Assembly (NCBI GenBank): GCA_029937545.1
Contig: JAPYPR010000001.1
Location: 77,730 to 141,729 of the forward strand
Direction of reading: 5' to 3'
Origin: Erythrobacter sp.
GTDB lineage: Bacteria; Pseudomonadota; Alphaproteobacteria; Sphingomonadales; Sphingomonadaceae
Length of the DNA stretch: 64,000 nucleotides
Shown: in pieces, positions 1-64,000 of the stretch
Layout: every line of letters starts with the position of its first letter
How positions within the stretch are numbered: the stretch's first letter is position 1
Notes under the pieces: model-generated
Seen by the model: the letters and a program-made list of their open reading frames with translations, nothing else
Told to the model about the DNA's origin: nothing
Database searches by the model: none
Program-made: the position numbers and the translations under genes

Positions 1-27
1 GCCTGCTCCCGAGCCTTTTTTGCGAGC

Positions 28-49
28 GGACCGGACATCCGTCCGGTCC
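28..49. repeat. Inverted repeat GGACCGGAC-ATCC-GTCCGGTCC
   Basis: 9-bp perfect arms with a 4-nt loop read directly; possibly a terminator of a gene left of the window. Confidence 0.7.
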
Positions 50-51
50 TT

Positions 52-134
52 GCTGTTCCATCCCGCTCCCCCACCCGGCCACCCACGGCACGATATCTTA
101 TGGGTGGCCGGGTGGGGGAGCGGGATGGAACAGC
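52..134. repeat. Long intergenic palindrome, 34-bp perfect arms with a 15-nt loop
   Basis: gctgttccatcccgctcccccacccggccaccca ... tgggtggccgggtgggggagcgggatggaacagc; core shared with 59010-59073. Confidence 0.9.
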
Positions 135-139
135 CGCAA

Positions 140-161
140 GCTGACGACAGATGTCGTCAGC
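140..161. promoter_or_regulatory. 22-bp perfect palindrome GCTGACGACA-GA-TGTCGTCAGC, candidate operator
   Basis: Perfect 10-bp arms, 13 bp upstream of the likely ATG (175) of the CoA-transferase gene. Confidence 0.6.
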
Positions 162-174
162 GCACGCTACTAAA

Positions 175-1431
175 ATGTACGACTTCCTATCCGGCCTCTC
201 CGTCCTCGAAGTCTCCAGCTTCGTCGCCTCTCCGACCGTCGGCCTGTACTGCGGACAGTTCGGGGCCGAGGTCATTCGCGTCGACCACAAGGATGGCGGG
301 CTCGATTACGATCGCTTCATGCTGGCGGAAAACGGCCGTTCGCTCACTTGGGAGAACCTAAACCGCGCGAAGAAATCCGTCGCGCTGGATTTGCGCAGCG
401 GCGAGGGGCGCGAGCTGTGCGTCGAGCTTGCCAGCGCCATCGGCCAGTGCGTCACGAACCTGCCGGAAAAGAGCTTCCTCAGCCACGCCGCCATGGCGAA
501 AGCACGCGAGGACATGATCTCCGTCCGCATCATGGGCTGGCACGACGGGCGCCAGGCGATGGACTTTACCGTCAACGCCGCCAGCGGCTATCCGCTGATG
601 ACCGGACCCGCAGACTGGGACCCGGCAACCGCACCGCCGGTCAACCAGCTGATGCCGGCCTGGGACTTTCTTACCGGCGCCTATTGCGCCTTCACCCTGC
701 TCGCGGCGCTGCGCCACCGTGACGCCACCGGCGAAGGCGCGGACATCCGCGTGCCGCTGGGTGACGTCGCCATCGGCACGCTCGCCAATAGCGGCACGAT
801 GGCCGAAATGCTGTTTCGCGGCGGCGACCGGGAACGGCTCGGCAACGCCATCTGGGGCGCATTCGGCAGCGACATGATCACGCGTGACGGCGTGCGCTTC
901 ATGGTCGCGGCGCTGACCGCCAAGCAATGGCACGGCATCGTCGAAGCATTCGGGCTGGAAGACCAGATCGCCGCGCTCGAGGCAGAGCTCGGCGTGCGTT
1001 TTGCCGATGGCGACACACCCCGCTTCCAGCACCGCGACCGGCTGCTCGGCCTGTTCCAGTCCGTCGCCGGTCAGCACGATTATGCCGAACTCGAAAGGCG
1101 CATGGCCGCCGCAGGGACGACCTACGAACGCTACCGCACGCCTTATCAAGCGGCGCAGGACCCGCAGTTGGTCGGCGACAATCCGCTGTTCGGGCGCACG
1201 CCGGGCAATCCGAGCGGCTTCGACTATCCGGTTGCCCGCAGCTTCGCCAACATGCCCGACAAACCGCGCGGCGAGCCGCAGCGCGCGCCCTATCTCGGCG
1301 AACATACCGAACAGGTTCTGGCCGACACGCTCGGCCTGTCATCCGGGGCTATCGGCAAGCTGATGGACAGCGGCATTGCCGCCCCGAGCGATGAAGCCCA
1401 CGACTATTCCAAAATCAGGATCATGCCATGA
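175..1431 (+). CDS. CoA transferase, CaiB/BaiF (family III)
   Basis: N-terminal LSGLSVLEVSSFVASPTVGLYCGQFGAEVIRVD and ADIRVPLGDVAIGTLAN resemble family III CoA transferases; ATG at 175 preferred over 151, which lies inside a palindrome. Confidence 0.88.
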   Translation: MYDFLSGLSVLEVSSFVASPTVGLYCGQFGAEVIRVDHKDGGLDYDRFMLAENGRSLTWENLNRAKKSVALDLRSGEGRELCVELASAIGQCVTNLPEKSFLSHAAMAKAREDMISVRIMGWHDGRQAMDFTVNAASGYPLMTGPADWDPATAPPVNQLMPAWDFLTGAYCAFTLLAALRHRDATGEGADIRVPLGDVAIGTLANSGTMAEMLFRGGDRERLGNAIWGAFGSDMITRDGVRFMVAALTAKQWHGIVEAFGLEDQIAALEAELGVRFADGDTPRFQHRDRLLGLFQSVAGQHDYAELERRMAAAGTTYERYRTPYQAAQDPQLVGDNPLFGRTPGNPSGFDYPVARSFANMPDKPRGEPQRAPYLGEHTEQVLADTLGLSSGAIGKLMDSGIAAPSDEAHDYSKIRIMP

Positions 1432-2672
1432 CGTCACCCAGCCAATCCCTCCGCCGCGTCGCCATCTGCAAGCCGCTGCGCACGCCGGTCGGCAAGTTCC
1501 TCGGCACGCTAGCCCCGCTCGAGGCAGGGGAGCTGGGTGCAATCATCATCAAGGCGCTGGTCGAGCGCAGCGGCGTCGACCCAATGGGCGTCGACGATGT
1601 CGTCTTCAGCCAGGGATACGGCAGCGGCGAGGCGCCGGCCATCGGGCGCTGGAGCTGGCTGGCGGCAGGCTATCCGATCGAAGTGCCCGGCTTCCAGCTC
1701 GACCGGCGCTGCGGGTCGGGCCTGCAGGCAGTCGCGACGGCAGCGATGATGGTGCAGACCGGCGTTGCCGATTGCGTGCTGGCGGGCGGGGTCGAGAGCA
1801 TGTCCAATGTCGAGCATTACACCACCAAGGCCCGCATGGGCGCGCGGATGGGCGACATGGTGCTATGGGACAGGCTGACGCGCGGGCGGCTGATGAGCCA
1901 GCCGATCGAGCGCTTCGGCGTCATCACCGGCATGATCGAAACGGCGGAGAATCTCGCGAAGGATTACGACATCTCGCGCGAGGCCTCCGATGCCTTTGCC
2001 GTTCGTTCTCACCAGAATGCCGCCAAGGCGTGGGACGAGGGCAAATTCGACGAGCAGCTGGTGCCGGTCGAGATCCCCCAGCGCCGCGGCGATCCCGTGG
2101 TCTTCGCAAAGGATGAAGGGTTCCGCGCCGATGCCGACATGGAGACGCTCGGCAAATTGCGCGCCATCGATCTGAAGCGCGATCCCGATGCCATCGTGAC
2201 GGCAGGCAATGCCAGCCAGCAGAATGACGCCGCGGCGGCCTGCCTCGTGGTGGCGGAGGACAAGGTCGAGGAACTCGGCCTGGAACCGATCCTGTGGTTC
2301 CACAGTTGGGCCGCGGCCGGCTGCGACCCCAGCCGCATGGGCATCGGTCCGGTCCCGGCGGTCGTGAAGCTTTTCGAGCGCACCGGCATGGGCTGGGACG
2401 ACATTGGCCTGATCGAGCTGAACGAAGCCTTTGCCCCGCAGGCCCTCGCGGTGCTGAAAGGTTGGGGCTTTGCCGAGGACGACAGTCGCCGCGAGATTGT
2501 TAACGTGAACGGGTCCGGCATCTCGCTCGGCCATCCGATCGGCGCGACCGGCATCCGCATCCTCGCCGATATGGCGCACGAGATGCAGCGCCGCGAAGTC
2601 CGTTGTGGTCTCGAAACCATGTGCATCGGCGGCGGACAGGGTATGGCTGCCATCTTCGAACGCGCTGCCTGA
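1428..2672 (+). CDS. Acetyl-CoA C-acetyltransferase (thiolase)
   Basis: Thiolase signatures LDRRCGSGLQAV, NVNGSGISLGHPIGATG, CIGGGQGMA. Confidence 0.95.
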   Translation: MTSPSQSLRRVAICKPLRTPVGKFLGTLAPLEAGELGAIIIKALVERSGVDPMGVDDVVFSQGYGSGEAPAIGRWSWLAAGYPIEVPGFQLDRRCGSGLQAVATAAMMVQTGVADCVLAGGVESMSNVEHYTTKARMGARMGDMVLWDRLTRGRLMSQPIERFGVITGMIETAENLAKDYDISREASDAFAVRSHQNAAKAWDEGKFDEQLVPVEIPQRRGDPVVFAKDEGFRADADMETLGKLRAIDLKRDPDAIVTAGNASQQNDAAAACLVVAEDKVEELGLEPILWFHSWAAAGCDPSRMGIGPVPAVVKLFERTGMGWDDIGLIELNEAFAPQALAVLKGWGFAEDDSRREIVNVNGSGISLGHPIGATGIRILADMAHEMQRREVRCGLETMCIGGGQGMAAIFERAA

Positions 2673-3544
2673 TGAGCGACGCCGCCGCGCAGGACTGGTC
2701 CGACTGGCTGGGGCGCGAGCAGGGCTCGCACGACCGGCTCGACCCGGGGCTCGCGGCCCGGTGGGCGGGGACCTTCGATCGTCCGGCTCCTGACGACGGC
2801 GCGATGCCGCAGGGCATCCACCTTTGTCTGTGCACGCCGAATGCGTCGACCGCCGCCCTGGGCGAGGACGGTCATCCGCAGCGCAGCGACAGTGCCGACA
2901 GCTTCTTGCCGCCGGTGCCGCTCCCGCGCCGGATGTGGGCGGCGAGCAAGATGCAGTTCCATTCGCCCATCGCCCTCGGCGCGCAGATCGAGCGCGTGTC
3001 CCGGATCGCATCGATCGAGGAGAAATCGGGGCGCAGCGGGACCCTCGTCTTCGTCGATGTCGATCACCGCACCAGCGCCGATGGCGCGCTGGCGGTAACC
3101 GAGCGCCAGACGCTGGTTTACCGCGAAGCGGCGGCAAGCGACGCTCGGCTCAGCCCGCCACCCGCGACAGGGCAACCATTCGACCCGGCGGAATGGGACG
3201 CGCATCATACGCTGGTGCCCGATCCTCGCCTGTTGTTCCGCTACTCGGCGCTGACCTTCAACACCCACCGCATCCATTACGATGCGCCCTATGCGCGCGA
3301 GATCGAGCGATATCGGGGGCTGGTCGTTCACGGCCCGCTGATGGCCAGTCTCTTGCTGCAACTGGCGGCGCGCGAGTTCGGCGACAATCGACTCGCCAGC
3401 TTCGGCTTTCGCGCGATCAGCCCGGCGATTGCGGACGAGCCGCTCCATCTGGCCCTGCGGCAAGGCGAGGCAGACATCGAACTCGCCGCGATTGCCGCCG
3501 ACGACGGGCGCGAATGCTTGGAGGCCCGCGCCAGTATCGCCTAG
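2672..3544 (+). CDS. MaoC/HTD2-like acyl-CoA hydratase (mesaconyl/itaconyl-CoA hydratase type)
   Basis: SALTFNTHRIHYDAPYARE...YRGLVVHGPLMASLL hot-dog fold signature; ATG overlaps the preceding TGA. Confidence 0.82.
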   Translation: MSDAAAQDWSDWLGREQGSHDRLDPGLAARWAGTFDRPAPDDGAMPQGIHLCLCTPNASTAALGEDGHPQRSDSADSFLPPVPLPRRMWAASKMQFHSPIALGAQIERVSRIASIEEKSGRSGTLVFVDVDHRTSADGALAVTERQTLVYREAAASDARLSPPPATGQPFDPAEWDAHHTLVPDPRLLFRYSALTFNTHRIHYDAPYAREIERYRGLVVHGPLMASLLLQLAAREFGDNRLASFGFRAISPAIADEPLHLALRQGEADIELAAIAADDGRECLEARASIA

Positions 3545-4311
3545 TCCAGCGGATAGGGTGCGATTGGCTTGAGCACCGAATAGCTTTCTTTCGCCGGTTC
3601 GCGCGCCAGCTCGGGAAAATCGATCGCGGGCGGATCGACGTGCATATCGGGCAGGCGGTCGAGCAGGTCGCGCAGCAGCGTCAGCCGCCCGCATTTCTGG
3701 TCGTTGAAATCGACCAGCGTCCAGGGCGCATGTTCGGTATGCGTCGCGGCCAGCATAGCCTCGCGTGCCGCCGTATAGGCATCGTATTTCTCGCGCGCGG
3801 CGAGATCGATCGGCGACAGCTTCCACCGCTTCAACGGATCTTCGAGCCTTTCGCGCAGGCGCTCTTCCTGCTGCGCTTGATCGGTGGTCAGCCAGTACTT
3901 GAACAGCAGGATGCCATCGTCGACGAGCAGCTTCTCGAACACCGGCACCTGCTTGAGAAACGCATCGACCTCAGCTTGAGAGGCATAGTCCATAACCTGC
4001 TCCACCCCGGCGCGATTGTACCAGCTGCGGTCGAACAGGACGATCTCGCCCGCACTGGGCAGGTGCTGAACATAGCGCTGGAAATACCACTGCGACTGCT
4101 CGGCCTCGGTCGGCTTGGAGAGAGCGACCACGCGGCACTGGCGGGGATTGAGCCGTTCGCGAACCGCCTTGATCGCGCCACCCTTGCCTGCGGTGTCGCG
4201 GCCCTCGAACAGCACAACGATCCGCTGCCCGGTCGTGCGCGCCCAGCGGGCCATCCCTACGAGTTCCTCCTCCATAGGGTCGAGCGCGGCTTCGTATTGT
4301 TTGCGTTTCAT
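3541..4311 (-). CDS. ppk2: Polyphosphate kinase 2 family protein
   Basis: VVLFEGRDTAGKGGAIKAV Walker A and LFDRSWYNRAGVE motif. Confidence 0.93.
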   Translation of the reverse strand: MKRKQYEAALDPMEEELVGMARWARTTGQRIVVLFEGRDTAGKGGAIKAVRERLNPRQCRVVALSKPTEAEQSQWYFQRYVQHLPSAGEIVLFDRSWYNRAGVEQVMDYASQAEVDAFLKQVPVFEKLLVDDGILLFKYWLTTDQAQQEERLRERLEDPLKRWKLSPIDLAAREKYDAYTAAREAMLAATHTEHAPWTLVDFNDQKCGRLTLLRDLLDRLPDMHVDPPAIDFPELAREPAKESYSVLKPIAPYPLD

Positions 4312-4370
4312 CGGGCGATCTCCGGCTTCGTTTGAACAAAGGACGCAAACCCAGTATCACCGGTAACGAT

Positions 4371-5327
4371 ATGGCGACACTTTCAGATTCCGAACAGGCA
4401 GATTCCGAACAGGACTTTAGGCGGCTGCCGGACCTTCCGGCAGATGTCTTCACCGCGCCGCTCAAACGGCCCGAGCATGTCGGCGAGGACTGGCTGGAGC
4501 CCAAACAGACCGAATACGACAGCGAAGACGATGCAATCTGGGACGATCTCTTCGCACGCCAGATGAAAGTTCTGCCCGGCCGGGCGGCGACGGCCTTCAT
4601 GGAAGGCACCGAAAAGCTCGACCTTGGCCGCGGCGGTGTGCCCGAATTCGGCACACTGAGCGAAGAGCTGGACAAGCTCACCGGGTGGAGCGTGGTGCCC
4701 GTGCCCATGCTGATCCCCGATCACGTGTTCTTCTGGCATCTCGCCAATCGCCGGTTCCCAGCCGGCAATTTCATCCGCACGCGCGAGACCTTCGATTACA
4801 TCCAGGAGCCGGACGTCTTCCACGATGTGTTCGGCCATGTGCCGATGCTGACCGATCCGGTCTATGCCGATTATATCCAGGAGTATGGCCGTGCCGGGTG
4901 GAAGGCGATGCGCTACAACCGGTTGAAAGCGCTGGGCGCATTGTACTGGTACACGGTCGAATTCGGGCTGCTGCAGGAAGCGCCTGGCGATATCCGCGCT
5001 TATGGTGCGGGCATCCTCTCCGGCCCGACCGAGGTGGTCTATGCGACCGAAGCGCAGAGCCCCAACCGCATCATGCTCAACGTCGATCGGGTAATGCGCA
5101 CCGATTACGTGATCAGCGATTTGCAGCCGACCTATTTCGTGATCGAGAGCTTCGAGGATCTTTACCGCCAGACGGTAGAGCGCGACTTCGACAAGCTCTA
5201 TCGCAGCCTCGGCCCGGGTTTCACCTATGCCAATACTGCCGTGATCGACGTCGATTACGTGGTCAACGAAGGCACGCTGGAATATACGCTGCGCGGCGGA
5301 CGCGGGAGCGGTGCCGAAGCGGTCTGA
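4371..5327 (+). CDS. phhA: Phenylalanine 4-monooxygenase
   Basis: PDVFHDVFGHVPMLTDPVYADY and YWYTVEFGL aromatic amino acid hydroxylase motifs. Confidence 0.93.
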   Translation: MATLSDSEQADSEQDFRRLPDLPADVFTAPLKRPEHVGEDWLEPKQTEYDSEDDAIWDDLFARQMKVLPGRAATAFMEGTEKLDLGRGGVPEFGTLSEELDKLTGWSVVPVPMLIPDHVFFWHLANRRFPAGNFIRTRETFDYIQEPDVFHDVFGHVPMLTDPVYADYIQEYGRAGWKAMRYNRLKALGALYWYTVEFGLLQEAPGDIRAYGAGILSGPTEVVYATEAQSPNRIMLNVDRVMRTDYVISDLQPTYFVIESFEDLYRQTVERDFDKLYRSLGPGFTYANTAVIDVDYVVNEGTLEYTLRGGRGSGAEAV

Positions 5328-5360
5328 CGCAAGGCGAGGCAGCTACATCACGCAGCGAAA

Positions 5361-5390
5361 AGGGGCGCCGGATCGCTCCGGCACCCCCTT
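5361..5390. terminator. Bidirectional intrinsic terminator-like hairpin
   Basis: aaaaGGGGcGCCGGAtcgcTCCGGCaCCCCcttgtt between convergent genes. Confidence 0.7.
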
Positions 5391-5416
5391 GTTCAGCTTG
5401 GCACCGAGATGGACGC

Positions 5417-5668
5417 TTACGGGGTGTCCATGTCGTCAGCGGTTTCTTCCATGCTTTCTTCCATGGCGTCGGTCTCGTCGTCCATGGCATCGGCCTGTTC
5501 GTCGGTGATCTCACCCGAAGCTTCCATGTCGTTGACCATCGCGTCACGATTGTCTTCCATCTGTTCCGCCTGGTCTTCCATGGCGTTTTCTTCCGGGCTG
5601 TCGCAGGCGGCGAGGCCGAGGCTCAGCGCGGCGGCCGAAGCGACGATCGTAGTCTTGTTGAACTTCAT
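5417..5668 (-). CDS. Small acidic putative lipoprotein
   Basis: MKFNKTTIVASAAALSLGLAACDSPEEN: signal peptide with lipobox LAAC, then Glu/Asp/Met-rich tail. Confidence 0.7.
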   Translation of the reverse strand: MKFNKTTIVASAAALSLGLAACDSPEENAMEDQAEQMEDNRDAMVNDMEASGEITDEQADAMDDETDAMEESMEETADDMDTP

Positions 5669-5742
5669 GTTTATTCCCCTTGTATTGGCGAGCGGCTGCA
5701 GCATGCGGCGGCTCCTTTCGTGGTACGATTGCAGTCTATCGT

Positions 5743-5997
5743 TTACTGATAGGCACGCTGGCGCACGAAATTGAAAATGCCGATTGCAACGGCTGCTCCG
5801 GCAACGGCCCACAACAGGGCGATGCCGCTGACCGCGTCGACCACGGATCCGCCGCTGGCAACGAGGCCGACGAGCAGTGATCCAAGGACGCCGACACCTG
5901 CGTTCATCGCAATGGTGCGACCGTCTTCGATCCTGAGAATGATTGTTGCCAGCCATCCGAGGATGGCGCCGACGACAATCAGGATGAGGAGACCCAT
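5743..5997 (-). CDS. GlsB/YeaQ/YmgE family stress-response membrane protein
   Basis: LLILIVVGAILGWLATII...GVLGSLLVGLVASGG pattern of the transglycosylase-associated small membrane family. Confidence 0.85.
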   Translation of the reverse strand: MGLLILIVVGAILGWLATIILRIEDGRTIAMNAGVGVLGSLLVGLVASGGSVVDAVSGIALLWAVAGAAVAIGIFNFVRQRAYQ

Positions 5998-6110
5998 GTC
6001 AGGCGTTCCTTCGTGACTACATTCGCAAGAGAAAGTCTTCTCGCGAGAAAAGGTTCCGCAAATGTGTCAGGAAAATGTCTTTCGGGGGGATTTCACAGGG
6101 CTCGGATTGG

Positions 6111-6905
6111 TCAGAAAACGAGGAGTAACACCGTGCCCAGGATGACGCGGTAGACGACGAACACCATCATCGATGCTTTTTTGAGGAAATTCATCAGGAA
6201 CATCATCGTGGCGAGGGCAGCGAAAAAGGTCATGACACCGGCGCCCAATGCATCGAGCTGCATCTCCCGCGTCGCATCGACCAGGTCGAGCGCGGCGATC
6301 AGGCCGGCCCCTGCGACTGCCGGGATTGCCAGCAGGAAGGAAAAGCGCGCCGATTCCACCCGGTCGTACCCAAGGAAGCGCGCCGCCGTCATGGTAGCAC
6401 CAGAACGGCTGGTGCCCGGGATCAGCGCCATCGCCTGCGCCACGCCGACGATGATCGCATCGCGCAGGCTGAGGTTTTCATAGGTCTTGGTTGCCTTGCC
6501 GATCCGGTCGGCGATGCCGAGCAGGATGCCGAAGACGATAAGGTTGATCGCGACCAGCTGCGTCGAACGCAGGCTTTCGAGATGTCCGCCGAGCTTGAGA
6601 TAGAGCCCCGCGATCACCGCGGGGATCGTGCCCGCCAGCACAAACAGGAACAGCCGCCGCTGCTTCGGATCCTTGCCCAGCCCGACAGTCGCGAAACCGC
6701 CCCGCGCCAGTCCGATCACGTCCTTGCGGAAATAGAGGATGATCGCCAGCAGCGAGCCGACATGGACCGCCACGTCGATCATCGGCCCCTGGTCCGGCCA
6801 GTCGGTCAGCTTGGGGATCAAGATCAAATGCCCCGACGAGGAAATCGGGAGGAATTCCGTGATCCCCTGAACGATGGCGATGATGAATTGCTGCAGGAAG
6901 GTCAT
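6111..6905 (-). CDS. uppP: Undecaprenyl-diphosphatase
   Basis: IVQGITEFLPISSSGHLIL and LIPGTSRSGATMTAARFLGYDR. Confidence 0.97.
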   Translation of the reverse strand: MTFLQQFIIAIVQGITEFLPISSSGHLILIPKLTDWPDQGPMIDVAVHVGSLLAIILYFRKDVIGLARGGFATVGLGKDPKQRRLFLFVLAGTIPAVIAGLYLKLGGHLESLRSTQLVAINLIVFGILLGIADRIGKATKTYENLSLRDAIIVGVAQAMALIPGTSRSGATMTAARFLGYDRVESARFSFLLAIPAVAGAGLIAALDLVDATREMQLDALGAGVMTFFAALATMMFLMNFLKKASMMVFVVYRVILGTVLLLVF

Positions 6906-6920
6906 AGCGGGCCAATGAAG

Positions 6921-6950
6921 AAAGGGCGGGACAAGTCAAGAGACCCGCCC
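6921..6950 (-). terminator. Terminator-like hairpin downstream of the M13 peptidase gene
   Basis: Minus strand GGGCGGGtctcttgacttgtCCCGCCCTTTCTTC. Confidence 0.6.
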
Positions 6951-6983
6951 CGCCCATTCGGTGGTTTACGGCAGGCCGCGCTG

Positions 6984-9128
6984 TTACCAGATGCGGATGC
7001 GCTCTTCCGGCGGCAGGTAGAGATCGTCCTCCGGCGTCACGTTGAACGCTTCATGCCATTCGTCGAAGTTCCGCACGACGCCGTTCACGCGGTAATAAGG
7101 TGGGCTGTGCGGATCGGTGCGCAGTTGCTGGCGTAGAGCGTCGTCGCGCTGAGCCGTCCGCCAGACCTGTGCCCAAGCGAGGAAGAAGCGCTGGTCGCCG
7201 GTCAGCCCGTCGATCACCGGCACGTCCTTGCCCTCGGTCGCCAGCTTGTAGGCGCGGTAGGCCATCGAGAGACCGCCAAGGTCGCCGATGTTCTCGCCCA
7301 GCGTGAGACGGCCGTTGACGCAGGTTTCGCCATCGTCGAGCGGGCAGAACTGGTTGTACTGGGCCACCAGCGCATCGGTCAGGCCGTCGAAATTGGCGCG
7401 ATCCTCGTCCGTCCACCAGTTCTGGAGCGCGCCGGTGGCGCTGAACTTGGATCCCTGGTCGTCGAAACCGTGGCCGATCTCGTGTCCGATCACGCCACCG
7501 ATCGCGCCGTAATTCACTGCGAGGTCCGCATTCGGCCCGAAGAACGGTTGCTGCAGGATACCGGCAGGGAAAACGATCTCGTTCTTCAGCGGATTGTAAT
7601 AGGCGTTCACCGTCTGCGGCAGCATGCCCCATTCGGTCCGGTCGATCGGGCCGCCCAACTTGTCGAGCATGTCGCACCACGCCCAGTGTGCCGCCGCCAT
7701 CCGATTGCCGAGCGGATCGCCCGCCTTCACATCGAGACCCTCGTAAGTCTCGAGATTGTCGCGATAGCCGATCTTCGGATCGAAGCTGTCGAGCTTGGCC
7801 ATGGCCTGCTCTTTCGAGGCTTCGCTCATCCAGTCGATCTCGGCGAGCGATTCGGCGAGAGCGATGCGCAGGTTCGCGACCAGCTCGTCCATTGCTTCCT
7901 TGCTGGCGGGCGGGAAGTACCGCTCGACGTAGGATGCGCCGAGCAGTTCGCCGAACTGGCTTTCCGTCTCGCCGATTGCGCGTTTCCAGCGCGGGCGCTG
8001 TTCGGGCGTGCCGCGCAGCAGCGTGCCGTAGAACGCGAAGTCGGCCTCATCGATGTCGGAGCCGAGGATGGCGGCGTTGTTGTCGAGAAATTCCTTGATC
8101 GTCCACGCCTTGAGCGTGGCGAGGTCGGTCGTCCCGAGCAGTTCGAGCATGCCGGTGAAGCCCTTGCCCAGCTTCGCCATGGCTTCCGCGTCGAGGCCGA
8201 TTTCCTCGGCCCGCTCCGCGCTCGGGCGCAGGTTGGTCACGACGAAGCGATCCGCCTCACCGAAGCCCGAGGCCTCGATCATGGTCTCGATCGGGAAATC
8301 GTCCGCAAGCTCGCCGAGTTCGGCGGGGGTGAAGGGATTGTAGAACAGGTCGACGTTGCGGCTGGCCGCGCGGTCGCTCGAAATCGTGCGGGCGATGGTG
8401 TCCTCGAAGCCGTATACCGCCATCGCGGCTGCGGCGGGATCCTCGTAACCGGCCTTGCCCATCAGGAAGGTGAGGTACTCCTTGTACTTCGCCTTGATGT
8501 TCTCGCCCTTCTCGCTGGTGTCGGTATAATAATCGCGATCAGGCAGGCCGAGGCCGCCGGAACTGAGATAGACCGAGTAGCGATCGGTTTCCTTGGCATC
8601 GACATTCACCCCGCCGCCAAGAGGCGAAGGGTATCCCGGCGTCGCCCACAGCGTCAGCAGAGCGTCAATGCTGTCGGCGGCCTGTATACGCTCCAGATAC
8701 GGCTGAGCGGCAGACATGCCGGAGGCATCGATAGCATCCGTATCAAGATAGGAATCGTACACCGCCACGATCCGCTTCTCGTTCGCAGTCAGTGAGGCCG
8801 GGTCCTTGGCGTTCAGTTCGTCCACCAGCGTTTTCACGTCGCTGGTGGATTTTTCGCGCAACAGGTTGAAGGCGCCGAAACTGCTGAATTCGGCAGGCAG
8901 GGGGTTGGCGTCGAGCCATTCCTGGTTCGCATAGGCGAAGAAGTCGTCACCCGGATCGACATCCGGGGAAAGCGTTGCCGGATCGAAGCCCCATTCGCCG
9001 AAGCTCATGGTGGGCAGTTCGTTGGTTTCCTCGGCCATGTTGGCTTCGGTATGGTCGTCGGACAGGGCAGGGGTGGCGAGGCCGAGCGCAAGAGCGCTCG
9101 CACCGGCGGCAAGGATGGTACGGATCAT
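6984..9128 (-). CDS. M13 family metallopeptidase (neprilysin-like), secreted
   Basis: VIGHEIGHGFDDQGSKF zinc motif and ENIGDLGGL; signal peptide from MIRTILAAGASALALGLATPALS. Confidence 0.95.
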   Translation of the reverse strand: MIRTILAAGASALALGLATPALSDDHTEANMAEETNELPTMSFGEWGFDPATLSPDVDPGDDFFAYANQEWLDANPLPAEFSSFGAFNLLREKSTSDVKTLVDELNAKDPASLTANEKRIVAVYDSYLDTDAIDASGMSAAQPYLERIQAADSIDALLTLWATPGYPSPLGGGVNVDAKETDRYSVYLSSGGLGLPDRDYYTDTSEKGENIKAKYKEYLTFLMGKAGYEDPAAAAMAVYGFEDTIARTISSDRAASRNVDLFYNPFTPAELGELADDFPIETMIEASGFGEADRFVVTNLRPSAERAEEIGLDAEAMAKLGKGFTGMLELLGTTDLATLKAWTIKEFLDNNAAILGSDIDEADFAFYGTLLRGTPEQRPRWKRAIGETESQFGELLGASYVERYFPPASKEAMDELVANLRIALAESLAEIDWMSEASKEQAMAKLDSFDPKIGYRDNLETYEGLDVKAGDPLGNRMAAAHWAWCDMLDKLGGPIDRTEWGMLPQTVNAYYNPLKNEIVFPAGILQQPFFGPNADLAVNYGAIGGVIGHEIGHGFDDQGSKFSATGALQNWWTDEDRANFDGLTDALVAQYNQFCPLDDGETCVNGRLTLGENIGDLGGLSMAYRAYKLATEGKDVPVIDGLTGDQRFFLAWAQVWRTAQRDDALRQQLRTDPHSPPYYRVNGVVRNFDEWHEAFNVTPEDDLYLPPEERIRIW

Positions 9129-9254
9129 TATGTGCAGTCTCCCAATCGCAGTCACCCGGCCGCAGGGAGGCCGGAATCGGATAATCATTAACTAACAGCT
9201 TTCGTCGCGCGTGCGATGCAGTTTGTCGGCTCAAACAATGGTTTGGGCGAGGAA

Positions 9255-11138
9255 TCAGACGGTTTCGAGCACGAATTGCAGCTTTGCGAGCCGCGCATAG
9301 AGCCCGCCGTTCGCCGAAAGCTGGTCATGCGTGCCCTGCTCGACGATCCGTCCATCCTCCATCACCACGATGCGGTTCGCAGCACGCACGGTCGACAGGC
9401 GGTGCGCGATGACCAGCGTGGTGCGCTCCGCCATCAGGTGCTCGAGCGCATCCTGCACCAGCCGTTCGCTTTCCGCGTCGAGAGCGCTGGTCGCTTCGTC
9501 CAGCAGCAGGATCGGCGCATCGCGCAGCAACGCGCGAGCGATGGCCAGCCGCTGGCGCTGCCCGCCCGATAGCTGCGTGCCGCTCTCGCCGAGATAAGTG
9601 TCGAGGCCCTTGGGCAGCTTCTCGAGAAATTCCGCCGCATTGGCTGCCCGCGCTGCGGACCAGATTGCCTCGTCGCTCGCGTCCCAGTTGCCATAGCGCA
9701 GGTTGTCGCGGGCATTGGCGCTGAACAGCACGCCTTCCTGCGGGACATAGGCCATGCGGCGACGGATTTGCGCCGGGTCCGCGCCGGTCAGCGGCACGCC
9801 GTCGAGGCGGATGGAGCCGGCCTGCGGATCGTAAAAGCGCTCGGACAACTGGAAGATCGTCGATTTGCCCGCTCCGGAAGGACCGACGATCGCGACGGTC
9901 TCGCCCGGTTCGACTTCGAGGTTGAAGTCGATCAGTGCCGGCGCCTCCAGCCGCGTGGGGTAACGGAACGTCACGTTGCGGAACGACAGGCTGCCGCGCG
10001 GCGGTTCGGGCAGGATCTGCGGGCGGGCGGGCGGAGTGATGGTCGGCGTTTCCTCGAGCAGTTCGGCCAAGCGGCTCGCCGCTCCGGAACCGCGCAGCAA
10101 GTCGCCATATACCTCGGTCAGCGCGCCGAAGGCACCTGCCACCAGGCCCGCCGTCAGCACGAAGGCGGCGATGGTCCCGCCCGATATGGTGCCCTCGCCA
10201 ACGGCCTCCGCGCCGCGCCAGACCAGCAGCGTGATCCCGCCGAAGACGCACAGGATCACCACCGCGGTCATGATCGCGCGGATGATGACGCGCCGCTTGG
10301 CGACGATGAAAGTTCGCTCGACGGCGGCCTCGAACCGTTCGTGCTCGCGGGTTTCCTGGTTAAAGCCCTGCACGATCTTCATCGCGGAGAGCACCTCGGT
10401 CACCATTGCGCCGATATCGGCCACCCGATCCTGGCTGGTGCGGCTGACCTTGCGCAGGCGCCGTCCGAAATAGGTGATTGGGACGACGACTGCCGGGATG
10501 ACGAGGAACAGCCCCATCGTGAGGCTCGGCACGAGCCAGAAGAGATACGCCGTCCCGCCGATCGCCATCAGCATATTGCGCAACGCCACCGAGATCGTAG
10601 TGCCGACCACTGTCTCGATCAGCGCCGTGTCGCTGGTCATGCGGCTGGAGATTTCCTTGGGGCTGTTCTCTTCATAGAAGCCCGGAGCCAGCCGCAGCAA
10701 GTTGCGCTGCACGCGCAGACGAATGTCGGCGACGACGCGCTCGCCGAGCCAGCTGACGAAATAGAACCGCATTGCCGTGCCTACCGCGAGCACGGCGACA
10801 ATACCGAGCAGCGACTGGAACCAGAAGCGCATTTCGTCCGCATTGCCACCTTCGGCAAAGCCGCGGTCGATCACCATCTTGAACCCGGCCGGGATGGCCA
10901 GGGTCGCGCCGGCGGTGATGAACAACGCGAGAATCGCGAGAGCTACGTGGCCGGGGTATCGCTTCGCCGATTGCCAGACCATGCGCAGCGGCTTGAGCGA
11001 GCGCGGTTGCTCCTCGCCCCCGCGCCCCTTGCGCTGGAACAACCGCCTTTTCCGCGGTGCAGTATCGGCCGGCCCGTCCATGCGGCTCACGTAAGCGCGG
11101 CGGACGCGAAAATCCACAGCGGACGCGGACTTCGGCAC
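9255..11138 (-). CDS. ABC transporter, transmembrane plus ATP-binding (MsbA-like exporter)
   Basis: VAIVGPSGAGKSTIF Walker A, LSGGQRQRLAIARALL, ILLLDEATSALD; GTG start at 11138 preceded by AGGGAGGG. Confidence 0.93.
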   Translation of the reverse strand: MPKSASAVDFRVRRAYVSRMDGPADTAPRKRRLFQRKGRGGEEQPRSLKPLRMVWQSAKRYPGHVALAILALFITAGATLAIPAGFKMVIDRGFAEGGNADEMRFWFQSLLGIVAVLAVGTAMRFYFVSWLGERVVADIRLRVQRNLLRLAPGFYEENSPKEISSRMTSDTALIETVVGTTISVALRNMLMAIGGTAYLFWLVPSLTMGLFLVIPAVVVPITYFGRRLRKVSRTSQDRVADIGAMVTEVLSAMKIVQGFNQETREHERFEAAVERTFIVAKRRVIIRAIMTAVVILCVFGGITLLVWRGAEAVGEGTISGGTIAAFVLTAGLVAGAFGALTEVYGDLLRGSGAASRLAELLEETPTITPPARPQILPEPPRGSLSFRNVTFRYPTRLEAPALIDFNLEVEPGETVAIVGPSGAGKSTIFQLSERFYDPQAGSIRLDGVPLTGADPAQIRRRMAYVPQEGVLFSANARDNLRYGNWDASDEAIWSAARAANAAEFLEKLPKGLDTYLGESGTQLSGGQRQRLAIARALLRDAPILLLDEATSALDAESERLVQDALEHLMAERTTLVIAHRLSTVRAANRIVVMEDGRIVEQGTHDQLSANGGLYARLAKLQFVLETV

Positions 11139-11149
11139 ATTTCCCTCCC

Positions 11150-11164
11150 TTGTGCATTGCACAA
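11150..11164. promoter_or_regulatory. Palindrome TTGTGCA-T-TGCACAA, candidate PhaR-type operator
   Basis: Perfect 7-bp arms containing TGC-N3-GCA; 81 bp upstream of phaZ and 12 bp upstream of the divergent ABC start. Confidence 0.5.
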
Positions 11165-11244
11165 TGGGCGCAGAGCCGTCAGGATACCCGACTTTCAGGT
11201 CGCGGCACGGTAAAAGACGAACCACCGGCCAGCAGGGGACGAAC

Positions 11245-12483
11245 ATGTTATACCACGCCTACGAACTCCAGCGCAGCTGGCTCAATTCCGCCAGTGCCTG
11301 GGCTTCGATCGGGGCGGAGATGCTCTCCAATCCGTCGAACCCGATGAACTATGTGGGCCCGATGGGCTATATGGGCCTGGGCTCGACAGCCGCGAGCGCG
11401 CTGGAAGTTTTCGCCCATGCCGCTGCGCCCTATGGCAAGCCGGCCTGGGGTATCGAGGCGGTCGAAGTGGACGGTAAATCCGATCCTGTGATCGAGGCGA
11501 CCGTCGTCAATCGCCCGTTTGGCGATTTGAAAGAGTTTTACCGCGAGAGCCTGCCCGAAGATGCGCCGCGCCTGCTGGTAGTCGCCCCGATGAGTGGCCA
11601 TTTCGCCACCCTGCTGCGCGGCACGGTGGAGCGGATGCTCCAGAACTACCGCGTCTTCGTGACCGACTGGGCCGATGCCAAGACCGTTCCGCTGCACGAG
11701 GGCGAGTTCGATCTCGACGATTACATCGATTACGTTATCGGTTTCCTCGAGCATATCGGTAAAGGCGCGAATGTGATGGCAGTATGCCAGCCGTCGGTAC
11801 CGGTGTTCGCCGCCACCGCAATCATGAACCGCGACAAGCACCCCTGCGCGCCGAAGACGCTGACCATGATGGGCGGCCCGATCGACACGCGCTGTTCGCC
11901 GACCACGGTCAACGATCTCGCCATGGATCGCCCGATCGAGTGGTTCCGCCACAATGTCATCGCGACCGTGCCGATGCAGTATCGCGGCGCAGGGCGGCGG
12001 GTCTATCCCGGCTTCATGCAGCTGGCCGGCTTCATGAGCATGAATCTCGGCAATCACCTGATGAGCCATTATGAGATGTTCAAGCATCTCACCGCGGGCG
12101 ACGATGAAAGCGCGCAGGCGACCAAGGATTTTTACGACGAATATCGCAGCGTCGCCGACATGACGGCGGAGTTCTATCTCCAGACCGTGGAAGTCGTTTT
12201 CCAGGACCACGCCCTGCCGAACGGAACCTTCGCCCATCGCGGCAAGCGCGTCGATCTCGGCGACATCGCCGACACCGCGATCCTGGCGATCGAAGGCGAG
12301 CGCGATGACATCTCGGGCCTAGGCCAGACCCGCGCCGCGCTGGAGTTGACGCCGGGCCTCGATACATCGAAGAAGCGCTATTTCATGGCGGAAGGCGCAG
12401 GCCATTACGGCATCTTCAACGGCAGCCGCTGGCGCACGAAAATCGCCCCGGTGGTCGAGGAATTCATAGCCACGCATGGATGA
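11245..12483 (+). CDS. phaZ: Intracellular polyhydroxyalkanoate depolymerase
   Basis: MLYHAYELQRSWLNSASAWASIGAEML...NPMNYVGPMGYMGLGSTAASALEVFAHAAAPYGKPAW and VMAVCQPSVPVFAATAIM. Confidence 0.9.
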   Translation: MLYHAYELQRSWLNSASAWASIGAEMLSNPSNPMNYVGPMGYMGLGSTAASALEVFAHAAAPYGKPAWGIEAVEVDGKSDPVIEATVVNRPFGDLKEFYRESLPEDAPRLLVVAPMSGHFATLLRGTVERMLQNYRVFVTDWADAKTVPLHEGEFDLDDYIDYVIGFLEHIGKGANVMAVCQPSVPVFAATAIMNRDKHPCAPKTLTMMGGPIDTRCSPTTVNDLAMDRPIEWFRHNVIATVPMQYRGAGRRVYPGFMQLAGFMSMNLGNHLMSHYEMFKHLTAGDDESAQATKDFYDEYRSVADMTAEFYLQTVEVVFQDHALPNGTFAHRGKRVDLGDIADTAILAIEGERDDISGLGQTRAALELTPGLDTSKKRYFMAEGAGHYGIFNGSRWRTKIAPVVEEFIATHG

Positions 12484-12988
12484 ACCCGGCGATCGCATTC
12501 CGCCGGATGTAAGAACCGAGATCGATCGGCGCCTGTCGATCATTTGGGAGAGGGAGGGCGTTCGTCCGCTACTCGCGCTCGAATCGGGTTCGCGCGCATG
12601 GGGCTTTCCCAGTCCCGACAGCGATTACGATGTGCGGTTCATATATGCGCGCCCTTTATCTGCGTATCTTTCCCTGCAGCCGATCCGGGACATCATAGAG
12701 CAGCCGATCGTCGATGAGATCGATCTTAACGGATGGGACGTTTACAAGGCGCTGGGCCTGATGCTCCGTACCGATCTCGACAGTGACACCATCGCCGAGA
12801 TTGACGAAATGACTGCACTAAAGGCGGTAACGCGGGATCCAGGCAGCGCCGATGCCCGGCCACGGATCGACAGCCTGATCTGAGAGGAAATCGCGAAAGT
12901 GGATCTGGTGGAAGAACGCGACTGCGCCGAAAGGTTCGTGCGTAACGCCGATGAAATCTTTTCCCGGCTGCTGACCACCACAACCTGA
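12476..12988 (+). pseudogene. Nucleotidyltransferase (RlaP/YcgL-like) remnant with in-frame TGA and probable internal deletion
   Basis: LLALESGSRAWGFPSPDSDYDVRFIY then DPGSADARPRIDSLI*EEIAKVDLVEERDCAERFVRNADEIFSRLLTTTT, same frame on both sides of TGA 12881-12883. Confidence 0.65.
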
Positions 12989-12991
12989 GGG

Positions 12992-13594
12992 TCAAACCGG
13001 CGGCGGCTCCTGTCGACGCCCGAAAAGCTTGCCGATGATGCGCCTGGCGATGATAAGCAGCCAGATGGTCAGGCCGAGCAGCAGGACCGCGATCCCCGCT
13101 GCGATCAGCGGGAATTCGTAAGCGAGATAGAGCAGGCCGACTGTCGCCACGTCCTCGGCAGTCGAGACGGCGACATTGCTGACCGGTTCGGGGCTCGCAT
13201 TGACCACGCCGCGCGCGCCGGCCTTGCCTGCGTGGGCAGCGAAGCTGGCCCCGCCGCCGAGGAGGAAGGCGACCACCTGCACTGCCGGATCCGACGGGTC
13301 GACGATGGCCAGCGCCAGTAGCGCCCCGCCGATCGGTCGCACGAAAGTGTGCACCGCATCCCAGATCGAGTCGAGCCACATCACCTTGTCGGCAAAGAAT
13401 TCCGCCACGGCAGCCAGAGCCGCGAAGCTCATTACCCACGGGCTGGCCAGCACATCGAGGCTTGCGAGATGCTCGGGCAGGGGAACCACGTCCGTCCGCA
13501 TGGCGAGGCCGGTGGCGAAGACACAGAGATACAGCCGCCAGCCGGCCAACAGGCTGACGCTTCCCGCGATGCCGATGATTTCCATGATGCCCAT
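12992..13594 (-). CDS. DUF4126 domain membrane protein
   Basis: EIIGIAGSVSLLAGWRLYLCVFATGL...VMSFAALAAVAEFFADKV. Confidence 0.8.
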   Translation of the reverse strand: MGIMEIIGIAGSVSLLAGWRLYLCVFATGLAMRTDVVPLPEHLASLDVLASPWVMSFAALAAVAEFFADKVMWLDSIWDAVHTFVRPIGGALLALAIVDPSDPAVQVVAFLLGGGASFAAHAGKAGARGVVNASPEPVSNVAVSTAEDVATVGLLYLAYEFPLIAAGIAVLLLGLTIWLLIIARRIIGKLFGRRQEPPPV

Positions 13595-13697
13595 GCATGC
13601 GCAGCATAAGCCTCAACGGCGCATTTCGTCCAACGGCATTCGTCGCCCGATGGACGATCGACGTGCGGATTGACCACCGCCCAATCGATCCCCTAAC

Positions 13698-13713
13698 GTT
13701 TACACCTGTAAAC
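13698..13713. promoter_or_regulatory. Perfect palindrome GTTTACA-CC-TGTAAAC, candidate operator
   Basis: 7-bp arms, 13 bp upstream of the ATG at 13727. Confidence 0.55.
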
Positions 13714-13726
13714 ACACGGGAATTCG

Positions 13727-14488
13727 ATGATGACGAAACTCAAGATTTTAACCGCGACCTGCGGCGCTCTTGTCGCGCTGGCAGCCTGCGGCGGGGCTAC
13801 AGCAGGCGACAAGGGCGGCTGGAAAGCCTCAAGCTACGGCTATGGCGATAATCAGATCATCGGTTCGGGTGAACTCGTGACCGAGAACCGCTCGATCGGT
13901 AGCTTCGACCGACTGGCGATCGATGGTCCGATCGATGTCGTCATCCGTCAGAGCGCTTCCCGGTCGCTGGTGATTATCGCCGAGGACAATCTTATCGATC
14001 TGGTCCGCGCGCGCAGCGAGGACGGGACGCTGTCGCTCGACACGACTGGCAGCTTCCGCACGCGTATCGGTATCCGCGCGGTGCTGACGGTGCCGACCCT
14101 CGATGCGGTCGCGATCAATGCCAGCGGCGACGTGCGGTTCGACGGGTGGAACGCTCGCGCGATCGACCTCGCGATTGCCGGGTCGGGCGAAATCGTGCTG
14201 GGCGGCGAGGTGGGTGATGTCCGCGCGCTGATCGGTGGCTCGGGCGATATCGACCTTGCCCCTGCGCGCTTGTCCTACGTCGACGCCGACATCGAGGGTT
14301 CGGGCGAAATCCGCATGGGCTCGCTGCGCAAGCTGGATGCGACGCTCAACGGCTCGGGCATCATCGAGGCGGGCGACGTAGGGGAACTCGACGCGGTGCT
14401 CAACGGCTCGGGCGAAATCCGCTACCGTTCGGCGAAGCGGATCCTGCGTCGGGAACGCAACGGCTCGGGCCGCATCGCACGGCGCTGA
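13727..14488 (+). CDS. GIN/DUF2807-domain exported beta-solenoid protein
   Basis: Lipobox-like LAACGG and repeated GSGEI/GSGDI/NGSGII motifs. Confidence 0.85.
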   Translation: MMTKLKILTATCGALVALAACGGATAGDKGGWKASSYGYGDNQIIGSGELVTENRSIGSFDRLAIDGPIDVVIRQSASRSLVIIAEDNLIDLVRARSEDGTLSLDTTGSFRTRIGIRAVLTVPTLDAVAINASGDVRFDGWNARAIDLAIAGSGEIVLGGEVGDVRALIGGSGDIDLAPARLSYVDADIEGSGEIRMGSLRKLDATLNGSGIIEAGDVGELDAVLNGSGEIRYRSAKRILRRERNGSGRIARR

Positions 14489-14500
14489 GGCGGCGGAGCG

Positions 14501-15502
14501 TCAGGCGGAGCCGCTACGCTCCGCCTCGACATCGTAGGGTCGACCGAACCGCCCCTGCGGAATTTCGAGCGCGTCGCGATCCCAATCGCCCAGATCGGCG
14601 ACGGCGCCATAGCTGCCTTCGAGAAAGTCCAGCAGAGTGCCGTCCCGGTCGGCTCTTTCTCGAACGGCGGCATAGGGCAGGACGAACTCGCCAAGATCGG
14701 AATGCCAGAAGGCGGCATCGGGGCGCACTGTGCGGTCTCCCAGCCCATCGGGCGTCGGGTAGCCATAGGCATAGAACGCCGCCTGGCTCGACGCCCCCGC
14801 CGCCGAGCCGGAAGCCTGCGCCGGCGACTTCGTGGCTATAGGCTTCGCGCGTGACGCGATCGGGCAAATTGGGAAACCCGCCCGGGTGGAGCGGGGCTTT
14901 GCGGCCCGAGAAGCGGGTCACCGCGAGGTCGAGACTGCCCCAGAACAGGTGGCTCGGGCTCGATTTGCCGACGAAGCCTGATCGGAACCGCTCGAAAATG
15001 CAACTGGCGTCGGAAAAGGCGCGGTGGATGCGGGTGAGCGTCGCAGCGTCCCACTCGCGATCCGCCGGATGCGGGTGAGCGTCGCAGCGTCCCACTCGCG
15101 ATCCGCCGTATCCTCGCGGAAGGGTATCGCCTCCTCCACCTCATTCGGCCCGCCGGAGATGTCGGTCGTCGCGCCAGCACGACGGAGCAGGTCGGTTAGC
15201 TGTTCGTGGAAGCGCGCGACGCTTTGCCCGGCGACGCCGAAACGCTCCGTGAAGCCGGCCGATGTTTCGACCATGACTGCATTCGACAGGCAATCGAAAA
15301 GCACTTCGGCTTCGCCATCCGCCATCTCGACCGGATAGGTGCGAAAGCCGCGCGGGACGACGCGCATGGCCAGTTGCCAGCTATGGTTGCACCACGGCAG
15401 CGCCCGCGTCGGCAGCTTGCCGACGACCTGGAGATAGGCGTGCAGGCTTTCGATGACCGGGCGGTCGGCCTCGTAGTCGAGTTCTGGCCACCACTCGGTC
15501 AT
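14501..15502 (-). pseudogene. DUF5996-like protein gene, frameshifted by a 41-bp tandem duplication and a second indel
   Basis: N-part MTEWWPELDYEADRPVIESLHAYLQVVGKLPTRALPWCNHSWQLAMRVVPRGFRTYP; middle REWDAATLTRIHRAFSDASCIFERFRSGFVGKSSPSHLFWGSLDLAVTRFSGRKAPLHPGG in another frame; C-part RPDAAFWHSDLGEFVLPYAAVRE. Confidence 0.8.
15026..15107. repeat. Perfect 41-bp tandem duplication (2 copies)
   Basis: ggatgcgggtgagcgtcgcagcgtcccactcgcgatccgcc repeated head-to-tail. Confidence 0.97.
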
Positions 15503-15519
15503 CGCAACTCCCTTGCTCT

Positions 15520-16698
15520 TTAGAAGATTTCGAACAGCCCCGCTGCGCCCATGCCGCCACCGACACACATGGTGACGACGCCGTACTTCGCACCGCGACG
15601 CTTGCCTTCGAGCAGCACGTGGCCGGTGCAACGCGCGCCGGTCATGCCGTAAGGGTGACCGATCGAGATCGAACCGCCGCTGACATTCAGCTTGTCGTTA
15701 TCGATGCCGAGCTTGTCGCGGCAGTAGAGTACCTGCACGGCGAAGGCTTCATTCAATTCCCAGATGCCGATGTCGTCGACGCTGAGGTCGAAGCGCTTGA
15801 GCAGCTTGGGGATGGCGAAGATCGGGCCGATGCCCATCTCGTCGGGTTCGGTACCGGCGACCGCCATGCCGACATAGCGACCGAGCGGTTCGAGGCCGCG
15901 CTGTTCGGCGACCTTGGCTTCCATCAGCACGCTGGCCGAGGAACCGTCCGACAGCTGGGAGGCGTTGCCGGCGGTAATCGTGGTGCCTTCGCCCATCACC
16001 GGCTTCAGGCCCTGCAGGCCTTCCAACGTGGTCGAGGGGCGATTGCCCTCGTCCTTGGCGATGGTGATGTCGACGTCGGAAATCTCGCCGGTTTCCTTGT
16101 CCTGCACCTTGTGGGTGGTGCTGACGGGCACGATCTCGTCGTCGAAACGGCCTTCCTCCTGGGCCTTGGCAGTGCGCTGCTGGCTCTGGAGGGCATATTC
16201 GTCCTGCGCGTCGCGGCTGATGCCATAGCGCTGGGCGACCGTCTCGGCGGTCTGCAGCATCGGCATGTAGATCGCGCCATGCATCGCGATCAGCTCGGGA
16301 TCGGGCATGACGCGCATTTCCTTGGTCTGGACCAGCGAAATGCTTTCCTGGCCGCCGGCGGCAACCACGTCCATGCGGTCGGTGATGATCTGCTTCGCCG
16401 CCGTAGCAATACTCATCAGGCCCGAAGAGCACTGGCGGTCGATGGTCATCCCGCTAGTGCCGATCGGGCAACCGGCGCGCAGCGCGACCTGGCGGGCAAG
16501 GTTGCCGGCCTGCGTACCCTGCTGGAGCGCGGTGCCCCACAGCACATCATCGACTTCGCCGGCTTCGATACCGGCGCGTTCGATCGCGGGCTTCAGGGAG
16601 TAGGAGCCGAGCGTCGGGCCCTTGGTGTCGTTGAACCCGCCCTTGTAGGCGCGGCCGATGGCGGTACGGGCGGTGGAGACGATGACTGCGTCACGCAT
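15520..16698 (-). CDS. Acetyl-CoA C-acyltransferase (thiolase)
   Basis: [52 protein letters not shown]. Confidence 0.95.
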
Positions 16699-16755
16699 GG
16701 GTTTTTCCTTGAAATTGCTATTGGGGTCCGATGCCTCTTGGGGAGGAGGGGGAAA

Positions 16756-17205
16756 TCAGACGAAAAGCTGGGTGATCCATTCGGTGATCAGGGCAGGCTT
16801 GTCCTCGCCTTCGATCTCCATCGTGATCTCGCTGGTCTGCTGCCACTGGCCGGGGCGCTTCTCGATCATCTCGACCAGCTTCCAGTGGCCGCGGATGCGC
16901 TTGCCGCTGCGGACGGGGCTGATGAAGCGCGTCTTGTTGCCGCCGTAGTTCACACCCATCTTCACGCCGTCGATCTTCGGCATGTCGGACTGCGCGCCGA
17001 GATAGGGGATCATCGACAGGGTCAGGAAGCCATGCGCGATGGTGCCGCCAAACGGCGTCATCTTGGCCTTTTCCTTGTCGATATGGATGAACTGGTGATC
17101 GCCGGTCGCATCGGCGAACTGGTTGATGCGTTCCTGGCTCATCTCGACCCATTCGCTGGTGCCGATATTCTCGCCGACCTTTTCTGCCAGTTCCTGCGGG
17201 CTCAT
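16756..17205 (-). CDS. MaoC family dehydratase
   Basis: INQFADATGDHQFIHIDKEKAKMTPFGGTIAHGFLTLSMIPYL. Confidence 0.93.
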   Translation of the reverse strand: MSPQELAEKVGENIGTSEWVEMSQERINQFADATGDHQFIHIDKEKAKMTPFGGTIAHGFLTLSMIPYLGAQSDMPKIDGVKMGVNYGGNKTRFISPVRSGKRIRGHWKLVEMIEKRPGQWQQTSEITMEIEGEDKPALITEWITQLFV

Positions 17206-17316
17206 AGACGCGTCTCCTCTTCGCGAAATCCTAGGGTTTGCGCGACTCCGCAGCCGCGCGTGCGGCGCGACTCATGGCGTATGGACAGGACCGGCGCAAC
17301 CGCGCCGACGCTGCCC

Positions 17317-18699
17317 TTACGGCATCGCGGGCTTGGCCGAGGCAGCCGCGCGGCGGGCGTCGCGCGCAGCCTTGCGGACGAGCTCGACCTTGGCCGACTC
17401 GCGCTTCTTGCAATAGGTCCACAGGCCGATCTGCAGCCCGACGAGCATCAGGACGAAGGGCTGGAAGGCGATTCCCTGGAAGGTCGCGCCGACGAGGTAG
17501 ACGATCTGCGCGAACTGCAGCGCACTGGCGAGCGGCGCCTGCCATTGCTCGCCCGCCGCCTTGCGCTCGCGCCAGCGCTTGCGGATCTTTTCCATCTGCC
17601 ACAGGCCGATGGCGTGCAAGGCAAGCCACAGGAAGAGGCCCGGCCAGCCCTGTTCGCCGAGCATCTCGAAGATCGAACTGTGATAGGCGCGCCCGCCGTC
17701 GGTGATCTCCTTGTACTCCACCGAGGTCGTGGTGCCATCGGTTTCCACCACGGGCAGGTCGTAGGTGAAGCTGTTGCCGCGATAGGCGTCGAAGCCGCCA
17801 CCCAGCGGTCGCTCCGAAACATAGTCGAGCGTCCATCCCCAGACCTGCATGCGGGTGGAGGCCGACTGGTCCTGCTGCACCGAACCCAGTGTCGACATGC
17901 GCTCGTAATAGCTCGCCGGAAGAAACGGCAATGCGGCAAGCCCGAGCACCGCTGCCCCGGTGATGTAGAGCATGCGCTTTTTCACGTCGCGCAGCATCAG
18001 CACGCCGAGCACCGCGATGCAGACGAGGCCCGTCCGCGCTTCGGTCCCCACCGGGATCGTCAGGCAGGCGAAGATCAGCAGGGCGGCAAAGGTCTTCACT
18101 CGCCAATCGGGTGGATAGATCGTGGAATGCTTCGCCAGCCACAGGATGATCGGGATGATCGCGATCGCCACCGTGGCCAGAGTCGAGCTTTCGTACATGT
18201 TCGAATTGTCGTTTACGAACAGGTAGAGGTCGCCATAGCCCCCACCGCCGAGCACGGTTTTCATACCGGCGGAGATGATGATGGCGCCTGCCGTCAACAC
18301 CATGATGAGCGTCGCCACCTCGATCCGCAGCCGCGTGATTAGCGTCACCGGCAGGAAGATGCCGAACACAAGCGCTTTCCAGACCCAGTCCCACTTGGCC
18401 TGCGCCGACTCCGGGAAATCGGCCCATTGCAGCGTCATGAAGCACCAGCCGAGCAGTGCCAGCAGGATGCCCTGGCGCACTGTGAATTGCGTGTTGGCCT
18501 TGGTATCGCCGATCATCCACCCGGCGAAGGCGAGCAGGAAGGCGATCAGCGAAATCGGCAGCGACTGGAGGAGCGACCAGCTCATCTTCTGCGGAGCGAG
18601 GATATCGATGTAGAGATAGGCGAGCACCCAGATGAAGGGCCGCCTGATCCCCATGGCGAGCATGATCGCCACGGTGAGAAACAGCGCGATATCAAGCAT
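17317..18699 (-). CDS. Putative O-glycosylation ligase, exosortase A system-associated (Wzy/WaaL-like)
   Basis: Polytopic protein with APQKMSWSLLQSLPISLIAFLLAFAGWMIGD and GEQGWPGLFLWLALHAIGLW; typical of the exosortase-A-associated ligase family. Confidence 0.8.
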   Translation of the reverse strand: MLDIALFLTVAIMLAMGIRRPFIWVLAYLYIDILAPQKMSWSLLQSLPISLIAFLLAFAGWMIGDTKANTQFTVRQGILLALLGWCFMTLQWADFPESAQAKWDWVWKALVFGIFLPVTLITRLRIEVATLIMVLTAGAIIISAGMKTVLGGGGYGDLYLFVNDNSNMYESSTLATVAIAIIPIILWLAKHSTIYPPDWRVKTFAALLIFACLTIPVGTEARTGLVCIAVLGVLMLRDVKKRMLYITGAAVLGLAALPFLPASYYERMSTLGSVQQDQSASTRMQVWGWTLDYVSERPLGGGFDAYRGNSFTYDLPVVETDGTTTSVEYKEITDGGRAYHSSIFEMLGEQGWPGLFLWLALHAIGLWQMEKIRKRWRERKAAGEQWQAPLASALQFAQIVYLVGATFQGIAFQPFVLMLVGLQIGLWTYCKKRESAKVELVRKAARDARRAAASAKPAMP

Positions 18700-18910
18700 C
18701 GTCGCCCCGCCTTCCGGCCCGGCGCGCCCGGCGCTTGTCGCGCGGAGATGGCGGCGGCGCGGGGACAGTCTCCGGCTCGTCCGCCAGCGGGTCCTCGCGG
18801 TCGAGGTCGGGCCGCACCAGCACGCGGAACAGCGCCAGCATGATCAGCGCATGCGTCAGTCCGAGGGCGATATAGTCGATCAAGCTGCGGTCCGTCCTTT
18901 GCGCGGCCAC
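18692..18910 (-). CDS. Small hypothetical membrane protein
   Basis: 72-aa ORF with one TM segment; 3' end overlaps the ligase start. Confidence 0.5.
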   Translation of the reverse strand: MAAQRTDRSLIDYIALGLTHALIMLALFRVLVRPDLDREDPLADEPETVPAPPPSPRDKRRARRAGRRGDDA

Positions 18911-18964
18911 TATCAGCTTACGGTTGACGCGCTCTTAAGCCTGTTGTGTCACAAGCCTGCACAA

Positions 18965-20173
18965 ATGACACGCGTCTTGCACATCCTCGACCATTCGCTG
19001 CCGCTGCATTCCGGCTACACTTTCCGTACCCGCGCGATCATGAAAGCGCAGGTGGCGGCGGGGCTGGAGGTGCGCGGCGTCACCGGGCAGCGGCATTTCG
19101 CCGTTGGCCCTGCGATGGAGGAGGCGGAAGGCCTGACCTTCCATCGCACCTTCGGAAGCGCCTCCGGCCCTCCCGGCTTTCGCGAGTGGCGCGAGATCGA
19201 GGCGTTGCGTGAAGCGATCGAGACGCTGGCCTCCGAGTGGGAACCGAATGTGATTCACGCACATTCCCCTGCCCTGTGCGGCATGGCGGGGCTGCGCGCA
19301 GCGCGGCGGCTGGACCTCCCGTTCGTCTATGAGATCCGCGCATTCTGGGAGGATGCGGCGGTCGGCAATGGCACGGGCCGCGAGGGATCGATCAAGTACC
19401 GGCTGACGCGCTGGCTGGAGGATCGGGTGGTGCGCGGAGCCGATGCAGTCTTCACCATCGCCAAAGGCCTGCGCGACGATCTCGTCGAGCGCGGGCACGA
19501 CAGCGCGAAGATCGGCCTGTCGCCCAATGGCGTGGACCTGACACTGTTCGGCGAGCCGGTCCCGCGCGACGGGGCACTCGCTGCCGAGATCGGTATCGTC
19601 AGCGGTCCGGTGATCGGCTTCGTCGGCAGCTTCTACGATTACGAGGGGCTCGACGACCTCATCGCCGCCCTCCCGCTGTTGCGCGAGCATCATCCGCATG
19701 CCCAGCTGCTGCTGGTCGGCGGCGGGCCGATGGACGCGGCCCTGCGAGAGCAGGCAGCGGAATCACCGGCGGCAGACGCGATAGTCTTCACCGGCCGCGT
19801 TCCGCATGGAGAGGTCGAGCGCTATTACGCGTTGATCGACATCCTTGCCTATCCCCGCAAGCAATCGCGGCTGACCGAACTGGTAACCCCGCTCAAGCCG
19901 CTCGAGGCGATGGCGCAGGGCCGGATCGTGGCGGCGAGCGATGTCGGCGGCCATCGCGAGCTGATCGCGGATGGCGAGACGGGCATGCTCTTCCCGCCCG
20001 ACGATCCCGGTGCTCTTGCACGTGCGCTCGCCAACCTCGTGGAGGCGAAAGCCGCTTGGCCTGCCATGCGCGAGAACGCGCGCAGCCACGTGGCCCAGAA
20101 CCACGACTGGGCGCGGAACGTGGATCGTTATCTCGGCGTTTACCAAAAACTGCTAGGTGCAAGAGCGAAGTAG
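18965..20173 (+). CDS. Glycosyltransferase group 1, PEP-CTERM/exosortase A-associated
   Basis: MTRVLHILDHSLPLHSGYTFRTRAIMKAQ...TGQRH plus GT4 C-terminal domain. Confidence 0.88.
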   Translation: MTRVLHILDHSLPLHSGYTFRTRAIMKAQVAAGLEVRGVTGQRHFAVGPAMEEAEGLTFHRTFGSASGPPGFREWREIEALREAIETLASEWEPNVIHAHSPALCGMAGLRAARRLDLPFVYEIRAFWEDAAVGNGTGREGSIKYRLTRWLEDRVVRGADAVFTIAKGLRDDLVERGHDSAKIGLSPNGVDLTLFGEPVPRDGALAAEIGIVSGPVIGFVGSFYDYEGLDDLIAALPLLREHHPHAQLLLVGGGPMDAALREQAAESPAADAIVFTGRVPHGEVERYYALIDILAYPRKQSRLTELVTPLKPLEAMAQGRIVAASDVGGHRELIADGETGMLFPPDDPGALARALANLVEAKAAWPAMRENARSHVAQNHDWARNVDRYLGVYQKLLGARAK

Positions 20174-20221
20174 GCCAACCGGAATGCTCGCCTGCATCAT
20201 GCAAAGGAATGACGACGAGAG

Positions 20222-21202
20222 ATGAGCGGCGCCGAGACGAGAATGCCGATCAGCAGCCACCCCGCCTTTCCGTGGGTCGTAGGGCTCTATTTCGCCGTGT
20301 TGCTGGCCGGCGGCCTGTTCGTCATGCCCGATGCGGTCCATGCGAATCTGCGTAGCTGGCTGGGGATCGAGGCGTTGGTGGGAAATGCCCTCGCGGCCAA
20401 GCTGCTCCTGAGCATTCTGGCCGGCATCCTCGGCCTGCTCTTAGGGGTAGCGATCGCGCGGCGTGTTTCGGGGGCAAAGGCGAAAAAGCTCTCCGACGAA
20501 AGTGGCGACGCCGAATTTGCTGCGCCGACCTTCGATCCCGAGGATAGCGCCTACAACGACAGCGAGCCGAACGATGATGCGGTGTGGCTGGCTGATGATG
20601 ATTTCGGCGAAGAGCCAGAAGAGGCTCGGCCAGAGGACGCCCCTCACCGGATGTTCAATCCCCGCGACTATCTGACCGGAGACGGTCTCGGGACCGAACC
20701 CGAGATCGAGCGCGACACCATGGTCAGCACCGAACCGGTCGACGCCGAATTCGAAGAGGTGGAGGCCGCCGTGGAGTCCGGCCATCTCGAACCCGACGAT
20801 GACGATCGAGAGGCCAAACCCGACGCTGCGGACGAATGGTTCGACGTCGGGTCCGAGCACGGCCTGGAAGAGCCCGAAGAGCCGACAGCCACTACTATCG
20901 ATATGCCCGACGCCGTCGAGCAGGAAACCCGGCCCGTCCCGCCGCCTAGCGAGGCGATGGGTGATCTGTCGCTGAGCGAATTGACCGAACGGCTCGAACG
21001 GGCCCTCGCCTCGCAGCGCGTAGCAAAGGACGAGAACGCAGAGCTGGTTGCTCCCGATGCCGACCCGGTGATCGCCTTCCTGCGCCGCGAAGCCGACCGC
21101 ACCGCCCCTGCGGCATCGGTCGAGAGCGAGGACGACGAGGACACGCAAGCCAGCCTGAGAAGCGCGCTCGAGCGCCTGTCGCAGGTCGGCAAGCGATCCT
21201 GA
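20222..21202 (+). CDS. Hypothetical membrane protein with long acidic tail
   Basis: Two N-terminal TM segments then Asp/Glu-rich low-complexity region; no family recognised. Confidence 0.65.
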   Translation: MSGAETRMPISSHPAFPWVVGLYFAVLLAGGLFVMPDAVHANLRSWLGIEALVGNALAAKLLLSILAGILGLLLGVAIARRVSGAKAKKLSDESGDAEFAAPTFDPEDSAYNDSEPNDDAVWLADDDFGEEPEEARPEDAPHRMFNPRDYLTGDGLGTEPEIERDTMVSTEPVDAEFEEVEAAVESGHLEPDDDDREAKPDAADEWFDVGSEHGLEEPEEPTATTIDMPDAVEQETRPVPPPSEAMGDLSLSELTERLERALASQRVAKDENAELVAPDADPVIAFLRREADRTAPAASVESEDDEDTQASLRSALERLSQVGKRS

Positions 21203-21459
21203 CCGGCCACCGCGACCTTCCGCGACTTTTCGAAGCGCGAATTTTCCATCCGAACACGCGTCACCTTGGCGCCAATCCGTGCGGAAATCTTCGCGCGGGT
21301 GAAATAATGCTACTCTCTTCGCAGTTGCAAAATAGCGAGCGCACCGCCATGACGAAGCTTCGCGCAATTTTGCGGTGCCGACAGGGCACCTGGAAACCTG
21401 TCCCCGGTTCGCTTCGTTGAGGAAGAGGACGGGCGGGCACGGAGGAGGACGCTTCTTTT

Positions 21460-26129
<4,670 letters not shown>

Positions 26130-26130
<1 letters not shown>

Positions 26131-27566
26131 TGGGCAAGGAAACCGGCTTTCTCGAATACGAGCGCGAGGATCGTACCTATCGCGATCCCGAAGAACGGCT
26201 GAACCATTACAAGGAGTTCGTCGTCCCGCTTTCGGAAGACCAGCTGCGTACGCAGGCGGCACGCTGCATGAATTGCGGCATTCCTTACTGCCACAACGGC
26301 TGTCCGGTGAACAATATCATCCCGGACTGGAACCATCTCGTCTATGAGGATGACTGGAAGAACGCGCTCGAGGTCCTGCACTCGACCAACAACTTCCCGG
26401 AGTTCACCGGCCGCGTCTGCCCCGCCCCGTGCGAGGCGGCCTGCACGCTCAACCTCATCGACAGCCCCGTCACTATCAAGTCCATCGAATGCGCGATCAT
26501 CGATCGCGGCTTTCAGGAAGGCTGGGTCAAGCCGCAATTGCCGGAAAAGCGGACAGGTAAGTCGGTGGCCGTGATCGGAAGCGGCCCCGCCGGCCTCGCC
26601 TGCGCCCAGCAGCTCGCGCGCGCTGGCCATGCCGTGACCGTCTTCGAAAAGAGCGACCGGATCGGCGGGCTGCTTCGCTACGGCATTCCCGACTTCAAGA
26701 TGGAGAAGCATCTCATCAACCGCCGCGCGGTGCAGATGGAGGCCGAAGGCGTCCAGTTCCGCACCAGCAGCGAAGTGGGTGTCGAAGTCAGCTTCCAGGC
26801 GCTGCAGGAGAATTTCGACGCGGTCGTGCTGGCGGGCGGCGCGGAAGAGGCCCGCATGCTCGACATTCCGGGCTCCGAGCTCGACGGCGTGCGCCTCGCG
26901 ATGGAATTCCTGACCCAGCAGAACAAGCGCAATGCAGGCGACGACGAAGTGCGCGCCGCGCCGCGGGGCAGCCTGACCGCTACGGGCAAGCATGTCATCG
27001 TGATCGGCGGCGGCGACACCGGCAGCGATTGCGTCGGCACCAGCAACCGGCAGGGCGCGGCCAGCGTCACGCAGCTGGAAATCATGCCCAAGCCTCCCGA
27101 GCACGAGGACAAGGCGCTGACCTGGCCCGACTGGCCGGTGAAGCTGCGCACCTCCTCCAGCCACGAAGAAGGCGTGGACCGCGACTGGGCCGTACTGACC
27201 AAGCGCGTGGTCGAGGAAAACGGCGATGTCGCGGGGCTGGAATGCGTCCGCGTCGAGTGGAAAGACGGCAAGATGCAGGAAATCGAGGGCAGCGAATTCA
27301 CGCTCAAGGCCGACCTCATCCTGCTGGCAATGGGCTTTACCGGGCCCAAGCGGCGCGGGCTGCTCGACCGGGCAGGCGTCGATCTCGACGGGCGCGGCAA
27401 TGTGGCGGCGGACACCGAGTGGTACCTCACCAGCGAAGCGAACGTGTTCGCATGCGGCGACATGCGGCGCGGGCAGAGCCTGGTCGTGTGGGCGATCCGC
27501 GAAGGGCGACAGGCCGCCCACGCAGTCGACAAGGCGCTGATGGGCGAGACCCAGCTGCCGCGCTAG
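26130..27566 (+). CDS. gltD: Glutamate synthase small subunit
   Basis: [52 protein letters not shown]. Confidence 0.96.
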
Positions 27567-27570
27567 GCGC

Positions 27571-28080
27571 GTGGGCGATATCCTGATTACCGGCTGTTCG
27601 GGCGGCGGGAAATCGACGCTGCTCGAAGAACTGGAGCGGCGCGGCCACACCGTCGTGCGCGAACCCGGGCGGCGCCTGATCGCGGCGGGCGTTACACCGT
27701 GGGGCAATCTTCGCGGCTTTCTTGACGCCGCCGCCGTCATGGCCTGCGCCGATCTGGACTGGCACGAGGATGCCAAGCGCCCGGTGTTCTTCGATCGCGG
27801 GCTGATCGACGCGCTTGCCGGACTGGAGCGGGACGGAGGGCCGACAGTCTCGGAGGCGCTCGGGTCAGATCGGCCTTATTGCAGCAAGGTGTTTCTCGCA
27901 CCGCCCTGGCCCGAAATCTATGCGCAGGACTCGATGCGGCGGCACGATTTCGACGCCGCGATCGCCGAATATGAGCATCTGGCATTGCTGCTCCCGGCAC
28001 TCGATTACGAGGCAGTCGAGCTACCACTCGTAAGCGTCGCAGAGCGCGCCGATTTCGTACTGGCAAATCTACCCGCGTAG
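27571..28080 (+). CDS. AAA family ATPase (P-loop, AAA_28-like)
   Basis: GTG start; ITGCSGGGKSTLLEELERRGHTVVREPGR, FFDRGLIDALA. Confidence 0.8.
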   Translation: MGDILITGCSGGGKSTLLEELERRGHTVVREPGRRLIAAGVTPWGNLRGFLDAAAVMACADLDWHEDAKRPVFFDRGLIDALAGLERDGGPTVSEALGSDRPYCSKVFLAPPWPEIYAQDSMRRHDFDAAIAEYEHLALLLPALDYEAVELPLVSVAERADFVLANLPA

Positions 28081-28542
28081 CTGGGGTGCACGCTCGGCCA
28101 GCGCGTCGAGAAATGCGGCGCTCTCATCGATCCGCAGGGCGATACGGCGGACCTGCTGCTCCGCGCCAAGTAGCGGGCACACGGTCAGTTCGCGATCCAG
28201 CTCCAGCATCGCACTGGGCCAGGACAGCAACGCATGGTTGAGCGTGTCGGGCGCCTTGACCTGTTCCGCACCGAAGCTGGGCACGATGCCCGCGATCGCC
28301 TGATACGGCACCAGCAGGTCGATCATCACGCCGCTGCGGACAACGCAGGCCCTGCTCCGTAAGGCGCGCTCCCCTGCTCCGGTCAGGATCACCGCGCGCA
28401 CGCTGTCGTCGGCATCCAGTGCGGTCATCACCTCGTAAAGCCGGTGGCGCAGCACCTTCGACAGCGCGTTCATCGCTTCGGGGCGGTTGAGGGTGACGGT
28501 CGCGACGCCGCCGGCGATGTCGGTGAGGATGAGATCGGTCAT
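28069..28542 (-). pseudogene. Chimeric ORF: truncated enoyl-CoA hydratase N-terminus fused to an unrelated C-terminal segment
   Basis: MTDLILTDIAGGVATVTLNRPEAMNALSKVLRHRLYEVMTALDADDSVRAVILTGAGERA is crotonase-like, but the expected (F)xAGxDL oxyanion-hole region is replaced by LRSRACVV... Confidence 0.55.
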
Positions 28543-28631
28543 GCGGCGTAGCCTAGCGGATAGGTTGCAGCTTGCTATCTACCCGTCACTCGCGTTGAGT
28601 GCGCGCGAGAGAAACGAGAGGAAACGCGCAA

Positions 28632-29411
28632 ATGGCATTCCAACCCTTCGACCTCACCGGCAAGGTAGCCGTAGTGACCGGCGGCAATGGCGGTATCGGG
28701 CTGGGCATGGCCGAAGGGCTCGCCGCGGCTGGGGCCGATGTCGCCATCTGGGGGCGCAACGGATCGAAGAACGCTTCCGCCCTGGATCGGCTGAAGGCGC
28801 ATGGCACGCGCGTCGAGGCGCTGGAGGTCGACGTCGCCGACGAGCAGGCCGTGGTCGATGCCATGGCGGAAAGCCTGTCGCGCCTCGGCCGGATCGACAC
28901 ATGCATCGCCAATGCCGGGGTCGGAGGCGGTGCTCCGCTGACCGAGCAGACGACGGAGCAGTGGCGCAAAGTCACCGCGGTCAATCTCGACGCCGTTTTC
29001 TGGACCTTCCGCGAAGCATCGAAACACATGGTCGAGCGCGCGGAGAAGGGCGACAAGGGCGGATCTCTGCTGGTCACTTCCAGCGTGTCGGCCATTCACG
29101 GCGCACCGCAGAACCAGGCCTATGCCGCCGCGAAGGCCGGGGTGCTGGCGATGGTGCGCGGCACGGCGGTAGAACTCGCCCGCCACGGCATCCGCGCCAA
29201 TGCGGTGCTGCCCGGCTGGATCGCCACCGAGATGACCGAGCGCCTTCAGAACTGGGATGCCTTCAACGAAAAGGCTATTGGCCGCGTCCCCATGTGCCGC
29301 TGGGGCGAAGGCGAGGATTTCGCCGGCATCGCAGTTTATTTCGCCTCGGATGCCAGCAAGTTCCACACCGGCGATTCGGTGGTAATCGACGGGGGTTACT
29401 CGATTTTCTGA
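28632..29411 (+). CDS. SDR family oxidoreductase
   Basis: VAVVTGGNGGIGLGMAEGLA and YAAAKAGVLAMVRGTAVELA. Confidence 0.95.
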   Translation: MAFQPFDLTGKVAVVTGGNGGIGLGMAEGLAAAGADVAIWGRNGSKNASALDRLKAHGTRVEALEVDVADEQAVVDAMAESLSRLGRIDTCIANAGVGGGAPLTEQTTEQWRKVTAVNLDAVFWTFREASKHMVERAEKGDKGGSLLVTSSVSAIHGAPQNQAYAAAKAGVLAMVRGTAVELARHGIRANAVLPGWIATEMTERLQNWDAFNEKAIGRVPMCRWGEGEDFAGIAVYFASDASKFHTGDSVVIDGGYSIF

Positions 29412-29426
29412 CTGACCTGCCGAAAG

Positions 29427-30107
29427 CTAGAGCCGCCAGTCGATAGCGCGGCGACCTCGGCTTTCGAGAAACGCATTCGTCCGGCTGAAGGGCTGCGAAC
29501 CGAAGAAGCCGCGATGGGCGGATAGCGGGCTGGGGTGCGGGCTCTCGATCACAAGGTGCCTCCCATCGCGGAGTCCGGGAATGCGCTTTGCCTTGGTCTG
29601 CGCATGGCTGCCCCACAGAATGAAGACGCTCGGCTCCGAGCGCGCCGCGACCGCCGCCACGCAGGCATCGGTAATCGCATCCCAACCGCGCCCCGCATGG
29701 CTGCCCGCCTGCCCCGCCTCGACCGTCAGCGTGTTGTTGAGCAGCAGCACGCCTTGCCGCGCCCAGGCCGAGAGATCACCATGCGTGGGCCGCGCAATGC
29801 CAAGATCGCTTTCCAGTTCCTTGTAGATATTCACGAGGCTTGGCGGAACTTTCACCCCTTCCGGCACGGCGAAGCACAAGCCCATCGCCTGTCCCGGGCC
29901 GTGGTAGGGGTCCTGCCCGAGGATGACGACCTTGACCGCGTCGAGTGGTGTGAGTTCCAGTGCCCTGAGACGACAACCGCGCAGGGGATAGATCGTCTTG
30001 CCGGCATCTTCCTCGGCGCGCAGCCACCCGCCGAGCCGCCGTGCCTCCTCGCTGCCGAGGACCGGATCGAGCACCGGTTTCCAGCTGTCGGGAATGGTTT
30101 CTGCCAA
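29427..30107 (-). CDS. ung: Uracil-DNA glycosylase (start uncertain, TTG at 30107 proposed)
   Basis: VVILGQDPYHGPGQAMGLCFAVPEG and HPSPLSAHRGFFGSQPFSRTN. Confidence 0.95.
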   Translation of the reverse strand: MAETIPDSWKPVLDPVLGSEEARRLGGWLRAEEDAGKTIYPLRGCRLRALELTPLDAVKVVILGQDPYHGPGQAMGLCFAVPEGVKVPPSLVNIYKELESDLGIARPTHGDLSAWARQGVLLLNNTLTVEAGQAGSHAGRGWDAITDACVAAVAARSEPSVFILWGSHAQTKAKRIPGLRDGRHLVIESPHPSPLSAHRGFFGSQPFSRTNAFLESRGRRAIDWRL

Positions 30108-30255
30108 GGCAATCGTCCTGCGGGATCGAGCGCAGCGGCGAGGCGTGGACGTTTCCGCCCCGCCGCTGCGCTCTTGGTTCAGGGGATAGGGACCAGCGCG
30201 CCGATGAACCAGCACCCCTTCCCAGCAATCCCCAATCGGCCTAAGGCTCCCGCCC

Positions 30256-30873
30256 ATGGCAGTGCATTTCCACGAAGAAGACCTCCCCGCAGGCGTGCTC
30301 GCCGATGGCCCGGTGGCCGTCGATACCGAAACGATGGGGCTGATTACCAAGCGCGACCGGCTGTGCCTGGTGCAGATCAGCGATGGCCGGGGCGACGAGC
30401 ATCTCGTTCGCTTCGGGCCGGAGAGCAATTACGATGCGCCCAATCTCAAGGCGGTGCTGGGCGATCCGGGCCGCCTCAAGCTCTACCATTTCGCGCGTTT
30501 CGACCTCGCTGCGATCGAACATTACCTCGGCGTGATGGCGGCGCCCTGCTATTGCACCAAGATCGCCAGCAAGCTGGTGCGCACCTATACCGACCGGCAC
30601 GGGCTGAAGAACCTGGTCGACGAATTGCTCGGCGAGAGCATGTCGAAGGTGCAGCAGAGCTCCGACTGGGGCGGGCCGGACATCAACGAGGCGCAGCGCG
30701 AATATGCGGCCAGCGACGTCCGCTTCCTCCACCGCATGCGCGAGGAGCTGAACCGCCGGCTCGAGCGCGAGGGCCGGATGGAGATGGCGCAGGCCTGTTT
30801 CGACTTCCTGCCCACCCGCGCCCGGCTCGATATCGCCGGCTGGGCGGATCACGACATCTTCAGCCACGCGTAA
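30256..30873 (+). CDS. Ribonuclease D-like 3'-5' exonuclease
   Basis: VAVDTETMGL, KLYHFARFDLAAIE, YAASDVRFL DEDDy motifs. Confidence 0.92.
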   Translation: MAVHFHEEDLPAGVLADGPVAVDTETMGLITKRDRLCLVQISDGRGDEHLVRFGPESNYDAPNLKAVLGDPGRLKLYHFARFDLAAIEHYLGVMAAPCYCTKIASKLVRTYTDRHGLKNLVDELLGESMSKVQQSSDWGGPDINEAQREYAASDVRFLHRMREELNRRLEREGRMEMAQACFDFLPTRARLDIAGWADHDIFSHA

Positions 30874-30897
30874 GGAGCGAAAGGGCAGGCCCCCGCC

Positions 30898-31569
30898 ATG
30901 GTGTTCCGGCAACACAGGATCGAAACGGACGATGCGAAGGCACTGCGGGGCCGGCGGCAGGACTGGGCCGAGCCCGGCGGGTCGCACGACAAGCTCGTCG
31001 GTTTCCTCGCCAAGGCGCTGCCAATGGCGGTTGGTGTTCTCGCCGCCTTTATGGTCATCACGCCGCTCAGCCCGCGCGGCGAGATCAGCTTCCTGCTCGA
31101 CCGGGACAAGGTCGCGGTGATCGACGAGCGCTTGCGAGTGGATAATGCGCTCTATCGCGGCGAGGACAATGAGGGACGACCGTTCTCGCTTACGGCGGGC
31201 GAGGCGGTGCAGCGGTCGAGCGCGGAGGGCATCGTGCGGATGAACGATCTGGTCGCCCGGCTGCTGCTGAACGACGGCCCCGCGCGCGTCTCTGCCAATG
31301 GCGGGCAATATGAACTCGACGATCAGATCGTGTCGGTGAACGGGCCGCTCCTGATGGTGGCTGCCGATGGCTATCGCATGGTTGCGCGCGGCGTTTCGGT
31401 AAACCTTGCCGAGAAGACCGTGACCGGCGAGGGCGGGGTCGAGGGGGCAATTCCCGCAGGGACCTTCAGCGGCAACCGACTCGATGCAGATCTCGAAGCC
31501 CGCACTATTTCCCTGTCCGGCAATGCGCGCTTGCGGATGGTGCCCGGAAAGCTGAGAATGCCGAATTGA
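30898..31569 (+). CDS. lptC: LPS export ABC transporter periplasmic protein LptC
   Basis: Single N-terminal TM plus LptC-like beta-jellyroll region; directly upstream of lptA. Confidence 0.8.
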   Translation: MVFRQHRIETDDAKALRGRRQDWAEPGGSHDKLVGFLAKALPMAVGVLAAFMVITPLSPRGEISFLLDRDKVAVIDERLRVDNALYRGEDNEGRPFSLTAGEAVQRSSAEGIVRMNDLVARLLLNDGPARVSANGGQYELDDQIVSVNGPLLMVAADGYRMVARGVSVNLAEKTVTGEGGVEGAIPAGTFSGNRLDADLEARTISLSGNARLRMVPGKLRMPN

Positions 31570-31571
31570 GG

Positions 31572-32135
31572 ATGCCTGAGATGACCAAGCTCGTTCCCAC
31601 CATGGCCCGCTGGGGCATCGCCGGTTTCGTGGCCACTCTGGCTGCGGTCGGCGGGATGCAGTTGCAGGCGCAGGCGATTGCAGCGCACAATTCCAACGCG
31701 CCGGTTTCCTATGCCGCCGACCGGATCGAACTGCAGGACCGGCAGAACCGCGTGGTTCTGTCGGGCGATGTGCGGATTACGCAGGCCGGTCTGTCGCTCA
31801 CCGCCGGTCGCGCCATCGTCAATTATTCGGACGCGGGGAGCCTCCAGATCCAGCGCATCATGGCCACCGGCGGCGTGGACGTGCAGCGCGGCAACGAGCG
31901 GGCGCGCGGCGATACGGCCGTCTACGACTTCAACCGCCGTATCATCACCATGGCGGGCAACGTCCGCCTCAATCGCGGTGGGGACACGCTCAATGGTGGA
32001 CGACTGGTGATCGATCTGGCGAGCGGCGTCTCCAGCGTGGACGGCAGCGCGAGCGGCTCGTCTTCGGTCACCGGGCAAGGCTCGACCACTTCGGGTGGCC
32101 GCGTGACCGGGACCTTCTCCGTTCCCGAAAACTGA
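31572..32135 (+). CDS. lptA: LptA/OstA family LPS transport protein
   Basis: APVSYAADRIELQDRQNRVVLSGDVRITQAGLSLTAGRAIVNY. Confidence 0.87.
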   Translation: MPEMTKLVPTMARWGIAGFVATLAAVGGMQLQAQAIAAHNSNAPVSYAADRIELQDRQNRVVLSGDVRITQAGLSLTAGRAIVNYSDAGSLQIQRIMATGGVDVQRGNERARGDTAVYDFNRRIITMAGNVRLNRGGDTLNGGRLVIDLASGVSSVDGSASGSSSVTGQGSTTSGGRVTGTFSVPEN

Positions 32136-32554
32136 GGGGCGGCCCATGGAGGGGCTGCCGATCGACCTGCTGCTGACCAAGCTTGGTGGGCGACGGTCGC
32201 TCCATCTACGGCAGTGGCACGGTCTTACGACGTACGGCTGGGAGGCGTTCGATCGGTTGGCGGACGATCGCCGCGGCTGTTGGAAGAGTAGGCGGCGTAC
32301 TTCAAGCAACTGCCCGCGCTGAGTTCGGCCGAAGGACATTCGGTTGAAATTCACACATAGCAGTAGGACGACGATGGGTGCACGCTGCCACATCCAGTCT
32401 GCCTGCTTCCGGCCCGGCGGGAGCGTTGCGACAGCTTGGCAGACTACTGTCGTTGTATCTTGGGCGAGGCCCTCAGCGCTTTCGCCTAAAGCGCCAAACC
32501 AGACGCCAGAATGCGATACGATACCATGGCCCAGCTTGACGACTGGGCTCGAGC

Positions 32555-33601
32555 CTAGCGCCGGCCCGCGCCTGCCAATTGGGCGATGTTGGTGAGGCCT
32601 TGCGCCAGCAAAAGCTCGGCGGCCTGGCTATTGGTCAGCAAGTCGCGGTGCATCTTGGTGAGGCCGTGCGTCAGCCGGTCGAGCCGCCCCTTGCCGCGCC
32701 AGCGCGAGACCTGCTGGCCGATCTCGCGATCCTCCTTCCAGAAGATGCCCAGCCGCGCCTTCTCGCCCTTGTCGAGATCGCCATAGCCTCGCGATCCCAG
32801 CGCCGCCGCGATCCGCGCCAGTTGCGCCGCGCGCCGCTCGAACGCCAGCAGCACCCCCACAGGGTTGAGGCCGAGCTGCTTCATCCGCGCGATTTCCGGT
32901 GCGACCTTCGCGCTCTGCCCGCCCATCACCGCGTTGACGAGCGGCATGAAGCCGTCTTCCTCGCTCACCGCACCGACCGCGTCGAGATCTTCGGCTGTCG
33001 CAGGTTTCGGGCTTTGCGGGCTGGCGTCCAGGTAGGTGGCAAGCTTGGTGACTTCGCTCTGCGCCAGCCGCACATCGAGATTGGCCCCGCGCGCCACGCG
33101 CTCCGCCAGGTCGCCGCCGAGCCGCACGCCCGCCGCATCGCCCATCGCGCGCACGCTCTGCGAAACGGAGCGCAGGTCGGGCGGATAGAACAGCGCCACG
33201 ACGGCATCCTTGCGTTTTTCCAGCAGCTTGGCCGTGCGCGATTTGTCGGTGGCGGAGGTGGCGACGACGATCACCGGGCACGCCTCGCCCGCGCCCATGT
33301 CACTGGTCTCGAGCAACGTCTTGAGCGCCTCATGCGCCTCGTCGCCGCTCGCCCTGACCCAGATGTGGCGCTTGTCGCCGAACAGCGAGGTGGAGCGTGC
33401 TTCGTCGCCCAGCCTGGCAGGATCGCCGCGCAAGTCGCCGCCGCTCATTTCCACGCGCTCGCCCGGTTCGGGAAGCCAGCTGGCGAGATCGCTGGCCGCA
33501 GCGCTCGCCCCGGCTTCGTCCTGGCCGCAGAAAAAGAACACGCCGCAGTCCTGCGCCGCATTGCGGCCCTTGGCGGCAAAGTCCTTGCTGGTGAGCTTCA
33601 C
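32555..33601 (-). CDS. holA: DNA polymerase III subunit delta
   Basis: FFFCGQDEAGASAAASDLA, AARPF-type HolA organisation, adjacent to lptE and leuS. Confidence 0.9.
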   Translation of the reverse strand: MKLTSKDFAAKGRNAAQDCGVFFFCGQDEAGASAAASDLASWLPEPGERVEMSGGDLRGDPARLGDEARSTSLFGDKRHIWVRASGDEAHEALKTLLETSDMGAGEACPVIVVATSATDKSRTAKLLEKRKDAVVALFYPPDLRSVSQSVRAMGDAAGVRLGGDLAERVARGANLDVRLAQSEVTKLATYLDASPQSPKPATAEDLDAVGAVSEEDGFMPLVNAVMGGQSAKVAPEIARMKQLGLNPVGVLLAFERRAAQLARIAAALGSRGYGDLDKGEKARLGIFWKEDREIGQQVSRWRGKGRLDRLTHGLTKMHRDLLTNSQAAELLLAQGLTNIAQLAGAGRR

Positions 33602-34086
33602 GATCCTTCGCGCAGCGTCAGCGCCACGCGCGTCACGATCCGCTGCGCCACATCCTCGGCCAGATTCTCGAGCGCGGTCTGCTCAGCGGCGATGGTGGCA
33701 TACTCGCTGGAGACGACATCGATGCCGGCATCCGATCCCGCCGTCGCATCGAGCACGATCTCGCCGCTGGCGAGGTCGATCAGCTGATAGCGCGCGCGCA
33801 GGGTCCGGCGCTCGCGACTGACGGTATCGTCGCGCAGGATGGCAAGGCCTTCGAGCTGGTCGTCGAGCCGCACGTCGAGGCGATATTGCGGGCTGGCCGC
33901 GCCTGCCGCGCCGAGCCGGTCGTTGAGCGCATTGCGAACCAGCCAGCCGGCCTGCCCTTCGATCGGGGCGACATCGACTGCGGCCAGTCCGCGCGCGACT
34001 GTGCCATCGCCGCCGCCCGCATACATGGGCGAAAGGCCGCAAGCGGTCAGCAGCAGGGCCGAAAGGGAGGCAAGAAGCGCGCGCAT
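33598..34086 (-). CDS. lptE: LPS assembly lipoprotein LptE
   Basis: LLTACGLSPMYAGG lipobox and LptE-type sequence between leuS and holA. Confidence 0.85.
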   Translation of the reverse strand: MRALLASLSALLLTACGLSPMYAGGGDGTVARGLAAVDVAPIEGQAGWLVRNALNDRLGAAGAASPQYRLDVRLDDQLEGLAILRDDTVSRERRTLRARYQLIDLASGEIVLDATAGSDAGIDVVSSEYATIAAEQTALENLAEDVAQRIVTRVALTLREGS

Positions 34087-36635
34087 CAGGTGACGATATT
34101 CACCAATCTGTCGGGCACCACAATGACCTTGCGGATTTCGGCCCCGTGGATCGAGCGCTGCAGCTTCTCGCTGGCCAGCGCCATCGCTTCGAGATCCTCC
34201 TTCGCCGCGCCCTTCGGTGCGGTGAGCGTATCGCGCAGCTTGCCCTTGTGCTGGACCGCGATGGTGACTTCGTCCTCGACCAGCAGCGCCGGATCGACAT
34301 CGGGCCAAGGCGCGTCGGCGACGAGGCCCTCCATGCCCATCCCCGCCCAGGCCTCCTCGGCAAGATGCGGCATCATCGGCGCGACAAGCTGGACCAGGGT
34401 GCGGATCGCAGCGGATCGGCTTGCGGAAGGTGAAGCTTTCTCGACCGCGCCGGTCAGCTCATAAATCCGCGCCACCGCCTTGTTGAAGCCCAAGGCCTCG
34501 ATATCGTCGGCGACGGCAGCGACAGTCTGATGGGTCTTGCGGTCGAGCGCCTTGTCGTCGCCTTGCGCGCCGGCGTCGTAGGCCGAGAACAGGCGCCACA
34601 GGCGGTGCACGAAGCGGCTGCACCCCTCGATGCCCGCTTCCGACCACGGCAGGTCGCGCTCGGGCGGGCTGTCGGAGAGCATGAACCAGCGCACTGCGTC
34701 TGCGCCATAGCTATCGACGATGGTGTCGGGATCGACGACGTTCTTCTTCGACTTCGACATCTTGATGACGCGGCCAATCTCGACCTCTCCGCCATCATCC
34801 TTGAGTAGTGCTCGCTCGGCCTCGCGGCTGATTTCGTCAGGCGCGTAATAAACGGTCTTGCCGCCTTCTTTCCGGCTGTAGGTCTCATGCGTGACCATGC
34901 CCTGCGTGAACAGCGAGGCGAAGGGCTCCTTCACCTCGATCTGGCCAATGTGGGCCAGCGCGCGTGTCCAGAAGCGGGCGTAGAGCAAGTGCAGGATCGC
35001 ATGCTCGATGCCGCCTATATATTGCTCGACCGGCAGCCACTTGGCGACCTCTTCCGCATCGAACGGCCTGTCGTCGGGCTGGCTGGCGAAGCGCAGGAAA
35101 TACCAGCTCGAGTCCACGAATGTATCGAGCGTATCGGTCTCGCGCTCCGCCTTGCCGCCGCACTTCGGGCAGTCGACCTGCTTCCATGTCTCATGGCGGA
35201 CGAGCGGATTGCCGGGCGTCTGGAAATCGACGTCCTCGGGCAGGGTGATCGGCAGGCTGTCCTTGGGCGCAGGGACTACACCGCAGGCATCGCAATGGAT
35301 GAAGGGAATGGGCGTGCCCCAATACCGCTGGCGCGAAACACCCCAGTCGCGCAGGCGCCAGACGGTCTTGCCTGTCCCCCGGCCCTGCTCCTCGATGCGG
35401 CGGATGATCTCGCGCTTGGCGTCCTCGACGCTCATGCCGTCGAGAAAATCGGAATTGACGATCACGCCCTCGCCCGCCTCGGCCTCGCCGTCGAAAGGCT
35501 TGCCAGCCTCCTCCACGCCCGGGGCAACGACGCGCGGGATGGGAAGACCGTATTTCGTCGCGAATTCGAAGTCGCGCTGGTCGTGGCCGGGCACAGCCAT
35601 GATGGCGCCGGTGCCGTAATCCATCAACACGAAGTTCGCGATGTAGACCGGCAGGTCCGCACCGGTGAAGGGGTGCTTGGCGGTGATGCCGATGTCGAAG
35701 CCGAGCTTTTCGGCAGTTTCGAGTTCGGCAGCCGTCGTGCCGCCGCGCTTGCACAGGGCGATGAACTCACGCGCTTCGTCGCTATCGATCGCTTGCGCCA
35801 CGGGGTGGTCGGCTGCGACCGCGACAAAGCTCGCGCCGAAGATCGTGTCGGGCCGCGTCGTGTAGACCGGCAGTGTCTCGGGAATCTTAGTTGCCCGGTT
35901 TGCAGGCAAACCAGTTGGCGAAAGGTCGAAGCTGAACTCCAGCCCCTTTGACTTGCCGATCCAGTTTTCCTGCATCAGCCGGACCTTGTCGGGCCAGTTC
36001 TCGAGGCTGCCCAGACCTTCGAGCAATTCCTCGGCGAAGTCGGTGATCTTGAGGAACCACTGGTTGAGCTTGCGCTTCTCGACTTCCGCGCCGCTGCGCC
36101 AGCCCTTGCCGTCGATCACCTGCTCGTTGGCGAGCACGGTCATGTCGACCGGGTCCCAATTGACCTCGCTTTCCTTGCGATAGACGAGGCCCGCTTCGTA
36201 CAGGGCGATGAACAGCGCCTGCTCGTGGCCGTAGTAGTCGGGCTCACAGGTCGCCAGTTCGCGGCTCCAGTCGAGCGCGAAACCGAGACGCTTCAGCTGC
36301 GCTTTCATGTGTTCGATATTGTCGCGGGTCCAGCCGCCCGGATGCACGCCCTTCTCCATCGCGGCGTTTTCCGCCGGCATTCCGAAGGCGTCCCAGCCCA
36401 TGGGGTGCAGCACCTCGTGCCCGGTCGCTTTCTTGTAGCGCGCCAGCACGTCGCCCATGGTGTAATTGCGCACATGGCCGATATGGATCCGCCCGCTTGG
36501 ATAGGGGAACATCTCCAGTACATAGCTCTTGGGCTTTGGAGAATCACTGTCGGCGCGGAAGGTCTGCGCCTCCTCCCACGCATTTTGCCAGCGCGCATCG
36601 GCGCTGGATGGATCGAAACGAGTATCGCTGCTCAT
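34086..36635 (-). CDS. leuS: Leucyl-tRNA synthetase
   Basis: [21 protein letters not shown] (HIGH) and [16 protein letters not shown] (KMSKS). Confidence 0.98.
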
Positions 36636-36676
36636 GCGAGCGGCCTTACCCGTTTTGTGCGCGAATTAAAGGCGGT

Positions 36677-37129
36677 TTAGCTGACGGCCTGGCGGCGCAA
36701 TTCGCGCGCCTTGGTCAGGATGATGTCTTCCAGCTTCTGCACGGTCGCGGCCTGTACCGGTGCATCGACCCAGCCACCGCCTTGTGCGACCTGGCGGCTG
36801 GCCGCGACCCGCAGCGCATCGGCGCGCAAGTCCTGGTCGAGGATGGTGATCGTCACCTTCACGCGCTCGTCCGGATTGCTTGGATTGGCGTACCAGTCTG
36901 TCACGATTACGCCGCCATTGCTGTCCGCCTGCAGCAGCGGGGCGAAGCTTACCGCTTCGAGCGAGGCGCGCCAGAGATAAGAATTCACGCCGATCGTGGT
37001 GACCTGCGAGGCCGCGAGATCGGCCTCCGGACGCTCCCCACCGCCGCACGCTGCGAGGGTGGCGCTGGCGGCCAGCGCCATGGCAAGGGTTGCAGGGCGG
37101 GGCAGATTGGCGAAAGCGCTCATGTTCAT
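36677..37129 (-). CDS. DUF3576 domain lipoprotein
   Basis: AASATLAACGGGERPE lipobox; VNSYLWRASLEAVSFAPLLQADSNGGVIVTDWY. Confidence 0.85.
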   Translation of the reverse strand: MNMSAFANLPRPATLAMALAASATLAACGGGERPEADLAASQVTTIGVNSYLWRASLEAVSFAPLLQADSNGGVIVTDWYANPSNPDERVKVTITILDQDLRADALRVAASRQVAQGGGWVDAPVQAATVQKLEDIILTKARELRRQAVS

Positions 37130-37471
37130 CCTTAGCATTTTCAGCCGCTCTTCCACGGCGATGATCTTTCCGGCTCTATAAAGCCTGAGAAGGCGCGGGC
37201 AAGTTTTCCCAACCGTCGGTGCTACTCTTGTCATGGGTAGCCGTGAATGCGTCCTGAATTTTCAACCTGCCGTGACCCTTGTGGGCAAAGCGCAACACTT
37301 TCTCGCAATCGCAAAGCACGCCCTGTGGAAAAGCTGGCAATGCGCGCCGGGCGTCCATAGGTTGCCAAAACGATAACGGCTGCGGAACGAGTCGCGTCAG
37401 GGTGCATTAAGGCCCTGTTCGATAAATTCCGATGTTTCCGATGGTCACCGACAGGGAAGAGTGAACGGATA

Positions 37472-38230
37472 ATGGGACGCAAGGTCAACAGCATCGGCGC
37501 AAGGCGGGCGATCCCCGTGGCGTTGGCCGCTGCCGGGCTTGCATTGGCCATTCCGGGCGCAGGCCTTGCGGTTGGCACTGGCGGTAGCGCAATCGAAGCG
37601 GCCGACATTGTGTCGCTGCCCTTCACCCCGGCCAATATCGATCCGCAACTTGCCCGCCAGGTTGCCGCGATCATCGGCGAGGATGGCTTGCGCTTCACTC
37701 CCGCCACCAAGATCCAGCGCCAGTCCGAGCGGACCGTCACCGTGGCTGTACGGGTCGACGATGCGACGGCACGGGCGATCTCGTTCCGCAACGCACCCAC
37801 CTCCGTTGCTGCCGAACAGGGCCGTGAACGAGCGCTCGAAATCGCGCCCACTCGCTACAACCTCGGTGTCGCACGCGGATACCAGGGCTTCGCCCGGCCG
37901 GAGAAGACAGCGACGCTGTCCGCCGGCGTGCGTGACCTGTCGATGCCGGACCTGTCGACCTATCGCCCGGCGGAAGAAAGCTCCGGCAAGCCGAGCCGCT
38001 TTGGATCGCGCCTTGCGATCGAGAGCGACAGCAAGGCCGGACGCTCGCCGCGTACGCTGGAAGGCCTCGGCGAACAGAGTGTCGATCTGCAGGGTTCCTA
38101 CCGCGTGAAGGGCAATCTCAACGTCACCGCGGGCGTCCGCTTGTCGCAGGATCGCAATCGCCTCTCTCCGCTGACCGACGGGGTCGAGGACGACCAGGCC
38201 GTCTACGTCGGGACGCAGCTGCGCTTCTGA
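37472..38230 (+). CDS. Hypothetical exported protein, possible outer-membrane-associated
   Basis: Signal peptide-like N-terminus and C-terminal TQLRF aromatic end; no family recognised. Confidence 0.6.
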   Translation: MGRKVNSIGARRAIPVALAAAGLALAIPGAGLAVGTGGSAIEAADIVSLPFTPANIDPQLARQVAAIIGEDGLRFTPATKIQRQSERTVTVAVRVDDATARAISFRNAPTSVAAEQGRERALEIAPTRYNLGVARGYQGFARPEKTATLSAGVRDLSMPDLSTYRPAEESSGKPSRFGSRLAIESDSKAGRSPRTLEGLGEQSVDLQGSYRVKGNLNVTAGVRLSQDRNRLSPLTDGVEDDQAVYVGTQLRF

Positions 38231-38362
38231 TCGGGCTTCCGCCCTCTCCGGCAAATTGAATACGATTGTTTGCAGCACTCGCTCCGCCGAATGGCTTTGC
38301 GCGCATTCGATTCTCTGCCAAGACCCTGTGCAAACGCTACGGAAAGCTTGGGAGAACGAGAT

Positions 38363-39088
38363 ATGGGACGTGTTGCCATCGTAACCGGAGGAACGCGCGG
38401 AATCGGTCGCGCGATCTGCGAAAGGCTGCGTGACGAGCGCGGCTGCACCGTCATTGCGAATTATGCCGGCAATGACGACGCAGCAAAGAAATTCACCGAC
38501 GACACCGGCATTCCGGCGGTCAAGTTCGATGTCGGCGATTACGAGTCCGTGCAGGCTGCTTGCAAGAGCGTCGAGGAAGACCATGGTGCGGTCGACATCG
38601 TGGTCAACAATGCCGGCATCACGCGCGACGGTACGCTGCTCAAGATGAGCTACGAGGATTGGGATTCGGTCATGCGCACCAACCTCGGCGGGTGCTTCAA
38701 CATGGCGAAGGCGACCTTCGCTGGCATGAAGGAGCGCGGCTGGGGCCGGATCGTCAACATCGGCTCGATCAACGGACAGGCCGGGCAATACGGCCAGGTC
38801 AATTATGCCGCTGCCAAGTCCGGCATTCACGGCTTTACCAAGGCGCTGGCGCTAGAAGGCGCACGCTTCGGTATCACCGTCAACGCCATCGCTCCGGGCT
38901 ATATCGACACCGACATGGTCGCTGCCGTGCCCGAGCCGGTGCTCGAGAAGATCGTTGCCAAAATCCCCGTTGGCCGCCTCGGCCAGGCCAGCGAGATCGC
39001 CCGCGGCGTGAGCTTCCTGTGCTCAGAGCATGCCGAATTCGTCACCGGCTCGACGATGAGCATCAACGGCGGGCAACACATGTATTGA
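38363..39088 (+). CDS. phaB: Acetoacetyl-CoA reductase
   Basis: RVAIVTGGTRGIGRAIC, NNAGITRDGTLLKMSYEDWDSVMRTNLGGCFNMAKA, INGQAGQYGQVNYAAAKSG. Confidence 0.92.
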   Translation: MGRVAIVTGGTRGIGRAICERLRDERGCTVIANYAGNDDAAKKFTDDTGIPAVKFDVGDYESVQAACKSVEEDHGAVDIVVNNAGITRDGTLLKMSYEDWDSVMRTNLGGCFNMAKATFAGMKERGWGRIVNIGSINGQAGQYGQVNYAAAKSGIHGFTKALALEGARFGITVNAIAPGYIDTDMVAAVPEPVLEKIVAKIPVGRLGQASEIARGVSFLCSEHAEFVTGSTMSINGGQHMY

Positions 39089-39134
39089 GCTTGGCGGGGG
39101 CATTGAGTGGTCGATGCCCCCGGCTTCCGGCAGA

Positions 39135-39872
39135 TCAGTCGATCAGGATACCCACCGGCTTCCAGACCCCGTCTTCTTCTTGGAGCGTGACGGTTTCGAT
39201 CATCCGCTCATCATTGACGAAACGCGTAGCGAAAGCGACCTCCTGATAGCCACGCGGCGGCGCGTTGAGGAAGCGAATCGTGAGCAATTCGCGCGAGAGG
39301 ACAGCACCTAGCGGTTGGCGAACCTGACGGGACGCTGTTGCCCAACCTTCGACCGTGTTCGCTTCACGAAACGGCGATCCGGCCGCATCGAAGCTGGATT
39401 GCCAGTCCGAATTGTCGATCATCTCCAGCCAGTCGCGCGCTGCCTCTGCGACAATTTGATCGGTCGCGCTTGCCTCTGCGGCTGGCAGCTCATCTCCGGC
39501 ATCCGCGAAGTGGGAGGTGAGGATCAGACCGGCAGCGAATAGCGTTATCATGGCAAGAACTCCTGCAATCGGGCGACGGGCACGCTTGCCTGTCACTACC
39601 CCGCCAGCTTCGCCGGGATCGGTTGAACGCTCTTCCCCCAAACTATTGCCTACGAAATTTTCGTAGGCCCCACTCTCGCTATCGAACAGCAGCCGTGCGG
39701 CCTCACGACTGCTGGTGACGCCCAGCTTGCGGCGTGCGACGCGCAGGCGTTCGTTGATCGTGTGCACCGACAGATCGAGCTCTGCCGCCATGCTCTTTGC
39801 ATCATGCCCGCGCACGATCAGTCGCAGCGTTTGCTTCTCCTTGTCGGTCAGCTCGTTCAGCGCTTGATCCAT
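39135..39872 (-). CDS. LuxR-type HTH regulator with TM segment and C-terminal DUF4019 domain
   Basis: LTDKEKQTLRLIVRGHDAKSMAAELDLSVHTINERLRVARRKLGV; TM VLAMITLFAAGLILTS; C-terminal ARDWLEMIDNSDWQSSFDAAGSPFRE...PLGAVLSRELL. Confidence 0.85.
   Translation of the reverse strand: MDQALNELTDKEKQTLRLIVRGHDAKSMAAELDLSVHTINERLRVARRKLGVTSSREAARLLFDSESGAYENFVGNSLGEERSTDPGEAGGVVTGKRARRPIAGVLAMITLFAAGLILTSHFADAGDELPAAEASATDQIVAEAARDWLEMIDNSDWQSSFDAAGSPFREANTVEGWATASRQVRQPLGAVLSRELLTIRFLNAPPRGYQEVAFATRFVNDERMIETVTLQEEDGVWKPVGILID
39648..39668. promoter_or_regulatory. 21-bp palindrome GCCTACGAAA-T-TTTCGTAGGC inside the regulator gene
   Basis: Perfect 10-bp arms; the TTCGTAGGC half-site recurs at 39918-39926 upstream of the gene. 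Confidence 0.5.
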
Positions 39873-39957
39873 GCAGCAGATCTACGATTGCCACCCTCGG
39901 CCAGCCACCCCAAAAAATTCGTAGGCGCGGGGGACGGTGGTTTGTAAGGCAAGCGCG

Positions 39958-40227
39958 ATGCTTCCTCCCTACCATCCGCCGAAGAAATATTCCGTTCGCA
40001 TAGCCGGACACCGCACTTCGATCAGCCTCGAGCCGGTGTTCTGGGAAATGCTCGGCAAGGCAGCCTATGCCCGCGCGCAATCGATCAATGCGCTGGTCGC
40101 GGAAATCGATGCCGAGCGTATCCAGGCCGACAACCCGCCGGGCCTTGCCGGCGCGATCCGCATCTGGCTGGTTACCCACCAAAAAAGCGGCTGGATCGCT
40201 CCAGCCGCTCTTCCGTCCGGCAACTAG
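39958..40227 (+). CDS. Ribbon-helix-helix domain protein
   Basis: PKKYSVRIAGHRTSISLEPVFWEMLGKAAYARAQSINALVAEIDAER. Confidence 0.85.
   Translation: MLPPYHPPKKYSVRIAGHRTSISLEPVFWEMLGKAAYARAQSINALVAEIDAERIQADNPPGLAGAIRIWLVTHQKSGWIAPAALPSGN
40186..40209 (-). terminator. Terminator hairpin of 40249-40473, embedded in the 3' end of the RHH gene
   Basis: aaaaaAGCGGCTGGAtcgcTCCAGCCGCT; A-run on + strand gives a U-tract on the minus transcript. Confidence 0.75.
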
Positions 40228-40248
40228 CCGGAAAATGATTGTAGCGCG

Positions 40249-40473
40249 TCAGTATTTGGCGGTGGCATCGCTCGCCGGATAGGTCTCGTCGAGCGCTTCG
40301 TCGGTCGAGCTCATCCGATCGTGAGACGCGGTCGAAGCTGCGCCGGCATTGCGGAATTTGCCTTCAGGTTCGCCGTCGGCAAAGGCGACACCGTTCTCAT
40401 CGACGCGGTTCTTTTCATAATAGCGATATCCGGCGTATCCGAGACCGCCGAGGGCGAGAAGCTTGAGCAACAT
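40249..40473 (-). CDS. Small hypothetical membrane protein
   Basis: MLLKLLALGGLGYAGYRYYEKNR... single TM. Confidence 0.65.
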   Translation of the reverse strand: MLLKLLALGGLGYAGYRYYEKNRVDENGVAFADGEPEGKFRNAGAASTASHDRMSSTDEALDETYPASDATAKY

Positions 40474-40543
40474 AATTACGACTCCTTGAATGGGGTTACC
40501 CCAAAGGAACGAGCGCGCGGCGGGAAAGGTCCTGACGCCGTGC

Positions 40544-41827
40544 TCAGTCGTCGCCCACACGTTCGATATCAGCGCCGACCAGCTGCAATTTCTCTTCCAG
40601 CCGCTCGTAACCGCGGTCGAGGTGGTAGAGGCGACGGACGGTCGTCTCCCCTTCTGCTGCAAGCCCGGCGATCACCAGGCTCATCGAAGCGCGCAAGTCT
40701 GTCGCCATGACTTCGGCCCCGGTCAGCTCGCACGGTCCGCGCACGATCGCGGTGCGTCCTTCGGTTTCGATATCCGCGCCCATCCGTGCCAGTTCGGGCA
40801 CATGCATGAAGCGGTTCTCGAAGATCGTTTCCTTGAGCACGCTGGTGCCTTCGGCCTTGCAGAGCAGGGTCATCAGCTGGGCCTGCATGTCGGTTGCCAG
40901 GCCTGGGAAGGGCGCCGTGGTGAGATTGTATGCCTTGAGCGGTCCGTTGGCGGCGATTTTCACGCCGTCTTTCTCGGTTTCGACATCGACGCCGATATTG
41001 CGCAGGGCGTGCAGCGTCGAGCCCATGTCGCCCGCATCCGCGCCCTGCAGCATTACCTCGCCGCCCGTGATGGCGGCTGCGCAAGCGTAGGAGCCGGCTT
41101 CGATCCGGTCGGGCATCACGCGATAGGTCGCCCCGTGGAGTTTCTTCACGCCGTGGATGGTCAGCTCGGACGTTCCCACGCCCTCGATCTCAGCACCCAT
41201 AGCGGTCAGCAGGTTGCACAGGTCCACGATTTCCGGCTCGCGCGCGGCATTGCGCAGCACGCTGGTCCCGTTGCACAGCACCGCGGCCATCACCGCATTC
41301 TCGGTCGCGCCGACCGACACCACGGGGAAATCGAAAGCCCCGCCCGGCAGGCCGCCGTCGGGCGCGCTGGCCTTCACATAGCCCTGCGCCAGCTCGATCT
41401 GTGCACCGAACGCCTCCAGCGCCTTCAGGTGCAGGTCGATCGGCCGATTGCCGATAGCGCAGCCGCCCGGCAGCGAAACCGTCGCCTCGCCGGTGCGCGC
41501 CAGCAGCGGGCCGAGTACGAGGATCGAAGCGCGCATCTTGCGCACCAGATCGTAAGGCGCGACCGAGCTGGTGATCCGCATGGCTTCAAGCGTCACATTG
41601 CGCCCGAATTCCTCCGGTCGCTTGCCGGGAATCGTGTGGCTGACGCCGAATTGCGTCATCAAATGCTGGAAGCCATCGATATCCGCCAGCCGTGGCAGGT
41701 TCCGCAACGTCACCGCCTCTTCGGTCAGCAGCGCACAGGGTATCAGCGTGAGCGCGGCATTCTTGGCGCCCGAGATGGGAATGGTTCCGGATAGGCGGTT
41801 GCCGCCGCGTACGATCAGTTTGTCCAT
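40544..41827 (-). CDS. murA: UDP-N-acetylglucosamine 1-carboxyvinyltransferase
   Basis: [53 protein letters not shown]. Confidence 0.97.
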
Positions 41828-41955
41828 GCCGTCTCATTAGTCGCACGCGCGCTGCTGGCAAGCGTCACACCGGTGTTACAAAAAGCGTCCAGCGCGGCCG
41901 CGCTCTTAACCTATGGCAATTGACCCCCTTCGATAGCGGACCTAGGCCCTCGCCC

Positions 41956-42861
41956 ATGACCCACCACGAAACTTCGCACCATAAACCCATCAGGAAGGCG
42001 GTGTTTCCCGTCGCCGGCCTGGGCACTCGCTTCCTTCCCGCGACCAAAGCCATTCCGAAGGAGCTGCTCCCCATCGTCGACCGCCCGCTGATCCAGTATG
42101 CGGTGGACGAGGCGCGCGAGGCGGGGATCGAGCAGATCATTTTCGTCACCGGCCGCGGCAAGACCGCGATCGTCGAACATTTCGACGTCGCCTACGAGCT
42201 CGAGTCCACCATGAAAGAGCGCGGCAAGGACATGACCGTGCTCGATCCGACGCGCGCCACGCCGGGCGATATCATCACCGTTCGCCAGCAAGTGCCGCTG
42301 GGGCTCGGCCACGCGATCTGGTGCGCCCGCGCCATCGTGGGCGACGAACCCTTCGCCATCCTGCTGCCAGACGAGCTGATGGTCGCGCAGAAGGGCGGCG
42401 GGACCGGCTGCATGAAGCAGATGGTCGAAGCCTATAATGAAGTCGGCGGGAATCTGATCTCGGTGCTCGAAGTGCCGCAGGACGAGGTTTCCAGCTACGG
42501 CGTGATTGCGCCGGGGGAGACCAAGTCGGACACGCTGACCGAAGTCACCGGCCTGGTCGAGAAGCCACCGGTCGCCGAAGCGCCGTCGAACAAGATCATC
42601 TCCGGGCGCTATATTTTGCAGCCCGAAGTCATGCGGGTACTGGAGGATCAGGAGAAGGGCGCGGGCGGCGAGATCCAGCTGACCGACGCGATGGCCCGGA
42701 TGATCGGCAATCAGGCTTTCCATGCCGTGACCTTTGCCGGCCGCCGCTTCGACTGCGGCAGCAAGACCGGCTTCGTCGAAGCGACGCTGGCGCTGGCGCT
42801 GGAACGCGAGGACATGGGTGCCGAGGTGCGCACGACGGCGGAGCGGTTGCTGGCCGAATAG
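41956..42861 (+). CDS. galU: UTP-glucose-1-phosphate uridylyltransferase
   Basis: KAVFPVAGLGTRFLPATKAIPKELLPIVDRPLIQYAVDEA. Confidence 0.97.
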   Translation: MTHHETSHHKPIRKAVFPVAGLGTRFLPATKAIPKELLPIVDRPLIQYAVDEAREAGIEQIIFVTGRGKTAIVEHFDVAYELESTMKERGKDMTVLDPTRATPGDIITVRQQVPLGLGHAIWCARAIVGDEPFAILLPDELMVAQKGGGTGCMKQMVEAYNEVGGNLISVLEVPQDEVSSYGVIAPGETKSDTLTEVTGLVEKPPVAEAPSNKIISGRYILQPEVMRVLEDQEKGAGGEIQLTDAMARMIGNQAFHAVTFAGRRFDCGSKTGFVEATLALALEREDMGAEVRTTAERLLAE

Positions 42862-43076
42862 GGCGACACTCCGGCGACAAAGGCGACACCCTGTCGCCTG
42901 ATGGTGCTCAACCTTATGCCTTTGCAATTTAAGCGTTTTCGCTCGGGCTTGCCGCGGCGGCTCTGGGGGCCTCCCGCCCCCCGGGGGGGGGACCCCTTTG
43001 GCGTAGCGACAGCGATTGTCTTCCTAGCTAGCACAAGCTTTCGGCTGTAGGACAGCCCGCATTCCAGGGCATGCCA

Positions 43077-43103
43077 ACGAAAAAGGGGCGCCGAAGCGCC
43101 CCC
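43077..43103 (-). terminator. Intrinsic terminator of the flotillin gene
   Basis: Minus strand GGGGGCGCttcgGCGCCCCTTTTTCG. Confidence 0.8.
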
Positions 43104-43124
43104 TGTACTTGATGTTGCTGTAGC

Positions 43125-44885
43125 TCAGGCGTCCGGCTTGTCGCTCTCACTCTTTGGCTTGGCCGATACGTCGGGCTTGGCTTCGACTTCTTCGACCTGC
43201 TCCGCAATGTCGTCGAGCACCTCGGCGAGGCGCGGGGTCTCCTTGGGAGCCTCGGCCTGTGCCGGGCCCTTGACCAGTCCGTCGAGCGAAGAGCCATCCA
43301 GCCCCAGCTCCTTCATCAGCCCGTCGAGCACCGGGGCCTGCGCGCGGTAGGCCAGCGCGGCGCTGACCGCGTCGGTCGCGAGGTTGCCCGAGCCGCCGCC
43401 CGAGCCACCGGCACCACCGGACGACTTGCCGCCGCCATTGGTGAGGCCGTCGACCTGGACGATCTTGATGCTCTCGATCGCTTCCATCGGCTTGGCACTC
43501 TCGCGTACCAGGTCCGGCATGACCTTGAGCAGCGCCAGCTTGGTCTGCAGGCTGATCTGGTCGGACGAGAGGATGTTCGCCGCCTCGTTGATAGCCCGCT
43601 GACCGGCGGCCTCGACTTCGAAGCGCACGCGGGCGGCTTCGGCCCGCAGCTTCTCGGCCTCCGCCTCGCCCTGCGCTTCGAGGCGCAGCGCTTCGGCGCG
43701 GTTGGTGGCGGCATCCTTCTCGGCCTCCGCCTCAACGCGGACGCTGATCGCGTCGCGCTCGGCTTGCTTCGAGGCTTCGATCAGTTCGATTCGCTTCTGG
43801 CGCTCGGCGACCTCGGTCTCGCGGCTGGTCGCGACCTGTTCTTCGGCCGCGACGGCCTTGGCACGCGCCTCGTCGGCGTCGGCCTTGGCCTGGCTTTCCT
43901 CGCGGGACTTGTTCTGCACGGCGATCTGCTGCTCCTGCCGGGCGATTTCGAGTGCGCGGTGCTGGTCGATGCGCGCTTCCTCGACGAGACGGTCGGCCTC
44001 GATCTGCTGGGCATCGACCTGCTTTTTCGCCTCGATCCGCGCGGCATCGGCCTCGCGGGTCCGTTCGGCCTGTTCGCGGGCGATCTCGGAGCTCTGCGCG
44101 GCGCGCCGGACCTCGACCTCGCGCTCCTGCTCCAGCCGCGCATATTCGGTGTCGCGGCTGATCTGGAAGCTGCGCGCATCGGCCTCGAGGTTCTTGGCCT
44201 CCATCTGCACGCGCGTGTCCTGTTCGATATCGTTACGCAGTTTCTTGCGCGCCTCGATCTGCTCGGTCAGCTTGGTGAGGCCTTCGGCGTCGAAGGCGTT
44301 GTTGGCGTTGAAGTGCTCGATGCTCGTTTGGTCGAGACCGGTCAGCGAGACCGATTCCAGTTCCAGCCCGTTCATGGCGAGGTCGTTGGACGACACCTGC
44401 TGCACCTTTTGCACGAAGTCGGCGCGCTGCTCGTGCAGCTCGTTCATCGTCATCCCCGCTGCGACGGAGCGCAGCGCATCGACGAACTTGCCCTCGACCA
44501 GGTCTTTCAGCATTTCCGGCTGCATCGTGCGCTGGCCGAGCGTCTGCGCGGCCATGGCGATGGCTTCGCTATCGGGCTTCACGCGAACGTAGAATTCCGC
44601 CTTCACATCGATCCGCAGGCGGTCGAGCGTGATGAGCGCCTCGCTGTCGCGGCGGACGACCGAGAGCACCAGCGTGTTCATGTTCACCGGCATGGTCTCG
44701 TGGAACACCGGCAGCACCAGCGCGCCCCCGTTCATCACGACCTTCTCCCCGCCGACGCCGGTGCGCACGAAGGCGATTTCCTTCGATGCGCGGCGGTACA
44801 TTTTCAGCAGAAATGTGATGATGATGATGCCGAGTAGAGTGGCACCTCCGATCATGACCAGCGATGTTCCAAACAGGTTGTCCAT
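43125..44885 (-). CDS. Flotillin family protein
   Basis: SPFH N-terminus (LPVFHETMPVNMNTLVLSVVRRDSEALITLDRLRIDVKAEFYVRV) and long Ala/Glu-rich coiled coil. Confidence 0.93.
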   Translation of the reverse strand: MDNLFGTSLVMIGGATLLGIIIITFLLKMYRRASKEIAFVRTGVGGEKVVMNGGALVLPVFHETMPVNMNTLVLSVVRRDSEALITLDRLRIDVKAEFYVRVKPDSEAIAMAAQTLGQRTMQPEMLKDLVEGKFVDALRSVAAGMTMNELHEQRADFVQKVQQVSSNDLAMNGLELESVSLTGLDQTSIEHFNANNAFDAEGLTKLTEQIEARKKLRNDIEQDTRVQMEAKNLEADARSFQISRDTEYARLEQEREVEVRRAAQSSEIAREQAERTREADAARIEAKKQVDAQQIEADRLVEEARIDQHRALEIARQEQQIAVQNKSREESQAKADADEARAKAVAAEEQVATSRETEVAERQKRIELIEASKQAERDAISVRVEAEAEKDAATNRAEALRLEAQGEAEAEKLRAEAARVRFEVEAAGQRAINEAANILSSDQISLQTKLALLKVMPDLVRESAKPMEAIESIKIVQVDGLTNGGGKSSGGAGGSGGGSGNLATDAVSAALAYRAQAPVLDGLMKELGLDGSSLDGLVKGPAQAEAPKETPRLAEVLDDIAEQVEEVEAKPDVSAKPKSESDKPDA

Positions 44886-44897
44886 TACCCCTCCTTC

Positions 44898-45551
44898 TTA
44901 CGAACTGTGTGTTGGCGACAGGCGGCGCTCGGCGAGCGCGGTCGCATAGAACTGGTTGCCCTCGCGGCGGACGAGCAGGACCTCGTCACCTGCGTGGATT
45001 TCGGACGCTGCCTCGTGCGGCTCCACCATTACGTGATGGGTCTGCCCATGGATGTCCTTCACCTTGGCGCGGGCGGGCGAATTGGCGCGCGCCACGCCGT
45101 CGGTAATCGTCGCCCGACGCCCGATCAGGCTTTCGGTGCTGACGGCCGTCGTGTGGTCCTTGGGCATCGCACGTCCAAGCGGCCGGGCGAACACGCCCGT
45201 CACGGGGACGGCGGCCGCCCCGGCGAACAAGGCCGCCAGCCAGCTGTAGAGCGGGCTGCCGGTGAGGCTTTGCGCGAGTTCCTGGATCGACAGACCGATG
45301 CCGGCGAACAGGAACAGGAACAGCGCCAGCCAGATGGTCAGCGGCACGCGCCCGATGCCGAGCAACGTCAGCAGCCCGTCGAACATGCTGGCGTCCGGCA
45401 TCCCGTCGGCGTCGCCCCCTGCATCGATATCCGCATCGCCGAAATCCGCGACGCCGAAATCCGCGACGCCGATCAGCTGGACGACGGCCAGGACGAGCAT
45501 GACCACCAACGCCGCCGCAAAGGGCAGGTTGTGCGGTTCGAGCAATGTCAT
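44898..45551 (-). CDS. YqiJ-like membrane protein with OB-fold domain
   Basis: TM region then LIGRRATITDGVARANSPARAKVKDIHGQTHHVMVEP; adjacent to flotillin. Confidence 0.82.
   Translation of the reverse strand: MTLLEPHNLPFAAALVVMLVLAVVQLIGVADFGVADFGDADIDAGGDADGMPDASMFDGLLTLLGIGRVPLTIWLALFLFLFAGIGLSIQELAQSLTGSPLYSWLAALFAGAAAVPVTGVFARPLGRAMPKDHTTAVSTESLIGRRATITDGVARANSPARAKVKDIHGQTHHVMVEPHEAASEIHAGDEVLLVRREGNQFYATALAERRLSPTHSS
45441..45470. repeat. 15-bp in-frame tandem repeat (2 copies)
   Basis: gaaatccgcgacgcc x2, encodes GVADFGVADF. Confidence 0.9.
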
Positions 45552-45757
45552 GTGATCCCCTTCCAAAGGCGCAGGACTATCCGTCTCCGACCGGGTCGTA
45601 AGCGCGTCGTCCTACTGTTTTAACCATGTGGAACACTTAGCAGAAATCGGGCGAATTGGCGAGGAGAATCGGAATGCGCGCGTACGATTTCGCTGCGAAT
45701 ACTGGGGGTGAGGTGTGGCGGGACTTGTATCGCGACCCCGCCGCGAGCGTCGGGACT

Positions 45758-46661
45758 TCAGGCGGCGTTGAAGCGCAGCGGCAAGGTCTTCAGCCCGCCC
45801 ACGAAAGTCGATTTCGACCGCGCCGGTTCGCCTGCCAGGTCGATGCTGTCGATCCGGTCGAGCAGCGTTTCGAACAGGATACGCATCTCCAGCCGGGCGA
45901 GACGCAGGCCGAGGCACTGGTGCGCGCCCGCCCCGAAGGCGAGGTGGCGATTGGGGCTGCGGGCGGCATCGAACTTGCGCGGATCGTCGAACACGCTGGG
46001 ATCGTGGTTGGCGGCGACATAGTTCATCATCAGCCAGTCGCCCTTGGCGATGGCTTGCCCGCCGACTTCGGTGTCTTCCGACGCCGTGCGCATGAAGTGC
46101 TGCACCGGAGTGGTACAGCGGATTGCTTCCTCGACGATCCCGCCGAGCAGCGAGCAATCCGCCTTGACCCGGGCCCATTGCTCGGGGTCCTGCGCCAATG
46201 CGAGCATGGTGCCTGCCGTGCTGGCGCTGGTGGTGTCGTGCCCGGCAGCGGCGAGAATGATGCAATAACCCATCATGTCGCGGTCGTTGAGCGGCTCGCC
46301 GTCGATCACCGCATTGGCGATCGTGCTCGCGACGTCATCGGTAGGGTTGGCCCGCCGTTCCGCCGTCAGCTTGGCGAAATAGGCTTCGAAATCCGCGATC
46401 GCTCCGGCCACCAGCTGGGTGGCGGATTGTTCAGGAAGGTCGCATTGTCCTTCGCCATGCGCATGACGTCGTAATAGCGGGTGACCAGCCAGAAGGGCGA
46501 TGGGCATGGTCGTCCTGCGGTTCGACCCAGGCGACCGGCTTTTCCTCGCGCAGCCGGTCGAACGTGTCGAGCAGCGGATCCCATGCGGCATAGCTGGCCG
46601 GATCGATGACCGTCCGAGCGGTGGCGGGGTCGAGCGTGGGCCGGCCCCTGGTCGCTATCAT
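45758..46661 (-). pseudogene. Cytochrome P450 gene, frameshifted and internally deleted
   Basis: Three frames hold P450 pieces: MIATRGRPTLDPATARTVIDPASYAAWDPLLDTFDRLREEKPVAWVEPQDD; FWLVTRYYDVMRMAKDNATFLNNPP; and AAAGHDTTSASTAGTMLAL...LAFGAGAHQCLGLRLARLEMRILFE. Confidence 0.85.
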
Positions 46662-48205
46662 GCCTGCTCCGTCAGTTCTTCGGCCATCGCCAAGTATTCG
46701 TCGCGCAGCTCGCGCTTGTAGAGCTTGCCGTTCGCCTCGCGCGGCAGGTCGGGCCGGAAGTCGAAGAGCTTGGGCATCTTGATCTTGGCGAGGCTGGGCG
46801 CGAGGAAATCGCGCAGTTCCGCCTCGAGCCCCTCGCCGGCCTCGCCCATATCCATCGGCTGCACCACGGCGACGACCTTCTCGCCGAAATCGGGGCAGGG
46901 CGCGCCGATCACGGCAGCATCCATCACCTTGTCATGGGTGACGAGCAGGTTCTCGATCTCCTGCGGGTAGATGTTCACCCCGCCGCTGATGATCATGTGG
47001 CTCTTGCGGTCGGTGAGATAGAGATAGCCGTCCTCGTCCACATGGCCGATATCGCCCAGCGTCATCCAGCCCCTGGGATGCATCGCCTCGCGCGTCTTCT
47101 CCGGATCGTTGTGATAAGTCGGGATGAGGTCGTTTTCGAAGAAGAGCAGCCCGTCCTGCCCGGCAGGAACCTCCTCGCCGTTCTCGTCGCAGACATGCAG
47201 CGTGCCGTGGATCGCCTTGCCGACGCTGCCGGGATGCTCGAGCCAGTCCTCCGCCTTGATCAGCGTCATGCCGATGCCCTCGGACCCGGCGTAATATTCG
47301 TTGATGATCGGGCCCCACCATTCGATCATCTCGCGCTTGATCGGGACCGGACAGGGAGCGGCGGCGTGGAGCGCGCGCTGGTGGCTCGACAGATCGTAGC
47401 CTTCGCGCTGCTCTGGTTCGAGCTTGAGCATGCGGACGAAATGCGTCGGCACCCACTGGCTGTCGGTCACCTTGTATTTCTCGATGGTCGCCAGCGCGCT
47501 TTCGGGATCGAACTTCTCCATCACCACGACCGTGCCCCCGAGGCGATGCGCCGTCGTGCACCAGCCGAGCGGCGCGGCGTGATAGAGCGGCGCGGGCGAT
47601 AGATAGACCATCGATCCGTCGGCCGGCATGCCTGCCCCCATCACCGCCAGGCCGACCAGCGGGTTCACCGCCTGGATGTCGTCATCCTCCGGCGGAGCGG
47701 GGCGCACGCCCTTGGGCCGCCCGGTCGTGCCGCTGGAATAGAGCATGTATTGCCCGGGCGACTGATCCACTATCGGCTCTGCCGACTGAGCCGCGAGTGC
47801 ATCCTCCAGGCTCTCGTCGCCTTTGCCGCCGGCAATCAGCATCGGAATATCCGGGCACTCGCTGCGGATGTCGCCCAGCATCTCGTCGAAATAGGTGGAG
47901 GTGAGCAACAACTTCGTGTCGCTATCCTGCAGGATATAGCAGATCTCCGGCGCGGTCAGGCGCGTGGAGATCGGCACCATCATGATGCCGCTGCGCTGCG
48001 CACCCCAAACCATCTGGAGATAATGCGGGCTGTTCTCCATCAGGATTGCGACGTGATCGCCGCGTCCCAGTCCGCGCGCGCGCATCAGCTGGGCAAAGCG
48101 ATTGGCATAGGCATCGAGCTCGCCATAGGTGACGGTCTCTCCGCTCGAGGCCATGATGAGGGCGGGATGGTCGGGGCGCGCCTGCGCGTGAACGATCGGG
48201 TGCAT
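46658..48205 (-). CDS. Acyl-CoA synthetase (AMP-binding)
   Basis: YSSGTTGRPKGVRP, YYAGSEGIGMTLI, GWMTLGDIGHVDEDGYLYLTDRKSHMIISGGVNIYPQEIE. Confidence 0.95.
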   Translation of the reverse strand: MHPIVHAQARPDHPALIMASSGETVTYGELDAYANRFAQLMRARGLGRGDHVAILMENSPHYLQMVWGAQRSGIMMVPISTRLTAPEICYILQDSDTKLLLTSTYFDEMLGDIRSECPDIPMLIAGGKGDESLEDALAAQSAEPIVDQSPGQYMLYSSGTTGRPKGVRPAPPEDDDIQAVNPLVGLAVMGAGMPADGSMVYLSPAPLYHAAPLGWCTTAHRLGGTVVVMEKFDPESALATIEKYKVTDSQWVPTHFVRMLKLEPEQREGYDLSSHQRALHAAAPCPVPIKREMIEWWGPIINEYYAGSEGIGMTLIKAEDWLEHPGSVGKAIHGTLHVCDENGEEVPAGQDGLLFFENDLIPTYHNDPEKTREAMHPRGWMTLGDIGHVDEDGYLYLTDRKSHMIISGGVNIYPQEIENLLVTHDKVMDAAVIGAPCPDFGEKVVAVVQPMDMGEAGEGLEAELRDFLAPSLAKIKMPKLFDFRPDLPREANGKLYKRELRDEYLAMAEELTEQA

Positions 48206-48318
48206 GGGTTTCCTCTCTTCTCGGTCGGTCCGAATTTATCGGCGGGACTCGTCCGGTTGCTGGATGAAACCTACCTGACATGCGCGCATGAGCAAGGAAA
48301 ATTGGGACGCATGAGAAA

Positions 48319-48346
48319 AGGGGCCGCGGATCGCTCCGCAGCCCCT
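48319..48346 (-). terminator. Intrinsic terminator of the M23 peptidase gene
   Basis: Minus strand AGGGGCtGCGGAgcgaTCCGCgGCCCCTTTTCTC. Confidence 0.75.
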
Positions 48347-48372
48347 CTTCTTGGATCCGAAAGGCGTTTGCC

Positions 48373-49053
48373 TTATTCGTCGCCGCCGCCCTGGCCGCCT
48401 TCACCCATGGCAAGGGCGTAAGCGCGCTGCGCTTCCGATTCGACCATGTAGGGGACCGGATTGACCGGCTTGCCGGCGATGCGGACTTCATAATGCAGGT
48501 GCGGCCCGGTCGAACGGCCGGTCGAACCGACGTAACCGATTAGCTGACCCTTCTTGACGCGCGTGCCCGAGGTCACGGCGATGTCCGACATATGAGCGAA
48601 GCGCGTCTGCAGGTCTGCGCCATGTTCGATCGAGACATACTTGCCGTAGCTGGAGAACCATTCGGCCTTGCTGACGTAGCCATCGGCAGTGGCGTAGATC
48701 GGCGTGCCGGCCGGCGCGGCGAGATCGACGCCGTTGTGCGAGCGACGGCCGCCGAGCACCGGATGGGTGCGCATGCCGTAATCGCTGGTCAGGCGGGTAT
48801 CGTCGAGCGGCATGCGGCTCGGCACGGAAACCACCGCCTGCGCCGGTGCGGGGCGATCCAGTTCTTCCCACTTGGCGAAAAGCTGCCGGAACTGCGCGTC
48901 GTCACCCTTTTCGGTGACGCCGGAAACCTTCGACATGTCGATGGCGCCAACTGCGGCGGCGGTGTTCGTTTCCCCGGCATGAGCCGGTGCGGCGGCGATC
49001 GTAACTCCTGCAGACATAATCGCCAGTGCAAGCGTGGTGCGCTTGTTTGCCAT
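48373..49053 (-). CDS. M23 family metallopeptidase
   Basis: GGRRSHNGVDLAAPAGTPIYATADGYVSKAEW and GSTGRSTGPHLHYEVRIAGKPVNPVPYM. Confidence 0.95.
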   Translation of the reverse strand: MANKRTTLALAIMSAGVTIAAAPAHAGETNTAAAVGAIDMSKVSGVTEKGDDAQFRQLFAKWEELDRPAPAQAVVSVPSRMPLDDTRLTSDYGMRTHPVLGGRRSHNGVDLAAPAGTPIYATADGYVSKAEWFSSYGKYVSIEHGADLQTRFAHMSDIAVTSGTRVKKGQLIGYVGSTGRSTGPHLHYEVRIAGKPVNPVPYMVESEAQRAYALAMGEGGQGGGDE

Positions 49054-49129
49054 TGCTAAACCCGTCCGACGCCTCGGGGCGCCTTTTCCCTGCAATCGTC
49101 ACGCCGTCCCTGACGTTCGATCGCTTTTT

Positions 49130-50002
49130 TCAGTCCTTGCCGGAACCCCCCGGCGTCTCGTGAGTATTGGGTAACGGCGAAGAAGTTAACGAGGCAATAG
49201 GCCCGTAGAACTCCAGCGGCAGGCCGCCTGCCAAACGCGCCGAGTTGTTGAATGGCGGCTTCAGACCCCCCGAAAAGTGAATTCGGACAAGATTTTGCCA
49301 CGTTTCGCGCGGGATTTCGTCGCGCCTGGCGCACAGCTCGTGGAAGTGCCTTGACCCGATGCCCACGTGGCGAATCTCGTCGTCAAGGATTCGCTCGAGA
49401 ATTTCGGCACCGTTTTCATCGCCCTGCGCGCGTACGCGCTCCAGCGTGGCGGGCGTTACGTCGAGGCCGCGGGCCTCCAGCACCATCGGCACGATCGCGA
49501 GGCGCGCGGCCACGTCATGCGCCGTATCCTGCGCTGCGGTCCATAGGCCATCGTGTGCGGGCAGCGCGCCATAGGCCGCGCCGAGCGTTTCCAGCTTTCG
49601 CGCCAGCAGGGCAAAGTGCATCGCCTCATCGGCTGCAACCGAGAGGAAGTCCGACACGAAACCCTTGCCCATCGATTTTCCGAAGCGCCCCGCCATGTCG
49701 AGCGCGAGGTCGATGGCGACGAATTCGATATGCGCAAGCGAATGCCACAGCGCGATACGGTTACGCTGCGAGCCCATCTTGCCGCGCTTGGGCATGTCGC
49801 GCGGCGGAAGGAGTTCGAGGCTCTCCGGCCAGGCGGGTCGGGCGGGCATGGCGACGTCGAAGGCGAAATCGAGCCGGCCCAGACGCCAGTCGCGCGCGAC
49901 CTGCCGCGCGGCAAAGACCTTCGCCGTCGGTTCGGGCGTCAGCAGAGCCGCACGGATCGCGGCGGCCACGCTTCGACGCGGTGACGTCACCGTCCTTGCC
50001 AT
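49130..50002 (-). CDS. DUF455 family ferritin-like protein
   Basis: LAHIEFVAIDLALDMAGRF...AADEAMHFALLARKLETLGAAYGALPAHDGLW...ILDDEIRHVGIG. Confidence 0.9.
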   Translation of the reverse strand: MARTVTSPRRSVAAAIRAALLTPEPTAKVFAARQVARDWRLGRLDFAFDVAMPARPAWPESLELLPPRDMPKRGKMGSQRNRIALWHSLAHIEFVAIDLALDMAGRFGKSMGKGFVSDFLSVAADEAMHFALLARKLETLGAAYGALPAHDGLWTAAQDTAHDVAARLAIVPMVLEARGLDVTPATLERVRAQGDENGAEILERILDDEIRHVGIGSRHFHELCARRDEIPRETWQNLVRIHFSGGLKPPFNNSARLAGGLPLEFYGPIASLTSSPLPNTHETPGGSGKD

Positions 50003-50475
50003 CACAGGGAGCGCGCGGCCTCCAGCACCTCCTCGGCGTGGCCCTTGACCTTCACCTTCGGCCAGCTGCGGGCAATCCTGCCGTCCTCGCCCAGCAGATA
50101 AGTCGAGCGGACCATGCCCATGAAGGTCTTCCCGTACATTTTCTTCTCCGTCCATACGCCGAGCGCGTCGGACAAGCCGCCCTCTTCCGCATCGGTCGCG
50201 AGATCGACCTCGAGGTCATGCTTGGCGATGAAGTTCTGGTGTTTCTTCGGCGAATCCTTGCTGACACCGAGCAGGGCGACCCCCGCCTTGTCGAACTCGG
50301 GCTTGAGCGCAGTGAAGTCCTTCGCTTCGGTCGTGCAGCCGGGGGTGTTGTCCTTAGGGTAGAAGAAGATCACCGCCTTCTTCCCCTTGAAGTCGGACGG
50401 TCGCACCGTGCCGCCATCGGGGGTTTCCATCGCGATATCGGGCAGCGGATCGCCTTCGCCGGGGGTATTGCTCAT
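50002..50475 (-). CDS. bcp: Thioredoxin-dependent thiol peroxidase (BCP-type)
   Basis: KKAVIFFYPKDNTPGCTTEAKDFTAL. Confidence 0.95.
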   Translation of the reverse strand: MSNTPGEGDPLPDIAMETPDGGTVRPSDFKGKKAVIFFYPKDNTPGCTTEAKDFTALKPEFDKAGVALLGVSKDSPKKHQNFIAKHDLEVDLATDAEEGGLSDALGVWTEKKMYGKTFMGMVRSTYLLGEDGRIARSWPKVKVKGHAEEVLEAARSL

Positions 50476-53153
50476 TCATCCATCTCCAGTGGTTCACCGA
50501 ATATCTCGCCCCATGCCGCCGCGACGTCACGCCGTGCCTGCGCGAAGCGATCGGTGAGGCAATCGTAATCCTCGCACCCGCTCTGCCGCGCCAGGATTGC
50601 CGCCGCGGCATCGTTGGGGCGCGAAAGGTCGGGTGCCAGCAGGCGCGTACCGACGAGCAGGCGGGTCATCAAGTCATGCGCCGGAGCGATTGTCTCTGGC
50701 AGCAGCCCCTCGGTGGCCAGTGCGGCAATGGCATCGCCGAGACGCGGCGTCAGCGCGCTGCGGTGCTTGAGCTGGAGAAAGTGCACCAGGAACTCGATGT
50801 CCACCAGGCCGCCGCGCAACAGCTTGGCGTCGAGCGGCCCGCGCGCCTGCTTGTGCAGCGCCATCTCGCCGCGCATTTTCAGGATGTCCTTGCGCAGCTG
50901 CTCCGCGTCCCGCGCCATCTCGAGGATCGACGTCACGACGGACTGCACCTGATTGCGCGCCTTCTCGCTGCCCACCAAGACCCGCGCACGCTCCAGCGCC
51001 ATGTGCTCCCAGGTCCACGCATCCTCGCGCTGGTAGCGGTCGAAACTTTCGACGCCGACGGCAAGCGGCCCCTGCGCACCTTGCGGCCTCAGGCGCGTGT
51101 CGACTTCATACAGCGCGCCTTGCGCTGTCGGGACGCTGAGGGCGGCAGTCACCCTCTGGGCGAGTCGATTGAAATAAAGCGTGGCGCCGAGCGGGCGCTC
51201 GCCATCGGATTCGGCATCGTGCGAACCGGTGAAGAGATAGATGATGTCGAGGTCGGAGGCATGGGTCAGCAGGCCACCGCCCAAGCGGCCCAGCCCGACG
51301 ATGACGAGCTCACTGCTTGCGATCCGCCCATGCTTGGCGGCAAATTCGTCCTCCGCCGCTGCCACCGCGACCTGCAGAGCCGCCTCCGCCGTTCGCGAGA
51401 GCGCTTCGGCCACGGCAATCGGATCGCGCGCGCCCTCGATCAGCTGAACACCGAGCCCGAACCGCGCTTCGCCGGTAACGATACGGATGCGATCGAGCCG
51501 GTCCTCGTAATCGTCCCCCCGCTCGCGCTGCGCCATCGCCTCCGCAAGCGCCGCCACATCGCCGGGCAGGTCGAGCGCAGTGCGATCGATAAGCGCGTCG
51601 AGCAGGTCCGGCCGCCGCGACAATTCATCGGCCAGCGGCGGGGCGAGCGTCAGGCATTTCGCCAGCAGGTCGAACAGTCCGGGGCGTGCTTCCAGCAGGC
51701 GGAACAGGTTGATCGCGCTCGGCAGTCGGCCCAGCAGGGTTTCCCACCGCGCCAGGGTCCGCTCCGGATCGGCCGACGCCGCGACGGACTGGAGCAGGTC
51801 CGGCCGGATCGCATCGAAGGCCGCCAGTGCCGCCGGACTGCGGAGGGGCGGATAGCGCCCGTCGCTCCACCCGGCGACACGCGCGACAATCCCCTGCGGC
51901 ACCGGAGCTACCGCATTGTCGGTGCCCGCCACGTGCAACGCATGGCCGGGAACCGACACGCGATCCTCGTCAAGCAGGGCATCGAACCGCTCGCCCACCG
52001 GCGCCGTGACGTCATCCAGCAGCGCAACCAGCGCTGCGCCGTCATCCAGCCCGTGCAGCCGCGCGACATTGTCCAGCGCCTCGCCGGAGGGCAGCGAGTG
52101 CGTCTGCTGGTCCTGCACCATCTGCAGCCGGTGCTCGATCGTGCGCAGCGAATCGTAGCTCTCGCCCAGCACAAGCGCATCTTCTTCCGCTATTCGCCCG
52201 CTTGCCGCCAGCGCGTCGAGCGCCGCGCGCGTTCCCCGCACTCGCAGGGAGGGATCGCGCCCGCCATGGATCAGCTGATGGGTCTGGGCGAAGAACTCGA
52301 TCTCGCGAATGCCACCCCGCCCGAGCTTCAGATTGTAGCCCGGTCCCGGCTGTTGCGGCCCGCTCTGCTGCTCCCGGATGCGGTGCGTCAGGCGGCGGAT
52401 TTCGTCGATCGCACCGAAGTCGAGGCTGCGCCGCCAGACGAAAGGGCGGATATGGTCGAGGAAGGCCTCGCCCGCCGCAATATCTCCCGCACAGGCGCGC
52501 GCGCGAATGAACGCCGCCCGCTCCCACGCCAGCGCGGAGCTCTCGTAATGCGCCGTGGCGGCATTCAGCGGCAAAGCAAGTGGGCTGACCTCGGACTGGG
52601 GGCGCAGCCGCAGGTCCACGCGGAAGACATAGCCATCCGATGTCACTTCGGAGAGCAGGCGGACCACTTCGCGGGCATAACGCTGCGCTGCCTCTCCCGG
52701 CTCGTCGCGCTCGCGGCGGGGCAGGGTTTCGGGGTCGAACAGCAGGATCGGATCGATGTCGGAGGAATAATTGAGTTCGCCCGCGCCATGCTTGCCCAGC
52801 GCCAGGCCGAGCATGCCTTCGTTGCGGGCATCCTCCACCCGCCGCACGATCGCGGCGGCGATGGCGGCATGCAGCGCCCGGTCGGCGAAAGTCGACAGCT
52901 CCCGCATGACCTTGCCGAGGTCGAACGCGCCGGCGAGATCGCCCGCCGCCAGCACCAGCGCGAGGCCGAGGCGTTCGCTGCGCAGCGCCGCCGCGACGTC
53001 ACCTGCACGTGATCTCTTTGCGGCCAGTAGTGCATCCTCGCCGCGCCCCTGCTCCAGCATCGCCGCCAGGTCTTCGCGCTTCTCCAGCGCGCGCGAGAGA
53101 AACGGCGCATGTGCGCGCGCGCGATCGAGGGCGGAGGTCCAGTCGGCAGCCAT
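50472..53153 (-). CDS. glnE: Bifunctional glutamine-synthetase adenylyltransferase/deadenylyltransferase
   Basis: ELNYSSDIDPILLFD, GRGGIREIEFFAQTHQLIHGGRDPSLR, DIDLIYLF-like ASDLDIIYLFTG. Confidence 0.93.
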   Translation of the reverse strand: MAADWTSALDRARAHAPFLSRALEKREDLAAMLEQGRGEDALLAAKRSRAGDVAAALRSERLGLALVLAAGDLAGAFDLGKVMRELSTFADRALHAAIAAAIVRRVEDARNEGMLGLALGKHGAGELNYSSDIDPILLFDPETLPRRERDEPGEAAQRYAREVVRLLSEVTSDGYVFRVDLRLRPQSEVSPLALPLNAATAHYESSALAWERAAFIRARACAGDIAAGEAFLDHIRPFVWRRSLDFGAIDEIRRLTHRIREQQSGPQQPGPGYNLKLGRGGIREIEFFAQTHQLIHGGRDPSLRVRGTRAALDALAASGRIAEEDALVLGESYDSLRTIEHRLQMVQDQQTHSLPSGEALDNVARLHGLDDGAALVALLDDVTAPVGERFDALLDEDRVSVPGHALHVAGTDNAVAPVPQGIVARVAGWSDGRYPPLRSPAALAAFDAIRPDLLQSVAASADPERTLARWETLLGRLPSAINLFRLLEARPGLFDLLAKCLTLAPPLADELSRRPDLLDALIDRTALDLPGDVAALAEAMAQRERGDDYEDRLDRIRIVTGEARFGLGVQLIEGARDPIAVAEALSRTAEAALQVAVAAAEDEFAAKHGRIASSELVIVGLGRLGGGLLTHASDLDIIYLFTGSHDAESDGERPLGATLYFNRLAQRVTAALSVPTAQGALYEVDTRLRPQGAQGPLAVGVESFDRYQREDAWTWEHMALERARVLVGSEKARNQVQSVVTSILEMARDAEQLRKDILKMRGEMALHKQARGPLDAKLLRGGLVDIEFLVHFLQLKHRSALTPRLGDAIAALATEGLLPETIAPAHDLMTRLLVGTRLLAPDLSRPNDAAAAILARQSGCEDYDCLTDRFAQARRDVAAAWGEIFGEPLEMDE

Positions 53154-53259
53154 CACCGCTTCCCTGCCGCCGTCGCGCTTCACGCGCAAGCTTGCCCTCG
53201 CGCCGCCATGCTGCAAGAAGTGCGGTCGACGACGGGACACGAGAGAGAGGTTCGCCACG

Positions 53260-54963
53260 ATGAAACGCCTGACCCTTGCCGCCACGACAGCTCTGCTGCT
53301 GTCCGCCTGCACGACCATGGAGCCGGCTGGCGACATGAGCGCCGCCCCGACCGGCATCGACGTGCCGCAGGTCGCCGAAGGCACATTGTCCGAGCAGACG
53401 ATGAAGACCGTGACGGAGCGCCTTTCTTCCGACGAGTTCGAGGGCCGCGCGCCGGGCACGGCGGGCGAGGAGAAAACCGTCGCCTATCTGATCGAGCAAT
53501 TCACGCGCGCAGGCCTGACGCCGGGCAACAACGGCAGCTGGGTGCAGAACGTGCCGCTGGTGGAAATCACCGGCAAGGACTTCGCCCCGCTCACCATCGC
53601 GGGCGGCACTGGCGGACCGATGAGCCTCGACTTCGGCGACGACTGGGTCGGCGTTTCCTACCGCGAGGATGCGGCGACCTCGCTCGAAAATAGCGAACTG
53701 GTGTTCGTCGGCTACGGCATCAATGCGCCCGAGAAGGGCTGGAACGATTATGCCGGGCTCGACATGCGCGGCAAGACCGCCGTCATCCTCGTCAACGATC
53801 CCGATTTCGGCGCGCAGACGCTGGAAGGGCCCTTCGGCGGCAAGGCGATGACCTATTACGGGCGCTGGACCTATAAATACGAAGAGGCCGGCCGACAGGG
53901 CGCGGCGGGCGCGATCATCATCCACGATACGGCGCCTGCCTCCTACGGCTGGAACGTCGTCGAAAGCAGCTGGAGCGGGCCGCAAGCCTATGCCGCGCGC
54001 GGTGCGAATGCGCCGATGATGACGAAGATGAACGGCTGGGTGCAGAAGAGTGTGGCCGAACGGATCATGCAGGCAGCGGGCCAGAACCTCGCCCAACTGT
54101 CCGCCGCGGCCAAGCAGAAAGGTTTCACGGCCGTGCCGCTCGGCCTGACTGCCTCGACCAGCTTTGCCAACGATATTCGCACTTTCCAGTCGCGCAACGT
54201 TATCGGCATGCTGCCGGGCAGCGAGCGGCCGGACGAATATGTCATGCACACGGCCCATTGGGACCACCTCGGCCGCTGCAAGCCTGCGCCCGACGGCGAC
54301 GACATCTGCAACGGCGCGGTCGACAATGCGACCGGCACGGCGGCGCTGGTCGCTCTGGCCGAAGCGCATGCCAAGACGGGCGCGGCGGATCGCAGCCTCG
54401 TCTTCCTTGCCGTGACGGCCGAGGAATCGGGCCTGCTGGGCGCGGATTATTACGCGGCCAATCCGGTCTTCCCGCTCGACCAGACGGTTGGCGGCATCAA
54501 TATGGACGCTTTCCAGGTTGCCGGGCCCGCCAGGGACGTGACCGTAGTCGGTCCGGGCAAGTCGGAACTCGACCTGTTCATGAACGCGGCGCTGGAGTCC
54601 GAAGGCCGGGTGGCGACGCCCAATCCGAAGCCGGAAGCGGGCTATTACTACCGCTCCGACCATTTCGCCTTCGCCAAGCGCGGCGTGCCGATGCTCTATA
54701 TCGACGGCGGCGAGGACCTGGTGGCAGGCGGCACGATCGCAGGGGCCGAGGTCGCGCGCGATTATACCGAAAACCGCTATCACGGGCCAAAAGACGAATA
54801 TGACCCGAACTGGGACTGGTCCGGCGTGATGAGCGACCTCGAACTATTCTACCGCATCGGGCGGATGCTCGCGGAAAGCGACAGCTGGCCCAACTGGAAT
54901 CCCGGCGACGAGTTCAAAGCCACGCGCGACGCCGATTGCGCGGACGGGCCTTGCGGGTCGTGA
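53260..54963 (+). CDS. M28 family metallopeptidase, lipoprotein
   Basis: LLLSACTT lipobox; MHTAHWDHLG, GAVDNATGTAALVALAEA, VTAEESGLLGADYY. Confidence 0.93.
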   Translation: MKRLTLAATTALLLSACTTMEPAGDMSAAPTGIDVPQVAEGTLSEQTMKTVTERLSSDEFEGRAPGTAGEEKTVAYLIEQFTRAGLTPGNNGSWVQNVPLVEITGKDFAPLTIAGGTGGPMSLDFGDDWVGVSYREDAATSLENSELVFVGYGINAPEKGWNDYAGLDMRGKTAVILVNDPDFGAQTLEGPFGGKAMTYYGRWTYKYEEAGRQGAAGAIIIHDTAPASYGWNVVESSWSGPQAYAARGANAPMMTKMNGWVQKSVAERIMQAAGQNLAQLSAAAKQKGFTAVPLGLTASTSFANDIRTFQSRNVIGMLPGSERPDEYVMHTAHWDHLGRCKPAPDGDDICNGAVDNATGTAALVALAEAHAKTGAADRSLVFLAVTAEESGLLGADYYAANPVFPLDQTVGGINMDAFQVAGPARDVTVVGPGKSELDLFMNAALESEGRVATPNPKPEAGYYYRSDHFAFAKRGVPMLYIDGGEDLVAGGTIAGAEVARDYTENRYHGPKDEYDPNWDWSGVMSDLELFYRIGRMLAESDSWPNWNPGDEFKATRDADCADGPCGS

Positions 54964-54990
54964 CCGCCTCTCAAGCGAAAGAGCCGATCC

Positions 54991-55983
54991 ATGCCCTATA
55001 CCATGCCGCCCGAATGGGCGCCGCAGGACTGGCTGTGGATCGGCTTTCCGCACGATGCCGATGAATGGCCCGAAGTCCTGCCGCGTGCGCAGGAACAGAT
55101 GGCCGCATTCGCCAATGCAGTAGCCGAAAGCGGGCAGGAGGTTCGCCTGCTGGTCCGCGACGGGGCGAACGAGGCGCGGGGGCGGCAATTGGTCACCGGA
55201 TCGGTCAAGCTCGAGCGCCGCTCCTATGGCGATGTCTGGCTGCGCGATACCGGGCCGTTGGTGCTGGCCGACCACGAGGGCAAGCGCATGGCTCGGCGCT
55301 TCGGCTTCAACGGCTGGGGCGGCAAGTTCCTGATGGAGGGCGACCAGACCGTCGGCGCGGAACTGGCGGAGGACGCCGGCCTGCCGCTCGAGGTTTCGGA
55401 CTGGATCCTCGAGGGCGGCGCGATCGATGGCGATGGCGCAGGCCTCGTCGTGACGACCGAGCAATGCCTGCTCAACCCCAATCGCAATCCGCAACTCTCT
55501 CGCGAAGAAATCGAGGGCCGGCTACAGCGCGATCTCGGTTTCGAGCGCGTGCTTTGGCTCGGCGACGGGCTGGTCAACGATCATACCGATGGCCATGTCG
55601 ACAATCTCGCGCGCTTCGTCGGTCGCAACACGCTGTGCCTGCCGCGCGCGACCGGCAGCGACGATCCCAATGCCGCGATCTACGCCGACGCCAAGCGGCG
55701 CGCGCAGGATGCCGGGGTCGCGGTGGCCGAAATCCCCTCGCCCGGCCTCGTTACCAGCGGCAATCATGTCGAGCCCGCCAGCTACGTCAATTTCGCGATC
55801 ACCAGCCATCTGGTCGTCGTTCCGACCTTCGGCAGCCCGCATGACGAGGACGGGGTGGCGGCCATCGCCGAACTTTTCCCCGACCGCGCGACAGTCGGCC
55901 TGCCGGCCACTGCCGTGCTTGTCGGCGGCGGTGGATTCCATTGCGCCAGCCAGCAAATGCCCGCGGCGAGAGCCATCCTTTAA
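54991..55983 (+). CDS. aguA: Agmatine deiminase family protein
   Basis: SYGDVWLRDTGPLVL, ILEGGAIDGDGAGLVVTTEQCLLNPNRNP, DHTDGHVDNLARFV, GGGGFHCASQQMPAA. Confidence 0.93.
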   Translation: MPYTMPPEWAPQDWLWIGFPHDADEWPEVLPRAQEQMAAFANAVAESGQEVRLLVRDGANEARGRQLVTGSVKLERRSYGDVWLRDTGPLVLADHEGKRMARRFGFNGWGGKFLMEGDQTVGAELAEDAGLPLEVSDWILEGGAIDGDGAGLVVTTEQCLLNPNRNPQLSREEIEGRLQRDLGFERVLWLGDGLVNDHTDGHVDNLARFVGRNTLCLPRATGSDDPNAAIYADAKRRAQDAGVAVAEIPSPGLVTSGNHVEPASYVNFAITSHLVVVPTFGSPHDEDGVAAIAELFPDRATVGLPATAVLVGGGGFHCASQQMPAARAIL

Positions 55984-56017
55984 CGCTTCGTTAGGATTTG
56001 CCCGCGACAATGGCGGC

Positions 56018-56146
56018 ATGGCCAAGGCTATCGCTCTCGCCCGCTCGCATGTCGCGCCGATCTCGGCGATCGACATTGCGCGCGCGCTGATCGTGAGCGG
56101 ATGCGGCCTCGCACTGGTCCTCGCCGGGCCGGTCCTGCCGTTCTAA
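56018..56146 (+). CDS. Small hypothetical TM protein (42 aa)
   Basis: MAKAIALARSHVAPISAIDIARALIVSGCGLALVLAGPVLPF; short ORF in the gap between aguA and the TauE-like gene. Confidence 0.35.
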   Translation: MAKAIALARSHVAPISAIDIARALIVSGCGLALVLAGPVLPF

Positions 56147-56150
56147 GATT

Positions 56151-56897
56151 TCAGACAAACGCCTTCCACAGCGCGGCGAGCGCCGCGGCGCCCAGCCCCA
56201 CGCCCACGCAGATGCGCCAGGTGCGGTCTTCGATCCGGCCCGAGACCCTGTTGCCGAGCCAGTTGCCCGTGAGCACGGCCGGGAACAGCAGCGCCGCAAG
56301 CAGCGCAAGCGCCCAGTCGAGCATGCCCAGCGCCGCGCCGCTTAACAGCCCGACAGACGACGCGCAGGTGAAGATCAGCAGCATGGAGGCCTTCGCCACC
56401 GCGCGCGGAATATCGCGCCCGACGTAATAGGGTACGACCGGTGGGCCGGGCATGCCGGCATATCCGGTCATCAACCCGCTCAATATCCCGACCCCGCCGG
56501 TTGTCGCCGGATGATGCTCCAGCGCCCCGCGCCGCGGCAGCAGGATGGCGACGAAGGCCGAAAGGGCGATGAAGGCGATGATCGCGCGGGCGATGTCCGG
56601 CGTGGTCGCGCCGAGCAGGAAGAGGCCCACCGGCGTCGTCACTGCAACCAGCCCGATGATCGCCCAGGCAGAACGCTCGGCGTCGCGCAGCAGGCGGCGG
56701 ATTTCCGACAGGCCGATGAAGACCGAGAGGAAGTTCGTCAGCAGCACTGCGTCCACCGGCGTCAGCGCCAGTGCGAGGATCGGCACGAGCAGGATCGCCA
56801 TGCCGAACCCCGTCAGCCCGCGTACGAAGGCCGAACCGAAAGCCGTAACCAGCGCGGCAAGAATAGCAGCGGTGCCGTAGCCCGCGAGCAGGTCCAT
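56151..56897 (-). CDS. TauE/SafE-family sulfite exporter-like permease
   Basis: Polytopic; FVRGLTGFGMAILLVPILAL and GGVGILSGLMTGYAGMPGPPVVPYYVGR. Confidence 0.88.
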   Translation of the reverse strand: MDLLAGYGTAAILAALVTAFGSAFVRGLTGFGMAILLVPILALALTPVDAVLLTNFLSVFIGLSEIRRLLRDAERSAWAIIGLVAVTTPVGLFLLGATTPDIARAIIAFIALSAFVAILLPRRGALEHHPATTGGVGILSGLMTGYAGMPGPPVVPYYVGRDIPRAVAKASMLLIFTCASSVGLLSGAALGMLDWALALLAALLFPAVLTGNWLGNRVSGRIEDRTWRICVGVGLGAAALAALWKAFV

Positions 56898-56904
56898 GTG
56901 CGAC

Positions 56905-58926
56905 CTAGTCCTCGACCAAGTCGGGAGGTGTCGCCTCGGCCTTGAGCAGGGCGATCGCCTCGTCGAGGCTCATTACCCGCTGCTCCTTCTCGCCCAGCGT
57001 GCGGATGGCGACGGTGCCTTCCTCGGCCTCGCGATTGCCGACCACCAGCAGGTGGGGGACCTTGGCGTGGCTGTGTTCGCGCACCTTGTAGTTGATCTTC
57101 TCGTTGCGAAGATCGCTCTCGACGCGAATGCCCGCCGCTTCCAGCTTGACGACCGCTGCCTTTGCGTAGTCGTCGGCGTCGGAGACGATGGTCGCGACCA
57201 CCGCCTGCACCGGCGCGAGCCACACCGGCAGGCGGCCGGCGAAGTGCTCGATCAGGATGCCGATGAACCGCTCGTAGCTGCCGAAGATCGCGCGGTGCAG
57301 CATCACCGGGCGGTGCTTCTCGCCATCCTCGCCGACATAGCTCGCATCGAGGCGATCGGGCAGCACCCGGTCGCCCTGGATCGTGCCGACCTGCCAGGTG
57401 CGGCCGATCGCATCGGTGAGATGCCATTCGAGCTTGGGCGCATAAAAGGCGCCTTCGCCGGGCAGTTCTTCCAGCTTGCCGTCGCCTTCGCCCTGCATGT
57501 CGCTGACCGCGACGGCATCGCGCAATTCCTGCTCCGCCTTGTCCCAATCCTCGTCCGAACCGAAGCGCTTTTCGGGGCGCAGCGCGAGCTTGACGTCGTA
57601 AGTGAAGCCGAAGTCGCGATAGACCTGGTCGGCAAGCTCGATGAAGGCCTTCACCTCCTCGACCACCTGCTCTTCAGTGCAGAAGATATGCGCATCGTCC
57701 TGCGTGAACTGGCGCACGCGCATCAGGCCGTGGAGCGCGCCATGCGGCTCGTTGCGGTGGCAGCAGCCCATTTCGCCCAGCCGGATCGGCAGATCGCGAT
57801 AAGACGTAATGCCCTGCTTGAAGACCAGCACATGCGCCGGGCAGTTCATCGGCTTGATCGCCATCCAGTCCGCATCGGGCGCGACACTCGGATTGGCCGG
57901 ACCGTCTCCGAGTTCTTCGACCTCCGGCACCATGTCGGGCACGGCGAACATGTTCTCGGCATATTTGCCCCAGTGGCCCGACTGCTCCCACTGGCGCACG
58001 TCCATCAGCTGCGGCGTCTTGATCTCGCGATAGCCGGCCCTGTCCATCTTGCGGCGCATATAGGCTTCCAGCTCGCGCCAGATGCGATAGCCCTTGGGGT
58101 GCCAGAAGACGCTGCCATGCGCCTCTTCCTGAAGGTGGAAGAGGTCCATCTCGCGGCCCAGCTTGCGGTGGTCGCGCTTGGCTGCTTCCTCCAGCCGCGT
58201 GAGGTGGGCGTTGAGTTGCTTCTTGTTGAGCCAGCCGGTGCCGTAGATGCGCGTGAGCTGCGGATTGTTCTGGTCGCCGCGCCAGTATGCCCCGGCAACG
58301 CGTGTCAGCTTGAAGGCCTGCGGGTCGAGCTTGCCCGTGCTGGCGAGATGCGGGCCGCGGCACATGTCGAGCCAGTCCTCTCCCGACCAGTAGACCGTCA
58401 GCTCCTCGTTTTCGGGCAGTTCCTTCGCCCATTCGGCCTTGAAGACTTCGCCCTCGGCTTCCCACTTGTCGATCAGCTGCTGGCGGCTCCAGACTTCGCG
58501 GCGCAGCGGCTTGTCGGCCTTGATGATGCGGCGCATTTCCTCCTCGATGTCGGGGAGGTCGTCCATGCTAAACGGCTCGCGGTCGGCGGGTGCTTTCACG
58601 TCGTAATAGAAACCGTCGTCCGTCGCGGGTCCGAAAGTGATCTGCGTGCCGGGGTAGAGGGATTGGACAGCCTCGGCGAGGACGTGGGCGAAATCGTGCC
58701 GCGCCAGTTCGAGCGCATCTTCCTCGTCGCGGCTCGTGATCAATGCCAGTTCGGCATCGCCCTCGAAGGGGCGGTTGATGTCGCGCAATTCACCGTCCAC
58801 GCGCGCGGCGATCGCGGCCTTGGCAAGGCCGGGACCGATCGCGGCGGCGACATCGCCGGGCGTGCTGCCAGGTTCCATCTCGCGCACCGAACCGTCGGGC
58901 AGGCTGATCTTGAGCAGTTCCGTCAT
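56905..58926 (-). CDS. thrS: Threonyl-tRNA synthetase
   Basis: TGS domain, [86 protein letters not shown]. Confidence 0.98.
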
Positions 58927-59009
58927 CTTATCTCGTCCGTTTCCTTGCGCGGCCCATGGCACAGGCATGCGCACCGTTGAAGCGGCGTTTTTGTTTTGTT
59001 GCGGCACCG

Positions 59010-59073
59010 GCCCTCACCCCCTCCCGGCCACCCACGGAATAATCCTATCGGGTGGCCGGCAGGGGGTGAGGGC
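59010..59073. repeat. Intergenic palindrome (24-bp arms, 1 mismatch), same family as 52-134
   Basis: gccctcaccccctcccggccaccc ... gggtggccggcagggggtgagggc; shared GGCCACCCACGG-A--AT--...GGGTGGCC core. Confidence 0.85.
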
Positions 59074-59145
59074 TGGCGCCGCCAACGAAGAACCGATTTC
59101 GAGAGGAACGCCGCGCCACCCGAAACCGGGCGGCGGTGGCTGCGA

Positions 59146-59217
59146 TCAGGCCGCGACCATCCGCCCCCGGAAATCCGGGGTGGTGGTAGTCGTGGTGGTG
59201 AAGCGCAGTTGCGTCAT
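59146..59217 (-). CDS. Candidate Thr-rich attenuator leader peptide upstream of thrS
   Basis: MTQLRFTTTTTTTPDFRGRMVAA*, seven consecutive Thr codons at 59179-59199. Confidence 0.65.
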   Translation of the reverse strand: MTQLRFTTTTTTTPDFRGRMVAA

Positions 59218-59224
59218 GGCCGGA

Positions 59225-59253
59225 CAGATAGCGCGGGTGCCTGCGCTTCTCAA
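59225..59253 (-). promoter_or_regulatory. Candidate sigma70-like promoter TTGAGA-N17-TATCTG, 7 nt before the leader ATG
   Basis: Minus strand gcgacTTGAGAagcgcaggcacccgcgcTATCTGtccggccATG. Confidence 0.55.
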
Positions 59254-60911
59254 GTCGCTTGCAGCTTGCGACTGCCAGCGAGCGTGGTCATGCGATGGGT
59301 TGCGGAGACGCCCGCGCCCTTCTCGCGCACGCTGGAGAGGAAGCGGAACTCGCTCGACGCGCTGCCGGGCGTGAGCTCCACTGCCATGTAGCCGCGGCGC
59401 GCCGAATCCATCCATTGGAGCTGCGGATTATGGTCGACGATCGCGCGCTCCAGCCGGTCCTTAGGAATGAACGACAGATAGCTTTCGAGTCCCGGCGAAG
59501 TGACGCCCTGCACGCCGAACTCGACGCCGACCGATTGCCCGGCGTGATCGAGATCGAAGGCCCAGGCATTGTGCGTGTCGCCGGCCAGGCTGACGAGGTT
59601 CGCATTCGCATCGAGCGCGGATTTCAGCAGCCGCTCCCGCGCTGCCGGATAGCCGTCCCACGCGTCCATGTTGAGTGGCAGTTCCGCCCTGCCTGCCATC
59701 GCGCCCGCCAGGATGCGCTGGCGAATGAAGTCCGGCAGGTCGCCCGGCAGGCCCTCGGTAAGCCCCGGCGCGGTGGAGAGGTTGCCCATCAGGACCTGCT
59801 GCACCAGCACCTGCCACGGCTTGCCCGCCCCGGCGGAGCGTCGCATGCCATCGGCGAGCCACGCCTGCTGCTGCGCCCCGAGCAATTCGCGCGAGGCATC
59901 GCGATAGTCGCCCTGGCGGAAGGCCGTCAGCGCGGCCATCGCCTCGTCGGCCGAGGTCTGGCCGGTGAGGATATCGCCATAGGAAAACTGTTCCGCCCGC
60001 GCGGTCAGCCGCGTTTCCAGACGGAACAGCGTGGCGAGGTCGCCGATCTCATAGGCCGCCCAGGGCTCGTCCGACACCGGCATCCATTCGCGATAGGCCT
60101 TGATCGCCGCCGCCTTGCGGACCGGCCATTCGCCCTCGCTGTCGGGCTCGTGGTTCTGCGCTCCGCCTTCCCACGAATCGTTCGCGCTCTCGTGATCGTC
60201 CCAGCCGCTGATCATCGGATACATCTGGTGGAGGCGGCGCAGATCCGGGTCGCTGCGATAGAGCGCATAGCGGCGGCGGTATTCGTCGAGACTGACGATC
60301 TCCTTGGCCGGGAACAGCGTGCGGCCGGACAAGGCCTCGTCATTCGAGGGGTAGGTGCCGGGGCCGTATTCGTAGAAATAATCGCCCAGATGCAGCGTGC
60401 AGTCGAAGGCGTTCGCATCGGCAGCATGGGCATAGGCGTTGAACCAGCCGAACCCGATGTTGGAGCAGGAGAACACCGCCATGCGGAACCGCTCGGTCGG
60501 GCCTTCGGGCAGCGTCTTCGTGCGGCCGACATCGGACATCGAGCCATCTGGCGCGACGAAGCGGAAGTAATAGAAGCGCGCCGGGGCAAGGCCGCTCGCT
60601 CTCGCCTTGCAGCACCAGTCGTTATCCGCGCTGGCCGTGACCGTGCCGCCCGCAGCGATGCTGCCGAAGTCGGCGCTGTCCGACAGTTCATAGGTCAGCG
60701 GCGTGTCCTGCCCGGCGACGAATCGCGTCCACACCAGCACGCCGTTCGCTGCAGGCTCGCCGCTTGCGACTCCATGCGTGAAGCCGCGTCCCGTAACCTG
60801 CGCGGTAAGCGGCATCCCGGCGAGGCCCGCACCGAGCATCCCGCCCTTGATCAGGCTCCTGCGATCGAGCGACGGCAGCCTCGCGGCAACAGGCGGTTCG
60901 GTGGCAATCAT
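59250..60911 (-). CDS. phoD: Alkaline phosphatase D (PhoD family)
   Basis: Tat-like RRSLIKGG, GVASGEPAANGVLVWTRF, LHLGDYFYEYGPGTYP, ISGWDDHESANDSWEGGAQNH, LAGDTHNAWAFDL. Confidence 0.93.
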   Translation of the reverse strand: MIATEPPVAARLPSLDRRSLIKGGMLGAGLAGMPLTAQVTGRGFTHGVASGEPAANGVLVWTRFVAGQDTPLTYELSDSADFGSIAAGGTVTASADNDWCCKARASGLAPARFYYFRFVAPDGSMSDVGRTKTLPEGPTERFRMAVFSCSNIGFGWFNAYAHAADANAFDCTLHLGDYFYEYGPGTYPSNDEALSGRTLFPAKEIVSLDEYRRRYALYRSDPDLRRLHQMYPMISGWDDHESANDSWEGGAQNHEPDSEGEWPVRKAAAIKAYREWMPVSDEPWAAYEIGDLATLFRLETRLTARAEQFSYGDILTGQTSADEAMAALTAFRQGDYRDASRELLGAQQQAWLADGMRRSAGAGKPWQVLVQQVLMGNLSTAPGLTEGLPGDLPDFIRQRILAGAMAGRAELPLNMDAWDGYPAARERLLKSALDANANLVSLAGDTHNAWAFDLDHAGQSVGVEFGVQGVTSPGLESYLSFIPKDRLERAIVDHNPQLQWMDSARRGYMAVELTPGSASSEFRFLSSVREKGAGVSATHRMTTLAGSRKLQAT

Positions 60912-61005
60912 TTTCTTCTCCTCACTCGCGGTGCTGCCTGCGCCGGATGACCTGCTCGTGACAAACATTTTCGCTAACGTGGAAAGGTTGCGCTCCCTTA
61001 TGGAA

Positions 61006-61013
61006 AGCGTCCT
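61006..61013. repeat. Left target-site duplication AGCGTCCT
   Basis: 8-bp direct repeat with 63395-63402. Confidence 0.88.
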
Positions 61014-61039
61014 CGATATTGTATACTTGACAAAGCAGG
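61014..61039. repeat. Left terminal inverted repeat
   Basis: CGATATTGTATACTTGACAAAGCAGG. Confidence 0.88.
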
Positions 61040-61077
61040 GTGATATGCAGCAGGAAAATGACGAGAGGCAAGCTGAC

Positions 61078-61824
61078 CTACAGGAAGGTTTCGCGGAAAA
61101 GCTTGACCGTTTCGCTAGAGGCCTCAGCCATATTGACCAAAGTTGGCAAAACAGCCTTACGTTCAACGGGGCTACCAGTTGGAAAAATTACTTCGAGCGA
61201 GGATTTCCCTTGCTCTTCGAATTGGAGAGGGCCGTTGGAACCGATAAGCTTCCCGCCGCCAATAAGCGTTACATTCTGGAAGCTAATATCTCCCCCTCCT
61301 GGGGCGAACACTTTCAAGTTTTGGATGGTCTTTTTCTCGACCAGCGGGATGATGAGGTTGTGTTTGTCTATCTTGTCCAGCTTGGTGATGGCCCAAAGGA
61401 TAGAGTTCCCGTCTTCATCCCTGTAAGGCTTCACGTAATCGAGGACGATTTTTTCGACCTCAGGGAAGGCCTCCTTTACCGGCGACTTAGCAATGGCGTC
61501 TTCGATGTTCTTCCTCGTTTCGTGGAAAGGGAAAGTTCCGAAGCCAGTTTTCCCGCTTTTGCGCCACAGCGCCATCCAGACATGGTCAAGCGCCGCCCGC
61601 AGATTGTGAATTGCATCCCCGATCGCGAGAGGAAGATCTTTGAAGGGGCGCGAGCTTGGGAGGAAATCGAGGTGAAAACCACATGGTCCATCGTTTTGCA
61701 GGGTGATACCCTGCTGCTCAATCTCTCTAACCGCTTCCAAGAGAGATTTGACCTCCTCGATGTGATAATAGGCCCGTTCAATCTTTAGAGTGGCTCCATC
61801 GAAGCCGGATTTGAGGTCAGTCAT
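61078..61824 (-). CDS. Hypothetical passenger protein
   Basis: MTDLKSGFDGATLKIERAYYHIEEVKSLLEAV...IGDAIHNLRAALDHVWMAL; inside the IS boundaries. Confidence 0.72.
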   Translation of the reverse strand: MTDLKSGFDGATLKIERAYYHIEEVKSLLEAVREIEQQGITLQNDGPCGFHLDFLPSSRPFKDLPLAIGDAIHNLRAALDHVWMALWRKSGKTGFGTFPFHETRKNIEDAIAKSPVKEAFPEVEKIVLDYVKPYRDEDGNSILWAITKLDKIDKHNLIIPLVEKKTIQNLKVFAPGGGDISFQNVTLIGGGKLIGSNGPLQFEEQGKSSLEVIFPTGSPVERKAVLPTLVNMAEASSETVKLFRETFL

Positions 61825-61972
61825 GACAGATACCAATTGCAAAGAAGACGAGGTTCTCAAGCGTATGCTGAAAACTCCGCCGAAGAAGAACGAGCCGACC
61901 ACGCCGCTGGGTAAACGGCGGCGGGCCGACAAAGAAAACGGGGCCGACTCGAAAGCCGACCCCGCAGTTTAG
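61823..61972 (+). CDS. Small basic hypothetical protein (49 aa)
   Basis: MTDTNCKEDEVLKRMLKTPPKKNEPTTPLGKRRRADKENGADSKADPAV. Confidence 0.55.
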   Translation: MTDTNCKEDEVLKRMLKTPPKKNEPTTPLGKRRRADKENGADSKADPAV

Positions 61973-62136
61973 CTCGCGCTCAAGCCAGTGATATGTCCGC
62001 CGCGCTTGCCGGTATTGATCTCCGATACGCGCCCCTGATTGAGACCAAAGCGCGCCGCAATATCGTGCTGGTGATCGCCCTTGCGGAGCATTTCCCAGAC
62101 CTTGCGGATGGTGTCGTCAGTAAGTTTGGAAGCCAT
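61969..62136 (-). CDS. Small HTH DNA-binding protein, passenger
   Basis: MASKLTDDTIRKVWEMLRKGDHQHDIAARFGLNQGRVSEINTGKR. Confidence 0.7.
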   Translation of the reverse strand: MASKLTDDTIRKVWEMLRKGDHQHDIAARFGLNQGRVSEINTGKRGGHITGLSAS

Positions 62137-62246
62137 TTCAATAGCCCTCTGAAAAAGAGAGCGCAGCGGGCTTGACCGGTCCCGCCCCATGACTCATAGG
62201 ACGGTTTCTAGAACTCGGCTGTGGGCTTGCTACGCCCTCGGTTGGA

Positions 62247-62278
62247 AGCCCCGTTCGGTCCCCATGACCGGCGGGGCT
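62247..62278 (+). terminator. Intrinsic terminator-like hairpin inside the IS
   Basis: AGCCCCGttcGGTCcccatGACCggCGGGGCTttgttcattt. Confidence 0.55.
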
Positions 62279-62375
62279 TTGTTCATTTAGACCGAGTCGA
62301 AAATGAATCAGAGTCCTGCTTTAAGCTTTTCCACTTCGGCGTTTCTTCCAGCGCAGGAAGTGAAGCACCTTTTGC

Positions 62376-63353
62376 TTAGGCATAACGCGCTTCGTAAGTC
62401 CGCCGATAGGTGAGGCGCTTGCCGCTGATGCCTTTGAGGGCAATGTCAGCGCGCTCCGCATCATTGATGCCAAGGCCTGAGCGATTGGAATAACGGAAGT
62501 CGAACTCGGCAAGGTAGCGTCCAAGGTGCTGCTGTCCGCAATGCTGGTAGATGCCGCGCATACCGCGCTTGAAGATGCCGAAGAAACCTTCGATGGTATT
62601 GGTCTGGGCGGTGCGATCTTCGCGCTTCACATACTCGCCGCGAGCGTGAGCAACGTGGGCATGGCGAGCGAACTGCTTGCCCGGTTTCTTGTAGACCTGT
62701 GCTTCGTCCGTCATGAGGCGGCTTGCGCGGTCAATGCGAGTGTAGAGCAGCTTGGAGACATTATCAGCGTTGAACGCGCCGGTGAAAACAATGCTGGTTG
62801 CGCGGCCTGTAGTGCGGTCAACCAGTGAGACAATGCGGTTCATGTTGTGAATGGCCATTCGGCTATTCTTCGGGCCAAGCTGGTTCTGGCCGTAGTAGGT
62901 TTCGTCCACTTCGACCGTGGAGCCTTCGCCGCCCATGGGCGTGTCGCTGGTATCGGTCATGGCTTCGCGGATGCGATGGGCCATGAACCAAGCGGTCTTA
63001 TAGGTGACGCCAAGCATACGGTGCAGTTGGTGGGAGCTAATGCCCTTCTTGCTGGACACGATCAGATGCGTGGCAAGCAGCCATTTGTTGAGAGGAACCT
63101 TAGAGCGCTCAAAGACGGTTCCGACCGTTACAGTGAACTGCTTGCGGCAAGAGTTGCACTGGACAACGCCTTTACGGATTGCGCCTTCGGGATGCTTCTT
63201 GGTTTTGCGTCCACGCTGCGGAGGGAGCCGCTTAGTATCCTTGCTTTCACAGTGAGGGCAGACAGGGCCGTGGGGCCAGTGGAGCGCTTCAAGGTGCTCA
63301 CGTGCTGCGTCTTCGTTTTGAAAGCGAGGTGCGTAGATGTTTTCCATGTCCAC
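62376..63353 (-). CDS. IS1595 family transposase (ISXO2-like DDE)
   Basis: Zn-ribbon CPHCESKDTKRL/CNSCRKQFTVTVGTVFERSKVPL; VEVDETYYG; LMTDEAQVYK; NTIEGFFGIFKRGMRGIYQHCGQQHLGRYLAEFDFRYSNR. Confidence 0.95.
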   Translation of the reverse strand: MDMENIYAPRFQNEDAAREHLEALHWPHGPVCPHCESKDTKRLPPQRGRKTKKHPEGAIRKGVVQCNSCRKQFTVTVGTVFERSKVPLNKWLLATHLIVSSKKGISSHQLHRMLGVTYKTAWFMAHRIREAMTDTSDTPMGGEGSTVEVDETYYGQNQLGPKNSRMAIHNMNRIVSLVDRTTGRATSIVFTGAFNADNVSKLLYTRIDRASRLMTDEAQVYKKPGKQFARHAHVAHARGEYVKREDRTAQTNTIEGFFGIFKRGMRGIYQHCGQQHLGRYLAEFDFRYSNRSGLGINDAERADIALKGISGKRLTYRRTYEARYA

Positions 63354-63368
63354 ACACTAGCAATATGG

Positions 63369-63394
63369 CCTGCTTTGTCAAGTATACAATGTCT
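63369..63394. repeat. Right terminal inverted repeat
   Basis: CCTGCTTTGTCAAGTATACAATGTCT. Confidence 0.88.
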
Positions 63395-63402
63395 AGCGTC
63401 CT
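63395..63402. repeat. Right target-site duplication AGCGTCCT
   Basis: Matches 61006-61013 exactly. Confidence 0.88.
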
Positions 63403-63461
63403 TGACATAGAAGGTGAGCTATGACAAATACACTTTACATCATAGCAAGGGAGCTTGACCA

Positions 63462-63644
63462 ATGAACCGTTTACTGACCGCATGCGCGTTTGCCGCTGCG
63501 ATTATCCTTCTGGCCCTCGGCATATCCAATGGGGTCGTCGATCGAGACGCCGGCGAGACGATGCTCATCGTGCTGCCGATCCTCGCCGTGACGAGCCTTG
63601 CATCGGGCGGCTGTCGTCGGGCGGCCTGTGGCGTTCGGTCGTGA
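63462..63644 (+). CDS. Small hypothetical membrane protein
   Basis: MNRLLTACAFAAAIILLALGISNGVVDRDAGETMLIVLPILAVTSLA; two TM segments. Confidence 0.55.
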   Translation: MNRLLTACAFAAAIILLALGISNGVVDRDAGETMLIVLPILAVTSLASGGCRRAACGVRS

Positions 63645-63646
63645 CC

Positions 63647-64000
63647 ATGTCCAACGCCAACCGCCCCGGAGGTTCGGTGCCACTATGGGCCGGGCTGACC
63701 TTTGCAAGCTTCGGCGCGGTCATGGGGCTGGCGCTGAGCGATGCCATCGATTCATCCACTGCCATGATCCTCCTGATCGTTCCGGCAGCGCTGTTCTTCC
63801 AGACGATGCGCGCAGCCAACCGTGCTGCGGACAATCGCGGGCCGTGCAGCGCCAAGGGCGAAGCCCAGCAACGCTACATCAAGCGGGTCATGGTATTCAG
63901 CAGCGCCTATCTGGTCGCCATAGCGCTGCAGGTTTCGTTGTTGAGCGATAGCGACCCGTCGATGGCGGCCCGTGTGGCGCTGGCGCTACTGCCCGCCTTC
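63647..64000 (+). CDS. Hypothetical membrane protein, truncated by window end
   Basis: MSNANRPGGSVPLWAGLTFASFGAVMGLALSDAIDSSTAMILLIVPAALFFQTMRAANRAADN..., open to the last base; absent from the supplied ORF track. Confidence 0.65.
   Translation, partial: MSNANRPGGSVPLWAGLTFASFGAVMGLALSDAIDSSTAMILLIVPAALFFQTMRAANRAADNRGPCSAKGEAQQRYIKRVMVFSSAYLVAIALQVSLLSDSDPSMAARVALALLPAF

Follow-up and report, generated by a model that had tools for sequence, protein, structure and literature searches.

A probable ribosome-mediated threonine attenuator, predicted to be leaderless, upstream of thrS in Erythrobacter sp. and other Sphingomonadaceae

Introduction

The Rfam family Thr_leader represents attenuation of the thrABC operon of E. 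coli, in which the leader contains Thr and Ile codons. Ribosome-mediated attenuators control amino-acid operons in proteobacteria, as far as the survey of Vitreschak et al. (2004) is related in PMC10117765, and are also found at pheST (PMC1262725). In the α-proteobacterium Sinorhizobium meliloti, the attenuator trpL has a leaderless leader ORF, and a Thr/Lys-rich ORF precedes an aspartate dehydrogenase gene (PMC10117765). In Actinobacteria, the LEU element at leuA has a run of Leu codons, after which come alternative folds and a pseudoknot in place of a terminator, and the survey describing it contains no such leader for threonine (PMC1262725). The principle is already known, and one thrS leader has earlier been proposed in Streptomyces, namely the leaderless Thr leader thrL of Streptomyces lividans, which was listed on the strength of transcript data and has two Thr codons and no U-tract (PMC8079986).

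The element described here lies in a window of 64,000 nt from Erythrobacter sp. (Sphingomonadaceae), the whole stretch of DNA that was analysed. It shares attenuation by a Thr-rich leader with Thr_leader, which belongs to the thrABC operon, but an Rfam search of the region with E up to 5 returned neither a Thr_leader nor a T-box match; its matches to the palindrome and to GC-rich stems, at E up to 5, were taken as chance only. Like thrL, it is a predicted leaderless leader before thrS with a hairpin and no U-rich tract, for which Thr sensing is proposed (PMC8079986). However, thrL has only two Thr codons (MKRVRPFLETTPGFVPAR) and is known from one genome, and we saw no sequence likeness, whereas the element here has a Thr run, covarying alternative helices and a conserved family. 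With the proteobacterial attenuators, as they are summarized in the sources cited above, it has in common an amino-acid-rich leader and mutually exclusive pairings 1:2, 2:3 and 3:4 (regions are numbered below), and it differs in its target thrS, its predicted leaderless start, the lack of a U-tract and the extra pairings 4:5 and 4':6. The leaderless trpL attenuator is likewise from an α-proteobacterium, but it concerns Trp and trpE and is a different RNA (PMC10117765). The LEU element resembles it in having alternative folds after a codon-run leader, but concerns Leu and leuA and is not homologous as far as we could see (PMC1262725). No description of Sphingomonadaceae thrS leaders came up in our literature search, which left most subscription journals outside. 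To the known principle, the present analysis adds comparative support, a putative antiterminator, two further covarying helices and a family-wide lack of a U-tract.

Results

Layout of the thrS upstream region

As in known leader-peptide attenuators, a short ORF rich in the relevant codons lies just upstream of the gene presumed to be regulated. The first-pass annotation had pointed to an ORF upstream of thrS in which seven of the 23 codons are consecutive Thr codons, and to a TTGAGA-N17-TATCTG promoter-like pair ending 7 nt before its ATG. Both can be read directly from the minus strand, where the ORF runs from its AUG at 59217 to a stop codon at 59148-59146 and 7 nt separate TATCTG from the ATG. 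The features, with window positions and the evidence behind each, are as follows.

59225-59253, minus strand: promoter P1, TTGAGA (59253-59248), 17-nt spacer and TATCTG (59230-59225); sequence and the -10/-35 regions of relatives
59146-59217, minus strand: leader-peptide ORF MTQLRFTTTTTTTPDFRGRMVAA, 23 codons and stop, predicted leaderless; sequence and conservation
59179-59199, minus strand: seven Thr codons, whose 3' end and the following CCGG form region 1; sequence
59151-59170, minus strand: region 2, CCGGGGGCGGATGGTCGCGG, partner of region 1 or 3; sequence, constrained folds and pair table
59126-59140, minus strand: region 3, GCCACCGCCGCCCGG, partner of region 2 or 4; covariation of 3:4
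59116-59128, minus strand: region 4 with the preceding loop, CGGTTTCGGGTGG, partner of region 3 or 5; covariation
59107-59114, minus strand: region 4', GCGGCGTT, partner of region 6; swap test and complement classes
59094-59103, minus strand: region 5, CTCGAAATCG, partner of CGGTTTCGGG in region 4; covariation of 4:5
59003-59080, minus strand: palindromic repeat element between regions 5 and 6; genomic copies, absence in the nearest relative
58982-58989, minus strand: region 6, AACGCCGC, complementary to 4'; swap test, complement classes and sequence
58954-58982, minus strand: possible proximal promoter P2, CTTC (58982-58979) ... TGTGCCATGG (58963-58954); pattern resemblance
56908-58926, minus strand: thrS, threonyl-tRNA synthetase, 673 aa, the putatively regulated gene; TIGR00418 match, E=7e-192

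The two hairpins described earlier, CCCCGGA/TCCGGGG and GCCACC/GGTGGC (59140-59115), are present. However, the 3:4 stem conserved in relatives is a different one lying inside the span of the latter, CCGCCCG/CGGGTGG, which pairs 59133-59127 with 59122-59116 and has the CGGGTGG of region 4 as its 3' arm. At its upstream edge (59250-59253), P1 overlaps the final codons of the gene that precedes it on this strand and has its stop codon at 59252-59250.

Conservation and distribution

A short ORF that is 20-26 codons long and contains a Thr run precedes thrS in 23 of 80 named-genome loci. In the 22 loci with the full element the leader peptides have 21-26 residues (for example MTQLRFTTTTTTTPGLRGRMVAA and MALMTTTTTTTTTGAARGRIVAVI), their starts having been chosen adjacent to the -10 box. 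Wider surveys used a covariance model of the core, an earlier model (R1) having been set aside for its poor automatic structure. The model matches 153 of 401 same-family genomes and 45 of 96 genera, so that by this measure the Thr run suggested as a mark of the element is indeed kept upstream of thrS in relatives. Among 100 further model matches (L120-L219), 97 have thrS downstream; L216, L218 and L219 are weak family matches inside coding genes and were dismissed as chance. Outside the family the model gave nothing convincing: the best match had E 1.8e-4, and the loci fetched contained no thrS and were also taken as chance.

On a tree of ThrS the element is near-universal in the Erythrobacteraceae part, which holds the window, and is spread over the family with at least seven presence/absence changes. 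This distribution would be accounted for if an old element had been lost several times, although the change count does not distinguish gain from loss. At locus L011 just 50 nt separate the end of the leader ORF from thrS, and the later hairpins are absent, which resembles a decayed copy.

Promoter and start of the leader

In the 87 relatives with a located leader start, the -10 box lies at -13 to -8 relative to that start, T occurs at -35 in 70% and C at -1 in 74%, and the start codon is ATG in 84. The promoter-to-AUG spacing on which a leaderless start had been proposed is thus a conserved feature, and a -10 box 8-13 nt upstream of the AUG implies that the transcript, as predicted from sequence, is leaderless. 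A simple Shine-Dalgarno motif precedes only 2 of the 87 leader starts, but the same strict motif is found in just 12 of 97 thrS genes, so its absence at the leader is not diagnostic and the -10 spacing is the stronger argument.

A CTTC...CCATGG box occurs at 91 of the 134 loci that bear the leader (2.25 in shuffles), at a median of 29 nt before the thrS AUG, where relatives without the leader have similar boxes. From this resemblance, the CTTC...TGTGCCATGG box is a possible second promoter (P2), which next to thrS would probably provide a floor level of expression.

Threonine codons

Runs of about six Thr codons are not rare in this genome by composition (5 matches, against 7 for a reversed-pattern control), and its other ACN runs do not resemble leaders. 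By sequence comparison, an in-frame Thr run before thrS that is kept across dozens of genera lies far beyond chance. In 100 aligned loci the first two positions of the last four codons of the run are A and C in 95-99%, and all four letters occur at the third positions, so that selection acts on the codons and not on the RNA sequence alone.

Helices and switch geometry

Across 99 distinct sequences, the 3:4 helix is 94.7% paired and shows 34 both-side changes, where shuffles gave 14. The 4:5 helix draws on the loop and the 3' arm of 3:4. It is 81.3% paired and shows 61 both-side changes, where shuffles gave 29.7 (0/500), in an alignment whose model did not include 4:5; sliding the partner lowers the pairing. 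For 4':6, the native stem was stronger in 90 of 100 cases when partners were swapped between species, and an exact complement of each 4' class is found downstream in 52 of 93 loci, against 8.4% for other classes. Since the sequences are related, all of these counts are inflated, and the shuffle counts are not probabilities. The covarying stems expected in relatives are seen in 3:4, 4:5 and 4':6. Pairing of 2:3 is frequent but little varied, so this helix rests on complementarity and folding. The putative 2:3 antiterminator, the 4:5 and 4':6 helices and the repeat in this copy go beyond the first-pass annotation.

In 86 of 100 relatives the final Thr codon precedes region 2 by 11 nt, and in 90 of 100 the stop codon precedes region 3 by 14-19 nt. 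Such distances among the Thr run, the stop codon and the hairpins fit what ribosome-mediated attenuation would require. In constrained folding, only the RNA left free by the ribosome was folded, and the stall was placed at the penultimate Thr codon. With the ribosome stalled, 2:3 was predicted in 75 of 100 loci, 4:5 in 40, 4':6 in 38 and 3:4 in 27; with the ribosome at the stop codon, 3:4 was predicted in 81, 4':6 in 72 and 4:5 in 9; and without a ribosome, 1:2 was predicted in 73 and 3:4 in 55. Comparison and folding together thus indicate that ribosome position would select between mutually exclusive helices, and the predicted folding is classic attenuation logic with an added layer.

Discussion

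We estimate a probability of roughly 0.8 that this element is a ribosome-mediated attenuator, in which tRNA-Thr charging would set thrS expression from the upstream promoter. The Thr-rich ORF and the switchable folds would probably raise the amount of enzyme when threonine-tRNA is short. The conserved Thr run, the -10 spacing and the covarying stems all speak for the kind of element first suggested for this locus. Some observations, besides the missing U-tract taken up below, weigh against it: thrS is not always the first gene, an RNase-AS-like ORF standing before it in some genera; minimum-energy folds give 4:5 in only 40 of 100 stalled cases; and P2 would bypass the switch. If the reading holds, an essential tRNA synthetase is predicted to be under feedback control across a large family of environmental bacteria. 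The Thr leaders at thrS, a conserved family with good support, also offer a clean natural case for how a codon-run attenuator stops transcription without a U-tract.

In the mechanism we propose, transcription would begin at or beside the first nucleotide of the leader AUG, and a ribosome engaging this leaderless RNA would translate the Thr run. When Thr-tRNA is scarce, the ribosome would stall over region 1, 2:3 and 4:5 would form, and RNA polymerase would continue into thrS. When Thr-tRNA is plentiful, the ribosome would reach the stop codon and cover region 2, so that 3:4 forms, 4':6 pairs and expression is cut off. The cut-off, the least certain step, may be a premature stop of transcription that needs no U-tract, perhaps with Rho acting on region 5, which is C-rich and would be hidden by 4:5 in the starved state. 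All these functional steps, Thr sensing included, we infer from the sequences. Tentatively, and at clearly less than even odds, the element may be an attenuator of six segments, in which the ribosome chooses between 3:4 with 4':6 and 2:3 with 4:5, perhaps with a 4:5/4':6 pseudoknot, and in which the off-state involves no intrinsic terminator but Rho or another factor. Such an architecture, if true, is not described in the literature searched.

The lack of a U-tract after the hairpins on the thrS strand, already remarked on in the first-pass annotation as a weak point, proved to be a property of the family. There is no T-run here, at least five T in any 8 nt after 3:4 occur in 6 of 100 loci, and the longest T-run is 1-2 in 83 of 100; other terminators predicted in the window carry T-rich tails. 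The off-step is therefore probably not ordinary intrinsic termination, and with a conserved hairpin but a U-tract missing in 94 of 100 loci, we did not file the element as a classic intrinsic-terminator attenuator.

Rho-dependent attenuation, in which region 5 and its surroundings would be a Rho loading site that is open with 3:4 and closed by 4:5 upon starvation, is a real possibility, though we put it somewhat below even odds. Besides the absent U-tract, it is favoured by the C-rich, G-poor composition of the stretch between 4' and 6 in relatives (40% C and 20% G in and around region 5, where the following 70 nt have 28% and 29%) and by the covariation of 4:5 although its apical pairs sit in the 3:4 loop. 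However, a high C content is a weak argument for a rut site, genera bearing the RNase-AS-like ORF have higher G (39% C, 27% G), and when 3:4 is formed, region 5 is enclosed in a loop by 4':6.

Alternatively, 3:4 may itself be an intrinsic terminator that functions despite its poor U-tract, UUUCCUCC. The 1:2/2:3/3:4 arrangement of classic attenuators is in place, GGCG-UUUCC follows the hairpin in some relatives, and a full T-run is found in a Thr leader of another family (L267, see below). Nevertheless, we regard this as rather unlikely given the T counts above; moreover, RNase-bearing genera keep the folds with no T-run after them, and 4:5, which can form only once the polymerase has passed, would have no role.

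Translational control, in which the switch would hide or free the ribosome site of the next gene, is improbable. Region 6 adjoins the start of the inserted ORF in RNase-bearing genera, but the predicted openness of the ribosome site is unchanged between the two ribosome states for both the inserted ORF (0.42 and 0.39; P=0.41, n=11) and thrS (0.47 and 0.47; P=0.64, n=86), and a translational switch is not supported. That GC-rich repeats or RNA stems produced the Thr run incidentally, with no regulatory role, is hardly credible: ACN codon runs do arise elsewhere by composition, but the codon-position pattern, the fixed spacing and the conserved place at thrS across 45 genera largely refute it, as judged by comparison.

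Returning to the attenuator reading, we favour termination of an unusual kind, by Rho or some other factor, as the off-step, since U-tracts are few, the openness of the ribosome site is unchanged and the C-rich region, though compatible with Rho, is weak evidence for it.

In other α-proteobacterial families, a scan gave Thr leaders at thrS in 4 of 89 loci, where about two are expected by chance. One of them is convincing: in L267 the Thr leader MFKRPTIETTATTTLLEGP lies ~136 nt before thrS and is followed by a hairpin and then TTTTTT, which implies that the thrS logic can use ordinary termination elsewhere. L270 and L278 are weaker candidates. As for comparison attenuators in the genome studied here, none was seen upstream of trpE or ilvB.

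In eleven loci thrS is ~500 nt further downstream because another ORF intervenes. An ORF of ~165 residues lies between leader and thrS in L125, L131, L134, L139, L141, L148, L149, L152, L159, L164 and L165. The intervening ORF (MRYYIDTEFNG...) lies immediately after region 6 and weakly matches RNase AS / Rv2179c-like exoribonuclease.

In this species, the thrS leader carries an insertion of its own. The palindromic repeat of ~78 bp has many diverged copies (40 match rows, on both genome strands) and is absent from the leader of the nearest relative, L074. The leader-to-thrS distance is 291 nt here and ~200 in relatives, and despite the inserted repeat, regions 4' and 6 are still complementary.
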